Source of the DNA: Candidatus Accumulibacter conexus
GTDB taxonomy: Bacteria; Pseudomonadota; Gammaproteobacteria; Burkholderiales; Rhodocyclaceae
DNA: 60,530 nt
Reading direction: 5' to 3'
NCBI GenBank assembly: GCA_017592775.1
Contig: JAGFNJ010000032.1
Location: forward strand, 1 to 60,530
Shown here: one piece after another, positions 1-60,530 of the stretch
Layout of the letters: the number at the start of each line of letters is the position of its first letter
How positions within the stretch are numbered: position 1 is the first letter of the stretch
Position numbers and translations under genes: made by a program
The notes under the pieces: model-generated
Seen by the model: the letters and a program-made list of their open reading frames with translations, nothing else
What the model was told of the DNA's origin: nothing
Database searches by the model: none

Positions 1-36
1 CCGCCCCATCCGTTTGGCATCGCGTCTGTGATCACC

Positions 37-2961
37 TCAAGCGGATTCTCGCTGGTATCGAGGAGCCACCAACGCATCGGTTGCTGGGAAATTATGCGGA
101 TGGAGTCGGCTAACTGCGGTTTTTAGGATGAAGTAGCCCTGCGCGTAGTCAACGCCGAAGCTGGCCAGCAGATTCAGGGCGCGCTCATCCTCGACGAACT
201 CGGCGACGGTCTTCTTGCCAAAGCCATGCGCCACTTTCGACAGGGCCTCGACGAAGACCTGATCATCCTGGCTATCGACGAGCGAGCGGACGAATGAGCC
301 GTCGATCTTGACGTAATCCACCGGCAACTGCTTGACGTAGTTGAACGACGAGAAGCCGACACCGAAGTCGTCAAGCGAGAACGCGCAACCGAGTTCACGG
401 ACCTCGCTCATGAACCTGCGGGCGGCAGCGAAATCGGCCACCGCAGCCGTCTCGGTGATCTCGAAAACGATGTCGCTGGCCAGGTCGCGATTCTGCGCCA
501 GCTTCTCGCGCAGGAAGGACAACAGGCTGGCATCATTGATGCTGACACCGGACAGATTGATCGAGAACTTGTAACTCCTGCCTGCCCGGCGCGAGACCTC
601 CATCCTGGCGAGGACCATGCCGATGACGTGACGGTCGATGTCGCGGATCAGGCCACTGCTCTCGGCCACTTCCATGAACATGCCCGGCGGTACCACCCCG
701 CCATCGGCTGCCCGCATGCGCACCAGCGCCTCGAAGTGACTGACCTTGCGCGCGGCAATGTCGAGGATCGGCTGGTAGTGGACGACGAAGCCATCACTCC
801 CCAAAGAGCGATTGATCATCTCTTCCCAGTGCAGGCGACTCTGCATCTTTTCCTGCACCCCCTCTCCCTCCGAGTAGAGGTGCCAGCTCCCGCCGCCCTT
901 CGATTTGGCCTGATACATCGCAATGTCGGCGTTGGTCAGGAGCAGTTCGGCGTCCATCTTCGCCGCCGAGAAGACGACGATGCCGATGCTCGCCGAAACG
1001 CGATGATTGGCCCCGAGACCGGGAAACTTGATCTCCGCCAGACGCCGGTTGATCTTTTCCGCCACCTGCACGGCACCGGCACTGTCGCACTCGTGCAGCA
1101 GGACACCGAGTTCGTCGCCGCCCAGGCGGCCGATCCTGTCGCTCGTGCGGGCCACGTGGGCGACCTCCTCGGCGACGATCTTGAGGAGCGCGTCACCCGC
1201 CTGGTGGCCGCTGACGTCGTTGACGTACTTGAAGGCATCGAGGTCAAGATAGAGAAGCGCACCATCGTGCCCCGAGCGACGGGCATCGACCAGAGCCTTG
1301 CGCAGGATGTCCTGGAAATGCCGCCGGTTGACCAGGCCCGTGAGCAGATCACGCTCCGCCAGGTACTTGCGTTCCGTGTGGTCGACACCGACCGACAGAA
1401 CCATCACGGCATCACCGGGCTGTCCGGACAGCCGCGAATGGTTCCAGGTGATCTCGTAGGGCTCACCACCCTTGCCCTGGAGGATCGATTCCAGCTGTAC
1501 ATGTTGGCGGTCGCCAGCAGCGATCTCGTGCACAGCCTGCCTTGCCGCAGCCATCTGCAGCGAGTCCCCGCCGATCAGTTCGAAGAACGAGCTGGCCGCC
1601 AGATCCTCCTCGCTCAGTCCCGCAAGCTGGCGTCCGTAGCGGTTGAGCGTGAGGATGCGGCCGGCGGCCGACTGCGTCAGGATGATGACCTGGGCCGTAT
1701 CGAGGAGGCTGCGGCTGAAGTCCCTTTCCACGGAAATCCGCTGCAGCATCCCCTCGTTCACTGCGGCGTGCGCCGCGACATCGCGCTCGAGCGTCTCGAG
1801 GCGGTACGACAGGTCGATCGCCGCCTCGTCCAGACTGTCGATCTCATCCTCCACCAGGCGACGGGGACGCGGAGCGATGCGTCTGCGTGCCTCGGCAAAG
1901 GCGCTGCGCCCGAGCAGAGGAATCGCGTTCGCGGTCCGCGTCATTCGCTGCAGCGGCGCATTGACCAGCAGCGCCAGAAGCAGCAGCGATACCAGGGAGA
2001 CGAGCAACTCGCCCTGCAAGCGGTTGACGACCGACTTGTGGATATCGGCCAACGCCAGTGTCAGATCGTCGATGACCACCATCGTCGCCGGCACGGAGGC
2101 ACCAGTGGGGAAATCCAGGGCAAGGAACGACAACTCGAACTGCCTGCCTTCGTAGGGTAGCGACAGGTAGGCGTGCGCCGGGCCAGGCGGCGGGCGAGGC
2201 AGGGACTCGAGTTGGCGCAGGAGCGGTCGGTGGCTGCCCATGCTGCTCAAGGGAATCGCCCGCAGGCCAAGCCGCGGCAGGTAGGCTTCGTCGACCGGCT
2301 CCACGGGCACATGCCGGCGCAGCGGGACGAGAACGCCCAGATCGGCACCGGTGACACGCTGGAACGAGTTGACCACGTCAGCCAGCGAGCTGCCGAGAAC
2401 GACGGCCCCGGCCACCTTCCCCGCCGAGAGGATTGGCGCGGCAGCATACTCGGTACACACGTCGCGACAGTGGGTCCAGCTGATCGCACGTTCGCTGTTG
2501 ATGACCTCGGCCACCTGCACCGTCGATTGCACCTCTGGTCCATCACCGCTGGTCCACACAGCCAGTTGCTCGCCGCTCGTCAGATAGACCTGCAGCGAGT
2601 CGATACCGTAGCCGTACTGCAAGGCGGGCCAGTAGCTGTCGAAGTGCTGACGGAGCAGAGCATTGCCGGCCGGGGTCTGGAACAGGGTGACGCCAACCGA
2701 GTCCAGGGCTGCAAGTACGCCAGCAAGCGCCTGCAGCCGCAAGCCCACTTCGCTGCGCAGCGCGAAAGCCTGCGCCACCAGGCGCGCACGGGTCTCGGCG
2801 CGCTGTTCCTCAAAGCGCCTCATCAGGTCCTGATAGTGCAACCAGGAGAGCAGGCCGCTGACCGACAGCATGACGGCCCCCAGCGTCAGCAGCACCTTCC
2901 ATTTGAGGCTCAGGAAGTGTGACCGCGCAGGATCTCCACTCGGTGACTTTGTTTCCGGCAT
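37..2961 (-). CDS. Membrane-bound PAS-GGDEF-EAL c-di-GMP signalling protein
   Basis: Predicted bifunctional c-di-GMP enzyme of 974 residues in the inner membrane. An N-terminal membrane segment (about residues 20-42) and a second one (about 318-337) bracket a periplasmic sensor of some 270 residues containing a close cysteine pair (HCRDVC). A PAS-like domain follows (about 415-535), then GGDEF and EAL domains. The cyclase signature reads GGDEL (614-618) rather than GGDEF, and is preceded five residues upstream by an RTSD inhibitory-site motif. The EAL motif (744-746) and the downstream INLS, EITE, DDFG, KIDG and QGY motifs look intact. I therefore infer likely phosphodiesterase activity and uncertain cyclase activity. 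It begins 9 bp after the barrel gene and is the last gene of a three-gene unit, so its periplasmic domain may read a signal linked to the two upstream products. The ligand cannot be read from sequence. Confidence 0.9.
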   Translation of the reverse strand: MPETKSPSGDPARSHFLSLKWKVLLTLGAVMLSVSGLLSWLHYQDLMRRFEEQRAETRARLVAQAFALRSEVGLRLQALAGVLAALDSVGVTLFQTPAGNALLRQHFDSYWPALQYGYGIDSLQVYLTSGEQLAVWTSGDGPEVQSTVQVAEVINSERAISWTHCRDVCTEYAAAPILSAGKVAGAVVLGSSLADVVNSFQRVTGADLGVLVPLRRHVPVEPVDEAYLPRLGLRAIPLSSMGSHRPLLRQLESLPRPPPGPAHAYLSLPYEGRQFELSFLALDFPTGASVPATMVVIDDLTLALADIHKSVVNRLQGELLVSLVSLLLLALLVNAPLQRMTRTANAIPLLGRSAFAEARRRIAPRPRRLVEDEIDSLDEAAIDLSYRLETLERDVAAHAAVNEGMLQRISVERDFSRSLLDTAQVIILTQSAAGRILTLNRYGRQLAGLSEEDLAASSFFELIGGDSLQMAAARQAVHEIAAGDRQHVQLESILQGKGGEPYEITWNHSRLSGQPGDAVMVLSVGVDHTERKYLAERDLLTGLVNRRHFQDILRKALVDARRSGHDGALLYLDLDAFKYVNDVSGHQAGDALLKIVAEEVAHVARTSDRIGRLGGDELGVLLHECDSAGAVQVAEKINRRLAEIKFPGLGANHRVSASIGIVVFSAAKMDAELLLTNADIAMYQAKSKGGGSWHLYSEGEGVQEKMQSRLHWEEMINRSLGSDGFVVHYQPILDIAARKVSHFEALVRMRAADGGVVPPGMFMEVAESSGLIRDIDRHVIGMVLARMEVSRRAGRSYKFSINLSGVSINDASLLSFLREKLAQNRDLASDIVFEITETAAVADFAAARRFMSEVRELGCAFSLDDFGVGFSSFNYVKQLPVDYVKIDGSFVRSLVDSQDDQVFVEALSKVAHGFGKKTVAEFVEDERALNLLASFGVDYAQGYFILKTAVSRLHPHNFPATDALVAPRYQRESA

Positions 2962-2970
2962 TGCGCGCGA

Positions 2971-4182
2971 CTAGAAACGGAAGGAGGCTTGCAGCATGAA
3001 GTTGTCCCAGTAGCGACGCAACGACTGCGGATTCGGGTTGTCCTGCGCCGCCAGGAAGCCTGTGCCGTCGACGCGATGTGCCTCGGCGCGCAGCATGAAC
3101 TGGGGTGTCACATCGAAACGCATGCCGACGGTCCAGTCCTTGGCAAAGCGGGTGAACCCGGGCAGCCGGGTGGCGGCAGCGAAGTCCTTGCCATCGCGAT
3201 CGTTCTGGTCGGCGTAGTAGGCATCGTAGCGCAGCAGGGCTTCCCACTGTGGCGTCAGCCGATAGGTCCCCTGCACATAGTAACTCTGTCCGTTGAAGGT
3301 GCCGTTGTAGAAGTAGGGGCCGAAATCGTCGACGGAGGTGCGGCGCAAGGCGTATTCGCTGGTCAGACTCCAGTTCTCGGCGTTGTACTGGGCGGAAAAG
3401 ATCAGTGGCGTGAGCTTGAACCGGCCGGCCTGCAGGATGTCCCCGAAGCCCGGCTTGTACTTGAGATCGAGGCGCAGGGCCGTGAACGCCAGCCGATACC
3501 GGTTGCCGGCCCCCTCGTAAAGGATCTGCAGATCGGGCGCCAGCTTCGAATCGAGGCTGCCGGGGCGATTGAGTCCAACCAGCGGCACCTTTGCTGCCTC
3601 GGTATCGGTTTGCGGCTGTCCGTACGCGAAGCTCGCCGAGAGCGTCCCACCTTCGCCGTAGCGCTCGATGTAAACCTCGGCACCGTCTGCCGACACGGTC
3701 AGGTTGCGCGTCCGCTCAAAGTAGATCGACTGCGGCAGAACGATGCTTGGTCGCGTGAAAGGCACGTCGCGTGTCGTGTTGTACAGACCATAGGCAGTCT
3801 TGATCCGCCCCATGCGGATCCCCGCTCGACCTTCTTCGCTCGACATCGGAGTCCAGTCGAGCAGGCCATAGTCGAGCCGCACACCCCCGTCATCCGTGCC
3901 ACCTGCACGCCGCGACAGCAGTTCGGCCGACAGCTGGAGAGCCGGCGTCAGGCGCCACGAAGCATTGACCCCGATCTCGGAGAAGTCCTTGCTGATCTGG
4001 TTGTCGCTTTGCCCGAAGAAGTTGTTGTCGGTCGTATTCACCAGGGTCAGCGAAGCAAAGCCGTGCAACTGGAAAGCGCCATTGAGCAGGTCCAGGGCGT
4101 GCGCAGCCGTTGCCCCGGACAGCGACCAGGCGAGCAGCAACAGGCTCGATATGGTCTTAGCGAATCTTGAGCACACGCACAT
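2971..4182 (-). CDS. Porin-like outer-membrane beta-barrel protein
   Basis: 403-residue predicted outer-membrane protein. It has a signal peptide (hydrophobic stretch about residues 10-22, probable cut after AHA near residue 29), alternating amphipathic strands rich in Tyr, Arg and Asp, and a C-terminal phenylalanine (ASFRF), which is typical of barrels inserted by BAM. It lacks the general-porin signatures that I would recognise with certainty. The overall look is of the OprO/P- or DcaP-like specialised channels, but I cannot name the substrate. Its start overlaps the end of the PstS-like gene by 26 bp, and its stop lies 9 bp before the GGDEF-EAL gene, so the three are probably co-transcribed. 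Confidence 0.8.
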   Translation of the reverse strand: MCVCSRFAKTISSLLLLAWSLSGATAAHALDLLNGAFQLHGFASLTLVNTTDNNFFGQSDNQISKDFSEIGVNASWRLTPALQLSAELLSRRAGGTDDGGVRLDYGLLDWTPMSSEEGRAGIRMGRIKTAYGLYNTTRDVPFTRPSIVLPQSIYFERTRNLTVSADGAEVYIERYGEGGTLSASFAYGQPQTDTEAAKVPLVGLNRPGSLDSKLAPDLQILYEGAGNRYRLAFTALRLDLKYKPGFGDILQAGRFKLTPLIFSAQYNAENWSLTSEYALRRTSVDDFGPYFYNGTFNGQSYYVQGTYRLTPQWEALLRYDAYYADQNDRDGKDFAAATRLPGFTRFAKDWTVGMRFDVTPQFMLRAEAHRVDGTGFLAAQDNPNPQSLRRYWDNFMLQASFRF

Positions 4183-4627
4183 TCGGAGTCACCTCGCTCG
4201 CCTTGACGTAACCAATCGCCCCGGGGGTGGATGCCACTCTGGCCAACATCTCCTGCGGTGAAGCAACCACCTCCGGGTACTGGCCCTGGCCCGAAAAAAC
4301 CTGCCGGTCCCAGGCCATGCGCAACTGCTGCGGGAACACGTTCAGGACGGACTTGCTGAAAGTGGCGTGCTCGGGCACCTCGTCGGCAAGGACGAAGACC
4401 TTGGCCGGCGTCTCGCCGGGCCATCGCTGCAGACGCATTCCCAGGATGGCGCGCAGCGAGGCGCGCGGAATGCTGTCTTCGGTGGTCGCCGGATGGGCGA
4501 TCACCGCCATCACCGGCTCCGGTGACTGGGCCCAGGCGATGCCAAGGAAGAGGCCGCTCGCCAAGACCCAGAACAGCGTCAGTTGGAGCACGGAAGTCGC
4601 GAATTTAATTGCAGGAGTTTTCTCCAT
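4157..4627 (-). CDS. Small PstS-like periplasmic substrate-binding protein
   Basis: 156-residue secreted protein with a signal sequence (hydrophobic core followed by AWAQS, cut near residue 35 of the chosen start). The mature part resembles one lobe of the phosphate-binding PBP superfamily: an SRASLRAILGM-like N-terminal segment and a typical end in which the protein 'is shown to be' GAIGYVKASEV. It is about half the length of a true PstS (about 320-346 residues), and no pst transport genes are nearby, so a sensory or accessory role is more likely than transport. The ATG at 4627 was chosen because it directly precedes the signal peptide; the frame stays open 90 bp further upstream. It is the first gene of the unit with the barrel and the c-di-GMP protein. 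Confidence 0.75.
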   Translation of the reverse strand: MEKTPAIKFATSVLQLTLFWVLASGLFLGIAWAQSPEPVMAVIAHPATTEDSIPRASLRAILGMRLQRWPGETPAKVFVLADEVPEHATFSKSVLNVFPQQLRMAWDRQVFSGQGQYPEVVASPQEMLARVASTPGAIGYVKASEVTPNVRVLKIR

Positions 4628-4728
4628 CACGGCGCATCGTACCAGACTATTCGCCGGCTCATCAGCCGCCGCCGGTCGTTTTGACGACCGTTCATGCAGC
4701 TGTCGGCAGATGCGCACCCCACCTCCTC

Positions 4729-5799
4729 CTAGATCCCCGAGCCACCCTCCTCCAGCGTCGTCGGCGGTGCCGCAAAAACCCTGAGCTGGCGCGGCTTCAG
4801 CCAGACCTGCTGCCCCTCGGCCAGCAGCAGCACATCGGCGCGCTCGCGGGTGAGTTCGACCTCGATCAATTCCGAAGCATGCGCCAGTTCGACTCGCACC
4901 AGAGGCCCAATCGCGTGCACCTCCTGTACCGTCGCCTGCAAGCTGCCGAAAACCGGACGGTGCTCGATGTCGATATCGTGTGGTCGCACGTAGGCGGTCG
5001 CTTCTGCTGCCGGCACGGCTCCGTTGTGCTCCCTGCCGACATCCGCCCAGGCACCGTGCATCCGGCTGTGGAACACGTTGACGTTGCCGAGGAACTCATA
5101 GACGAAGGGTGACGCGGGGTTCGTGTAGACCTCGTCGGGCGAGCCGATCTGCTCGACTCGTCCCTGGTTCATGACCACGACGCGGTCGGCCACTTCCAGC
5201 GCTTCCTCCTGATCGTGCGTCACGAACACACTCGTTATGTGCATTTCGTCGTGCAGACGCCGCAACCAGCGGCGCAGTTCCTTGCGCACCTTGGTATCGA
5301 GCGCGCCAAAGGGTTCATCGAGCAGCAGCACCCGCGGCTCGACCGCCAGCGCACGCGCCAGAGCGATGCGCTGGCGCTGTCCGCCCGAGAGTTGCGACGG
5401 GTAGCGATCGGCCAACCACTCGAGCTGGACGAGTTGGAGCAGATCGCTCACCCGGCGCCGGATTTCCGCCTCGGCAGGACGCAGCTGGCGTGGCCTGACG
5501 CGCAGGCCAAAGGCGACGTTCTCGAAAACGGACATGTGGCGAAACAGTGCGTAATGCTGAAAGACGAAGCCGACATTGCGGTCGCGCGCGTGGACATGAG
5601 TAGCCTCCTCGCCGGCAAAGAAGACCTGGCCGCTATCGGCGGTTTCCATGCCGGCGATGATCCGCAGCAGGGTGGTCTTGCCACAGCCGGAAGGCCCGAG
5701 AAGGGCGACAAGCTCGCCGGTCGGGATGTGCAGGCTGACGTCCTGCAGTGCGACGAAGGCGCCAAAACGCTTGCCGATTGCACGGATTTCGATACTCAT
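4729..5799 (-). CDS. cysA: Sulfate/thiosulfate ABC transporter ATP-binding protein
   Basis: 356-residue cytoplasmic ATPase that powers sulfate/thiosulfate import. Visible motifs are Walker [10 protein letters not shown], signature [15 protein letters not shown], Walker [13 protein letters not shown] and the switch histidine in [10 protein letters not shown]-terminal TOBE-like regulatory extension of about 110 residues is typical of CysA/MalK ATPases. The ATG at 5799 ([12 protein letters not shown]) is the canonical CysA start; the frame is open 174 bp further upstream, but that stretch is not CysA-like. It is the last gene of sbp-cysT-cysW-cysA on the minus strand, 94 bp after cysW. Confidence 0.95.
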
Positions 5800-5893
5800 C
5801 GGTGTTCGTCCAGTAAGGTCATCGCACGCCCAATCGCTCGCCGGCAGCCCCAATGGGGCAAGGCCGGCCCACCGCGTCTGTCGCTTGCCATGG

Positions 5894-6769
5894 TCAGTTG
5901 TGCTCCGACGGCAGAGCGGTCGACAGCATGCGCACTTCACGACGCAGTCGCCACTCGACGACCGTCTTGGCAACCAGTGTCACGAGGGCCAACAGGGCCA
6001 GTACCGACGCCGACGCGAAGGCGCCGACCGCGTTGTACTCGTTGTAGAGGATCTCGACGTGCAGTGGCAGCGTGTTGGTCTCGCCACGAATATGGCCGGA
6101 GACCACCGATACCGCACCGAACTCGCCCATGGCGCGGGCGTTGGCGAGAATCACCCCGTACAGCAGCCCCCACCTGATGTTGGGCAGCGTCACCCGGCGG
6201 AACATCTGCCAGCCGCTGGCACCGAGGGATACCGCAGCCTCCTCCTCCTCCCGGCCCTGCGCCTGCATCAGGGGGATCAACTCGCGCGCGACGAACGGCA
6301 GGGTGATGAACATCGTCACCAGGACGATCGCCGGCAGCGCGAACACCACCTTGATGTCGTTCGCCGCCAGCCAAGGCCCGAAAAGGCCCTGGGCACCGAA
6401 GATCAGCAGAAAGACGAGGCCGACGACCACTGGCGAGACCGCGAAGGGGAGGTCGATCAGGGTGATCAGCAGGCTCTTGCCGCGGAACTCGAATTTGGCG
6501 ATGGCCCAGGCGGCAGCGACGCCAAAGCAGATGTTGAGCGGCAGCACCAGAACGGCGACCAGCAGCGTCAGCGTGATCGCCGACCGTGCGTCATGGTCCT
6601 GCAGTGCTTCGAGGTAGGCGCGCCCACCGGCGGCGAAGGCCTCGGCAAATACCGCCAGCAAGGGCAGCAACAGGAAGAAGAAGAGGAAGCCGAGGCCGAC
6701 CGCGAGCAGCAGATGCCGCAGCCAGGCTGGCTCGGCGGTCGCCCGCCGCCGGGCGGGAGGAACGCTCAC
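5894..6769 (-). CDS. cysW: Sulfate ABC transporter permease CysW
   Basis: 291-residue inner-membrane permease with about six membrane segments and the cytoplasmic EAA loop ([20 protein letters not shown]), which docks on the CysA ATPase. It forms the channel with CysT. The start is taken as GTG at 6769, which overlaps the cysT stop in a GTGA junction typical of translational coupling. An ATG 51 bp upstream would give a longer protein overlapping cysT by 55 bp and adding a non-conserved Arg-rich tail. Confidence 0.93.
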
Positions 6770-7623
6770 CGCGGCGCTCCGTCGGCCGCCCCGGTACCGT
6801 GGCGGGTGGCTGCCCACCACTGCAGTCCGTTCACCACGAAGAGCATGACGAAAGAGATCAACAGCATGACCACCGCCAGCGCCGTCGCACCGACCACGTC
6901 GTACTGTTCGAGCTTCGAGATGATCAGCAGCGGTGTGATCTCCGAGATCAGCGGCATGTTGCCGGCGATGAAGATGACCGACCCGTACTCGCCGATCGAG
7001 CGTGAGAAGGCCAGAGTGAAGCCGGTCAACAGCGCTGGCAGGAGCGCCGGCCAGAGGACGCGGACGAAGGTCTGCAGACGGGAAGCGCCGAGCGACGCGG
7101 CGGCTTCCTCAACTTCGGGTTCGATGTCCTCGATCACCGGCTGCAGGGTACGGACGACGAAGGGCAGGCCGATGAAGGTCAGCGCCACGACAATTCCTGG
7201 CGGGGCAAAGGCGATCTTCAAACCGAGCGGCTCGAGGTAGCGCCCGATCCAGCCGTTACCGGCATAGAGGGTCGCCAGAGTGATCCCGGCAACGGCCGTC
7301 GGCAGCGCAAAGGGCAGATCGACCAGGGCATCGATCACGCGTTTGCCGGGGAACGAATAGCGGACGAGAACCCACGCCACGATGAGACCGAAAACCGCGT
7401 TGATCGACGCCGCCAGCAGCGAGGCGCCAAAGGTCACACGATAGGAAGCCAGCGCGCGCTCACCGCTGGCGATGTCCCAGAACGCAGCGAGGCTGAGCTG
7501 GCTCGCCTTGAAGACCAGTCCCGACAGCGGCAGCAGGACGATCAGCGACAGGTACAGGACAGCGCAGCCCAGCGACAGCCGAAAGCCGGGTAACAGCCGC
7601 CCGGGACCGAACAGCGGGCGCAT
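6766..7623 (-). CDS. cysT: Sulfate ABC transporter permease CysT (CysU)
   Basis: 285-residue inner-membrane permease, partner of CysW. Hydrophobic helices run through the whole length, and the EAA loop (EEAAASLGASRLQTFVRV) is present near two thirds. The region SRSIGEYGSVIFIAGNMP is characteristic of CysT/CysU. The start chosen is ATG 7623 (MRPLFGPG), 49 bp after sbp. The open frame extends further upstream into sbp but encodes only Arg/Ser-rich sequence there, which I treat as non-coding. The stop overlaps the cysW GTG by 4 bp. Confidence 0.93.
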   Translation of the reverse strand: MRPLFGPGRLLPGFRLSLGCAVLYLSLIVLLPLSGLVFKASQLSLAAFWDIASGERALASYRVTFGASLLAASINAVFGLIVAWVLVRYSFPGKRVIDALVDLPFALPTAVAGITLATLYAGNGWIGRYLEPLGLKIAFAPPGIVVALTFIGLPFVVRTLQPVIEDIEPEVEEAAASLGASRLQTFVRVLWPALLPALLTGFTLAFSRSIGEYGSVIFIAGNMPLISEITPLLIISKLEQYDVVGATALAVVMLLISFVMLFVVNGLQWWAATRHGTGAADGAPR

Positions 7624-7672
7624 CAGGCGAGCAGGCCGGGCGGAAGCGACAACATGGCGTTTCGTCCCGGGC

Positions 7673-8674
7673 TCACTTCTTCTGGTAGATCTGGTCGAAG
7701 CTGCCGCCGTCCTTGAAGTGCGCCGGGAAGGCCTTGTTCCAGCCGCCGAAGACCTCATCGACGGTGAAGGTCCTGACGGGCGGAAACTGCTCGGCATACT
7801 TCTTCAGTATCTCGGGGCTACGCGGCCGCAGATAGTTCTGCGCCGCGTTCTCTTGGCCAGCCGGCGACCACAGGTACTCGAGATAGGCCTGCGCCAGCTT
7901 GCGCGTTCCCTTCTTGTCCACCACCGGGTTCACGATCGCGACCGGGAACTCGGTGAGGATCGACAATGAGGGGTACACCACGGTGAACTCGCCCTTGCCG
8001 AACTCGCGCGCGATCAGTTCGGCCTCGCTTTCGAAGGAGACCAGGACATCGCCGATCCGGCGCTGCATGAAAGTGGTCGTCGCGTCGCGCCCGCCGGCGG
8101 CGAACAAGGGCGCGTTCTGCAGCAGCCTGGCGACGAACTCCTGTGCCGTACGCTCGTTGCCGCCGGGCTGCCGGAGCGCGAAGCCCCACGCGGCGAGATA
8201 GGTGTAGCGACCGTTGCCGGTGTTCTTGGGATGCGGCAGGATCACCTGTACACCCGGTTTGACGAGGTCGGGCCAGTCCCTGATCGCCTTCGGGTTGTCC
8301 TTGCGGACGATGAACACCATCGTGGACGTATATGGCGACGCATTGTTGGGAAAGCGCCTGGCGTAATCCTTGGCAACCAGTCCTTTCTCGGCCAGAAAGT
8401 CGACGTCGGACGCCTGGTTCATCGTCACGACGTCCGCTTCCAGCCCGTCGGCAACGGCCCGCACCTGCTTGCTCGACCCGGCATGTGACTGCTTCAGCTC
8501 GACCGACTCGCCACTCAGGGCCTTCCAGTGCTTCTGGAACAACGGGTTGTAATCCTTGTAGAAATCCCTGGCGACGTCATAGGAGACGTTGAGCAGACTG
8601 AGTTGAGCCAGGGCCGGCAGGGCACAGAGGCCAAGCGCCAAGGTCGCACACAACTGGCGAATGAATCGGGACAT
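7673..8674 (-). CDS. sbp: Periplasmic sulfate-binding protein
   Basis: 333-residue secreted receptor that delivers sulfate to CysTWA. Signal peptide is about residues 1-24 (cut after ALA). The mature protein opens with LLNVSYDVARDFYKDYN, the hallmark of Sbp/CysP. Further conserved blocks are HAGSSKQVRAV, TMNQASDVDFLAEKG and LPHPKNTGNGRYTYLAAW. Two in-frame ATGs exist (8686 and 8674). A GGAGG at 8680-8684 sits five bases before the second, so the second is chosen. Sbp and CysP cannot be separated with certainty from sequence. First gene of the sulfate operon. Confidence 0.93.
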   Translation of the reverse strand: MSRFIRQLCATLALGLCALPALAQLSLLNVSYDVARDFYKDYNPLFQKHWKALSGESVELKQSHAGSSKQVRAVADGLEADVVTMNQASDVDFLAEKGLVAKDYARRFPNNASPYTSTMVFIVRKDNPKAIRDWPDLVKPGVQVILPHPKNTGNGRYTYLAAWGFALRQPGGNERTAQEFVARLLQNAPLFAAGGRDATTTFMQRRIGDVLVSFESEAELIAREFGKGEFTVVYPSLSILTEFPVAIVNPVVDKKGTRKLAQAYLEYLWSPAGQENAAQNYLRPRSPEILKKYAEQFPPVRTFTVDEVFGGWNKAFPAHFKDGGSFDQIYQKK

Positions 8675-8679
8675 GCACG

Positions 8680-8684
8680 CCTCC
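8680..8684 (-). promoter_or_regulatory. Ribosome binding site of sbp that decides the start
   Basis: Perfect GGAGG on the minus strand, five bases before ATG 8674. It overlaps the end of the alternative ATG at 8686, so it can serve only the downstream start. Confidence 0.7.
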
Positions 8685-8713
8685 ATGTCAGTGTTATTGC
8701 GGAACAGGCCGTC

Positions 8714-8741
8714 ATGATAGCGAAGACGGTTAGAACGACAA
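8714..8741 (-). promoter_or_regulatory. Candidate sigma70 promoter of the sulfate operon
   Basis: On the minus strand TTGTCG (8741-8736), a 16-base spacer and TATCAT (8719-8714) lie about 40 bases before the sbp start. Immediately upstream an imperfect inverted repeat ATGAA-tg-TTCAT (8745-8756) could be an operator. Sulfate operons are commonly CysB-activated, but CysB sites are too loose to call by eye. Confidence 0.4.
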
Positions 8742-8863
8742 AGGATGAATGTTCATTTGTTTATTGCCCTCAGTTATACTTGGCTTGCCGCAGCGCGTGC
8801 CCATGAAGGCCCGATGCCCGGCACAACAGTCATCACCTGGACAGGTCCGCCAACCCGACAAGC

Positions 8864-8896
8864 AAAAAAAGAGCCACGGCATGCCGTGGCTTCTCT
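8864..8896 (-). terminator. Rho-independent terminator after the PBP7-type gene
   Basis: On the minus strand a perfect GCCACGGCATGCCGTGGC hairpin (8873-8890) is followed by a run of seven T (8870-8864). It starts about 20 bp after the endopeptidase stop and separates it from the sulfate operon. Confidence 0.85.
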
Positions 8897-8912
8897 TGCT
8901 GCAGCCGGCGTC

Positions 8913-10247
8913 TCAGACTGGCGTCGGCAGTCTGCCGGCAACCGACGCGCTCTCCATCCAGCGCTTGATACGATTGGCATCACCGATGCGGGTCTGCTTG
9001 CCCGCCGAATCGAGGAGCACGATGACCACGGGCTTGTCGGCAACGCGCGCCTGCATCACCAGACATTTGCCGGCGGCCTGAATGTAGCCTGTCTTCGACA
9101 GGCCGATCTCCCAGGTCGGGCTGCTGACCAGCTGGTTCGTGTTGTGAAACTCGAGTTCGCGGCCTTTCACCTCGGCGCGCACGCCGGGCGTCGTCGAGAA
9201 TTCGCGGATCAGCGGATAGCGATGCGCAGCGGCGACCATCCGTGCCAGATCGTGTGCGGTGGATACATTGTTGCTGCTCAGCCCGGTTGGATCCTCGAAG
9301 CGCGTATGAGCCATCCCCAGCGACGCGGCCTTGCGGTTCATGGCTGCGATGAAGGCCGCCAGCCCGCCCGGATAGTGACGGGCCAGCGCATGCGAGGCGC
9401 GGTTCTCCGATGACATCAACGCCAGCAGCAGGGCCGTCTCGCGCGTGATCACCGTCCCCACTCCGAGGCGGGAACGACTGCCGCGCAGATAATCGATGTC
9501 CTCGTCACTGATGCTGATCGGCGCCTGCAGATTCGGCATGCTGTCGAGCACCACCATCGCGGTCATGAGCTTCGTGATCGACGCGATGGGCACGACGGCA
9601 CTGGCGTTCTTTTCATACAGCAGCTCTCCCGCGTCCTGGCCGATGACCAGTGCGGAGCCCGAATGCACCGCGAGTTGCCCCGGCTCCTGCCAGAGGTCAG
9701 CGTTGCCGGCAACGGCGCGCGTCAGATTCCTCTTCGGGTACGCCTGAACGGCACCGGCAACGTCGCGCGATGGCGCGAAGCCCCTGCTCTTGGCGACAGT
9801 GGACGCCTTGCCCGGGTTCTCGCGTGGATTGGCCTTGCCCCGGCTGGCGACTTGCTGCGTCCGGACGCCCCTGATGTTGCGGTCCGCACCCGCTCCTCCG
9901 TTCCTCGTCTCCGCCACCGTTGCGGGTTTGCCGCGGGCCGCTGCGGACCGTCCGGTCGTTCCCCCGGCCACCGCTGCGGGTCGGGCTTTCGGCGTGCCCG
10001 CCCGCGCCGGCCCGGTTGCCGCTGAAGCGGTCTGCGCCGGCGCCCGGGTCGGTCGGGTTGCCTGTACCGGCTTCTGCGCTGTTGGCCTGGGCGTGCCCGA
10101 CTTCGCAGCGACGCTTTCCTTGCCCTTGGCTGGCGCAGCCTTTCCCTTGCCCTGTTCGGCGGCATGGAGCGTCCCACTCGGCCCGACGACGGTCGCCACC
10201 AGCGTCGCCAAACACAACCCCAACAATGCTCTCAGATTCATGCGCAT
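8913..10247 (-). CDS. pbpG: D-alanyl-D-alanine endopeptidase, PBP7 type
   Basis: 444-residue periplasmic low-molecular-weight penicillin-binding protein, predicted to cut DD-crosslinks in peptidoglycan. It has a signal peptide, then about 140 residues rich in Ala, Pro, Lys, Arg and Thr, and then an S11 peptidase domain. The catalytic triad of motifs is complete: SITK (nucleophile Ser), SEN in MSSENRA and KTG in LSKTGYI. The SSENRA context matches PBP7/PbpG better than DacA/C, and no C-terminal amphipathic anchor is visible. The ATG at 10247 has a GGGAG seven bases upstream. The basic, proline-rich linker is longer than I expect for PbpG (E. coli about 310 residues in total) and may bind wall or membrane. 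Monocistronic, with its own terminator. Confidence 0.88.
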   Translation of the reverse strand: MRMNLRALLGLCLATLVATVVGPSGTLHAAEQGKGKAAPAKGKESVAAKSGTPRPTAQKPVQATRPTRAPAQTASAATGPARAGTPKARPAAVAGGTTGRSAAARGKPATVAETRNGGAGADRNIRGVRTQQVASRGKANPRENPGKASTVAKSRGFAPSRDVAGAVQAYPKRNLTRAVAGNADLWQEPGQLAVHSGSALVIGQDAGELLYEKNASAVVPIASITKLMTAMVVLDSMPNLQAPISISDEDIDYLRGSRSRLGVGTVITRETALLLALMSSENRASHALARHYPGGLAAFIAAMNRKAASLGMAHTRFEDPTGLSSNNVSTAHDLARMVAAAHRYPLIREFSTTPGVRAEVKGRELEFHNTNQLVSSPTWEIGLSKTGYIQAAGKCLVMQARVADKPVVIVLLDSAGKQTRIGDANRIKRWMESASVAGRLPTPV

Positions 10248-10449
10248 TGCACATCTCCCACACGATTCAACTTGTTGCAGCACTCCGGCGGACCGGACAA
10301 CCAAGGCCATAGACCATCAAAAATAAGCAGATACGCGAGCTATGTAATGTAGCACATTATGCACGGGTCCGGGCGGGAAACAAGCCCCTGACGAAGTCCG
10401 GCAGAGTCCGCGACGTCGGCGCGCCGACCGGCTGCCGACGGCGGACCGC

Positions 10450-12750
10450 TCAACGTTCATTCATCAGCTTGTCGACCACCGTCAGCGCCGTCATGTTGAC
10501 GATGCGTCGCACGGTCGCCGTGGACGTCAGGATATGCACCGGCTGCGCGGCACCGAGAAGAATTGGACCGATCGTCAGATTGTCACCGGAAGCGATCTTG
10601 AGCAGGTTGAAGGAGATGTTCGCTGCATCGAGTGTCGGCATGATCAGCAGATTGGCCTGCCCTTTCAATCGCGCATCACTCGGAAAGACGCGCTGACGAA
10701 TGTGGTCGTCGAGGGCGGCATCGCCATGCATTTCGCCCTCGACCTCCAGCCGCGGCGCCCGCTCCTTGAGCAGCTTCAGCGTCCTGCGCATCTTGACGGC
10801 CGTCGGGGTGTTCTCCGAGCCAAATGATGAATGGGATAGCAGGGCGACTCGCGGCTGGATGCCGAAACGCCGTACCTCGTCGGCAGCGAGCAGCGTCATG
10901 TCCGCCAGTTGCTCGGCCGAAGGCTCGTAGTTGATGTAGGTGTCGGCAATGAACAGCGTCCGGTCAGGCAGTACGAGCAAGCTCATCGCGTACAGGTCGC
11001 TGACGCCGGGAGCCAGACCGATGACGTTCTCGACGTACTCTCGATGCACGTCATGACGACCGAAGGTGCCGCAGATCAGCCCGTCGGCATCGCCCATGCG
11101 GACCATCATCGCGCCGAACAGCGAGGCCCGCCGGCGAACCTCGCGGCGAGCGAAATCGGCCGAAACGCCCTTGCGCTCCATCAGGCGCCGGTACTCGCGC
11201 CAGTAGGAGTCGAAATGCTCGTCGAAGAAGGCGTTGTTGTCGGCGTAGACGACGTCAAAGTCATCGTCCGGCGTGACACGAAGATTCAGTGCCTCGAGCT
11301 TGCGTTCGATCTCGCCGGGATGGCCGATCAGGATCGGTCGCGCGATCCCCTCATCGACGATCACCTGAATGGCACGCAGCACGCGGTCGTCCTCGCCTTC
11401 GGCGAAAACGACGCGCCGGGGTGCCTGTTTGGCCTGCGAGAACACCGGCTTCATGATCAGACCGAAGTGATAGACGAACTCGTGCAGGCTCTCGCGATAG
11501 GCTTCCAGATCCTTGAGCGGCCGGCTCGCGACACCAGACTCCATGGCCGCCTCTGCCACCGCCGGGGCGATCTTGCCGATCAGCCGCGGATCGAAGGGAT
11601 TCGGGATCAGGTACTCGGGACCAAAATTGGCATGCTTCTCGCCATACGCCTTGAGCGCGACCTCCGACTGCTCGACACGCGCCAGTTCGGCGATGGCCCG
11701 CACCGCCGCCAGCTTCATGGCGTCGCTGATCGTGGTCGCGCCAACGTCGAGTGCGCCGCGGAAAATGAAGGGGAAGCAGAGTACGTTGTTCACCTGGTTC
11801 GGATAGTCCGAACGACCGGTGGCGATGATCGCGTCGTCACGCACCGCCTTGACATCTTCCGGCCTGATCTCGGGATTGGGATTGGCGAGGGCCATGATCA
11901 GGGGCGACGCAGCCATCTGCGTGACCATCTCCGGCTTCAGCACGCCGCCGGCCGACAGGCCGAGGAAGACATCGGCACCGACGATGACTTCGCCCAGCGT
12001 CCGCGCGTCGGTGCGCTTGGCATAACGCGCCTTGATCTCGTCCATTTCCTCGACACGCCCTTCGTACACCAGCCCCTTGATGTCGGTCACCCAGACGTTC
12101 TCGACCGGCAGGCCGAGCATCACCAGCAAGTCGAGACACGCGAGCGCAGCGGCACCGGCGCCCGAGGTCACCAGCTTGACCTGATCAAGTTCCTTGCCCT
12201 GCAGGAAGAGTCCGTTGAGGATCGCTGCGCCGACGACGATCGCGGTGCCGTGCTGATCGTCGTGAAAGACCGGAATCTTCATTCGCTGGCGCAGCTTCTG
12301 CTCGACGTGGAAGCACTCGGGGGCCTTGATGTCCTCGAGATTGATGCCGCCGAAGGTCGGCTCCAGCGAAGCGACGATCTCCACCAGGCGGTCGGGGTCC
12401 CGTTCGTCGATCTCGAGGTCGAAGGCGTCGATGTTGGCAAACTTCTTGAACAGTACCGCCTTGCCTTCCATGACCGGTTTCGCCGCCAGCGGACCGATCG
12501 CGCCCAGCCCGAGCACGGCCGTGCCATTGGTGATCACTCCCACCAGATTGGCACGCGCGGTGAGCGTACTGACTTCCGCCGGAACCGCGGCAATCTCTTC
12601 GCACGCCGCCGCAACACCCGGTGAGTAGGCCATCGAAAGGTCATACTGGTTGGCCAGCTGCTTGGTCGGCTGAATCGCCACCTTGCCCGGCTTCGGGTTG
12701 CGGTGGTAGAACAGGGCGGCGGTGCGCAGTTGCTCTCCTGGTTTCTTCAT
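10450..12750 (-). CDS. maeB: NADP-dependent malic enzyme with C-terminal phosphotransacetylase-like domain
   Basis: 766-residue MaeB-type enzyme: malate + NADP to pyruvate + CO2 + NADPH. The malic enzyme part covers about residues 1-430 ([55 protein letters not shown]). The remaining 330 residues are a phosphate acetyltransferase-like domain, usually regulatory (acetyl-CoA sensing) and not catalytic in this family. The ATG at 12750 has an AGGAG-type site about ten bases upstream. It diverges from pckG across a 360-bp gap. Together the two enzymes link the TCA C4 pool to pyruvate and PEP. Confidence 0.95.
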
Positions 12751-13111
12751 CGTTCCTTCTCCTCAGTTTCATCGCGCCAACGCTGGCGTCAATGGGTCGC
12801 AGGACGGGCAGCTACCGGCCACCTGCGAGGCGCCGCCGGTGCCTTTCAGCAGGCCTCTTCTTGTTGTCGACCGTTGGTGTGAACCGGACCTGTGGCATAA
12901 TTACACAAACCCTCCAATCCTTGTAGCACCAACGCCTAGCATGCTGACCGCAACCCCTGCACTGGGCTTGTTTCTCGCCAACCGCGACCGACGCGTCGCA
13001 TCCGACCGGGCTGGGCAGACGACTCCGGCTTCCGGCCCTTGCGGTTTTGGCTCCGCGCGCGCCGCTCCACGGTAAGTTCCGCTTCTCTACCTTCATTCGA
13101 GAGTGATTACC
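12751..13111. other. Divergent maeB/pckG control region
   Basis: 361 bp with no convincing gene, containing the 5' regions of both genes. On the plus strand TTGGTG (12874-12879), a 16-base gap and CATAAT (12896-12901) form the best promoter-like pair for pckG, about 210 bp upstream of its ATG. A GAGAG ribosome site lies just before the pckG ATG. I see no riboswitch or clear operator. Confidence 0.4.
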
Positions 13112-14950
13112 ATGAACCAGACTGTTTCCATCAACGCCCCCGACTACGTCAAACATGAACGCCTGAAGCAATGGGTTGCCGAGATCGCGGCACTCACCGA
13201 ACCAGCCCGCGTCGTCTGGGCGGACGGTTCGCAGGAGGAGTATGATCGGCTCTGCGCCGAACTGGTCGAGGCCGGCACCTTCACCAAGCTCAAGAAGCGC
13301 AAGAACTCGTTCCTGGCCTTCTCGGACCCGTCCGACGTCGCGCGCGTCGAAGACCGCACCTACATCTGCTCCGAGAAGAAGGAGGATGCCGGTCCGACCA
13401 ACAACTGGGAAGACCCGGCCAAGATGCGCGGCATCCTCAGCGGCCTGTTCAAGGGCTGCATGAAGGGCCGCACGATGTACGTCATCCCCTTCTCGATGGG
13501 TCCCATCGGCTCGCCGATCGCCCAGATCGGCATCGAGATCACCGACAGCGCCTATGTCGTGGTCAACATGCGCATCATGACCCGCATGGGCAAGGACGTT
13601 TTCCCGGTTCTCGGTACCGACGGCACGTACGTTCCCTGCGTGCACACGATTGGCGCGCCGAAGGAGCCGGGCCAGAAGGATCCGCGCTGGCCGTGCAACC
13701 CGACCACCAAGTACATCGTTCATTATCCCGAAACGCGCGAGATCTGGTCCTACGGTTCGGGCTACGGCGGCAATGCCCTGCTCGGCAAGAAGTGCCTGGC
13801 CCTGCGCATCGCCTCCAACATGGCGCGTGACGATGGCTGGCTGGCCGAACACATGCTGATCCTCGGCGTCGAGTCTCCGGCCGGCGACAAGCATTACGTC
13901 GCTGCCGCCTTCCCGTCCGCCTGCGGCAAGACCAACTTCGCCATGCTGGTGCCACCGCAAAGCCTGAGTGGCTGGAAGATCACCACCATCGGCGACGACA
14001 TTGCCTGGATCAAGCCGCGCAAGGACAAGGACGGCGTCACTCGCCTCTATGCGATCAACCCTGAGGCCGGCTTCTTCGGCGTCGCCCCGGGTACCAACGA
14101 CAAGACCAACTTCAACGCCATGGCGTCGCTCGCCGAGAACACCATCTTCACCAATGTCGCGCTGACCGACGACGGCGATGTCTGGTGGGAAGGCATGGGG
14201 CCGGCACCGGCGCATGCGATCGACTGGCAGGGCAACGACTGGACACCCGAGATTGCCAAGGAGAAGGGAACCAAGGCAGCACACCCGAACTCCCGCTTCA
14301 CCGCACCCGCTTCGCAGTGCCCGTGCATCGACGACAAATGGCAGGATCCGGAAGGGGTACCGATCTCGGCCTTCCTGTTCGGCGGTCGCCGCGCATCGAC
14401 CGTACCGCTGGTCTGCCAGACGCGTGACTGGGAGCATGGCGTCTACGCCGCCGCCACCCTCGGTTCGGAAACCACGGCTGCCGCCTTTGGCCAGCAGGGT
14501 GTCGTTCGTCGCGACCCCTTCGCGATGCTGCCGTTCTGCGGCTACAACATGGCCGACTACTACAGCCACTGGCTGAAGATGGGCAAGGCAACCGACAAGC
14601 AGGTGCCGATCTTCATGGTCAACTGGTTCCGCATGAACGAGAAGGGCGAGTTCGCCTGGCCGGGCTTCGGTGATAATGCCCGCGTCCTGAAGTGGATCAT
14701 CGAGCGCTGCGAAGGCAAGGCCTCTGCCCGCGAAACGACCCTCGGTTGGATGCCCAACTACGAAGATCTCGACTGGAGTGGCAGCGACTTCTCCAAGGCA
14801 GAGTTCGCCGGTGTCACCAGCCTCGACAAGCAAGCCTGGCTGAGTGAACTCGAGGGGGTCAAGGACTGGTTCGGCAAGATGGGCGACAAGCTGCCTGCCA
14901 AGCTCGGCGACGTTCGCAACGAGTTCGAGAAGGAATTCCAGGCCGCCTGA
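13112..14950 (+). CDS. pckG: Phosphoenolpyruvate carboxykinase (GTP)
   Basis: 612-residue cytosolic enzyme that interconverts oxaloacetate + GTP and PEP + CO2 + GDP. It is clearly of the GTP-dependent class: the P-loop [13 protein letters not shown] with the reactive cysteine, [47 protein letters not shown] and [19 protein letters not shown]. Length is normal for the family. The ATG at 13112 is preferred, with a GAGAG at about 13099-13103; a GTG nine bases upstream would add three residues. It is followed by a terminator, so the transcript is probably monocistronic. In glycogen/PHA-cycling bacteria this enzyme is central to anaplerosis or gluconeogenesis; the direction here is not readable. 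Confidence 0.97.
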
Positions 14951-14975
14951 TCGACGAAACGGCGTCATGGCCAAG

Positions 14976-15003
14976 AGGAAGCCGCCTGCGGGCGGCTTCC
15001 TTG
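14976..15003 (+). terminator. Hairpin terminator after pckG
   Basis: An 11-bp stem AGGAAGCCGCC / GGCGGCTTCCT with a TGCG tetraloop begins 25 bp after the pckG stop. The T-tract is short, so it is a moderate-strength call. Confidence 0.65.
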
Positions 15004-15066
15004 TGTCGGCATGCCGGCTTGCGGCTAAACTGGCGGCTTCATCCGGACCGTGAGCAACAGACCACC

Positions 15067-16233
15067 ATGCCCAGTTTTCCCGCGCACCGCCTGGCCGACA
15101 TCGCACCCTTCCACGTCATGGAGTTGATGGCGCGTGCCAAGGAACTGGAGGCAAGCGGCCGCGACATCATCCACATGGAAGTCGGCGAGCCCGACTTTCC
15201 CACTCCGGAACCGATCGTCGCGGCAGCGCAGGCGTACATCGCCACCGGCCACGTTCGCTATACGGCCGCGCTCGGCCTGCCCGAACTGCGTGCGGCAATC
15301 GCCGGCTTTTACGCCACGCGCTACGGCGTCAGCATTCCAGCATCGCGCATCGTCGTCACCGCTGGCGCTTCAGGCGGCCTCCTGCTGGCGATGTCCTGTC
15401 TCACCGAACCGGGCAGCGAATGGCTGCTGACCGATCCGGGATACCCCTGCAACCGCCACTTCGTGCGCTGCTTCGAGGGTCGACCGATCGGTATTCCGGT
15501 GCGCGGCGAGAGCGATTTCCAGCCGACGCTGGAGGATCTGGAGCGATTCTGGAACGAACGCACGGCAGGCGCCCTGTTCGCATCGCCGGCCAACCCGACG
15601 GGGACCCTGCTCGCGGACGAGACGCTGGCCAACATCGCCCGTTTCGTCCGCGAAAGGGGCGGACAACTGATCATCGACGAGATCTACCATGGACTCACCT
15701 ATGGGCGCGATGCCATGACCGCGCTCGAGTTCGGCGATGACATCTTCGTCGTCCAGAGCTTCTCGAAGTACTTCAACATGACCGGCTGGCGTCTCGGCTG
15801 GCTTGTCGTCCCGCCACACTTCGTCCGCGACATCGAGAAGCTGGCGCAGAATCTCTTCATTTCGCCGTCGGCAGCGGCCCAGTACGCTGCCCTGGCGGCG
15901 TTCGCGCCGGCCACCATCAGCATCCTCGAGGCGCGCCGCAAGGAGTTCCAGATCCGGCGAGACTTCCTTGCCCCGGCGCTCGAGAACCTGGGTTTCCGCT
16001 TCCCGGCCAAGCCGCAGGGAGCCTTCTATCTCTATGCCGACTGCTCGCAACTGACCAGCGACAGCGCTCGTTTCGCCAGTGAGCTGCTCGAATCGGCCGG
16101 AGTTGCCGCAACACCCGGCCTCGACTTCGGCAGCAACCTGCCCGAGAAACACCTGCGCTTTGCCTACACCAGCGGAACGACACGACTGGCTGAAGCGGTC
16201 GACCGGATTCGCCGCTTTCTCGGTCAGGCCTGA
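15067..16233 (+). CDS. PLP-dependent class I/II aminotransferase
   Basis: 388-residue fold-type I aminotransferase. Landmarks are the substrate-binding GEPDFPTP, the nucleotide-like loop GASGGLLLA, SPANPTGT, the Asp/Tyr pair DEIYHGLTY and the PLP lysine in SFSKYFNMTGWRLGW. It belongs to the AspC/alanine-aminotransferase-like group, but specificity is not deducible. The ATG at 15067 opens directly on the conserved N-terminus (MPSFPAHRLADIAPFHVMEL). It follows the pckG terminator in the same direction and ends 16 bp from the convergent ampD stop. Confidence 0.9.
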   Translation: MPSFPAHRLADIAPFHVMELMARAKELEASGRDIIHMEVGEPDFPTPEPIVAAAQAYIATGHVRYTAALGLPELRAAIAGFYATRYGVSIPASRIVVTAGASGGLLLAMSCLTEPGSEWLLTDPGYPCNRHFVRCFEGRPIGIPVRGESDFQPTLEDLERFWNERTAGALFASPANPTGTLLADETLANIARFVRERGGQLIIDEIYHGLTYGRDAMTALEFGDDIFVVQSFSKYFNMTGWRLGWLVVPPHFVRDIEKLAQNLFISPSAAAQYAALAAFAPATISILEARRKEFQIRRDFLAPALENLGFRFPAKPQGAFYLYADCSQLTSDSARFASELLESAGVAATPGLDFGSNLPEKHLRFAYTSGTTRLAEAVDRIRRFLGQA

Positions 16234-16249
16234 CGATTCGCCGCGCCTG

Positions 16250-16831
16250 TCAGCGCAGCGACCCTGGCAGCCTGCCGATCGACGCCAGACGGTGCCAGTC
16301 GAAACGAGGCCCGGGGTCGGTCTTGCGGCCGGGAGCAATGTCGCTGTGACCAACCACTGCGGTGACCGGAAAACTGGCGCACAAGAGCCGGAGCAGCGGC
16401 AACAGGCATGCGTACTGCGCCTCGGCGAAAGGGAATTCGTCGCAGCCCTCGAGTTCGATGCCAAGCGAGAAGTCGTTGCAGCGCGATCGGCCCTGCCAGC
16501 ATGAGAGCCCCGCATGCCAAGCGCGCTGACGACACGAGACGAACTGGATCAGCTCACCATCGCGCCTGATCAGGAAGTGTGCCGAAACCCGCAGGCCGGC
16601 GATCTCGGCGAAGTAGGGATGAGCCGCAGCGTCGAGTCGATTGGTGAACAGCCGCATGATGGCATCGCCGCCGAAGCAGGCGGGCGGCAGGCTGATCGCA
16701 TGGACAACGATCAGCGAGACCGTCTCTCCCGCGGGCCGTTCGTCACGGTTGGGCGACTCGATGCGCAAGGCGCCGTCCAGCCAGCCCGCATCACTGATTG
16801 CCACCGTGACTGCTGGACGGGACATACTCAT
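16250..16831 (-). CDS. ampD: 1,6-anhydro-N-acetylmuramyl-L-alanine amidase
   Basis: 193-residue cytoplasmic zinc amidase of peptidoglycan recycling (Amidase_2), which releases the peptide from anhydro-muropeptides. Likely zinc ligands and catalytic residues are His44 in VVHAIS, the His and Asp of GHSDIAPGRKTDPGPRFDW, and the conserved Lys in the same loop. WHAGLSCWQGRSRCNDFSLGIELEG is the AmpD-specific central block, read here in short pieces (WHAGLS, CNDFSLGIELEG). Its ATG overlaps the pilR stop as ATGA, suggesting translational coupling to the pilSR pair. Confidence 0.93.
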   Translation of the reverse strand: MSMSRPAVTVAISDAGWLDGALRIESPNRDERPAGETVSLIVVHAISLPPACFGGDAIMRLFTNRLDAAAHPYFAEIAGLRVSAHFLIRRDGELIQFVSCRQRAWHAGLSCWQGRSRCNDFSLGIELEGCDEFPFAEAQYACLLPLLRLLCASFPVTAVVGHSDIAPGRKTDPGPRFDWHRLASIGRLPGSLR

Positions 16832-18198
16832 TCTTCGATGCCCAACCGCTCGATCCGGTAGCGCAGCGAGCGGAAGCTGACGCCCAGCAGACGGGCCGCC
16901 GCCGTGCGGTTGAAATCGGTCTTGGTGAGCGCTTCGAGAATGGCCTGTTTCTCGACGCGATTGATGTAGTCATCGAGGGTTTCGCCCTCCCTGCCGAGAC
17001 TGTCGCGAACCGCGGTCGCTGGCGCCAGTTGCAGATCGTCGACCGCCACCGTTGCGCCGCTGCACAGCGCGATGGCACGTTCCAGGATGTTCTCCAACTC
17101 GCGGACATTGCCGGGAAAGCTGTAGTCGTCCAGCACCCGGGCTGCCTCGGAATCAAGGCGCGGCGGCTGCGGTCCACAAAGCCTGACGAGCATGGCTTCG
17201 GCCAGGGGAGCGATATCCTCACGGCGCTCCCGCAGTGGCGGCATTTTCAGTTCGATGACGTTGACGCGATAGTACAGATCCTGACGGAAGGTGCCGGCAT
17301 CGACGCAATCCCTGAGCTGGTGATGAGTCGCGGAAATGATCCGCAGGTCTACCGCTTCCTCGACGGTGCTGCCGACCCGGCGCACCTTCTTCTCCTGGAT
17401 CGCACGCAGCAGCTTGACCTGCATTCCCAGCGGCAGGTCCGCCACCTCGTCGAGAAACAGCGTCCCTCCCTGCGCCGCCTGGAAGAACCCGGGGCGATCA
17501 CTGTCGGCCCCGGTGAACGCCCCCTTGCGATAGCCGAAGAACTCGCTCTCCATCAGGTTCTCGGGAATCGCCCCGCAGTTCACCGGCACGAAGGGTGCGC
17601 TGCGGCGTGCGCTCTGATCGTGAATAAGGCGCGCAGCCAGCTCCTTGCCGGTGCCAGACTCGCCTGAGATGTATACGGGCGCCTGGCTGCGGGCAAGCTT
17701 GTCGATCATCTCGCGCACATGCGTGATGGCCGGCGACCTGCCGATGAGCCGTGTCGCGGCTTCGCTGGCTTCGCCCTCATCCGCGCCGCCGCTGCGCCGT
17801 GGGAGGTTGAGCGCCGACTTGATCAGGCTGCGCAACTGCTCGAGCGCGACCGGTTTGGCGAGGTAGTCGAAAGCTCCTGCCTTCAGCGCGGCGACCGCAT
17901 TCTGCGTCGTACCGAACGCGGTGATCACCGCCACCGGCGTCTCCCCGTAGCTCTCGGCGATCAGCCTGACGATCGCCAGCCCATCCCCATCGGGCAGTCG
18001 CATGTCCGTCAGGCACAGCTGATAGCGCTGCTGCTCGAGGAACTTCCGCGCCTCGGCAACCGTCGCCGCACAGTCAGCCAACAGCCCCATCCGTGCCACC
18101 GTGAGGTCGAGAAGCTCGCGGATATCCGCCTCATCATCGACCACCAGCACACGGGCCAGGTCGCCGCGTGGGCGACGTTGCACCTTGCCAGTCAACAA
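16828..18198 (-). CDS. pilR: Sigma54-dependent type IV pilus response regulator PilR
   Basis: 456-residue NtrC-family activator. Receiver domain about residues 15-130 with phospho-acceptor in CLTDMRLPDG. AAA+ domain has Walker A GESGTGKE, sigma54-contact loop GAFTGA and Walker B GGTLFLDE. The C-terminal Fis-type HTH ends the protein (NRTAAARLLGVSFRSLRYRI). The adjacent pilS supports PilR. The start is a non-ATG codon: TTG at 18198 has a GGAGG eight bases upstream and overlaps the pilS stop; GTG at 18183 is the alternative. The usual target, pilA, is not in the window. Confidence 0.92.
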   Translation of the reverse strand: MLTGKVQRRPRGDLARVLVVDDEADIRELLDLTVARMGLLADCAATVAEARKFLEQQRYQLCLTDMRLPDGDGLAIVRLIAESYGETPVAVITAFGTTQNAVAALKAGAFDYLAKPVALEQLRSLIKSALNLPRRSGGADEGEASEAATRLIGRSPAITHVREMIDKLARSQAPVYISGESGTGKELAARLIHDQSARRSAPFVPVNCGAIPENLMESEFFGYRKGAFTGADSDRPGFFQAAQGGTLFLDEVADLPLGMQVKLLRAIQEKKVRRVGSTVEEAVDLRIISATHHQLRDCVDAGTFRQDLYYRVNVIELKMPPLRERREDIAPLAEAMLVRLCGPQPPRLDSEAARVLDDYSFPGNVRELENILERAIALCSGATVAVDDLQLAPATAVRDSLGREGETLDDYINRVEKQAILEALTKTDFNRTAAARLLGVSFRSLRYRIERLGIEE

Positions 18199-19781
18199 CC
18201 CAGAGCCCTCCCCAGGAGACGAAAATCGGCACCCTTGCCGCGCCGCAGCAGTTCGAGACGGGCTTCGTTCGCCTCGCAGAGTTCGCGCGCTATGTACAGG
18301 CCAAGACCGGTGCCGCGATGGTGCGTCGTGAAGAAGGGCTCGAAGATCTGTTCCCGCAAATCGTCAGCCACACCCTCGCCATCGTCAACCACATGCACTT
18401 CGACCTGCCCGGCCACCTTGCCATCGCCAACCAGCAGGCCAACACTGCCTGCCAGTCGACGGGAATGCCGCAGGGCGTTGCTCAGCAGGTTCCACAATAC
18501 CTGATGCAGGTGCGAACGGTCGAAACAGATGCTCGCCCTGCCGCAGACCTCCAACCGAATCACATCGGCGGCGAGCTGTTCCCTGGTCGACCACTGCTCG
18601 ACGAATGCCGGCAGCAACTGCCGCAGGTCGATCAGCTCGCTATACACACGATCACGACGTCCCAGTTCCAGGACATCGCTGACGATCCGCTCCACACGCT
18701 GGGTGTTGTCCAGCAGGATGCGCAACAGTCGTTCGTACAGTTCGCCGCGCCGCTCCTCCCGCATCAGTTCCCCGGCGTGGCGGATCGCCGACAGAGGATT
18801 GCGGATCTCATGCGCGATATTCGCGGTCAGGCGGCCAAGCGCGGCCAGCTTGATCTGCTGCGCTTGCTCGCGCAGGCGGCTCATGTCCTCGAGAAACACC
18901 AGGACGTCGCTGCCGCCGTTGGTCGTGGCAACGAACCTGGCACGCAGCTGGGTTCCGTTCGTGGGCACCTGCACCAGCACCGCGACCTCGCCACGCTCCT
19001 GCCGCCAGTCGGCGAAGGCCTGCAGCAGTTCGGGCGAACACTCGCCCAACGCCGGCTCACCGCTCTCGCTGGCGGCCAGCAGCTGCCGGGCGCGCGGGTT
19101 GCTCTGTGCAACCCGCGCGTCACTGCCGAGGACCAGAACTCCCTCCTGCATCTCCTCGATGACCCGCTGGCTGACCAGCGTCTGTTTTTTCAGATCGATG
19201 CCGCGGCGACGGGCGAGTTCCTCGTTGGCTAGGACCCGACGGGCGAGCAACCGTGCCGAGATGGCAACGGCAAAGAAGGCGATGCTGAAAACGCCGGCAT
19301 GGAAGAAGGCGGTCGCTTCAAGATCGGTCTGCAGTCCGCGATAGGACTGCTCGATGAGCACGGCAAGGGTCGCCAGCGCTGCATAGAAGATCACCAGGCG
19401 ACCCTGACCGACGAGGCCAGCACCAGCAAGGGTCACCAGAAGCATCGAGCCGAACCCGCTGCCAAGGCCACCTCCGACGTGAATCAGCAGCGTCATCACC
19501 AGCACATCGACGAGCACGCTGACGGTGATCTGGGTGCTCGCGTGCCGCCGCCAGATGTACGCGACAACGACCGAGAGGATCGTGCTGAGGAGATATCCGC
19601 CGGCAAGCACAAGGTGCTGCAACCCCTGGTGCCAAGTGGCCACGGGAAAGGCCGCAGGGAGCAGCGCCGAAAAGAAAAGCAGCGCGGCAACCACGAGGCG
19701 ATAAAGGTTGAAGTACCGCAGCGACTTCCAGCGCGTCTCGGAGAAGCTCTCCTCGCCACGTCCCAGCGTCTTCGACGCCAC
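18192..19781 (-). CDS. pilS: Type IV pilus sensor histidine kinase PilS
   Basis: About 529 residues: six N-terminal membrane helices (starting near SLRYFNLYRLVVAALLFF), a PAS-like domain, an HisKA domain with the phospho-histidine in NIAHEIRNPLSAIRHAG, and an HATPase domain (NLLSNALRHS, DDGEGV, GTGLGLYIA). This six-helix layout with an immediately downstream PilR is diagnostic. The start is uncertain. GTG 19781 lies 4 bp after the preceding stop and gives normal length. An in-frame start at 19892 would overlap the upstream gene by over 100 bp and encode non-conserved sequence. Confidence 0.9.
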   Translation of the reverse strand: MASKTLGRGEESFSETRWKSLRYFNLYRLVVAALLFFSALLPAAFPVATWHQGLQHLVLAGGYLLSTILSVVVAYIWRRHASTQITVSVLVDVLVMTLLIHVGGGLGSGFGSMLLVTLAGAGLVGQGRLVIFYAALATLAVLIEQSYRGLQTDLEATAFFHAGVFSIAFFAVAISARLLARRVLANEELARRRGIDLKKQTLVSQRVIEEMQEGVLVLGSDARVAQSNPRARQLLAASESGEPALGECSPELLQAFADWRQERGEVAVLVQVPTNGTQLRARFVATTNGGSDVLVFLEDMSRLREQAQQIKLAALGRLTANIAHEIRNPLSAIRHAGELMREERRGELYERLLRILLDNTQRVERIVSDVLELGRRDRVYSELIDLRQLLPAFVEQWSTREQLAADVIRLEVCGRASICFDRSHLHQVLWNLLSNALRHSRRLAGSVGLLVGDGKVAGQVEVHVVDDGEGVADDLREQIFEPFFTTHHRGTGLGLYIARELCEANEARLELLRRGKGADFRLLGRALGC

Positions 19782-19785
19782 CTGC

Positions 19786-20013
19786 TCAGCCGCCGTCGTT
19801 TCCGGATTCACGCAGGTGAGCGGCACAGCAATAGTAGCGGCCATCGGCGAGCAGGCTCTCGCTGACCGGCTGGTTGACGCCGCAGTGAGCACACTGGACC
19901 ATCCGCTCGGCCGCGCGATCGCGCGGCGCGCCCGTCCTCCCGGGCTTGCGGAAACCGCGCCACGCCCAGCATGCGAAGAGCGCGAGGACGAGCAGAAGGA
20001 GGTATTTGGTCAT
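19786..20013 (-). CDS. Small membrane-anchored zinc-ribbon protein, PP0621 type
   Basis: 75 residues: an N-terminal transmembrane helix (TKYLLLLVLALFACWAW), a basic linker, then a C-terminal zinc-ribbon-like MVQCAHCGVNQP ... GRYYCCAAHL. This is the layout of the PP0621-family proteins found next to pilS in many beta- and gammaproteobacteria. Its function is not known. ATG 20013 begins the hydrophobic helix; the frame is open further upstream, but that part looks non-coding. Ends 4 bp before the chosen pilS start. Confidence 0.8.
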   Translation of the reverse strand: MTKYLLLLVLALFACWAWRGFRKPGRTGAPRDRAAERMVQCAHCGVNQPVSESLLADGRYYCCAAHLRESGNDGG

Positions 20014-20180
20014 CGCCAGAAAAGGTCTGCAGAGCGCCGAAGCATAGCAGATGGCCGGCGCCGACCGCCAGCCCATGCTCAGAGCGGAGCCGACGCGAAA
20101 CACCGTCAGTACGCGCGAACCGCTGCCAGCACCGACAGCGGCCCGGCTTGCGCCAGAGCGCAAGGCTGAAATATGGCGGT

Positions 20181-20257
<77 letters not shown>

Positions 20258-20275
20258 ACCGAAGCGACACCAGAG

Positions 20276-21238
20276 CTAGTACGTCCTGGCGACCGCGAAG
20301 AGGCACAATTCTAGCAGGGAATCCCGGTACTGAGAAGCGGGAACGGCTGCCAAAGCATGCGCCGCCAGCTCGCTTTCAGCCGCTGCCCGGCGCCGCGCAT
20401 ACTCAAGCGCACCGGTTTCACGCACCGCTGCCAGGACCTCCGGCAGGTTGTCCCGGCCCCCATCCTCGATGGCTCGCCGCACACTCGCCGCCTGCTCGGG
20501 ACTGCCGTTCTGCAGGACGAAGATCAGCGGCAGGGTCGGCTTTCCCTCGGCCAGGTCATCACCCAGGTGCTTGCCGGTCTCGAGTTCGGCGCCGGAATAG
20601 TCCAGCACGTCATCGATCAGCTGGAAGGCGGTGCCAAGGTGCATCCCGTAGACCGCCATCGCCTTCTCGATGTCCGCGTCGGCACCGCCAACGATGGCGC
20701 CAACCTGTGCCGCCGCCTCGAACAGCTTGGCCGTCTTGTAGCGGATGACCTGTAGATAGCCTTCCTCGTCGACGTCGGCATCGTGGCAGTTCATCAACTG
20801 CAGAACCTCGCCCTCGGCAATGATGTTGGTCGCGTCGGACAACACCTGCATGATGCGCATGTCGTTCACCGCAACCATCATCTGGAAGGCGCGCGAATAG
20901 AGGAAGTCGCCGACAAGCACGCTGGCTGAATTCCCGAAGAGCGCGTTGGCAGTCTGACGACCACGCCGCAAGTTGGACGCGTCCACCACATCATCGTGCA
21001 GCAACGTCGCGGTGTGAATGAACTCGATCACTGCCGCCAGCTGATGATGGTGTGTGCCGCGATAATCGAGAGCGCCGGCCGCCAGCAGCACCAGCGCCGG
21101 GCGCAGCCTCTTGCCGCCACTGTGCACGATGTACTCGGCCACCTGCCGCACCAGCGCCACGTCGGAATGCAGGCGTTGACGGATCACCGCGTCGACAGCG
21201 GTCATGTCCGACCCGATCAGCCTGTACAGCTGCTCCAT
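20276..21238 (-). CDS. ispB: Octaprenyl diphosphate synthase
   Basis: 320-residue trans-polyprenyl diphosphate synthase that makes the ubiquinone side chain. It has the two Asp-rich motifs LLHDDVVDASNLRRG and QLIDDVLDYSG, plus the GGKRLRP substrate loop. ATG 21238 (MEQLYRLIGSDM) matches the usual IspB N-terminus; another start 24 bp upstream is unlikely. It lies divergent from rplU-rpmA-obg, the standard proteobacterial neighbourhood for ispB. The exact chain length of the product is inferred from this context. Confidence 0.94.
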   Translation of the reverse strand: MEQLYRLIGSDMTAVDAVIRQRLHSDVALVRQVAEYIVHSGGKRLRPALVLLAAGALDYRGTHHHQLAAVIEFIHTATLLHDDVVDASNLRRGRQTANALFGNSASVLVGDFLYSRAFQMMVAVNDMRIMQVLSDATNIIAEGEVLQLMNCHDADVDEEGYLQVIRYKTAKLFEAAAQVGAIVGGADADIEKAMAVYGMHLGTAFQLIDDVLDYSGAELETGKHLGDDLAEGKPTLPLIFVLQNGSPEQAASVRRAIEDGGRDNLPEVLAAVRETGALEYARRRAAAESELAAHALAAVPASQYRDSLLELCLFAVARTY

Positions 21239-21331
21239 TCTCACCACGCGGCACCTTGGCACGAAACCCGCGGATCTTAGGCGTCACCCTCCCCTGCGTC
21301 AAGCAAGCCGTTCCGCGAAGCCGAAAAGGCT

Positions 21332-21359
21332 TTGACGAGAGCAGAAAAACCGGTAGAAT
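21332..21359 (+). promoter_or_regulatory. Sigma70 promoter of rplU-rpmA
   Basis: TTGACG (21332-21337), a 16-base spacer and TAGAAT (21354-21359) lie about 50 bp upstream of the rplU start. Both hexamers are near consensus. Confidence 0.75.
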
Positions 21360-21410
21360 GCGCGGTTCTTTGCTCCACATCGTTCAGTTTTCGTTTACTT
21401 GGAGTCCAAC

Positions 21411-21746
21411 ATGTACGCGGTGATAAAAACCGGTGGCAAGCAGTATCGCGTCGTCACTGGCGAAAAATTGAAAATAGAACAGATACCGGCAGAAGTTGGC
21501 GCAGAAGTTACCCTCGATCAGGTCCTCATGCTCGGTCAAGGCGAGGCGGTGCAGATCGGCACGCCGCTGGTCACCGGCGCTGCAGTCAGGGCAACTGTGC
21601 TGTCCCACGGCCGTCACGACAAGATCCGCATCTTCAAGATGCGCCGGCGCAAGCACTCGCAGAAGCATCAGGGGCATCGCCAGAACTACACCGAGATTCG
21701 CGTTGATGCAATTGCTGCCGGCGTCGCGATGGCGCCTGCGGCCTGA
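21411..21746 (+). CDS. rplU: 50S ribosomal protein L21
   Basis: 111 residues, slightly longer than the usual 103 because of an Ala-rich tail. It starts [14 protein letters not shown] and contains the basic [14 protein letters not shown] rRNA-binding segment. ATG 21411 has GGAG seven bases upstream. First gene of the rplU-rpmA transcript. Confidence 0.98.
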
Positions 21747-21765
21747 CACGAAAGGAGCCTGAACC

Positions 21766-22032
21766 ATGGCACACAAGAAAGCTGGCGGCAGCGTACGCAA
21801 CGGCCGCGACTCGGAAGCACAACGCCTCGGAGTCAAGCGCTACGGCGGACAACTCGTTCGCGCCGGCAACATCATCGTTCGCCAGCGCGGTACCGCCTAC
21901 CACCCGGGCGAGAACATGGGCATCGGCAAGGACCACACGCTGTTCGCCCTCGTGGACGGCCATGTGCAGTTTGCCATCAAGGGCGCGCTTGCCCGGCGCA
22001 CGGTCAGCATCGTTCCGCTTGCCGCCGACTGA
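21766..22032 (+). CDS. rpmA: 50S ribosomal protein L27
   Basis: 88 residues, with N-terminus [20 protein letters not shown] near the peptidyl-transferase centre and conserved [20 protein letters not shown]. Nineteen bp after rplU, with an AAAGGAG ribosome site. Followed by a strong terminator. Confidence 0.98.
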
Positions 22033-22074
22033 GCCACCGCCAGTTGGCTGTTGCATGCCAGCCAGAGCAGGCCC

Positions 22075-24350
<2,276 letters not shown>

Positions 24351-24524
24351 GTGGCGGCGGCATGATTGGGCGCGCGTCCAACCGGCCCGCCGTGCCTGCC
24401 AGCGGCCAGCGGCCAGCGCGGGATACGACACGGAGGTCGTTCGCTGGTCGAACAGCCGGCGACCGCGTGTGCTATCCTTGCCGCCCGATGCATCATCTCC
24501 GGCAATCAGGGCACCCGTGACGAC

Positions 24525-25208
24525 ATGAACGACGAACACAAGCAATCCATCCACCTGCCCTTCTCCGACAAGTACACCGATTCACACTCGCAGGAGTACT
24601 TCCAGAAGCATGATCGGAAGAAGCTTTCTGACCGGCTGGAGCATCGCATGGCGGCACGCGCGCTGGCACTCGCCGGCAACCCTTCGTCGGTGCTCGACCT
24701 GCCGTGTGGCACCGGCCGCTTCTGGTCGCTCCTGGCGGAGGACCCGAAACGGGAACTGCTGGCCGCCGATTACAGCCAGGCGATGCTCGACGTCGCCGGC
24801 AAGGTGCGCCCACCGGAGATCGCCAAACGATTCCGCCTGCTGCAGTGTTCGGCCTTCGAGATCAGCCTGCCCGATGCCCACGTGGACTGTATTTTCTCGA
24901 TACGCCTGATGCACCACATCGGCGACTCAGCCCATCGGGTCACACTGCTCAAGGAGTTTCATCGCGTCACCCGCGGCACCGTCGTACTGTCGCTCTGGGT
25001 CGACCGCAACTACAAGGCCTGGCGCCGCCGGCGCCTGGAAGCCAAGCGCCGGCGCGCCGGCGAAACGAGCGACAACCGGTTCATCATTCCGCGCCAACAG
25101 TTTGAACGCGAGTGCCGCGAGGCCGGTTTCGCCATCGTCGGTCACGTGGACTTCCTGCCCTGCCTGTTCATGTGGCGCGCCTACGTGCTGCGCAAGCTGC
25201 CCACCTGA
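24525..25208 (+). CDS. Class I SAM-dependent methyltransferase
   Basis: 227 residues with a Rossmann-type methyltransferase fold. Motif I VLDLPCGTGRFW binds SAM, motif II is LAADYSQAMLDVA, and SIRLMHHIGD is the post-motif region of Methyltransf_11-type enzymes. The substrate is unknown. The ATG at 24525 (MNDEHKQ) is preferred; 174 bp upstream to proB hold only a weak TATCCT promoter-like element. An LPS-kinase-like gene follows 25 bp downstream in the same direction, so envelope modification is a reasonable guess. Confidence 0.8.
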   Translation: MNDEHKQSIHLPFSDKYTDSHSQEYFQKHDRKKLSDRLEHRMAARALALAGNPSSVLDLPCGTGRFWSLLAEDPKRELLAADYSQAMLDVAGKVRPPEIAKRFRLLQCSAFEISLPDAHVDCIFSIRLMHHIGDSAHRVTLLKEFHRVTRGTVVLSLWVDRNYKAWRRRRLEAKRRRAGETSDNRFIIPRQQFERECREAGFAIVGHVDFLPCLFMWRAYVLRKLPT

Positions 25209-25233
25209 CAGCCGCCTGTTGCGGCCGCCACCC

Positions 25234-25965
25234 ATGAACGTGCGCGATCTGTTTCCGTCCGCGGCCGCACGGAGTGAACTGCAGCACCACCAGCTCGCAG
25301 GCTTCGACGCCTTGTGGTCGCTCGCCACCGACTGGCATGAAGCCCCCAACGAGAGACGCGGCGGCTGGAGCGGGGTCAGTCGGCATCTTCTCGACGACGG
25401 CAGCGCGATCTTTGTCAAACGACAGGAAGACCACCTCTGTCGAACGCTGCGCCATCCGCTCCGGGGCATCCCGACCTTCTACCGCGAATACCGCAACATC
25501 CTGCGCCTGCAGCGACTCGCCATTGGCACCCTGGAAGCGCTGTACTACGGCGACCGCCGAAAAGGTGGCCACTGGCAAGCCATCCTCGTGACCCGCGCTC
25601 TCGACGATTTCAGCAGTCTCGACGACTGGAACGTGGCCAACCCGCAGCCGACAGCACGACAACGCCAGTCGCTGATTGCTGCCATCGCCAGCGCCTGCGC
25701 TCGCCTCCACCGCCAGCGGCTGCAACACAGCTGCCTCTACGGCAAGCATGTCTTCGTCCGTCGCAGCCCGAGCAAACCAGAGGCTTACGAGGAGGACGAC
25801 GTTCGCCTCATTGATCTCGAGAAGCTTCGCCGCGGAATCAGCCGCGAGCGCGCCGGCGCCCATGATCTCGACCAGTTGCGAAGGCACACGAGCGGCTGGA
25901 ACGATGCCGACTGGCAGTTCTTCACCGCTGCCTACCGGCAGCAACTCGACCTTCTCCGGCGCTAG
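25234..25965 (+). CDS. InaA/LPS-kinase-family protein
   Basis: 243-residue protein of the kinase-like lipopolysaccharide kinase (Kdo/WaaP) superfamily, closest to InaA/YfiP types. Visible features are a Lys-containing N-lobe (FVKRQE), the family marker HSCLYGKHVFV (about 165-175, in place of an HGD loop) and LIDLEKLRRG (about 192-200), the DFG-equivalent. The canonical catalytic Asp of protein kinases is replaced, as is usual for InaA members, so catalysis is uncertain. It sits in a pair with the preceding methyltransferase. Its TAG stop shares bases with the convergent DUF190 stop (CTAG). Confidence 0.8.
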   Translation: MNVRDLFPSAAARSELQHHQLAGFDALWSLATDWHEAPNERRGGWSGVSRHLLDDGSAIFVKRQEDHLCRTLRHPLRGIPTFYREYRNILRLQRLAIGTLEALYYGDRRKGGHWQAILVTRALDDFSSLDDWNVANPQPTARQRQSLIAAIASACARLHRQRLQHSCLYGKHVFVRRSPSKPEAYEEDDVRLIDLEKLRRGISRERAGAHDLDQLRRHTSGWNDADWQFFTAAYRQQLDLLRR

Positions 25966-26318
25966 TCCTCCGGGCTCGGCTGCGGAAGGTCGTCCTGCAC
26001 GTCGGGATTGATGATGTCGAAACTGGCCGCGATCCGCGAGTAGAAGATCCTGACGTTCTCATGCCTGAGCAAGTCGACGATGCGCCGTTCCTCGTCGTCG
26101 GCAACGACGAATTCGACCTCGATGCAGCCACTGCCGGAGAGTTCGAAGAAGCGATCCTCGTGTATGGCGTGACGGCGCCCGAAGCCGCCGACCGCACGGA
26201 ACGCCGAACCGCCACGGATGCCGAGTCGGTTGCCCTCGGCGAGCAGCCACTCCCAGAGCAGAACGCCATGCAGGCGCTCGCCTTCGCCCACATAGAAACG
26301 AAGAAGCGAACCCTTCAT
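25962..26318 (-). CDS. DUF190 protein next to the fluoride channel gene
   Basis: 118-residue soluble protein with the DUF190 start MKGSLLRFYVGEGERLHG and the RRHAIHEDRFFEL and VEFVVADDEERR segments. The fold resembles PII-like proteins. Genes of this family are often adjacent to crcB, as here (14 bp after it), so a regulatory link to fluoride export is inferred. ATG 26318 is favoured by AAGGTGG upstream; a GTG at 26342 would overlap crcB. Confidence 0.85.
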   Translation of the reverse strand: MKGSLLRFYVGEGERLHGVLLWEWLLAEGNRLGIRGGSAFRAVGGFGRRHAIHEDRFFELSGSGCIEVEFVVADDEERRIVDLLRHENVRIFYSRIAASFDIINPDVQDDLPQPSPED

Positions 26319-26331
26319 CCGCGCCACCTTG

Positions 26332-26718
26332 TCAGCTCGCACCCTTCAGCCAGACGACGGTCGCCATGCCGGCAACGGTCATCAGCAGCGAGCCGACGAC
26401 ATGCGCCAGAACCAGGACGCCCGCCCACAGAAGACGGCCCTGTTGCAGCAGCAGCGCCAGCTCGGCGGAAAAGGTGGAGAAGGTCGTCAGCCCGCCGCAG
26501 AAGCCGGTGATCACGAGCAGACGCCACTCGGGCGAGAGAGCCGCGGAGAAGGCGAAAAAGGCGATCGCCAGTCCGATGACGTAGGCGCCGAACAGGTTCG
26601 CGACGAGCGTTCCCGGCGGAACGGTGGGCAACATCGCATTCAGCCTGACGCCCAGTTGCCAGCGCAGCAGCGCGCCAAGCGCAGCACCCACCGAGACGGC
26701 AAGAATCGATTTCCACAT
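26332..26718 (-). CDS. crcB: Fluoride channel CrcB/Fluc
   Basis: 128-residue inner-membrane protein of four helices that exports fluoride as a dual-topology dimer. It carries the diagnostic [14 protein letters not shown] (with the pore Asn) and [14 protein letters not shown] segments. The ATG at 26718 has a GAGG site. I looked upstream for the fluoride (crcB) riboswitch core and do not see it. Confidence 0.95.
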
Positions 26719-27081
26719 GCAGGCGCCTCAAGAAACCCGTCGCGTGCAGACGATCTGCGCGACAGCCGCCAGGATACGCTGCGGAATGCCGAATACCTCA
26801 TCCAGCAGCCGATCTCGAGAGGACCCCGGCCACCCTGGCGAGAGACTATAGCACTGGCACAGGCCGCCTGCACGGTCAACCGCGAAGCTCGTGCCATCTG
26901 TGCACTAGTTCCTTGGCGAACACGCCGCTGCAGGCAGAGACTGCAGCCAGAGGTCGCGATTGCATCAACGCCTCTGACCCTCAGCCCTGACGTGAGCAGC
27001 GGGCGCCAGGGCGACTGCAAAGCCGCTGGTTGATCTGGCTCGTCCACCCGGCAGCACGGCCGGGGGACCATGGAGGTTGAA
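26719..27081. other. Intergenic region between crcB and a small ORF
   Basis: 363 bp with no convincing gene. It holds the 5' regions of crcB (minus) and of the 66-residue ORF (plus). A TATAGT on the minus strand near 26848 is isolated, as the nearest TTGACC is 23 bases away. I see no riboswitch. Confidence 0.4.
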
Positions 27082-27282
27082 ATGAAGGTGATGATGGTGG
27101 TGGAAGGCGGCGATTGCGCACTCCGGATCGAACCGCAGGATGAGGAAGGGCTGGCCTTGCTGGCTGCCTTCGGCGTCAGTGGAGCATACCAGGCGAAGCT
27201 CGGCAGCGCGGCTGCGTCGACGAGGCTGGCGGCGGAGCGGATCTGTTCGAGCTATGAAGGGACACCGGCCGAACTCGACTGA
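27082..27282 (+). CDS. Small hypothetical protein (66 residues)
   Basis: MKVMMVVEGGDCALRIEPQD at the start, then an Ala-rich, acidic helical C-terminus ending in AELD. A perfect GGAGG lies five bases before the ATG. No domain or homologue is recognised. It stands alone between crcB and msbA; the initiation site and the absence of a larger gene argue for coding. An in-frame ATG at 27070 overlaps the GGAGG and is unlikely. Confidence 0.5.
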   Translation: MKVMMVVEGGDCALRIEPQDEEGLALLAAFGVSGAYQAKLGSAAASTRLAAERICSSYEGTPAELD

Positions 27283-27511
27283 ACGGGCCAGGCCGCCCCC
27301 GCGGGCACGCAACCAACGTTCGTTCTCCTGCTGCGTGCCCCCCTGCCGACAACCGGCCGACTCGGCAGAGGGATCGTCCGAACGCCCACCGCGGCATGGC
27401 CATTCCCGTCCGCCTCGGCCGGCGCCGCGGCAGCTTCGCCAGTGCCGCTGCAGAGCAACGATGTGAGCCACGTGTTACACTCGCCCGTCATCCGATCCTG
27501 CCGCTACCCGA

Positions 27512-29338
27512 GTGTCCATTCCGAGAGCAAGCGCCGCACCGGTTTCCTCCCTGCGCATCTATCTTCGCCTGCTCGGCTATCTGCGACCGCTGCTCGGCCT
27601 GTTCGTGGTCAGCCTGCTCGGCTACCTGATGTTCGCCTCGTCACAGCCCATGCTCGCCGCCATCCTCAAGTACTTCGTCGATGGACTCAACGCGGCCAAG
27701 GGAAGCACGCAGTACTCGATTCCGCTGCTCGGCGAGCTCGAACTGATCTACGCCGTCCCCCTGCTGCTCCTTCTCGCCGTCACCTGGCAGGGCATCGGTT
27801 CCTTTCTCGGCAGCTATTACCTGGCCCGGGTATCGCTCGGCCTCGTCGACGACCTGCGGCGGGCGCTGTTCGACAGCCTGCTGCGGCTGCCAAACTCGTA
27901 CTTCGATCAGCACAACTCGGGACATCTGGTTTCCCGCATCACCTATGACGTGACCATGGTCACCGGCGCCGCGACCGACGCAATCAAGGTCGTCATTCGC
28001 GAAGGAATGACGATCGTCTTCCTTTTCGGCTACCTGCTGTGGATGAACTGGCGACTCACCCTCCTGATGGTCGCGATCCTGCCGATCATCGGCCTCATGG
28101 TGCGCAGTGCCAGCCGCAAGTTCCGCAAGCAAAGCAAGAAGATCCAGGTCGCGATGGGCGACCTGACGCACGTCGTGGCCGAGACGATCCAGGGCTACCG
28201 TGTCGTGCGCAGTTTCGGTGGCGAGGAATACGAATCGACCCGCTTCGGTGATGCGAGCGCGAACAATACGGCACGGCAACTGCGCATGGTGCGAACAGCG
28301 GCCAGCTATGGCCCGGCGCTGCAGTTCGTCACCTTCAGCACCATGGCGGCGCTGCTCGTTCTCGTCCTCCTGCTGCGCGGCGATGCCACCGCCGGCGACC
28401 TGGTCGCTTACATCACCGCCGCCGGCTTGTTGCCGAAGCCGATTCGCCAACTGTCTGAAGTCAGCTCGACCATCCAGAAGGGCCTTGCCGGTGCGGAGAG
28501 CATCTTCTCCCAGCTCGATGAATCGCCGGAGCCCGATCACGGGACCATCGAACGCGAACGTGTCAGCGGCCACCTCGAAATCCGTAACCTCGCGTTCACC
28601 TACCCGGGCGGCAGCCAGCGCGTTCTCGACCAAGTCAGCTTCGTCGTCGCCCCCGGGCAGATGGTGGCCCTCGTCGGACGCTCCGGCAGCGGCAAGTCGA
28701 CGCTGGCGAGTCTGATTCCCCGTTTCTACCAGCACGAATCGGGTCAGATTCTGCTCGACGGTGTGGCGGTCGAAGCCTTTACGCTGCGCAACCTGCGCCG
28801 GCACATTGCTCTGGTCACGCAACAGGTCGTGCTCTTCAACGATACGGTCAGCAGCAACATTGCCTACGGCAGCCTCGCCGACGCGCCGCGCAGCGCGATC
28901 GAGGCAGCCGCGGCAGCCGCGCACGCGCGCGAGTTCATCGACCGCCTGCCGGCCGGCTTCGAGACGCTGGTCGGCGAGAACGGAGTCATGTTGTCGGGCG
29001 GCCAGCGGCAGCGCCTGGCGATTGCTCGCGCCCTGCTCAAGGATGCACCGATCCTGATCCTCGACGAAGCGACCTCGGCACTTGACACCGAGTCCGAGCG
29101 CCACATCCAGAACGCCCTCGACCGCGTCATGGCCGGGCGCACGACGCTGGTCATCGCGCACCGGCTATCGACCATCGAGAGAGCGGACCAGATCCTCGTC
29201 ATGGACCAGGGCAGCATCGTCGAGCGCGGTACGCACGCCGAACTGCTGGCCGCCAACGGCCACTACGCGCGCCTGCATGCGATGCAGTTCGAGGAAGCGG
29301 AGGAAGCGCAGCAAACAACGCCAACGGCAGGCGGCTGA
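27512..29338 (+). CDS. msbA: Lipid A export ABC transporter MsbA
   Basis: 608-residue half-transporter that flips core-lipid A across the inner membrane. Six-helix ABC exporter domain about residues 15-325 (LPNSYFDQHNSGHLVSRITY is the intracellular coupling part). The ATPase has Walker A LVGRSGSGKST, signature [15 protein letters not shown], Walker B ILILDEATSALD and IAHRLSTIE. The start appears to be GTG 27512. It converges on an LPS core operon, which supports the MsbA assignment over a drug exporter. Confidence 0.92.
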   Translation: MSIPRASAAPVSSLRIYLRLLGYLRPLLGLFVVSLLGYLMFASSQPMLAAILKYFVDGLNAAKGSTQYSIPLLGELELIYAVPLLLLLAVTWQGIGSFLGSYYLARVSLGLVDDLRRALFDSLLRLPNSYFDQHNSGHLVSRITYDVTMVTGAATDAIKVVIREGMTIVFLFGYLLWMNWRLTLLMVAILPIIGLMVRSASRKFRKQSKKIQVAMGDLTHVVAETIQGYRVVRSFGGEEYESTRFGDASANNTARQLRMVRTAASYGPALQFVTFSTMAALLVLVLLLRGDATAGDLVAYITAAGLLPKPIRQLSEVSSTIQKGLAGAESIFSQLDESPEPDHGTIERERVSGHLEIRNLAFTYPGGSQRVLDQVSFVVAPGQMVALVGRSGSGKSTLASLIPRFYQHESGQILLDGVAVEAFTLRNLRRHIALVTQQVVLFNDTVSSNIAYGSLADAPRSAIEAAAAAAHAREFIDRLPAGFETLVGENGVMLSGGQRQRLAIARALLKDAPILILDEATSALDTESERHIQNALDRVMAGRTTLVIAHRLSTIERADQILVMDQGSIVERGTHAELLAANGHYARLHAMQFEEAEEAQQTTPTAGG

Positions 29339-29349
29339 GACCTGACGAC

Positions 29350-29376
29350 GCCGGCTGCCCACCATCGGCAACCGGC
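29350..29376. terminator. Candidate bidirectional hairpin between converging genes
   Basis: GCCGG-c-TGCC / GGCA-a-CCGGC with a 7-base loop lies in the 40 bp between the msbA stop and the double-kinase stop. No T-tract is present on either strand, so termination is only suggested. Confidence 0.4.
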
Positions 29377-29378
29377 CT

Positions 29379-30815
29379 TCAGGCGGCCGGCAGGCGATCG
29401 TCGAGCCAGCGGTGCAGGGCAGATCCGACTGGCCAGTTGCGCAACAGGCGCGCGCGGTCACGCCTCCAGGCACGGGAATGCGCCGCAGCCGATCGGTGCT
29501 GGACGACATCATCCAGATCGATGAGCCAGACCTGGCCGGCGTGCCAGAGCAGATTCATCGCCTTGAGGTCGCCATGCGTGATCCGCTGCCGATGCATCGC
29601 CGCAAACAGCTGGAGAATCGCACGCGCTTCGGCAGCCGGCGGTTCACGATCGGCAGCCAGATGCGACCACAGGTTCGCTCCCGGGCAGTACTCGCTGACC
29701 AGCCAAGCACGTCGACGCAGCGGCCCCAGGCGCTCCTCGATCAGCGCCAGTGGTGTCGGCGTCGCGATGCCGAAGAACTGCAGCCGGTGCGCTGCACGCC
29801 AGGAATGCCACGCGCGACTGGGACGCAACGCGCGTCGCAGCGCGTGGCCGACCCCCTTGATATTGTAGCGCTTGACCAGCAGCGGGCGGTCATCGACGAG
29901 GACCCGCGCAACCGTACTCGTGCCGCCGTCCTTGAGGATCCGTCCTGCCCCGATGGCTTCATCCGGAGACGCGATGACGGCTGCCAGCGAGCCAGCCTGC
30001 GCGCGCGCGACCGCGGTGAAACGAGCGGCAGTCTGGGTGACGGCGAACAGGCTGCAGTCGCGCACCGTCTTCGCCAGAAGGTCGCGCAAGCGCCACCGCC
30101 GGACCCTGGCTATCTGCTCGCGCAGGACTGACACGGACGGCAGGTCCATGCCAGCCCCGGCAGCATGGGCGGGCAGCAGCAGCGGCAACTCGTCGTCCCA
30201 TGCCGCAGGCAATTGCGCCAGCAGAACGGCCAGATTGGCAGTGACCTCGGGCAGCGCCAACGGCTGCCCCGGCCGATCAACCCGCAGCGCATCACCATCG
30301 ATGACGAAGATGCGCCCGGCATGGCGCAGGAAATTGCCGAAATGCAGGTCTTCGTGTACCAACCCTGCAGCGTGCAGGCAACCCAGGGTGTGCAGCAGTG
30401 GCAACAGGAGGGCGACGGCCCGCGCGTCGCCGGCCGGCCGGTCGCGCAACGCCTCCCAAGCCTGCGCGAAACTCTCGACCGGATCGAGAAAGTCCGTCAG
30501 CAGGGCATGGCCACCACCGGCAATCGGCACCGCCGCCCGCACCGCCGGCGTCGGGATGCCAGCTCGACGCAGCGCCGCCAGACCGGCCTGTTCGCGCTGC
30601 CAACGCCACTCAGCACGTTGCCCGATGAAGAGCTTGGCGAGCACGCGACCACCATCCACCTCCGCCTCGCCGACGAGACGCTTGCCAGGCAACACGCGCA
30701 GCAGACGACGCACGAGCAGCGCGCGACCGTCGGCCAGGACAACGCGAAAGGGCATCGGCACCGCCCGTCCTGCATCGCGGAGCGTGCGGGCGTCGGCCAG
30801 GGCAACTGCGGTCAT
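29379..30815 (-). CDS. Double LPS-kinase-like protein (two kinase domains in one chain)
   Basis: 478 residues with two successive WaaP/Kdo-kinase-like lobes. Domain 1 (about 20-230): Lys in RVLAKLFIG (61), HEDLHFGN (154-161), FVIDGD (DFG-like, Asp173). Domain 2 (about 295-475): Lys in LLVKRYN (315), HGDLKAMN (414-421), WLIDLDD (Asp433). Both keep the HxD...N and ID(G/L)D residues, so either could be active. It is the last gene of the lpxL-waaG-waaP-kinase operon, 22 bp after the preceding kinase, with GGAGG just before ATG 30815. A role in phosphorylating LPS core sugars is inferred from fold and context. A two-domain fusion is not the usual architecture of WaaP-type enzymes, which have a single domain of about 240-270 residues. 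Confidence 0.82.
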   Translation of the reverse strand: MTAVALADARTLRDAGRAVPMPFRVVLADGRALLVRRLLRVLPGKRLVGEAEVDGGRVLAKLFIGQRAEWRWQREQAGLAALRRAGIPTPAVRAAVPIAGGGHALLTDFLDPVESFAQAWEALRDRPAGDARAVALLLPLLHTLGCLHAAGLVHEDLHFGNFLRHAGRIFVIDGDALRVDRPGQPLALPEVTANLAVLLAQLPAAWDDELPLLLPAHAAGAGMDLPSVSVLREQIARVRRWRLRDLLAKTVRDCSLFAVTQTAARFTAVARAQAGSLAAVIASPDEAIGAGRILKDGGTSTVARVLVDDRPLLVKRYNIKGVGHALRRALRPSRAWHSWRAAHRLQFFGIATPTPLALIEERLGPLRRRAWLVSEYCPGANLWSHLAADREPPAAEARAILQLFAAMHRQRITHGDLKAMNLLWHAGQVWLIDLDDVVQHRSAAAHSRAWRRDRARLLRNWPVGSALHRWLDDRLPAA

Positions 30816-30837
30816 CGTCCTCCGCGCGCCCGAAAGA

Positions 30838-31611
30838 CTAATCCCGACCAGCGAAGAAACCGACGATCCGCCGGATCCGCTGTCGGTCGGTCGCCGTCAA
30901 TCGCTGCTGCTGTGCATAGTCGAGATAGAACCGCAGCCGCTGGCTGCGCGACAGCTGCGTCTTCGCCAGTTTGTCGAGACACGCAAGGTCCTTGATGATT
31001 CGGTAGCCAAGCACCGCACCGCGGTAGAAACCGCCGCTCGGGCAATCGATCAGGTAAACCGTCGGCACGGCAGCACCGTCCACCAGAAGATTGCGCCACT
31101 TGAGATCATTGTGCGCAAAGCCTGCATCGTGCAGCGTCCGCGTGATGGTCGCCACCTGGCGCAGGACCTGCGCCAGCCATTGCCGGTCGCGCAGTCGTGG
31201 ATCGCCGGCATGGGCCATCTCTGCCAAGTTCAGCGTGTCGCGGATTTCCTCGGTGATCAGCGCACCACGGGTGAACCGGCCCAGGCGGCGCTCCAGGCCA
31301 TAGGCGACGAGGGTTGCCGTCGGGATTCCCCAGGTCCGGAACGTCTGCAGATTCTGCCACTCGGCGCGCACCCGCTGCAGGCCAAACCAGCGACGCAGGC
31401 CGAACCAGCGGCGGATGGCGCTCTTGCCCTTGCCGCTGCCGGTGTAGCGCTTGACATAGTAGCGCCGGCCATCGACGCTGACGCGCAGGACACGACTGAT
31501 CAAATCGTGGGTGATGGGTTCGCCTTCCAGCGAGAACACCTGCTCGAGGCCAGCGAACAGGGTAGCTGCCGGACCGTGCGCGAAATCGGGATTGAGAAAC
31601 CAGTAGTTCAT
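30838..31611 (-). CDS. LPS core kinase-like protein (WaaP/Kdo kinase family)
   Basis: 257 residues with a single kinase-fold domain: N-lobe Lys in YYVKRYTGSGKGKSAIRR (about 54), catalytic loop HNDLKWRN (167-174) and YLIDCPSGG (DFG-equivalent Asp189). Predicted to phosphorylate an LPS inner-core sugar; the exact position is unknown. The ATG overlaps the preceding waaP-like stop as ATGA, showing tight coupling. The N-terminal 40 residues lack recognised motifs. Confidence 0.85.
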   Translation of the reverse strand: MNYWFLNPDFAHGPAATLFAGLEQVFSLEGEPITHDLISRVLRVSVDGRRYYVKRYTGSGKGKSAIRRWFGLRRWFGLQRVRAEWQNLQTFRTWGIPTATLVAYGLERRLGRFTRGALITEEIRDTLNLAEMAHAGDPRLRDRQWLAQVLRQVATITRTLHDAGFAHNDLKWRNLLVDGAAVPTVYLIDCPSGGFYRGAVLGYRIIKDLACLDKLAKTQLSRSQRLRFYLDYAQQQRLTATDRQRIRRIVGFFAGRD

Positions 31612-32432
31612 GTCATCTCGCCACGGGCAAGCTTGCGTTCGTAACGCGCCTGCAGCCGCTGCGCCGTGCGCTGCAGGCTGTCGAGCAGGGAGGGTTCCTG
31701 GCGCAGGACCAGGCGCAACGGCCGGGCGAAGTAGGCCCTGACGAAACGCAGCAGATCATTCCGCGTCAAGCCGATGCCGAGTGCCGAAAAATGGAGGGCG
31801 GCCAGATCCTTGTCACGCCAACGCCGTGGCGTCACCGCACGTACCTGTGCCCGATGCAGATCGATCAGTGACAGCCGCAGCAGTTCTGGCGTCGGCGGCG
31901 GATCCAGGTGGACGAGGAAGTGGCAGATATAGAAGTCGCGATGGTTGACACCGGCACCATGCATTCCCCGCGCCAGTTCGGCGACACGGCGGATCAACGC
32001 CCGTTTCAGCCCAAGCTCGGGCGGCCGCGTCACCCAGTCGGCACAGTAGTCCTCCAGGCTGGCGGTCGGCGCCAGTTCCTCGGTCACGATGAACGACGAC
32101 TGCCGCGCCGGATTCCTGCCTCGGCAGCCGCAGGCGACCACGCGCATGGTATCGACACCGCAGATGTTGAGGCGCTGCACTGCCTGCCACTCGCTCTGCG
32201 CGCCAAGCACCGGCAGGCGACAGCGAAGGAGATTCTTGGCGATCTCGGCCCAGCCGACGCCGCGATGAATCTTGACGAAATAGCCACGGCCGGCGACCTC
32301 CGTGCGCAAGGTGCGGCGTGCCTCGAGCTGGCGAAAGACCTCGCCCTGCAACGCCTCGACGGCGACGAACGGGTCCTGCCCGAACCACAGCGAACGGAAG
32401 GGTTCGTCGAGGTAGAGGAGACGCGCGCTCAT
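31608..32432 (-). CDS. waaP: LPS core heptose(I) kinase RfaP/WaaP
   Basis: 274 residues. It has the family-specific catalytic loop NHRDFYICHFLV (His164, Asp166), the DFG-equivalent LIDLHRAQVR and an N-lobe Lys in YFVKIHRGVGWAEI, all characteristic of RfaP, which phosphorylates heptose I of the inner core. The ATG overlaps the waaG stop by 4 bp. Order waaG-waaP is the same as in many gammaproteobacteria. Confidence 0.92.
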   Translation of the reverse strand: MSARLLYLDEPFRSLWFGQDPFVAVEALQGEVFRQLEARRTLRTEVAGRGYFVKIHRGVGWAEIAKNLLRCRLPVLGAQSEWQAVQRLNICGVDTMRVVACGCRGRNPARQSSFIVTEELAPTASLEDYCADWVTRPPELGLKRALIRRVAELARGMHGAGVNHRDFYICHFLVHLDPPPTPELLRLSLIDLHRAQVRAVTPRRWRDKDLAALHFSALGIGLTRNDLLRFVRAYFARPLRLVLRQEPSLLDSLQRTAQRLQARYERKLARGEMT

Positions 32433-33541
32433 TTCAGGATGACGTCGGCTGCGCGCTCGGCGTTGGCATAGATGTCGGCGACCTCGGCGAAGGCGAGGCC
32501 ATTGGCCTGCCAGCGGCGGCGCGCGGGCTCATCTGTGAGCATCCGGAGCAGGGTCTGGTCGAGGGAGGACTGCACGAAGGGCTCATCAATGACCACGCCG
32601 GCATCGGCCTCGACGATGTAATGCGCGTAGCCACAGACGGCGGTGGCAAGTACCGGCAATCCGGCAACCAGCGCCTCGAGCAGCACGGTGCCGGTGTTCT
32701 CGTTGTAGGCGGGATGCAGCAAGAGGTCGGCGCCGAGCAGGACGCGCGGAATGTCGCTGCGTCCCGGCAGGATGCGAACGCGTTCGGTGACGCCGAGCAG
32801 GCGTGCCTGGCCCTGGAAGAAGCGTGGGTCATCATCGCCGATGGCCAGCAGCAGACAGCGTGTGCGAAGCTCCGGCGGCAGCGCAGCCAGTGCCTTCAGA
32901 CTGCGGTCGAGACCCTTGGTCCGGAACCCCGAGCCCAGCTGCAGGAGCAGGAACTGGTCGCCACGCAACGCGAACTCGCGGCGCAGCGCCAACCGCACTT
33001 CCGACGCGTCCGGCGGCGCCCGCCGGTCCGGCGAGATGCCGGGCGGCAACAGGTGGAATCGCTCGGCAGCGGTACCATAACAGGTCTGGAAGAGACGCTG
33101 CTGCACCGGTGACAGAATCAGGATTTCCACCCCCGCATGCGGATCGAAGACCGCCCGCTCGTAAGCCGCGAAATGCCGGTAGCGTCCCGACAGGCGATAG
33201 AGCGGACCACGCTGGGTGCGGGCCTTCGCCTCGAAGCACGAGTCGGCAGCGAAATAGACGTCCAGTCCCGGCATCTTGTTGAAGCCGACGACACGTTCCG
33301 CGGGATGTGCCGCCAGATGGCTGTCCACCCAGTCGCTGAAGCGCTCGTAGCGGCGCCGGTTGGTCAACCCGCGAACCGGCACCAGGACGAGTTCGAAGCC
33401 GGCAGGAAGATCCCCGCGCCATTCCAGGGCATACACCCGGATCGCATGGCCGCGCGCCTGGCAGGCCAGCGCCACGCGGAGAAAATCGCGCTGCAGGCCA
33501 CCAAACGGAAAGTACTTGTAGAGACAGAAGGCGATCTGCAT
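32429..33541 (-). CDS. waaG: LPS core glycosyltransferase WaaG (GT4)
   Basis: 370 residues, GT-B fold. It opens MQIAFCLYKYFPFGGLQRDF, close to enterobacterial WaaG, and carries the GT4 nucleotide-sugar motif PAYNENTGTVLLEALVAG (ENxGxxxxEA). Predicted to add the first outer-core hexose to heptose II. The ATG at 33541 is the conserved start; the frame remains open 252 bp upstream in Arg/Ser-rich non-coding sequence. It lies 52 bp after lpxL. Confidence 0.92.
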   Translation of the reverse strand: MQIAFCLYKYFPFGGLQRDFLRVALACQARGHAIRVYALEWRGDLPAGFELVLVPVRGLTNRRRYERFSDWVDSHLAAHPAERVVGFNKMPGLDVYFAADSCFEAKARTQRGPLYRLSGRYRHFAAYERAVFDPHAGVEILILSPVQQRLFQTCYGTAAERFHLLPPGISPDRRAPPDASEVRLALRREFALRGDQFLLLQLGSGFRTKGLDRSLKALAALPPELRTRCLLLAIGDDDPRFFQGQARLLGVTERVRILPGRSDIPRVLLGADLLLHPAYNENTGTVLLEALVAGLPVLATAVCGYAHYIVEADAGVVIDEPFVQSSLDQTLLRMLTDEPARRRWQANGLAFAEVADIYANAERAADVILK

Positions 33542-33593
33542 CAGGAACCATCGCTGCCGACATCGAGGGATGAGCAGCAGCGCTGCCAAATCA

Positions 33594-34463
33594 TCACGGC
33601 GCCTGCTCGCATTCGGGAAGCGGCAGGGCTTGGCTGCGACGACGCCCCTTGTAACGATTGTAGCCCCAGAGGTACTGCCCCGGGCACTGGCGAATGAGCT
33701 GCTCGATCTCGCGATTGATCTGTTGCGCCCGTTCTTCAATCGTGCCCTCGATCGCTTGCGTCGGCGCCTGCAGATGAAAATGATAGCCGGCACCGCCTGG
33801 AAGCCGCTCGGCCCAGACCATGACCACGGTCGCGCCGCTGCCGGCCAGTCGCGCCGCCAGCGTCATCGTGTACGCCGGTTTGCCGAAGAAGTCGAGCCAG
33901 CGCCCGTCGCCAGATTTCGGCACCTGGTCGGGCAGCATGCCGACCGCTTCGCCACGCTTGAGCGCCTTCAGCAGGCTGCGCACTCCCGACAGGTCGGCGG
34001 CGGCCAGATGCAGCTGTGCCCGCGCCCGACCGTCTTCAATCAGCTTCTGCAGCCACTCCCGCTTCGGTGGCCGATAAAGGCACGTGATCGGCGCCTGGGT
34101 GGACAGGTACTGTGCCGTGATCTCGAAGCAGCCCAAGTGCGGTGTCAGGTAGAGAATTCCCCTGCCTCGCCGCGTCGCCGCCTCGACCAGATCCCAGCCG
34201 GAAACCTCGACCACCCTCGCTGCCGTCTCGGCCAACGGCCGCAGCCAGACGCGCGTCAGTTCCAGCCCCGTCTTGCCCGCTTCGCCGATGGCGACCGGTC
34301 GTACCCGCCGCGCTTCTTCCTCGCCGAGCGCGAGCTGCATGTTTTCGTCCATGTGGCGGCGATAGGTCGGCGAGCACAGCCAGACGAGCCAGCCGAGCGC
34401 GGCCCCGAGCGCATGCAGCCAGGAAAGTGGCAGGTGGCCAAGGAGGCGAAACAGGATACGCAC
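33594..34463 (-). CDS. lpxL: Lipid A biosynthesis acyltransferase (LpxL/HtrB family)
   Basis: 289-residue inner-membrane acyltransferase that adds a secondary acyl chain to lipid A. N-terminal membrane segment (LLGHLPLSWLHALGAALGWL), HX4D/E-type motif in LTPHLGCFE, and GMLPDQVPKSGDGRWLDFFG. The start is taken as GTG 34463, with GGAAG five bases upstream and the family-typical N-terminus VRILFRLLGHLPL. An ATG at 34562 would overlap the metK promoter. First gene of the envelope operon, divergent from metK. LpxL and LpxM cannot be firmly distinguished. Confidence 0.9.
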   Translation of the reverse strand: MRILFRLLGHLPLSWLHALGAALGWLVWLCSPTYRRHMDENMQLALGEEEARRVRPVAIGEAGKTGLELTRVWLRPLAETAARVVEVSGWDLVEAATRRGRGILYLTPHLGCFEITAQYLSTQAPITCLYRPPKREWLQKLIEDGRARAQLHLAAADLSGVRSLLKALKRGEAVGMLPDQVPKSGDGRWLDFFGKPAYTMTLAARLAGSGATVVMVWAERLPGGAGYHFHLQAPTQAIEGTIEERAQQINREIEQLIRQCPGQYLWGYNRYKGRRRSQALPLPECEQAP

Positions 34464-34525
34464 GCGGTCTTCCGAAGATGGCAGGGAATGGATGATGCGG
34501 CACAGGCGTGCAGCAGAGCACGCTT

Positions 34526-34555
34526 TTGACTGAGCGCAGCGAGAAAAAGTATAAT
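34526..34555 (+). promoter_or_regulatory. Sigma70 promoter of metK
   Basis: TTGACT (34526-34531), an 18-base spacer and a perfect TATAAT (34550-34555). It would give a leader of about 140 nt before the metK start codon. Confidence 0.75.
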
Positions 34556-34562
34556 TATCCAT

Positions 34563-34704
34563 CCGCCGAGTTAATCAGGACAACTTGCAGGGCGGAACGA
34601 GCCGCACGAGCGGCCAGCAAATACTGCTAAAGCGTCGTCTGCTCGAACCCCGGAGCCGGCCACGCGGTCGTTTCGGGGTATTTCAATTTTGGAGCAGGCG
34701 CAGC
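34563..34704 (+). promoter_or_regulatory. Structured metK leader, unassigned
   Basis: The leader contains several potential stems: CCGCC / GGCGG (34563-34567 with 34591-34595), GCCGC-ACGA-GCGGC (34601-34614), AGCA / TGCT (34616-34628), and CCCCG / CGGGG (34648-34652 with 34674-34678) followed by a U-rich stretch ending at 34690. The last element has a terminator-like look just before the ribosome site. It does not match the SAM-I, SAM-II or SAH consensus as I know them. Control by S-adenosylmethionine or another signal is only a hypothesis. Confidence 0.4.
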
Positions 34705-35874
34705 GTGAGCAAAGACTACCTCTTCACTTCGGAATCGGTTTCCGAAGGCCATCCGGACAAGGTCGCCGACCAGATCTCCGATTCCATCCTCGACGCCATC
34801 CTGGCCGAGGACCCGCCGGCACGGGTTGCCTGCGAGACCCTCGTGTCCACAGGCTTGGTGGTGATCTCGGGCGAGATCACCACCAGGGCGCACATCAACT
34901 ACCGCGAAATCGCCCAGGAGGCGGTCCGTCGCATCGGTTACGACAACTCCGAGATCGGCTTCGATTACAAGAGCTGTGCCATCCTGACAGCGATCAACCG
35001 CCAGTCGCCTGACATCGCCCAGGGCGTCAACGAGGGACAGGGCCTGGATCTCGACCAGGGTGCCGGCGACCAGGGTCTGATGTTCGGTTACGCCTGCGAC
35101 GAAACGGCTTCACTGATGCCGCTGCCGATCCACTACGCGCACCGGATCATGCAGCGCCAGGCCGAGGTGCGCCGCGATGGCCGGCTGCCATGGCTGCGCC
35201 CGGACGCCAAGAGCCAGCTCAGCGTCCGCTACGTCGATGGCAGACCCGTCTCGATCGACACCATCGTCGTGTCGACACAGCACGACCCCGGGGTTTCGCA
35301 CGCGCAGATTTCGGAAGCGGTGATCGAGGAGGTGATCAAGCCGGTGGTTCCCAAGGAACTGCTGACCGGCAACACCCGCTACCTGGTGAACCCGACCGGG
35401 CGCTTCGTCGTCGGCGGGCCGCACGGTGACTGCGGCCTGACCGGCCGCAAGATCATCGTTGACACCTACGGCGGTGCTGCCCGACACGGGGGCGGAGCCT
35501 TCTCCGGCAAGGATCCGTCGAAGGTGGACCGATCGGCCGCCTACGCTGCGCGCCACGTCGCCAAGAACGTCGTCGCCGCCGGGCTGGCGTCGCGCTGCGA
35601 GGTCCAGGTCGCCTATGCCATCGGCGTGGCACGGCCAGTGTCACTGATGGTCAATACCTTTGGCACCGGCAAGGTGAGTGACGAGCTGATCGTCGACCTG
35701 ATCGGCAAGCATTTCGATCTGCGTCCGAAGGGCATCATCCAGTCGCTCGACCTGCTGCGCCCCATCTATCGCAAGACGGCGGCCTACGGGCACTTCGGCC
35801 GTGATGAGCCCGAGTTCACCTGGGAAGCGACGGACAAGGCTGCTGCCCTGCGCGCAGCAGCCGGTCTCGCGTAG
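34705..35874 (+). CDS. metK: S-adenosylmethionine synthetase
   Basis: 389 residues: methionine + ATP to SAM. Motifs are [18 protein letters not shown], the ATP loop [10 protein letters not shown], and [16 protein letters not shown] for metal/phosphate binding. Length is standard. The start is GTG 34705 (family N-terminus [18 protein letters not shown] follows); the frame is open back to 34585, but that stretch is the leader. A strong terminator follows, so it is monocistronic. Confidence 0.97.
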
Positions 35875-35895
35875 ACAGCAGCGACTTGCAGCGAC

Positions 35896-35922
35896 AAAAG
35901 GGGCCGGACGGCCCCTTTTTTT
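35896..35922 (+). terminator. Rho-independent terminator after metK
   Basis: Stem AAAAGGGGCC / GGCCCCTTTT with a 4-base loop and a seven-T tract, 21 bp after the metK stop. Confidence 0.93.
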
Positions 35923-35992
35923 GCCGCTCGGCGCATCGCAGTGTAGACTGGTCTCTGTACGGAAGGTGGCGCGGCCGCAAGGGGGAATCGCG

Positions 35993-37222
35993 ATGCTCAA
36001 GAAGATCGGCGTCCAGCAACTCAGGGTCGGCATGTACCTCAAGGAGTTCTGCGGCTCGTGGATGGAGCACCCGTTCTGGCGCTCGTCCTTCGTCATCACC
36101 GACCCGAAGGATATCGAAGCCATCCGCACCAGCAGCATCCGCGAGGTCTGGATTGACTCGACGAAGGGCCTCGATGTCACGGCGGACGAACCGGTTTGCT
36201 CGGTGGCCGAACACGAGGCACAGGTGGACGCCGAGCTGGCAAGCGCTGCACAGGAGGAGCGCCAGCTCGAGAGCGTCTCGACGGCGACCGAGTTCGCCCG
36301 TGCGGCGAAGATCGTCGCCAGATCCCGACAGGCCGTCACCTCGATGTTCGAGGAGGCACGCATGGGCCGGGCGGTCGATGCGACGAGTGCCCAACGCATG
36401 GTCGAGGAGATCTCGGACTCAGTGAGCCGCAACCCGGGAGCGCTGATCAGCCTGGCCCGCCTGAAGACGGCTGACGACTACACCTACATGCATTCGGTGG
36501 CCGTCTGCGCCCTGATGGTCGCCCTGGCCCGGGAACTGGGCATGGATGAGGCGCAGACACGTGCCGCCGGCACTGCCGGGCTGCTGCATGACCTCGGCAA
36601 GGCGGTCATGCCGCTGGACGTGCTCAACAAGCCCGGCAAACTGACCGATGCCGAGTTTGCCATCATCAGGTCACATCCCGAAGAAGGCCACCGGTTGCTG
36701 CTGCAGGCGAAGAGTGCCGACGCGGTGGCGCTCGACGTCGTCCTGCACCATCACGAGAAGGTCGACGGATCGGGCTACCCGAAACGACTGCGCGGCGACG
36801 GGATCAGCATCTTCGCCAAGATGGGTGCGGTCTGCGACGTATACGACGCGATCACTTCGAATCGGCCCTACAAGGCGGGTTGGGATCCCGCGGAATCGGT
36901 GCGCAAGATGGCTGAGTGGAGTCAGGGGCACTTCGACCCGCGCGTCTTCCAGGCCTTCGTCAAGAGCATCGGCATCTACCCGATCGGCTCGCTGGTCCTC
37001 CTCAGCTCGGGTCGCCTGGGGGTCGTCACCGAGCAGGGCCGGAAGTCGCTGCTGACACCTCAGGTCAAGGTTTTTTTCTCGACGCGCAGCAATGCACGCA
37101 TCCGTCCCGAGATCATCGACCTCGGCAGCGCTGGTTGTCCGCACAAGATCGTCGGTCGTGAGGATCCGGAGAAATGGAAGTTCCCCGACCTCAACGAGAT
37201 GTGGTGCACAGCCCCGTCATGA
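35993..37222 (+). CDS. HD-GYP domain c-di-GMP phosphodiesterase
   Basis: 409 residues with a DUF3391-like N-terminal region (about 1-130) and an HD-GYP domain (about 150-340). Metal ligands and signature are complete: LLHDLGK (HD 199-200), SHPEEGHRLL, HHHEKVDGSGYPKRLRGDGI (HHExxDGxGYP) and VYDAITSNRPYK. Predicted to hydrolyse c-di-GMP to GMP in the cytoplasm. ATG 35993 has a GGGGGAA site. It follows the metK terminator and ends convergent to the 46-residue peptide gene. It is the second c-di-GMP protein in the window. Confidence 0.92.
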   Translation: MLKKIGVQQLRVGMYLKEFCGSWMEHPFWRSSFVITDPKDIEAIRTSSIREVWIDSTKGLDVTADEPVCSVAEHEAQVDAELASAAQEERQLESVSTATEFARAAKIVARSRQAVTSMFEEARMGRAVDATSAQRMVEEISDSVSRNPGALISLARLKTADDYTYMHSVAVCALMVALARELGMDEAQTRAAGTAGLLHDLGKAVMPLDVLNKPGKLTDAEFAIIRSHPEEGHRLLLQAKSADAVALDVVLHHHEKVDGSGYPKRLRGDGISIFAKMGAVCDVYDAITSNRPYKAGWDPAESVRKMAEWSQGHFDPRVFQAFVKSIGIYPIGSLVLLSSGRLGVVTEQGRKSLLTPQVKVFFSTRSNARIRPEIIDLGSAGCPHKIVGREDPEKWKFPDLNEMWCTAPS

Positions 37223-37248
37223 CGTCCGGCCGGCGGCGCGCCGCGGGC

Positions 37249-37389
37249 TTACTTGTGGTAGCCGCGACCAGCCGCCATGCGGGCAGTCTGCGTGGAACTC
37301 TCGTGTCCGAACAGGCTCCACCCCTGATACTGAGCGTTGCTGAACAGGGCGAGCGCGAGCAATCCGGCGAGCCAGTTGGCCTTGATCAT
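37249..37389 (-). CDS. 46-residue membrane or secreted peptide of the DUF4178 operon
   Basis: A small protein with a hydrophobic N-terminus (MIKANWLAGLLALALFSNAQ) and a polar tail ending in GRGYHK. Its ATG lies directly after the DUF4178 stop (1-bp gap), so it would be translated from the same message. Peptides of similar size follow DUF4178 genes in other proteobacteria as I recall; function unknown. Too short for confident homology, but position and helix argue for reality. Confidence 0.6.
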   Translation of the reverse strand: MIKANWLAGLLALALFSNAQYQGWSLFGHESSTQTARMAAGRGYHK

Positions 37390-37390
37390 T

Positions 37391-39313
37391 TCAGTCCTCG
37401 TCGCCGTCGCCGCCCGCATCGTCGCCGACATCGCTCTCGCGCCAGCGTCGTGCCTCGAATGAATTGCGCCGCCAGCGAGACAGCAGCGGGAAGATGGCAA
37501 GGAAGATCAGCAGCAGCACGTAGTTGGACCAGCCGCTCGGGTTCCGTATGACCTCGATGGTATCGATGACAGCGTCACTGTTGTCACTGCCGAGTTCGTA
37601 TTCGATCACCAACTGGTAGGTTCCCGCCGGCACCGCCCGGAACACCAGTTCGTCGGCCGGCGATCCTTCGCTCCAGCTCTCACCGTCTTCGACCCCCTTG
37701 TAGTGGCTGATCTCCTGCAGGCCGAGATGCGCCTCGCCGGTGTTCTTCTCGACGAGTGTCGTGTTAACCGACACCCAGTTGTTGGTGACGCTGGTCTGGT
37801 GCCGAACGAGCAGCGCCCGGGCGCGGCTTTTGAGAATGAACTCCTGGCTGGTCAGCGTCGCCTCCTCGTTCTGTGGCGAGAGAACGACGCGCTGCCTGAG
37901 CAGCAGTTCGGAAGCCAGGAGAAAGGTGAAAGCCAGTTGCACCAGGGTCGCCGCCAACACCAGTTTCCAGAACAGACGACAGGTCTGGCGATGCGTCTCG
38001 ACCAGGGGATTCGGCTGGTTGGCACAGACCTCCCTGCGCTGTGGCGACGGCGTCTTGACGCCAAAGGCGGCGCACAGCTCGGCGGGCTCCAGGTACTCGG
38101 CCTGTGACCAGGTCGATTCGCGCTCATTGACCTCGCGTGACAGCATCAGCGGCGGGCAGATGTAGTCGTCGACAACGCAGCGCTCGCCGACCGTCACCCG
38201 CCAGTAAAACTCGCCAACGACGTAGATCACCTCGGCCGCGCCATGGTTGAAGAGGCGAAATTCCCGCCCGGCGTGGATGAACTTCGCCTCGCCGCGGCTG
38301 ACGACGGGTGGATGCGGCAGGCTGCGCGCAAGGTTCCAGTGGCCCTGATACTCGACCAGCCAGGCAAAGCCCTCCTGCACGTTGTACAGGAGGTACTCCG
38401 ACCACGAGCAATCGGGCCCGCCGGAACTCGAGCTGCGCCGCATGAAGCCGATCACCCGCCAGTCGTTGCCGCGCAGCTGGCCCGCACTGCCGAGCGGCAG
38501 CCAGGGCGCTTCACGCAGTGCCTGCGCGGCCCGTGAGAGCAGACTGAGATGCTCGTTCTCGACACCGATGATCGAACCGCAGCTTTCGCAGCCAATGCTT
38601 TCCGTTGCCGGCGAATGAATCGTCAGCGCTGCCGCACAGTGCGGACAGTTCAATGCACGCGCCGCGACCTGCCGCACCGCCGCGGCCGACGGCTCCTGCA
38701 CGTCCCTGAGCTTGTCGAGCTGCAGGTCGGCGAAAGCAACCGACTGGCCGACAAAGACCAGCGGCGGCGTCTCGCTGTAATCGATCGTCAGGAAGCGATC
38801 GTTGCCCCGCAGGTCGGCAGTATTGACGTCGTAACCCGCGGCGACGCGGAAAGGCAGTTCACCCTCGCCGGCAATGCAGCGCGCGGTCGCCAGGTCGGTG
38901 ACAATGAATCGCCGGCCGTCGAGAGTGACCGGCATCTCGGGCACCAGCGTCGCGAACGCCGGCAATGGATCTCTGACTGCGACCTGCGCGCTGACGACCA
39001 GCTCGCCCGACGCTTCGGCAAGCCAGGCGCTGCGCCCGTCATCGAAGAGGATGTGCCACTCGTTCCAGACACCCGATTCGTACTGCAGCTGGATGCGGCC
39101 GACGACCGCGAAATGGCGCTGGCGAAAACGGCCCTCGCTGCCAATCCGGATCAGCGAGCTGTCCTCGAGCAGTTCGGCCATTCGCCCGATGTTCTGCAGA
39201 TCCTCGCCGCTGCGCAACAGCGTGCTGCGGCAGAAATCGCAGACGACATACAGCGAGGTCGCGGCGCGAAAGACGACCGGCGCGCCACAGGACGGGCAGC
39301 TGGCTCTCTTCAC
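37391..39313 (-). CDS. DUF4178 protein with two zinc ribbons and membrane anchors
   Basis: 640 residues. Zinc ribbon 1 at the N-terminus (CPSCGAPVVF ... CDFC), then DUF4178 domain 1 (about 55-190), zinc ribbon 2 (CPHCAAALTI ... CESC, about 220-245), DUF4178 domain 2 (about 270-420), a membrane helix (LFWKLVLAATLVQLAFTFLL), an extracytoplasmic region (about 490-590) and a second membrane helix near the end, with an acidic tail. The ribosome site is weak and the start is GTG. Function is not known. In other bacteria DUF4178 proteins co-occur with SPFH and DUF350 proteins, exactly as here, implying a membrane-organising or envelope-stress complex. Confidence 0.85.
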   Translation of the reverse strand: MKRASCPSCGAPVVFRAATSLYVVCDFCRSTLLRSGEDLQNIGRMAELLEDSSLIRIGSEGRFRQRHFAVVGRIQLQYESGVWNEWHILFDDGRSAWLAEASGELVVSAQVAVRDPLPAFATLVPEMPVTLDGRRFIVTDLATARCIAGEGELPFRVAAGYDVNTADLRGNDRFLTIDYSETPPLVFVGQSVAFADLQLDKLRDVQEPSAAAVRQVAARALNCPHCAAALTIHSPATESIGCESCGSIIGVENEHLSLLSRAAQALREAPWLPLGSAGQLRGNDWRVIGFMRRSSSSGGPDCSWSEYLLYNVQEGFAWLVEYQGHWNLARSLPHPPVVSRGEAKFIHAGREFRLFNHGAAEVIYVVGEFYWRVTVGERCVVDDYICPPLMLSREVNERESTWSQAEYLEPAELCAAFGVKTPSPQRREVCANQPNPLVETHRQTCRLFWKLVLAATLVQLAFTFLLASELLLRQRVVLSPQNEEATLTSQEFILKSRARALLVRHQTSVTNNWVSVNTTLVEKNTGEAHLGLQEISHYKGVEDGESWSEGSPADELVFRAVPAGTYQLVIEYELGSDNSDAVIDTIEVIRNPSGWSNYVLLLIFLAIFPLLSRWRRNSFEARRWRESDVGDDAGGDGDED

Positions 39314-39354
39314 GAGTGGCGGGCCGGCGCCGTCAGTCGGTCAGGCGGTTCGAA

Positions 39355-40371
39355 TCAACCCAGGCGGCCCAGCAACTCTGCCTTCTTGGCGTCGAACTCG
39401 GCCTGCGACAGGATGCCCTTGGCCACCAGTCCATGCAGCTTCTCGAGCGTTGCCACGACTTCGTCGGCATTGCCCGTGGCTGCCGGCACTGCCGCCGGTG
39501 CGGCAGCTACGGTGGCCTGCGCCATGGCCGCGGTCATCGTCTGACCAATTCCCAGCCCGGCGCCCAGCCCGGCGCCGATACCGGCGATGCCGCCTTCATT
39601 CTGCGCCGCCAGCGGAATGCTGGTCGCCACCTGGTATTGCGTGTACCGTCCGAGATCGCCAATCATGTTCATGCCGATCCGCGTATCGAGGATCTTCTGC
39701 AGTTCCTCGGGCAGCGAGACGTTCTGCACGACAAAGCTGTCGAGCGCCAGCCCGTAACGTTCAAAAACGCCCTCGAGCCTGCTCTTCAGCTGCCTGCTCA
39801 GCTCGTCCTGATTCGCCGCCATGTCGATGAATGGAACCCCGGACTCGCCGAAGAGGTCGGTCATCGAGCTGATGACCAGGTTGCGCAGTTGGCCATCGAG
39901 GTCGGCAACGGTGTACTGCTCACGCGTACCCGAGATCTCGCTGTGGAACTTGCGCGCATCGGCGAGCCTGTACGAGTAGATGCCGAAGGCGCGCATGCGC
40001 ACCATCCCGAAGTCCTTGTCGCGGATGGTGATCGGGTTGGGCGTTCCCCACTTGCAGTCGAGCTGCAGGCGAGTGGAAAAGAAATAGACGTCCGACTTGA
40101 AAGGCGACTCGAACAACTTGTCCCAGTTCTTGAGATAGGTCAGCACCGGCAGTGTTCGCGTCGTCAGCGTGTACAGACCGGGACCGAAGACGTCGGCGAT
40201 CTGGCCTTCATTGATGAAGACGGCCATCTGCGATTCGCGAACCGTCAACTGCGCGCCATACTGGATCTCGAAATCCTGCATCGGGTAACGCGTTGCAAGC
40301 ACCCCGTCTCCCTCCTCGGTCCACTGAATGACATCGACGAACTGCTTCCTGATGAAATCCATGAGCGCCAT
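39355..40371 (-). CDS. SPFH/Band-7-like protein with C-terminal SHOCT domain
   Basis: 338 residues of the YdjI/'virion core' branch of the SPFH superfamily: MALMDFIRKQFVDVIQW start, a beta-rich SPFH core (about 30-250), a Gly/Ala-rich low-complexity linker (GIGAGLGAGLGIGQ), then a C-terminal SHOCT-type motif (LVAKGILSQAEFDAKKAELL). No obvious membrane helix. Such proteins assemble into membrane-associated scaffolds. The ATG at 40371 has AGGAG upstream; a longer start at 40386 lacks one. Third position in the DUF350-SPFH-DUF4178 run. Confidence 0.88.
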   Translation of the reverse strand: MALMDFIRKQFVDVIQWTEEGDGVLATRYPMQDFEIQYGAQLTVRESQMAVFINEGQIADVFGPGLYTLTTRTLPVLTYLKNWDKLFESPFKSDVYFFSTRLQLDCKWGTPNPITIRDKDFGMVRMRAFGIYSYRLADARKFHSEISGTREQYTVADLDGQLRNLVISSMTDLFGESGVPFIDMAANQDELSRQLKSRLEGVFERYGLALDSFVVQNVSLPEELQKILDTRIGMNMIGDLGRYTQYQVATSIPLAAQNEGGIAGIGAGLGAGLGIGQTMTAAMAQATVAAAPAAVPAATGNADEVVATLEKLHGLVAKGILSQAEFDAKKAELLGRLG

Positions 40372-40425
40372 GGCGATCTCCTGCAAACAAGTTGTGGCGA
40401 CCTGCCGCCGCCAGGGAGGAATCCG

Positions 40426-40830
40426 TCAGTAGGTCATGCAGGCTGCGTTGATCAGGCCGACGGTGAGCGAAACGACCGCGAGTAGAATCGCCGGCGCCAT
40501 CCTGCCGGCAGGAATGTCCTGTGTCAGTTGCGGCAGGGCGAAACGGATGACCAGGTACGCAAGAATCTGGATCACCCCGGCCACCGCACCCCAGACGGCG
40601 AGACCGATGAGCGTATCGCTGTGCGCGATGACGTTGGCGACGGGCATGGCAAAACCAAGCAGCGCTCCCGAGAGACTCGTCGCAGCGGCGATGTTGCCGG
40701 CACGGATCAGAGCCAGCTCAGCATACGGGGTCACGTTCAGGTAAACCAGCAGGAACAGCGCCAGCAAGACGATCGCCACCGCGAAGTAGGCGAGAAAGGC
40801 GGGCAGCATCTGCAGCAGATGGGTCGGCAT
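40426..40830 (-). CDS. DUF350 membrane protein (YjfL-like)
   Basis: 134 residues with about four membrane helices arranged as two similar halves. Typical DUF350 sequence is present (NIAAATSLSGALLGFAMPVANV). An AGGAG lies seven bases before ATG 40830. It sits 45 bp after coaX and 54 bp before the SPFH gene. Members are found with PspA-, SPFH- and DUF4178-type partners; biochemical function is unknown. Confidence 0.88.
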   Translation of the reverse strand: MPTHLLQMLPAFLAYFAVAIVLLALFLLVYLNVTPYAELALIRAGNIAAATSLSGALLGFAMPVANVIAHSDTLIGLAVWGAVAGVIQILAYLVIRFALPQLTQDIPAGRMAPAILLAVVSLTVGLINAACMTY

Positions 40831-40875
40831 CAGGCTTCTCCTGTCTTCACGCATCAACAACGTCTGGCCGGCGGC

Positions 40876-41598
40876 TCACAGCGATTCGGCATAGCGCACC
40901 AAGCCACGCAGGATCAGATTATCCACCAGCAGGAAGGGAATCCGCAGATGGGCAGCGAGGCGCTCGGCCGCCCCGCCGGTCAGCAGGCATTGCGCACCTG
41001 CTTCGCTGGCGATGCCGGCAAACATGCGCTCGACCGCACCCAGTTGAGCCTGCAGGCAACCACTGACGATCGCGTCGCTGGTATTGCGGGGCGCAGCACG
41101 GAAGACGCCTTCCTCGGCGAGCGGCAGCTGCGCCGTGTTGCTCGCCAACGCCGCGCGCATCAGGTCGAAGCCAGGCAGAATCAGCCCGCCGCGAAACACG
41201 CCGCCGGCATCGAGCAGGTCCACCGTCGTCGCCGTGCCAGCACAGACGACCAGGCACGCGCTGCCCCACTGGGCGCGGGCACCGATCAGTGCCGCCCAGC
41301 GATCCGCCCCGAGTTGTGCCGGCAAGTCATACGAATTGCGCACCCCGCAGGCGGCAGCAGTCGGACGGAGGAAGGAAATCCGCGCCTGGCGCGCAGCCAG
41401 CAGCGACGAAATGCCCGCCGCAACCGCCGCGCCGGCGACATTGCAGACGACGACCTCGCCGCCGGCCGGCCACTCGTCGGCTGCCTCGGCGAGCCAGGCG
41501 ATGTCGGAGGTCGCCAGCACGCCGCTGTCGAGCCAGCGCCCGCCATCGTTTGTCGCCCACTTGATGCGACTGTTGCCGGCGTCGATGGCGATGATCAT
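40876..41598 (-). CDS. coaX: Type III pantothenate kinase
   Basis: 240 residues of the ASKHA fold: first step of CoA synthesis. IAIDAGNSRIKWA is the P-loop-like phosphate motif, LGADRWAALIGA the conserved core, AGTATTVDLLD the second phosphate motif, and LTGGAAE near the end. Its ATG overlaps the birA stop as ATGA, the usual birA-coaX coupling of betaproteobacteria. Confidence 0.95.
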   Translation of the reverse strand: MIIAIDAGNSRIKWATNDGGRWLDSGVLATSDIAWLAEAADEWPAGGEVVVCNVAGAAVAAGISSLLAARQARISFLRPTAAACGVRNSYDLPAQLGADRWAALIGARAQWGSACLVVCAGTATTVDLLDAGGVFRGGLILPGFDLMRAALASNTAQLPLAEEGVFRAAPRNTSDAIVSGCLQAQLGAVERMFAGIASEAGAQCLLTGGAAERLAAHLRIPFLLVDNLILRGLVRYAESL

Positions 41599-42401
41599 GC
41601 GACGCGCAACGACAGGTCGCCGGACAGGCAACGCTCGATGCCGGTTGCCGTCTGCAGCAGCAGAGCACCATCCTCGTCTGCACCCAGGCAGATCCCCTGA
41701 CGGTCGATCCGGTCGCCGTCGAGCAGGCGTACTGGCCGATCCTGCCACGAATGCTGCCTCTGCCAGTCGGCGCGCAGGACGGCAAAACCACCGGCGTCAA
41801 AGCGGTCGAGAACTGCCACCAGTTCGATCATCAGCTCGGCGAGCAATCGGTGTCGATCCGGCAGCGGCGACAACGCCTGCGACAGGGCCGCCGGCGGGTG
41901 GATGAACTCGTCTTCACCGGCGGGGGGCATCTGCAGGTTGAGGCCGATGCCGATCACCGCCAGCATGCCTGCCGGCTCGGATTCCAGTTCCACCAGGATG
42001 CCGCCCACTTTGCCGCCAGCGAGCAGGATGTCGTTCGGCCACTTGAGTCCGACGCCCTCGGCGCCGAGCCGCTCGACAGCGCGTGCCACGGCCAAGCCAA
42101 CCGCCAGCGACAGGCCGGCGAGTCGCGTCACCGTGCCGGGGAAGCGCCAGAGCAGCGAGAAGGTCAGCCCGGCACGTGGCGACGAAAGCCAGCTGCGACC
42201 ACGCCGGCCGCGGCCTGCAGTCTGGTCGTCGGCAATCAGCAGCGAACCCGATGGGGCACCCTGGCGAGCACGCTCGAGAAGCACGCTGCTGGTCGACGTG
42301 CATTCAGCCAGCGCCGCGACCGTGAAACGGCCGCGCGCCGGACCCAGCAGAGGGTCAAGGCGTCCGGGATCGATCTGGCAGGAGGGGAAGAACTGGGCCA
42401 T
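41595..42401 (-). CDS. birA: Biotin--[acetyl-CoA-carboxylase] ligase
   Basis: 268-residue biotin protein ligase. Motifs are the biotinyl-AMP loop TAGRGRRGRSWLS, KWPNDILL, GGKVGGILVE and IGIGLNL. The protein lacks the N-terminal DNA-binding HTH of E. coli BirA, so it is ligase only and not a bio-operon repressor. It ends in a ATGA overlap with coaX. Starts 51 bp after glnG. Confidence 0.94.
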   Translation of the reverse strand: MAQFFPSCQIDPGRLDPLLGPARGRFTVAALAECTSTSSVLLERARQGAPSGSLLIADDQTAGRGRRGRSWLSSPRAGLTFSLLWRFPGTVTRLAGLSLAVGLAVARAVERLGAEGVGLKWPNDILLAGGKVGGILVELESEPAGMLAVIGIGLNLQMPPAGEDEFIHPPAALSQALSPLPDRHRLLAELMIELVAVLDRFDAGGFAVLRADWQRQHSWQDRPVRLLDGDRIDRQGICLGADEDGALLLQTATGIERCLSGDLSLRVA

Positions 42402-42452
42402 CGCTGGGACATCCGAATCAACGTCGGCAATTATCGCCGATTATCCGGCTCT

Positions 42453-43871
<1,419 letters not shown>

Positions 43872-43942
43872 TGCTTCCTCGGCACGCTTGTCTGTTGTCA
43901 TCAGGATGTCCTGGGGTTCAAGCAAGAAACCTGCCAGGCTGT

Positions 43943-45016
43943 TCAGCCGAGCGGCAGACGGATCATGAAGCAGGTGTAGCCCGGCCGACTCTCGCACTCG
44001 ATCGTCCCTTGGTGCTGCTGGACGAAACTCTGCGCGAGCGTCAGCCCGAGGCCGCTCCCGCCGGCGCGGCCGGAAACCAGGGGGTAGAACATGCGCTCGC
44101 GAATCTCCTCGGCGATTCCCGGGCCATCATCGATCACGTGCACCTCGAGTGCCAGACGATGGCGCCGCTTGAACAGGGTCACCTGACGCGCTGCGCGCGT
44201 ACGCAACGTGATCTGACCAGGACCCGAGAGCCCGCGATCGGTCTGCCGGGTGATCGCCTGGGCAGCGTTCCGCGCGATGTTGAGGAAAACCTGGATCAAC
44301 TGTTCACGATCGCCGACGAGTTCCGGCAGGCTGGTATCGTAGTCCCTGCGCACCGCGAGGATAGTGGGAAACTCGGCCGTCAGCAGACTGCGCACACGCT
44401 CGAGGATCTCGTGAATATTCACCGGACCCGGCTGCATCGGCCGATGCGGCGAGAGCAGCCGACGCATCAGTTCCTGCAGGCGGTCCGCTTCCTTGATGAT
44501 CACCTGGGTGTACTCATGCAGGCCGGGATTCCCGAGTTCCCGCTCGAGCAACTGCGCCGCACCGCGAATCCCGCCCAGCGGATTCTTGATTTCGTGCACC
44601 AGGTTCCGGATCAACTCGCGGCTGACCTGCTGCTGCTCGACCAGGCGCTCCTCGCGAGTGGCTCGGAGTTGCTGGTCGATCGGCCAGAGTTCGATGAGCA
44701 GGCGGAGGGGTGGGGTTTCGACGGGGTTCACCGTGCAATTCAGTTGCAGCACATTGCCACCAGCCAGTCGCAACTCCAGGTTCTGCCCGCTGTAACTCCA
44801 GCCGTGCTGGCGAACGCTGTCGAGCGCCGCAAGCAGCTTTGCCGGACATTCGATCACGCTGTCCAGGCGGCAGCCGGAGAAGACCGTGTGGCTGATCTCG
44901 AGCAGGTTCTCGGCAGCCGGATTGAGATAGCGGATTGCCAGGGTCTCGTCGAGCAGGAGCACGGCTGACGACAGCAGGTCAAGGCCGCCGAATGGATTCG
45001 CTGAATCTTCAGGCAT
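43943..45016 (-). CDS. glnL: Nitrogen sensor kinase NtrB
   Basis: 357-residue cytoplasmic two-component kinase without membrane helices. PAS domain about residues 10-110, HisKA with phospho-histidine in RNLVHEIKNPLGGIRGAAQL, HATPase with NIARNAAQAI, DDGPGI and GGSGLGLTLAQ. It phosphorylates NtrC under nitrogen limitation and is controlled by PII, which is not in the window. Confidence 0.95.
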   Translation of the reverse strand: MPEDSANPFGGLDLLSSAVLLLDETLAIRYLNPAAENLLEISHTVFSGCRLDSVIECPAKLLAALDSVRQHGWSYSGQNLELRLAGGNVLQLNCTVNPVETPPLRLLIELWPIDQQLRATREERLVEQQQVSRELIRNLVHEIKNPLGGIRGAAQLLERELGNPGLHEYTQVIIKEADRLQELMRRLLSPHRPMQPGPVNIHEILERVRSLLTAEFPTILAVRRDYDTSLPELVGDREQLIQVFLNIARNAAQAITRQTDRGLSGPGQITLRTRAARQVTLFKRRHRLALEVHVIDDGPGIAEEIRERMFYPLVSGRAGGSGLGLTLAQSFVQQHQGTIECESRPGYTCFMIRLPLG

Positions 45017-45096
45017 TGGCTCGCACGGTCATGCTGTCAGGCCAACGAACGCTCAACCGGGTCCGACAGGAGTTGGGGCGTCGGAGCCGCTGGCGA

Positions 45097-45585
45097 TCAG
45101 CGCAGATTGGCGATCTCTTTCTGGATGGCCTCGACGTTGCGCTGGTGCAGCGCAACCTTGTCCTTGTACGGCTGCAGCCGCTCCTGCACCTTGCCACCGC
45201 TGATCGCGCCACCCTGCATGCGCTCGTTGGGCAGGACCACTCCTTCCTGTTGCGCGAGTTCCTTCCTCGCCTGCTCGAGATTCTTCTGCTCGGCAGCCAG
45301 TTCGGTGTCGAGGATACGCCGGCGATCGCCGTCGCGCGACTTCTGCGTCTGTTCGTCGACCTTCGGGAAGTTGCCCGGGGTGGCCGTCTTCGCCGCCGGT
45401 TGCCGGGCCGCCGGGGCAAGGTTCACGGGATCCAGAACCAGCTTGCGGCAGGTCCTGGTCGGCACGTTCGAGTAGGTCGTGTGGCCTTCGGCATCGACAC
45501 ACTTGTAGATGTCCTGTGCTGTCGCCGGCAGGCAGGCAAACAGCGGCAGGGTAATCGCGCATAACAGGCGTGGCAGTCGTCTCAT
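45097..45585 (-). CDS. Secreted DUF4124 protein with C-terminal coiled coil
   Basis: 162 residues: signal peptide (about 1-25), a DUF4124 domain starting at DIYKCVDAEGHTTYSN with the family Cys pair (KCV ... TCRK), then a charged, helical C-terminus likely to form a coiled coil (EQKNLEQARKELAQQ, RNVEAIQKEIANL). Probably periplasmic; function unknown. The ATG at 45585 is preferred because it begins the signal peptide; an ATG six codons upstream lacks a ribosome site. It is placed between glnA and glnL, as is common in betaproteobacteria. Confidence 0.8.
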   Translation of the reverse strand: MRRLPRLLCAITLPLFACLPATAQDIYKCVDAEGHTTYSNVPTRTCRKLVLDPVNLAPAARQPAAKTATPGNFPKVDEQTQKSRDGDRRRILDTELAAEQKNLEQARKELAQQEGVVLPNERMQGGAISGGKVQERLQPYKDKVALHQRNVEAIQKEIANLR

Positions 45586-45723
45586 CGTCGTCGAATTCCC
45601 CATGGCGCCGACAGAACCACTCGCCGAACGGTGTCCCGCGGGGGTCGGGGTGATCGCGCGGCTGTCGGTATGGTGGCCAATCGGCAGCAATACTAACGCG
45701 GAAGGACGTCGATCGGTAGACGC

Positions 45724-45750
45724 ACAAAGGACGGGCATCCGCCCGTCCTT
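45724..45750 (-). terminator. Terminator after glnA
   Basis: Perfect 10-bp stem AAGGACGGGC / GCCCGTCCTT with a 4-base loop (45727-45750), followed on the minus strand by a few T residues. It begins 23 bp after the glnA stop. Confidence 0.7.
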
Positions 45751-45772
45751 GCCGTACGCCCTGCCCTGTCGC

Positions 45773-47188
45773 TCAGCAGCTGTAGTACAGATCGAACTCG
45801 ACCGGGTGTGTAGTCATGCGAACCTTGTTGACCTCATCCATCTTCAGTTCGATGTAGGCATCGATCCAGTCGTCGGAGAAGACTCCACCCCGCGTCAGGA
45901 AGTCGCGATCCTTGTCGAGCGACGCCAGCGCCTCTTCGAGACTGGCGCAGACGGTCGGGATCTTCGCATCCTCTTCCGGCGGCAGGTCGTACAGGTTCTT
46001 GTCGGCCGGATCGCCCGGATGAATCCTGTTCTGGATGCCGTCGAGGCCAGCCATCAACAACGCCGCGAAGCACAGATAGGGATTGGCGATCGGATCGGGG
46101 AAGCGCGTTTCGATGCGCCGCGCCTTGTCCGAAGCCACGTGCGGCACGCGAATCGATGCCGAACGGTTCTTTGCCGAATAGGCGAGCTTGACCGGTGCCT
46201 CATAATGCGGCACCAGCCGCTTGTACGAGTTCGTCCCGGGATTGGTGATCGCGTTGAGCGCCTTCGCGTGCTTGATGATGCCGCCGATGTAGAACAGGGC
46301 GAGTTCCGACAGGCCGGCGTAACCGTTGCCGGCAAAGAGGTTCTTGCCGTCCTTCCAGATCGACTGGTGAACGTGCATCCCCGAGCCATTGTCGCCGACG
46401 ATCGGCTTCGGCATGAAGGTCGCGGTCTTGCCGTACTGATGCGCGACGTTATGGACGACGTACTTCAGCATCTGCGTCCAGTCGGCGCGCTTCACCAGCG
46501 TGCTGAACAGTGTGCCGATCTCGCACTGGCCGGCAGTGGCGACCTCGTGGTGGTGCACCTCGACCGGCACGCCGATCGATTCCAGAGTCAGAACCATCGC
46601 CGAACGGATATCGTGCAGGCTGTCGACCGGCGGCACCGGGAAGTAGCCGCCCTTGACCCCCGGCCGGTGGCCGGTACCGCCCTCGCCTTCGGATTTTTCG
46701 CCGCTGGTCCAAGCTGCCTCCTGCGAGTAGATCTTCAGGGTGCAGCCGGACATGTCCACAGTCCACGCAACGGAGTCGAAGATGAAGAACTCGGGCTCCG
46801 GGCCGAAGTAGGCGGTATCGCCAACCCCGCAGGATTTCAGGTAGGCCTCCGCGCGCTTCGCGATCGAGCGCGGATCTCGATCGTAGCCACGACCGTCGGC
46901 GGGATCAACGACGTCGCAGGTGATCACGACGGTCGTCTCGTCGAAGAAAGGATCGACATATGCGGTGCCCGGATCGGGCATCAGTTGCATGTCCGACGCC
47001 TGAATCCCCTTCCAGCCGGCGATTGACGAGCCGTCGAAGGCGTGGCCATTCTCGAACTTGTCTTCATCGAAAGCGCTGACCGGAACGGTCACGTGCTGCT
47101 CCTTGCCACGGGTATCGGTGAAACGAAAGTCCACAAACTTGGCTTCGTTGTCCTTCACCATCTTGATCACGTCTTGCGGGCTTGCCAT
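45773..47188 (-). CDS. glnA: Glutamine synthetase, type I
   Basis: 471 residues: glutamate + ammonia + ATP to glutamine, as a dodecamer. Hallmarks are [33 protein letters not shown] and [20 protein letters not shown]. The adenylylation site is present at Tyr400 (NLYDLPPEE), so the enzyme should be regulated by GlnE. ATG 47188 has AGGAGG seven bases upstream; a TTG one codon earlier is disregarded. NtrC-like sites lie about 150-190 bp upstream. Confidence 0.97.
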
Positions 47189-47253
47189 CAAAGGGCCTCC
47201 TGAACAGGTGCCGGGGTCAGCGGCGACAATGGGAAATCGTTGCGCAAGGGTAA

Positions 47254-47271
47254 AGCCACGAAACGTGCCAA
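47254..47271 (-). promoter_or_regulatory. Imperfect sigma54-like promoter of glnA
   Basis: On the minus strand TTGGCACG (-24-like) and GTGGCT (-12-like) occur 66 bp before the glnA ATG. The GG-to-GC spacing is 11 instead of 10 bases, so the match is imperfect; the position relative to the NtrC sites is right. Another partial candidate, TGTGGCACAATGG, lies about 35 bp further upstream. Confidence 0.4.
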
Positions 47272-47333
47272 TTGCTCCCTAGCTGGCTGACCATTGTGCC
47301 ACAACGGCCTGGGTCACGATCGGCCTTTTTGGG

Positions 47334-47350
47334 CGCACAGCATTGGTGCC
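47334..47350 (-). promoter_or_regulatory. NtrC-like operator 2 of glnA
   Basis: Dyad CGCACA-gcatt-GGTGCC on the plus strand, close to the NtrC consensus TGCACC-N5-GGTGCA, with its centre 30 bp from operator 1 (about three helical turns). Confidence 0.5.
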
Positions 47351-47363
47351 ATCGCCGACGATC

Positions 47364-47380
47364 CGCACCGCCCTGGTGCG
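47364..47380 (-). promoter_or_regulatory. NtrC-like operator 1 of glnA
   Basis: Perfect dyad GCACC-gccct-GGTGC (47365-47379), with half-sites and spacing as in NtrC enhancers. About 100 bp upstream of the sigma54-like element, as in enterobacterial glnA. Confidence 0.6.
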
Positions 47381-47484
47381 CCTCCGCGGCCCGGCAGCCC
47401 CTGCGTGGGTCTGCCGGGAACGAAGCCAGTGATTTATACTCCCAGCTTGGCGACATCTCATCCGACGAGGCCTCGACAGACATC

Positions 47485-47934
47485 ATGGGAAGACTGACCG
47501 ACCTGCTGCAACTCGCCCGCGAGCGCGGGCAGGAGCTGGGCCTGCCTTACGCCGGCGCCCTGACGCCCCGTGAAGCTTTCGAGGTCTGGCAACTGGCGCC
47601 GGGAGCGCGGCTGGTCGACGTGCGCACACGAGCTGAGTGGGATTGGGTGGGCAGGATCCCCGGTGCCGTCGAGATCGAGTGGATGGGTTACCCGGACAGC
47701 CGGCCAAACTCCCATTTTCTCGCCCAGCTCAAGCAGCAGGCTGATCGTGAGGCGCTGTTGCTGTTCATCTGCCGCAGCGGAGCGCGTTCGCACCATGCCG
47801 CCGCTCTCGCCACACAGGCCATGCAGCGCGAATGCTACAACCTGCTCGAGGGCTTCGAGGGCGATGTCGACGCCAGCGGCCAGCGCGGCAGGGTCGGTGG
47901 CTGGCGCCACGCCGGCCTGCCCTGGCAAAGCTGA
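47485..47934 (+). CDS. Rhodanese-like sulfurtransferase
   Basis: 149 residues with a single rhodanese domain. The active-site Cys lies in FICRSGARSHHAA. LTPREAFEVWQLAPGARLVDVRT is the family N-terminal strand-helix, and RIPGAVEIEW the CH2 motif region. It could carry persulfide sulfur; the partner is unknown. ATG 47485 is chosen because it opens the conserved part. It is divergent from glnA and 127 bp before nadA. Confidence 0.88.
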   Translation: MGRLTDLLQLARERGQELGLPYAGALTPREAFEVWQLAPGARLVDVRTRAEWDWVGRIPGAVEIEWMGYPDSRPNSHFLAQLKQQADREALLLFICRSGARSHHAAALATQAMQRECYNLLEGFEGDVDASGQRGRVGGWRHAGLPWQS

Positions 47935-48061
47935 GAGGCCATGCAACAGAACATCCCCAGCAGGCCTGCAGACTGGCGGCGCAGTGGATTGATGCACATC
48001 CACTGGGACCGGATTCCTCCGCCCAGCCGGGCTTTCACCCCTATCGATTCGACCAACACAC

Positions 48062-49159
48062 ATGCAGACCGCCACCATCAGCTTCGACAAGTTCAACCAG
48101 TTGCAGGACGACGCCTGCCACCAGCGCATCCGCACCGCCCGCGCGCGCCTGGGCAAGGAAGTCGTTCTGCTCTGTCACCACTATCAGCGCGCCGACGTCT
48201 ACCAATACGCTGACCTGACCGGCGATTCGCTCAAGCTGTCACGCCTGGCTGCGAGCGCCGATGCCCGCTTCATCGTCTTCTGCGGCGTTCACTTCATGGC
48301 CGAAGTCGCCGACATCATGTCGAAACCCGAACAGATCGCCATCCTGCCCGATCTGGCGGCCGGCTGCTCGATGGCCGACATGGCGAACCTCGCCAAGGTC
48401 GAACGCTGCTGGCGTGAGCTTGCCGAGGTGATCGAGGTCGAGCAGTTGGTGACCCCGGTGACCTACATCAACTCGGCGGCCGACCTCAAGGCCTTCTGCG
48501 GCGAACATGGCGGCATCGTCTGCACCTCCTCCAACGCCGGCACCATCGCCACCTGGGCCTTCGCGCGACGGGAGAAGATCCTCTTCTTTCCCGACCAGCA
48601 CCTCGGACGCTGGACAGGATTCCAGATGGGTATCCCGCTCGAGGAGATGGTTGTCTGGGATCCCGATCTCGAGCTGGGCGGCCTCACCCCGCAACAGATC
48701 CGCGACGCCAGGCTCCTGCTCTGGAAGGGTCACTGCTCGGTACACCAGATGTTCCAGCCGGCACACATCCTGCGGTTTCGCAACCAGCATCCGGACGGCT
48801 TGGTGATCTCCCACCCCGAGTGCAGTTTCGAGGTTTGCCGGCAATCGGATTTCGTCGGCTCGACCGAACACATCGTCCGGACGATCAAGGAAGCCGCCGC
48901 CAACACACGCTGGCTGGTCGGCACCGAGCTGAATCTGGTGAACCGTCTTGCCGAAGAGGTCAGGCACGAGGGCAAGATCGTTCAGTTCATGGCGCCGACG
49001 GTCTGCATGTGTTCCACCATGCAGCGCATCGACCCGCAGCATCTCGCATGGACCCTGGAAAACCTGGCCGACGGGACGGTGGTCAACCAGATCCGCGTTC
49101 CCGAGCATGAGCGGGAACTCGCCAAACTGGCACTGGACCGCATGCTCGAGGTGTCCTGA
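48062..49159 (+). CDS. nadA: Quinolinate synthase A
   Basis: 365-residue 4Fe-4S enzyme that condenses iminoaspartate with dihydroxyacetone phosphate in NAD synthesis. CHHYQRADVYQYAD and VFCGVHFMAE are conserved, as are cysteines in LAAGCSMAD, VWKGHCSVH-like LLWKGHCSVHQMF, SHPECSFEV and MAPTVCMCSTMQ. Length is normal. It is read in the same direction as the rhodanese gene. nadB and nadC are not in the window. Confidence 0.96.
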   Translation: MQTATISFDKFNQLQDDACHQRIRTARARLGKEVVLLCHHYQRADVYQYADLTGDSLKLSRLAASADARFIVFCGVHFMAEVADIMSKPEQIAILPDLAAGCSMADMANLAKVERCWRELAEVIEVEQLVTPVTYINSAADLKAFCGEHGGIVCTSSNAGTIATWAFARREKILFFPDQHLGRWTGFQMGIPLEEMVVWDPDLELGGLTPQQIRDARLLLWKGHCSVHQMFQPAHILRFRNQHPDGLVISHPECSFEVCRQSDFVGSTEHIVRTIKEAAANTRWLVGTELNLVNRLAEEVRHEGKIVQFMAPTVCMCSTMQRIDPQHLAWTLENLADGTVVNQIRVPEHERELAKLALDRMLEVS

Positions 49160-49306
49160 AGACGGCATGCATGCCGGGAAGCCATCAGCGCCGCATCGCG
49201 GCACGCCAAGGGGCTGGCAACACGCGGCAGCGATGAAGACGCGATGCGCCGTTTCAGTCGGCGGCCGGCGCGCGTCGGCTGCCGCGCAGTGGCTGCGTGA
49301 GAGCCA

Positions 49307-50173
49307 ATGACCACCGACTGCCTGTACCGTTTCCTGCTCGACGATCTGGACATCGCCGGCGCATTGGTCCGACTCGGCCCGGTGTGGCAGCAACTGCTCC
49401 AGAATCGCGGCTACCCGTTGCCGGTGGCACAGCTGCTGGGTGAATTGACGGCCAGCAGCCTGCTCGTCAGCAGCAATCTGAAGCAACCGGGACGGGTGAC
49501 GATCCAGTTGCGCGGCAATGGCCCGGTCTCTCTGCTGGTCATCGACTGCAACGAGCAACTGCAGATTCGCGGCATGGCGAAGTGTGCAAGAACGATCGTC
49601 GAAGGATCCCTGCACGACCTTCTCGGCGATGGCCAACTGCTTCTCGCGCTCGACATGCCGTCAATGCGCGAGCCCTACCAGAGCATCGTACCGATCGACG
49701 GCGAGAGCATTGCCCAAGTCTTCGAGCATTATCTGGGGCAGTCGGTGCAACTGCCCGCGCGCCTCTTCCTGGCAGTGTCGGACGAGACCGCCGCCGGCCT
49801 GCTGCTGCAGAAGCTGCCGACGACCGAGGAACGCGATGCCGATGGCTGGGCACGCGCGGAGGCTCTGGCAGCGACCGTCAGCCGTCCGGAACTGCTCTCG
49901 CTGGCGGCTGAAGAACTCTTGCCGCGGCTGTTTCCCGAGGAAACGATCCGCCTACTCGCCGCGCAAGGCGTCGCCCTCAACTGCCCCGAGGACTGGCAGA
50001 AAGCATGCGCACTCCTGCGCACCCTCGGCGCGAGTGAAGTCTATGCCACACTGCGCGAGCACGGTGAAGTGCTGATCCGGGACGAAATCTGCAATCGCGA
50101 GTACCGTTTCGACGCGTCTGCGATCGACGAGCTGTTCGCCGGACAGACGACACCGCCGACGACACGGCACTGA
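49307..50173 (+). CDS. hslO: Hsp33-like chaperone with altered zinc centre
   Basis: 288 residues of the Hsp33 family (cytosolic redox-activated holdase), with the N-terminal core (LLGELTASSLLVSSNLKQPG) and LALDMPSMREPYQSIVPIDG. The C-terminal redox switch is unusual. The usual CxC is NCPED here (Cys226, then Glu228) and the usual CxxC is DEIC (Asp259, Cys262). Two of the four canonical zinc cysteines are therefore missing. The rest of the switch domain (ACALLRTLG, CNREYRFD) aligns well, so it is not a frameshift. Classical zinc/disulfide regulation looks lost or altered; holdase activity is not excluded. A GAGAG lies just before the ATG. Confidence 0.88.
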   Translation: MTTDCLYRFLLDDLDIAGALVRLGPVWQQLLQNRGYPLPVAQLLGELTASSLLVSSNLKQPGRVTIQLRGNGPVSLLVIDCNEQLQIRGMAKCARTIVEGSLHDLLGDGQLLLALDMPSMREPYQSIVPIDGESIAQVFEHYLGQSVQLPARLFLAVSDETAAGLLLQKLPTTEERDADGWARAEALAATVSRPELLSLAAEELLPRLFPEETIRLLAAQGVALNCPEDWQKACALLRTLGASEVYATLREHGEVLIRDEICNREYRFDASAIDELFAGQTTPPTTRH

Positions 50174-50194
50174 TCCGCCAGAAATCAGCGGCAC

Positions 50195-51604
50195 TCACAA
50201 CAGCTTGCCGGGGTTCATCAATCCACACGGGTCAAGAGCCAACTTGACCGCGCGCATCATGCCGATCTCCAGCGGTGTCCTGTAGCGCAACAGCTCGGCA
50301 CGCTTCAACTGGCCGATGCCATGCTCGGCACTGATGCTGCCGCCGAGCTCATGCACGAGGTCATGCACGACCCGGTCGACCTGCGGCTGCGCGGCCAGAA
50401 ACGCGGCCTGGTCGGCGATTGCCGGTCGCGACTGGTTGTAGTGCAGGTTGCCATCGCCGACATGACCGAAGGTGACGATCCTGATGCCGGGACAAGCCTC
50501 GACCAGGGCACGGTCGGCGCGCTCGACGAACTCGGGCAGGCGCGAGATCGGCAGTGAAACGTCGTGCTTGATGCTCGGGCCCTCGATCCGCTGCGCCTCG
50601 CCAATGCTCTCGCGCAGCGTCCACAGCCGCCGCGCCTGCTCGCCGCTCTGGGCCAGCACGGCGTCAGCGACAGTCCGATCGTCGATCATGCTCGCCAGGA
50701 ACGACGCCAGCGCCTCGCGCAGGACAAGCTCGTCACCGCCAGCGGACAGTTCGACCAAAAGGTGCCACGGACTGTCGGCCAGCACCGGGTGGCGACCGGG
50801 AATGTGTTTGTGAACCAGACCCAGGGCGACTTCGGAAACCAGTTCACAAGCAGTGAGCGCCGGGCCGAAGCGATCCTGCAGCGCGCCGAGCAGGCACACC
50901 GCCGTCACCGGCGCAGCAATCGCCAACCAGGCGGTCGCCCTCGCCCGCGGCCAGGGGAAGAGCCGCAACACGGCGGCCGTGATGATGCCGAGGGTTCCTT
51001 CAGCGCCGATGAACAGGTGCTTGAGGTCGTAGCCGGTGTTGTCCTTGCGCAGGCCGCGCAGGCCATCCCAGATCTCACCGCTGGGCAGAACCACCTCGAG
51101 ACCCAGAGTCAGCTCGCGCGCGTTGCCGTAACGCAGCACCTGCACACCGCCGGCATTGGTCGACAGATTGCCACCGATCTGGCAGCTTCCCTCGGCGGCG
51201 AGTGACAGCGGAAAAAGGCGTCCGGCAGCCGCGGCAGCCTCCTGTACCCGCTGCAGGAGGCAACCCGCTTCGACGGTGATCGTGTTGTTCGCCGCATCGA
51301 TCGCCCGCACGCGATTGAGCAGCGCGAGACTGATCACCACCGAGCGGCCATCGGTGGCCGGCGTCGCCGCGCCGCAGAGGCTGGTGTTCCCCCCCTGCGG
51401 CACCATCGCCACGCCAGCCTGCGCGCACAGCCGGACCACCGCCGACACCGCGGCCGTGGTCGCCGGTCTGACCACGCAGACGGCGGTGCCGCGATAGCGA
51501 CCCCGCCAGTCGACAAGGTGCCCGGCCATGGCGTCGGCGGCGACCAGCACGTTCGCCTCACCAACCACTTCAACGAACTCGCTGATCAGACGTGCGTTGT
51601 CCAT
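50195..51604 (-). CDS. FAD-linked oxidase (D-2-hydroxyacid dehydrogenase family)
   Basis: 469 residues of the GlcD/D2HGDH family. The FAD-binding PCMH domain has PQGGNTSLCGAATP, GGNLSTNAGG and IGAEGTLGIITAAVLRLFP; the cap domain ends in FGHVGDGNLHYN and GSISAEHGIG. GlcE/GlcF partners are not adjacent, so it may be a stand-alone D-2-hydroxyglutarate- or D-lactate-type dehydrogenase. ATG 51604 has a GAGG five bases before it. Convergent with hslO (21 bp). Confidence 0.9.
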   Translation of the reverse strand: MDNARLISEFVEVVGEANVLVAADAMAGHLVDWRGRYRGTAVCVVRPATTAAVSAVVRLCAQAGVAMVPQGGNTSLCGAATPATDGRSVVISLALLNRVRAIDAANNTITVEAGCLLQRVQEAAAAAGRLFPLSLAAEGSCQIGGNLSTNAGGVQVLRYGNARELTLGLEVVLPSGEIWDGLRGLRKDNTGYDLKHLFIGAEGTLGIITAAVLRLFPWPRARATAWLAIAAPVTAVCLLGALQDRFGPALTACELVSEVALGLVHKHIPGRHPVLADSPWHLLVELSAGGDELVLREALASFLASMIDDRTVADAVLAQSGEQARRLWTLRESIGEAQRIEGPSIKHDVSLPISRLPEFVERADRALVEACPGIRIVTFGHVGDGNLHYNQSRPAIADQAAFLAAQPQVDRVVHDLVHELGGSISAEHGIGQLKRAELLRYRTPLEIGMMRAVKLALDPCGLMNPGKLL

Positions 51605-51938
51605 CGATACCTCTGTCCTCAAGGATGGCGGCCAACAGCAGCTCCCCGGCGGGCCTTGCCGCGAGCCGGCTGGCGTGGCGAGGCTTGCAAGTGCAGGCGT
51701 GGCCCATGTTAGCAGGGTCTTTGATTAATCTCGCGTTTGATGCGAAGATTCTGCCCATGCCAGTTGCTGCTTGGCATGCCGGTCTTTGACCAAGCCGTGC
51801 AACACCGTCGCCACCAACGCCAGGCGGAGATCTCTTCCCCTCGACCCCCATGACCAACGCTCATCTCGACGCAGGCCGACGGCAGCGTGTGCGCCAGCGG
51901 CAGCAGCCACCGGCAGACAATCGGTGGTGCCGGTACCA
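51605..51938. other. Divergent region between the FAD oxidase and glk
   Basis: 334 bp without a convincing gene. The glk frame is open on the plus side from 51771, but it encodes a Ser/Arg/Pro-rich stretch with no conservation I can see. There is a TTGATT at about 51727 but no convincing -10. I see no operator. Confidence 0.4.
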
Positions 51939-52904
51939 ATGAACCTGCCGACACGAATCGTTGCCGACATCGGCGGCACGCATGCCCGTTTCGCACTGCT
52001 CGACGAAGCGAACACGCCACGGCGCGTGCAGGTGCTGGCGGTTGCCGACTTCGCAGGGCCAGTCGAGGCGATGCAGGCCTACCTCGCAGCGTCCGCGAGT
52101 CCCGCCCCATCAGCCGCTGCGATCGCCATTGCGGCACCGGTACACGAGGGTGTCGTCGCGCTGACGAACGCCTCGTGGAGCTTTTCGCGCGACAGTATCA
52201 GGTCGCGACTGGGACTGCAGCGGTTGCTGCTGCTCAACGACTTCAGCGCCCTTGCCCTGTCGCTGCCGCATCTGCCCGCTGCCGAACTGCGACCAGTGGG
52301 CAGCGGTATCCCGGTTGCCGGCGCAGCCAAGGCCGTACTCGGTCCGGGGACGGGGCTGGGTGTTTCCGGCCTCCTCCATCATGCCGGCCACTGGCTGCCT
52401 CTGAGCGGCGAAGGCGGCCATTGCTCGCTGGCCCCGGCAGACGAGCGCGAGGCGGCGATCCTGGCGCTGGCCTGGCGCGAGTACCCGCATGTCTCTGCCG
52501 AGAGACTCCTTTCCGGCAGCGGCCTGCCGCTGCTCCACCGCCTGGTCGCGAAGGTGGACGGGCGGACGCATGTGCCCCTGAGCACCGCCGAGATCGTCGC
52601 GCGTGCCGTGGCTGGCGACGATCTGCAATGCGCAGCGGTGATCGACACCTTCTGCGCGCTGCTCGGCTCGCTGGCCGGCAATCTCGCACTCACCCTCGGC
52701 GCACAGGGTGGCGTTTATGTTGGCGGTGGTATCATTCCCCGCCTGGGGGAAATCTTCGATCGCTCGCCCTTCCGCGCGCGTTTCGAGGCCAAGGGGCGCT
52801 TCGCTTCCTATCTGGCCGCAATTCCGACCTATGTAATCCTTTCTCCTGCACCGGCCCTGCTGGGTGCTGCTCATGCCCTGGCCGAGTGCGAGGGTTGCCC
52901 ATGA
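51939..52904 (+). CDS. glk: Glucokinase
   Basis: 321-residue ROK-unrelated, E. coli-type glucokinase (glucose + ATP to glucose 6-phosphate). ADIGGTHARFALLDE is the ATP/phosphate motif, LLLNDFSALAL the glucose-binding strand with Asp, GPGTGLGVSGLL the adenosine motif, and GEGGHCSLAPAD a substrate loop. ATG 51939 matches the conserved N-terminus. It lies 22 bp before glgP, so glucose released by debranching would be trapped by the same operon. Confidence 0.94.
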   Translation: MNLPTRIVADIGGTHARFALLDEANTPRRVQVLAVADFAGPVEAMQAYLAASASPAPSAAAIAIAAPVHEGVVALTNASWSFSRDSIRSRLGLQRLLLLNDFSALALSLPHLPAAELRPVGSGIPVAGAAKAVLGPGTGLGVSGLLHHAGHWLPLSGEGGHCSLAPADEREAAILALAWREYPHVSAERLLSGSGLPLLHRLVAKVDGRTHVPLSTAEIVARAVAGDDLQCAAVIDTFCALLGSLAGNLALTLGAQGGVYVGGGIIPRLGEIFDRSPFRARFEAKGRFASYLAAIPTYVILSPAPALLGAAHALAECEGCP

Positions 52905-52926
52905 ACCTCTTTGGAGTACGAGCCTG

Positions 52927-55374
52927 ATGTCCGACGCCGCCAACCCCTCTTCCGAAAGCGAACAACTGCGCTGCGCCATCGAGCAGAAACTCGTCGGCAC
53001 GGTCGCAGCGGAGCCGACCCGCGCCACCCGCGCCGATCTCTATCTCGCGCTTTCGCAAGTGGCACGCGAGCAGTTGGCAGCGCGTTGGGTGCGCACCCAG
53101 AATGCAGACCGCGACAACAAGGCTCGCCGGATCTATTACCTGTCGATGGAATTCCTGATCGGCCGGGCAATGAACAATGCGCTCTCGGCCATCGGGCTGC
53201 GCGACCAGGCTGCGGCCCTGTTCACCCCGCCGGGCCCGTCACTCGACGAGGTGATGGAGTGCGAACCAGATGCAGCGCTGGGCAATGGCGGCCTGGGCCG
53301 ACTGGCTGCCTGCTTCCTCGATTCGATGGCCACCGTGGGACTGCCGTCCTGGGGCTATGGCGTCCGCTACGAGTACGGCATGTTCGCGCAATCGATCCTC
53401 AACGGGCAGCAGGTCGAGAAGCCCGAAGCCTGGCTGCAGGACCGCTCACCGTGGGAGTTCCCGCGTGCCAACAAGCACCATACCGTTCGCTTCGGCGGCA
53501 CCTGCGAGCATCACGGCGAGTGGGCGGAATGGCATGCGGCGGACTCGGTCGAGGCGAAGGCCTTTGACTACGTCATCCCGGGCCACGGTACGGACCGCGT
53601 CAGTACGCTGCGCCTGTGGAAAGCGGCAGCGCCATCGGAGATCGACCTCGGCGCCTTCAACACCGGCGACTACCACCGGGCGGCGGACTTCAAGAACCGT
53701 TTCGAGAACATCTCCTGGGTTCTCTACCCGAACGACAGTACCTCCGCCGGCCGCGAGCTGCGCCTGCGGCAGGAGTACTTCTTCGTTTCGGCATCGCTAC
53801 AGGACATCCTGCACCGGCACCACGCCGAGCATGGCACTTACGGCAACCTCGCCGAGCATGTGGCGATCCATCTCAATGATACGCACCCGGCGATCAGCGT
53901 CGCCGAACTGATGCGGCTGCTGGTGGACGATCACGGAATGCCGTGGCCTGCCGCCTGGGAGCAATGCCGCCGAATCTTCTCCTACACCAACCACACGCTG
54001 ATGCCGGAGGCGCTCGAAACCTGGAAGGTGACTCTGATCCAGCGCGTGCTGCCACGCCACATCCTGATCATCTACCGCATCAACCAGGAATTCCTCGACG
54101 AGGTCGTCCGTCTTTACCCGGGCGATATCGACCTCATGCGGCGGGTATCGCTGATCGATGACGGCGGTGGCCACGACAAGGACAAGCGGGTGCGCATGGC
54201 GAACCTCTGCATCGTCGGCAGCCACCGGGTCAACGGCGTCTCGCAACTGCACTCGGACCTCATGGTGCAGACCATCTTCGCCGACTTTGCCCGACTCTAC
54301 CCGGAACGTTTCCACAACAAGACCAACGGCGTGACGCCACGGCGCTGGGTGGCACAGGCCAACCCGGCGTTGTCGACGCTGCTTGACGAACGACTTGGCG
54401 GCAAGAGCTGGCGACTCGATCTCGACCGTCTGCAGGAGCTGCGGGCAAGCGCCGAAGACGCCGGTTTCCGCAGTGCCTTCGCGGCAGCGAAGCGCGGCAA
54501 CAAAGTGCGCTTGGCGAATTATGTCGCGCGCGAACTGGGCATCAGCCTCGATCCCGACAGCCTGTTCGACGTGCAGGTGAAACGGATTCACGAGTACAAA
54601 CGCCAGCTGCTCAACGTGCTGCATGTCATCACCCGCTACAACGCACTGCTTGACGGCTCGGCGCGGGACTACGCGCCGCGCAGCGTGATCTTCGCCGGCA
54701 AGGCGGCCTCCTCATACCACATGGCGAAACAGGTGATCCGCCTGATCCATGACGTGGCGGCGGTGGTCAACAACGATCCGCGGACGCGCGATCTGCTGCG
54801 GGTGGTGTTCATCCCGAACTACGGCGTGTCGATCGCCGAGCTGATCATGCCGGCGGCCAACCTGTCGGAACAGATTTCCACCGCCGGTACCGAAGCCTCC
54901 GGTACCGGCAACATGAAGCTGTCGCTCAATGGCGCGCTGACGATCGGCACCGAGGATGGCGCCAACATCGAGATCCGCGACAACGTCGGCGCCGACAACA
55001 TTTTCATCTTCGGCAACAACACGGCGCAGGTCAACGCAATCAGGCAGGCTGGACATCAACCGCTGGCGCTCTACCACGGCGATCCTGCCCTGAAGGAGGC
55101 ACTCGACCGCATCGACAGTGGCTTCTTCTCACCGGGGGAGCGTCCACGCTATCACGACATCTTCAACAGCCTGCTGCACTACGGTGATCACTACCTGCTG
55201 CTCGCCGACTACGCTGACTACGTTGCCGCGCAGGGACGGGTAGACGCACTCTACCTGAACAGCGACGAGTGGCAGCGCAAGGCAATCATCAATGTCGCCG
55301 GCATGGGCCCGTTCTCTGCTGACCGGACGATTCGCGACTATGCCAACGACACGTGGCACATCGGCACAAACTGA
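52927..55374 (+). CDS. glgP: Glycogen phosphorylase
   Basis: 815 residues: glycogen + Pi to glucose 1-phosphate. PLP-enzyme signatures include IYYLSMEFLIGRAMNNAL, HLNDTHPAISVAELMRLLVD, NVLHVITRYN and the PLP lysine region EASGTGNMKLSLNGALTIGT followed by DGANIEI. Length is standard for GlgP/MalP. ATG 52927 is chosen, with a GGAG upstream; an in-frame extension into glk exists. Second gene of the glycogen operon. Confidence 0.96.
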   Translation: MSDAANPSSESEQLRCAIEQKLVGTVAAEPTRATRADLYLALSQVAREQLAARWVRTQNADRDNKARRIYYLSMEFLIGRAMNNALSAIGLRDQAAALFTPPGPSLDEVMECEPDAALGNGGLGRLAACFLDSMATVGLPSWGYGVRYEYGMFAQSILNGQQVEKPEAWLQDRSPWEFPRANKHHTVRFGGTCEHHGEWAEWHAADSVEAKAFDYVIPGHGTDRVSTLRLWKAAAPSEIDLGAFNTGDYHRAADFKNRFENISWVLYPNDSTSAGRELRLRQEYFFVSASLQDILHRHHAEHGTYGNLAEHVAIHLNDTHPAISVAELMRLLVDDHGMPWPAAWEQCRRIFSYTNHTLMPEALETWKVTLIQRVLPRHILIIYRINQEFLDEVVRLYPGDIDLMRRVSLIDDGGGHDKDKRVRMANLCIVGSHRVNGVSQLHSDLMVQTIFADFARLYPERFHNKTNGVTPRRWVAQANPALSTLLDERLGGKSWRLDLDRLQELRASAEDAGFRSAFAAAKRGNKVRLANYVARELGISLDPDSLFDVQVKRIHEYKRQLLNVLHVITRYNALLDGSARDYAPRSVIFAGKAASSYHMAKQVIRLIHDVAAVVNNDPRTRDLLRVVFIPNYGVSIAELIMPAANLSEQISTAGTEASGTGNMKLSLNGALTIGTEDGANIEIRDNVGADNIFIFGNNTAQVNAIRQAGHQPLALYHGDPALKEALDRIDSGFFSPGERPRYHDIFNSLLHYGDHYLLLADYADYVAAQGRVDALYLNSDEWQRKAIINVAGMGPFSADRTIRDYANDTWHIGTN

Positions 55375-55389
55375 GTAAGAAAGTCCCAA

Positions 55390-57560
55390 ATGCTCAACTC
55401 TGCAGACATCATCGCCCTCTACCAAGCGCAACACAGCGACCCCTATGCGGTCCTTGGAATGCACACCGACGCCGACGAGAAGCTCTGGGTGCGCAGCATG
55501 CAGCCCGGCGCCCTCGCGGTTGCCGTCATCGACGCCAAGACCGGCCGTCAGGTCGCCGAACTCGAAAACCGCCGGGTCCAGGGAGTGGAAGGCTTCTTCG
55601 AGGGGGTCATTCCCCGCCGCCGCAACTATTTCCCCTATCGCCTGCGAATCAGCTGGCAGGAAGGCGTACAGGAGACCGACGATCCCTATCGCTTCTGGAC
55701 CGTTCTCGGCGAGATGGATGTCTGGCTGCTCGCCGAAGGCTCGCACCTGCGCCCCTTCGAGCGCCTCGGCGCCCACCTTTGTGAAATCGACGGGGTTGCC
55801 GGAACCGCCTTTGCCGTCTGGGCACCCGATGCGCAACGGGTCAGTGTCGTTGGCGACTTCAACACCTGGGACGGTCGTCGGCACCCGATGCGCCTGCGCC
55901 GCGAATGTGGCGTCTGGGAGATCTTCCTGCCCGGCGTCACGGCCGGCGCCCACTACAAATTCGAAATCCGCTCGCGCGACGGTTACCTGCTGCCGCTGAA
56001 GGCAGACCCCTACGGCTTCCAGGCCGAACTGCGCCCGTCCACAGCGTCAGTCGTCTGCGCCCTGCCGCCGCCCGTCGAGGCTTCGTCGATTCCGGCCGGC
56101 GACGAGCTCGGCGCGCCGATGTCCATTTACGAGGTGCACCTGGCTTCCTGGCGGCGTGCCGACGATGGCGGCTTCCCCGACTGGCAACGGCTCAGCGAAA
56201 CGCTGATCCCCTACCTCGTCGACCTGGGTTTCACCCATCTCGAGCTGCTGCCGGTTTCCGAGCACCCCTTCGACGGCTCGTGGGGCTACCAGCCGCTCGG
56301 TCTGTACTCGCCGACCGCCCGCCATGGCACGCCAACCGGCTTCCGCGACTTCGTCCGTGCCTGCCACGCCGCCGGTCTGCGAGTGATCGTCGACTGGGTG
56401 CCAGCGCATTTCCCGACCGACGAGCACGGCCTCGGCTGCTTCGACGGTACGGCACTCTACGAGCATTCCGACCCGCGCGAGGGAATGCATCAGGACTGGG
56501 GTACCCTGATCTACAACTTCGGCCGCCGTGAAGTGAGCAACTACCTGATCGGCAATGCCCTCTTCTGGATCGAGCGCTACGGGGTCGACGCACTGCGGGT
56601 GGACGCCGTCGCATCGATGCTGTATCGCGACTACAGCCGCGAAGACGGACAATGGCTGCCGAACGTGCACGGCGGTCGCGAGAACCTCGAGGCGGTTGCT
56701 TTCCTGCGCCGCATGAACGAGGTTCTCGGCCAGGAACATCCCGCCGCATCGACGCACGCCGAGGAATCCACAGCGTGGCCGATGGTCAGCCGGCCGCCGG
56801 AAATGGGTGGCCTCGGCTTCCACTACAAGTGGAACATGGGCTGGATGCACGACGTCCTCGACTACATGGCGCGCGATCCGGTGCATCGCAAGTATCACCA
56901 CAACCAGCTCAGCTTCGGCCTGATGTACGCCTTCACCGAGAACTTCGTGCTGCCGCTTTCGCACGATGAGGTCGTCCATGGCAAGGGATCCCTGATCAGC
57001 AAGATGGCGGGCGACTACTGGCAGAAGTTCGCCAATCTGCGCTCGCTGTACGCCTTCATGTGGGCCCATCCGGGCAAGAAGCTGCTTTTCATGGGCTGCG
57101 AGATTGGCCAGTGGAACGAATGGAATCACGACACCTCGCTCGACTGGGGGCTCCTGGACTTCCCGCTGCACGCGGGCGTGCGTGACCTCATCCGTGATCT
57201 CAACGGCGTCTACCGCAACAACCCGGCGCTGCATGAGGTCGATTTCGAGCCGGCCGGTTTCGAATGGGTTGCTGCGGACGATGCGGAGTTCTCGGTCGTC
57301 GCCTTCGTCCGCTGGAACCGCGATCGTTCGCGCGCCGTACTCTACGTCGGCAATTTTACGCCGGTCGTGCGGCATGGTTACCGGATCGGCGTGCCGATGG
57401 CGGGCATGTATCGTGAGCGCCTCAATACCGACTCGCAGCACTATGGCGGCAGTAACGTCGGCAATGGGTTCGAGCCGCTGTTTGCCGAGGAGGTTGCCGC
57501 ACATGGTCGCACATGGTCGCTGAATCTGACGCTGCCGCCGCTGGCGGGACTGTACTTCGA

Positions 57561-57573
<13 letters not shown>
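55390..57573 (+). CDS. glgB: 1,4-alpha-glucan branching enzyme
   Basis: 727-residue GH13 enzyme that adds alpha-1,6 branches. N-terminal CBM48-type domains about 1-230 (DPYAVLGMH). Catalytic barrel: [14 protein letters not shown], nucleophile Asp in [18 protein letters not shown], acid/base Glu in [13 protein letters not shown], and [14 protein letters not shown]. Standard length. It starts 15 bp after glgP and overlaps glgX by 13 bp. Confidence 0.96.
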
Positions 57574-59579
<2,006 letters not shown>

Positions 59580-59638
59580 ACTGCAAGCGCCTTTCCCCGG
59601 CAGGCGACGGACGGCGGCGAACGGCGCCGGTGTGGGCT

Positions 59639-59669
59639 GCCGCAGAACTGCGGCGCGCTTTCTTTTTTT
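59639..59669 (+). terminator. Terminator after glgX
   Basis: Stem GCCGCA (59639-59644) / TGCGGC (59649-59654) with a GAAC loop, then GCGC and a T-rich run (59660-59669). The T-run overlaps the -35 of the tRNA-Phe promoter. Confidence 0.7.
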
Positions 59670-59696
59670 GACGCCGGGGGAACGATTGGCTATACT
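59668..59696 (+). promoter_or_regulatory. Sigma70 promoter of tRNA-Phe
   Basis: TTGACG (59668-59673), a 17-base spacer and TATACT (59691-59696), 12 bp before the tRNA 5' end. Close to consensus. Confidence 0.85.
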
Positions 59697-59708
59697 CCCG
59701 TCCTCGTT

Positions 59709-59784
<76 letters not shown>

Positions 59785-59793
59785 TCCCTAAAG

Positions 59794-59822
59794 ATCCCAG
59801 CCCTTATCCGCTGGGATTTTTT
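59794..59822 (+). terminator. Terminator after tRNA-Phe
   Basis: Perfect 8-bp stem ATCCCAGC (59794-59801) / GCTGGGAT (59810-59817) and a T-tract, nine bp after the tRNA. Confidence 0.9.
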
Positions 59823-60162
59823 GTCGCCGCAACGCCAGTCCAGGCGAGGCTTCGCGGATTTGCCTCGCGAGCGGGACGTCTCCGATCGCCGCGTTTCTGG
59901 CCCCTGCCGACCTCTCTGTTCACCGTTTTTATCTGGTGGTCTCGCGAGCGCGCGCGAGGTCACTTCCTGTATCGATGCGGATTTCGGGGCGGTCGGTTGT
60001 GGTTGGAGAGTGGTTGCCACCCGCGACCGAAAAGATGAAATCGCACCAAATCGTCCTTCGCGGCCAGGACTTGACTATCACCTGCGCTCAGCAGCGGACG
60101 TTCAAGGGGCTTCAACTCTGAAACCTGTCGGAAGGGCAATTCCAGGCTCAGACAACCTGATC
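59823..60162. other. Non-coding stretch between tRNA-Phe and the transposase-like fragment
   Basis: 340 bp without a convincing gene on either strand. Several frames are open, but none shows conserved motifs. I see no clear terminal inverted repeat or direct repeat of the tRNA 3' end. It may hold the edge of the insertion element that continues past the window. Confidence 0.4.
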
Positions 60163-60530
60163 TCACGGATTTTGCGAAGTACCGAGTTGCAGGATCAAGC
60201 GGAGGTTGGAGCGTGGGAAGACGGTCTCGGTCGCGTTCAACTCGTCACAGAGTGTGCGGACGGCGCGGTCCGAGACGCCATTGGCCAGATGGTGGAGGCG
60301 AACGGTCAGGGTGCCGGCCTGCGGGTCGGGCAGCAAGTCGGCTTCGGTCGTGTAGATCGCGCGTAGCAAGCTCCGGGCCTCGTCCGGGCGGGCAAGAAGC
60401 GGTGCCAGGACGTTGGCCATCGCCGTTTCGGCACGGTAGGCGATCATCTTGAGCGTGTCGAGCAATTGCTTGCTGTGGGTGCTCAGCCGGCGAAACCGGC
60501 TTTCTTCCGGCAAATCCTTGGCGTCGAGAT
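60163..60530 (-). CDS. Transposase-like protein, C-terminal part (cut by the window edge)
   Basis: At least 121 residues; the frame is open to the end of the window, so the 5' part lies outside. It reads LDAKDLPEESRFRRLSTHSK, then LLDTLKMIAYRAETAMANVL and a beta-rich end with ALCDELNATE-like LCDELNATETVFPRSNLRL. This resembles the C-terminus of a family of putative DDE transposases. I am moderately sure of the class and cannot name the IS family. It ends about 380 bp downstream of tRNA-Phe on the opposite strand. Confidence 0.55.
   Translation of the reverse strand, partial: LDAKDLPEESRFRRLSTHSKQLLDTLKMIAYRAETAMANVLAPLLARPDEARSLLRAIYTTEADLLPDPQAGTLTVRLHHLANGVSDRAVRTLCDELNATETVFPRSNLRLILQLGTSQNP

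Follow-up and report, generated by a model that had tools for sequence, protein, structure and literature searches.

Two kinase domains in one putative lipopolysaccharide core kinase of Candidatus Accumulibacter conexus, a candidate counterpart of Pseudomonas aeruginosa PA5006

Core kinases of Pseudomonas and the locus of the tandem gene

Phosphates of the lipopolysaccharide (LPS) core bind the outer membrane together via Mg2+, and core phosphorylation has been reported as essential in P. aeruginosa. A set of kinases placed under arabinose control by DeLucia in 2011 (mBio) reportedly included PA5006. In P. aeruginosa this gene belongs to the order wapG-waaP-wapP-wapQ-PA5006 (PMC8707732 section 2.7; PMC8005017 Table 1). 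The portions of PMC8707732 that treat PA5006 describe a putative kinase with strong two-hybrid interactions with PA2576 and with itself, and the two-hybrid fragment 300-493 implies a length of at least 493 residues. Furthermore, PA5006 was essential in all three Tn-seq conditions of an earlier transposon study, as tabulated in PMC9866376, where waaP, wapP and waaG are likewise entered as essential and PA5007 is not; the same source gives a 7.6-fold induction of PA5006 by RpoH. PSPTO_4997 of P. syringae is listed as unknown/kinase in the table of PMC8005017, yet section 2.2 groups it with putative glycosyltransferases. In the portions of PMC8707732 and PMC8005017 concerned with them, PA5006 and PSPTO_4997 are described as one kinase and two domains go unmentioned. 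Searches of mostly open-access literature yielded no account of LPS kinases that have two domains or are fused.

The window, that is the whole stretch of 60,530 nucleotides analysed here, contains a gene for a protein of 478 residues with an N-terminal and a C-terminal kinase domain (N-kinase and C-kinase; Table 1). This gene is taken as the counterpart of PA5006 because the order waaG-waaP-wapP-(inaA-like)-fusion matches that of P. aeruginosa; a place beside these genes was found in the window and in most loci of the 80 best of at least 543 named relatives, the inaA-like gene in part of them only. Pseudomonas-clade relatives among these best 80 align with the window protein over its whole length at 44-52 % identity. 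Our main reading, to which we assign a probability of roughly 0.6, is that its product is a kinase of the LPS inner core with two domains, equivalent to PA5006 of Pseudomonas.

The surroundings of the gene are those of core LPS synthesis. Among the best 80 named stretches (of at least 543), WaaP was present in 77, WaaG in 75, WapP in 62 and an InaA-like kinase in 37, and the gene directly upstream of the fusion, scored in 77 of these loci, encoded WapP (28), the InaA-like kinase (27) or WaaP (19), with none or a contig edge in three. In a sample drawn from the class, 6 of 25 stretches with N- and C-kinase lacked WaaP in the bases examined, some of them being short contigs. The genome of the window itself yielded exactly five Kdo/WaaP matches, all within the window: WaaP, the InaA-like and the WapP-like kinase, and both halves of the tandem protein. 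As side observations, the InaA-like kinase of the window reads HSCLYGKH where WaaP has HRDFYICH, such that Cys replaces the catalytic Asp, and adjoining genes at 37391-40386 code for a protein with DUF4178 and for one of the SPFH/Band-7 type that ends in SHOCT.

Table 1. Coordinates of the tandem gene, its motifs, its neighbours and the longer WapP fusions found in other contigs (window positions unless a locus is given)
Feature	Position	Strand	Basis
Tandem LPS-kinase gene (PA5006-like), 478 aa	29379..30815	(-)	ORF, Pfam, AlphaFold
N-kinase domain, residues about 18-272	30000..30764	(-)	Pfam Kdo 23.3 bits alone; AF2 pLDDT 94.8, best PDB match WaaP 6dfl
K61, predicted ATP-binding lysine of N-kinase	30633..30635	(-)	kept in 88/88 aligned relatives
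HEDLHFGN, predicted catalytic loop of N-kinase, residues 154-161	30333..30356	(-)	D156 and N161 88/88; H154 is Q in 66/88
IDGD, predicted metal motif of N-kinase, residues 172-175	30291..30302	(-)	D173 88/88
C-kinase domain, residues about 283-472	29400..29969	(-)	Pfam Kdo 58.1 bits alone; second kinase fold in full model
K315, predicted ATP-binding lysine of C-kinase	29871..29873	(-)	87/88
S338, aligned to WaaP E78 (alpha-C glutamate), Glu absent	29802..29804	(-)	alignment to 6dfl
HGDLKAMN, predicted catalytic loop of C-kinase, residues 414-421	29553..29576	(-)	D416 and N421 87/88
IDLD, predicted metal motif of C-kinase, residues 432-435	29511..29522	(-)	D433 88/88
WapP-like LPS kinase, just upstream, same operon-like run	30838..31611	(-)	Pfam Kdo 63.3 bits
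WaaP (heptose I kinase)	31608..32432	(-)	NCBIfam RfaP 412.9 bits, cut-off 170
WaaG-like GT4 glycosyltransferase, start uncertain	32429..33793	(-)	Pfam Glycos_transf_1 103 bits
LpxL-like acyltransferase, head of run	33594..34562	(-)	NCBIfam NF006487 402.3 bits, cut-off 281
MsbA lipid A flippase, convergent neighbour	27512..29338	(+)	NCBIfam MsbA_lipidA 796.1 bits, cut-off 602
InaA-like single-domain LPS kinase nearby	25204..25965	(+)	Pfam Kdo 160.6 bits
WapP fused before N- and C-kinase, frames stop to stop	L106:2296-5283, L108:2325-5339, L110:7920-10088

Two kinase folds in one reading frame

The open reading frame starts with ATG and contains no internal stop. AlphaFold2, given a 77-row alignment, predicted two successive kinase folds for the full protein and not a single one (mean pLDDT 95.2, pTM 0.89); the fold of the C-half was seen as part of this model, and the PDB search covered the full model and the N-half. 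Modelled alone, the N-half was predicted with a pLDDT of 94.8 and a pTM of 0.88, and its best PDB match was WaaP (6dfl; E 7.1e-10, TM 0.49 by query). For the full model, Foldseek placed a duplicated EGFR kinase (9p9u) at the top, followed by Rio2 and PRPK, with WaaP at rank 6. The former, EGFR-KDD, is a eukaryotic kinase-domain duplication that also carries two kinase folds per chain; however, it is a tyrosine kinase with 13 % identity, and the likeness of layout is by chance. Scored alone, both halves pass the Pfam PF06293 Kdo/WaaP cut-off of 21.3 bits, the C-half with 58.1 and the N-half by a narrow margin with 23.3 bits, and the search of the genome lists them as separate matches (57.5 and 23.0 bits). 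Despite its narrow pass, the N-half has a clear predicted fold, and its catalytic residues vary less than those of the C-half. Thus, the claim of an earlier note on this DNA that one protein holds two lobes of the LPS-kinase family is borne out, as is its remark that the two domains differ; they share 26 % identity over 133 aligned profile columns. Among four single-domain or partner profiles compared by hhalign, the C-half was nearest to WapP (94.1), while the N-half was nearest to the C-half (score 88.0), scores that bear on a possible origin of the halves by internal duplication.

Assignment to a described single family was less straightforward. The protein stays below the RfaP equivalog cut-off for WaaP (NF011703, 170 bits; whole protein 23.1, C-half 19.8). 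KdkA, the Kdo kinase, is the best NCBIfam match of both the whole protein and the C-half, yet under its cut-off (NF002475, 142 bits; 60.4 and 54.5, respectively), and the NCBIfam search of the halves gave no KdkA match for the N-half. InaA (NF007383, cut-off 235 bits) is not among the 18 NCBIfam families matched by the protein, and Bud32 (TIGR03724) comes second in NCBIfam with 56.2 bits, short of its cut-off of 125. The last of these matches bears on a different reading, namely that the gene encodes a RIO/Bud32-like protein kinase or ATPase which would regulate LPS assembly and would not phosphorylate sugars. It draws on further scores above cut-off, i.e. RIO1 (PF01163, cut-off 22; whole protein 48.9, C-half 32.2, with the N-half failing at 19.5), Pkinase (whole protein 36.2, cut-off 31.7) and APH (C-half 26.9, cut-off 23.2), and on PRPK/Bud32 being among the best structural matches of the full model and of the N-half. 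However, the best family match of the whole protein is Kdo/WaaP with 77.7 bits, and the gene sits at a constant position among genes of the LPS core and is found fused to WaaP and WapP, which makes a RIO/Bud32-like regulator very unlikely. The RIO1, Pkinase and APH matches are those of kinase-superfamily relatives, which score less than Kdo both over the whole protein and in its C-half.

The earlier note had treated the fusion of two domains as an oddity and had asked whether two normally separate genes could have been joined here by an assembly error. The distribution of the gene speaks against both. A scan of named genomes gave at least 543 relatives among 590 candidate stretches; the best 80 of these are the most similar by design and form a list of best hits rather than a sample, and in all 80 the two domains share a single frame (77 as N- plus C-kinase, three with WapP in front). 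Their sources include Accumulibacter, Propionivibrio, Thauera, Pseudothauera, Aromatoleum, Azoarcus, Azonexus and Dechloromonas, among others, as well as Pseudomonas, Halopseudomonas, Stutzerimonas and Azotobacter. Within the genus, 25 of 28 genomes have a match, of which 24 are full-length in one frame, closed or near-closed genomes included (G010, G016 in one contig), and one is a C-half at a contig end (G024); G002, G018 and G019 have no match, although G018 is 100 % complete. At family level, matches above 370 bits were counted in about 36 of 150 genomes. Still, separate C-halves do exist in some lineages (14 of 51 C-family matches, see below), and in one genome of the same family the start and the end of the tandem are read in frames that overlap (G461:C1:590421-591832; residues 4-154 and 154-479), which may be a frameshift, a split gene or a sequencing error. 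Given the full-length copies of the genus and the one-frame architecture of the best 80 named loci, we reject an artefact of assembly or sequencing as practically inconceivable; the fusion of the window is real and old. Judged by these relatives, the two-domain architecture belongs to an existing gene family, widespread and poorly described, and there is nothing unusual about the window gene within it. That known LPS kinases are single-domain proteins, as the earlier note stated, holds mostly for the WaaP and InaA proteins found here, but the tandem is the normal form of the PA5006-like family.

Conservation of the catalytic residues

Both halves contain the kinase motifs that had been noted from the sequence, comprising K61, E75, H154-E-D156-L-H-F-G-N161 and I172-D173-G-D175 in the N-half, and K315, H414-G-D416-L-K-A-M-N421 and I432-D433-L-D435 in the C-half. 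Their conservation was followed in 88 aligned relatives, i.e. the best 80 of at least 543 named loci plus eight further loci from the genome search, the window included and redundancy kept. K61, D156, N161 and D173 were invariant, and E75, which corresponds to the alpha-C glutamate E78 of WaaP, was kept in 87 (Asp in one); in the C-half, K315, D416 and N421 were kept in 87 and D433 in all 88. The core catalytic residues are retained in both halves. The earlier note needs a correction for the histidine of the N-half HxD motif, which is Gln in 66 and His in 22 relatives. The sole row departing at K315, D416 and N421 is an Accumulibacter copy, L024 (L024:1501-2925), whose C-half lacks the Lys, the catalytic Asp and the Asn while its N-half is intact; genome G007, from which it comes, has a further copy as an incomplete match (L028).

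A second correction concerns the alpha-C position. WaaP (RfaP, 6dfl) shares with the window protein the fold, the Lys, the HxD motif and the metal Asp; in contrast, it is a single domain, has H168 where N- and C-kinase have Asn, and possesses the alpha-C glutamate that the C-kinase lacks. Residue 338 of the C-half was Ser in 81, Ala in 6 and Gly in 1 of the 88 relatives and Glu in none. The WapP-like kinase of the same operon, the closest partner profile to the C-half, retains the region of the alpha-C Glu (QxEWxN), and its gene stands apart from the tandem here. The pattern was followed further in a class-wide set of 369 genomes, whose stretches were profiled for N, C, WaaP, WapP, InaA-like kinase and WaaG. 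Alpha-C Glu was found in none of 51 class-wide C-domains, whether fused or standing alone; the residue was Ser in 32, Ala in 8, Cys in 7, Gly in 2 and Asn in 2. The Lys, catalytic Asp, Asn and metal Asp were each kept in 48-49 of these 51, and three rows had a dead or altered C-domain (L202, L208 and the second copy of L212); the corresponding N-domain residues were kept in 33 of 33. Because N is kept throughout, C departs in three of 51 rows, and two N-bearing proteins (L161 and L163) have no recognisable C, the N-kinase seems to be the constant part of the tandem and the C-kinase the one subject to loss, separation or renewed fusion.

The N-kinase, fully equipped in its predicted residues, looks the more surely active half, and given the absent alpha-C glutamate the C-kinase may be weak or regulatory. 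One could go further and suppose that the N-kinase alone is active, with the C-half a pseudokinase-like or weak domain that would hold, place or regulate the N-kinase or a fused WaaP. The lack of the glutamate in every C-domain, the dead or altered C-halves of L202, L208, L212 and L024, and the constancy of the N residues are consistent with such a role. Yet a scaffold would not need the Lys, Asp, Asn and metal Asp that are kept in 87-88 of the 88 relatives and in 48-49 of the 51 class-wide C-domains, and all 14 stand-alone C-kinases keep these four residues, a separate existence that speaks for the C-half as an enzyme. We consider an N-kinase that alone is active rather unlikely, although with the glutamate absent and some C-halves dead, regulation by the C-half is conceivable in some proteins. 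For comparison, PMC6147952 reports that cells with WaaP E78A were viable but had their EDTA sensitivity shifted 128-fold.

Varied fusions of the C-kinase and a proposed role in the inner core

In the class-wide set, 51 C-family matches of at least 100 bits were found in 50 genomes, the next match under this threshold being a WapP with 74.6 bits. They comprise 28 N+C proteins (among them the two copies of G278, and that of G416, in which a contig end leaves 42 residues of N), 14 C-kinases alone, five WaaP+C and four WaaP+N+C proteins. The four triples (L194, L195, L196 and L197, from G062, G423, G195 and G402, respectively) have WaaP, N- and C-kinase in a single frame and keep the tested Lys, Asp, Asn-or-His and Asp residues in all three parts; likewise, the five WaaP+C proteins keep the tested catalytic residues in both. 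Two genomes of one genus differ in this respect: in G076 (L201) a fusion joins WaaP and C, and in G226 (L205) they are separate neighbours whose genes overlap; L201 and L205 are sisters in the C-domain tree. In this tree, an N+C protein is also the sister of two triples from its own family. As to independent origins of the fusions, the well-supported branches require two or more changes for WaaP+C and likewise for WaaP+N+C, but the bootstrap had not converged, the backbone is weak and several rows have long branches. Taken by these architectures, the C-kinase is a mobile module, a trait that is new here.

WapP takes part as well: in three Rhodocyclaceae contigs, i.e. three of the best 80 named loci, it precedes N+C in one frame (Table 1), and by eye its part keeps the Lys, HGDLKWRN and IDC motifs; in L106 an insert lies within the WapP part. 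A second kinase match also shares a frame of 1055-1081 codons with the tandem in G428, G490 and G537 of the same family, and WaaG glycosyltransferase and WaaP kinase were seen in one frame in six stretches (L146, L147, L148, L163, L213 and L222). Across relatives, N and C distances correlate (r 0.87 over 3741 non-independent pairs), as related species would show anyway.

Proteins that are repeatedly fused in varied arrangements usually act on one pathway. Since the C-kinase is fused to WaaP, to N, or through N to WaaP or WapP, and this within a core-LPS operon, serial inner-core kinases are the simplest account, and sequential phosphorylation of the inner core beside WaaP and WapP is the likely role. 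Like WaaP, the protein would act in the cytoplasm, on lipid A-core at the inner membrane and before the flip by MsbA. There, both the N- and the C-kinase would use ATP to phosphorylate the inner core, following WaaP and WapP or acting alongside them, and their fusion would keep successive phosphorylations on one enzyme, with the C-kinase either working without the alpha-C glutamate or being the weaker partner. Points that weigh against this reading are the absent glutamate, the C-halves that are dead, altered or no longer recognisable, the N+C stretches that lack WaaP, and the missing match in G018. What the earlier note proposed beyond this, namely two different core sugars, processive action or control of one domain by the other, is conjectural.

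Which phosphates these would be is a matter of a more speculative proposal. Both P. aeruginosa and P. syringae DC3000 have di- and triphosphates in their core. The single-domain kinases WaaP, WapP and WapQ would fit the three known heptose positions (HepI O-2, HepI O-4 and HepII O-6), which would leave the two domains for the di- and triphosphates. Accordingly worded, the proposal is that N and C of PA5006-like proteins might turn the monophosphates of WaaP, WapP and WapQ into core di- and triphosphates, with C as a phosphate-on-phosphate kinase and with WaaP+C, WaaP+N+C and WapP+N+C as one-chain builders of oligophosphates. Against it, the core of P. syringae pv. phaseolicola is described, in the part of the literature that bears on it, as having three stoichiometric phosphates only, with the cluster reported conserved. 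Moreover, in genomes with WaaP+N+C a WapP is often missing from the vicinity, and the sites of WapP may then be all that N and C act on. We thus regard the oligophosphate proposal as unlikely, and return to sequential inner-core phosphorylation as the preferred reading.

Following from this analysis, PA5006, an apparently essential putative core-LPS kinase, would be a member of a tandem-kinase family, and the repeated fusion of the C-kinase to WaaP, directly or through a triple chain, would tie the PA5006-like gene to the WaaP step. The family bears on the question of who makes the core di- and triphosphates. In addition, it offers natural one-, two- and three-kinase forms for biochemistry, in which the predictions made here could be tested half by half.
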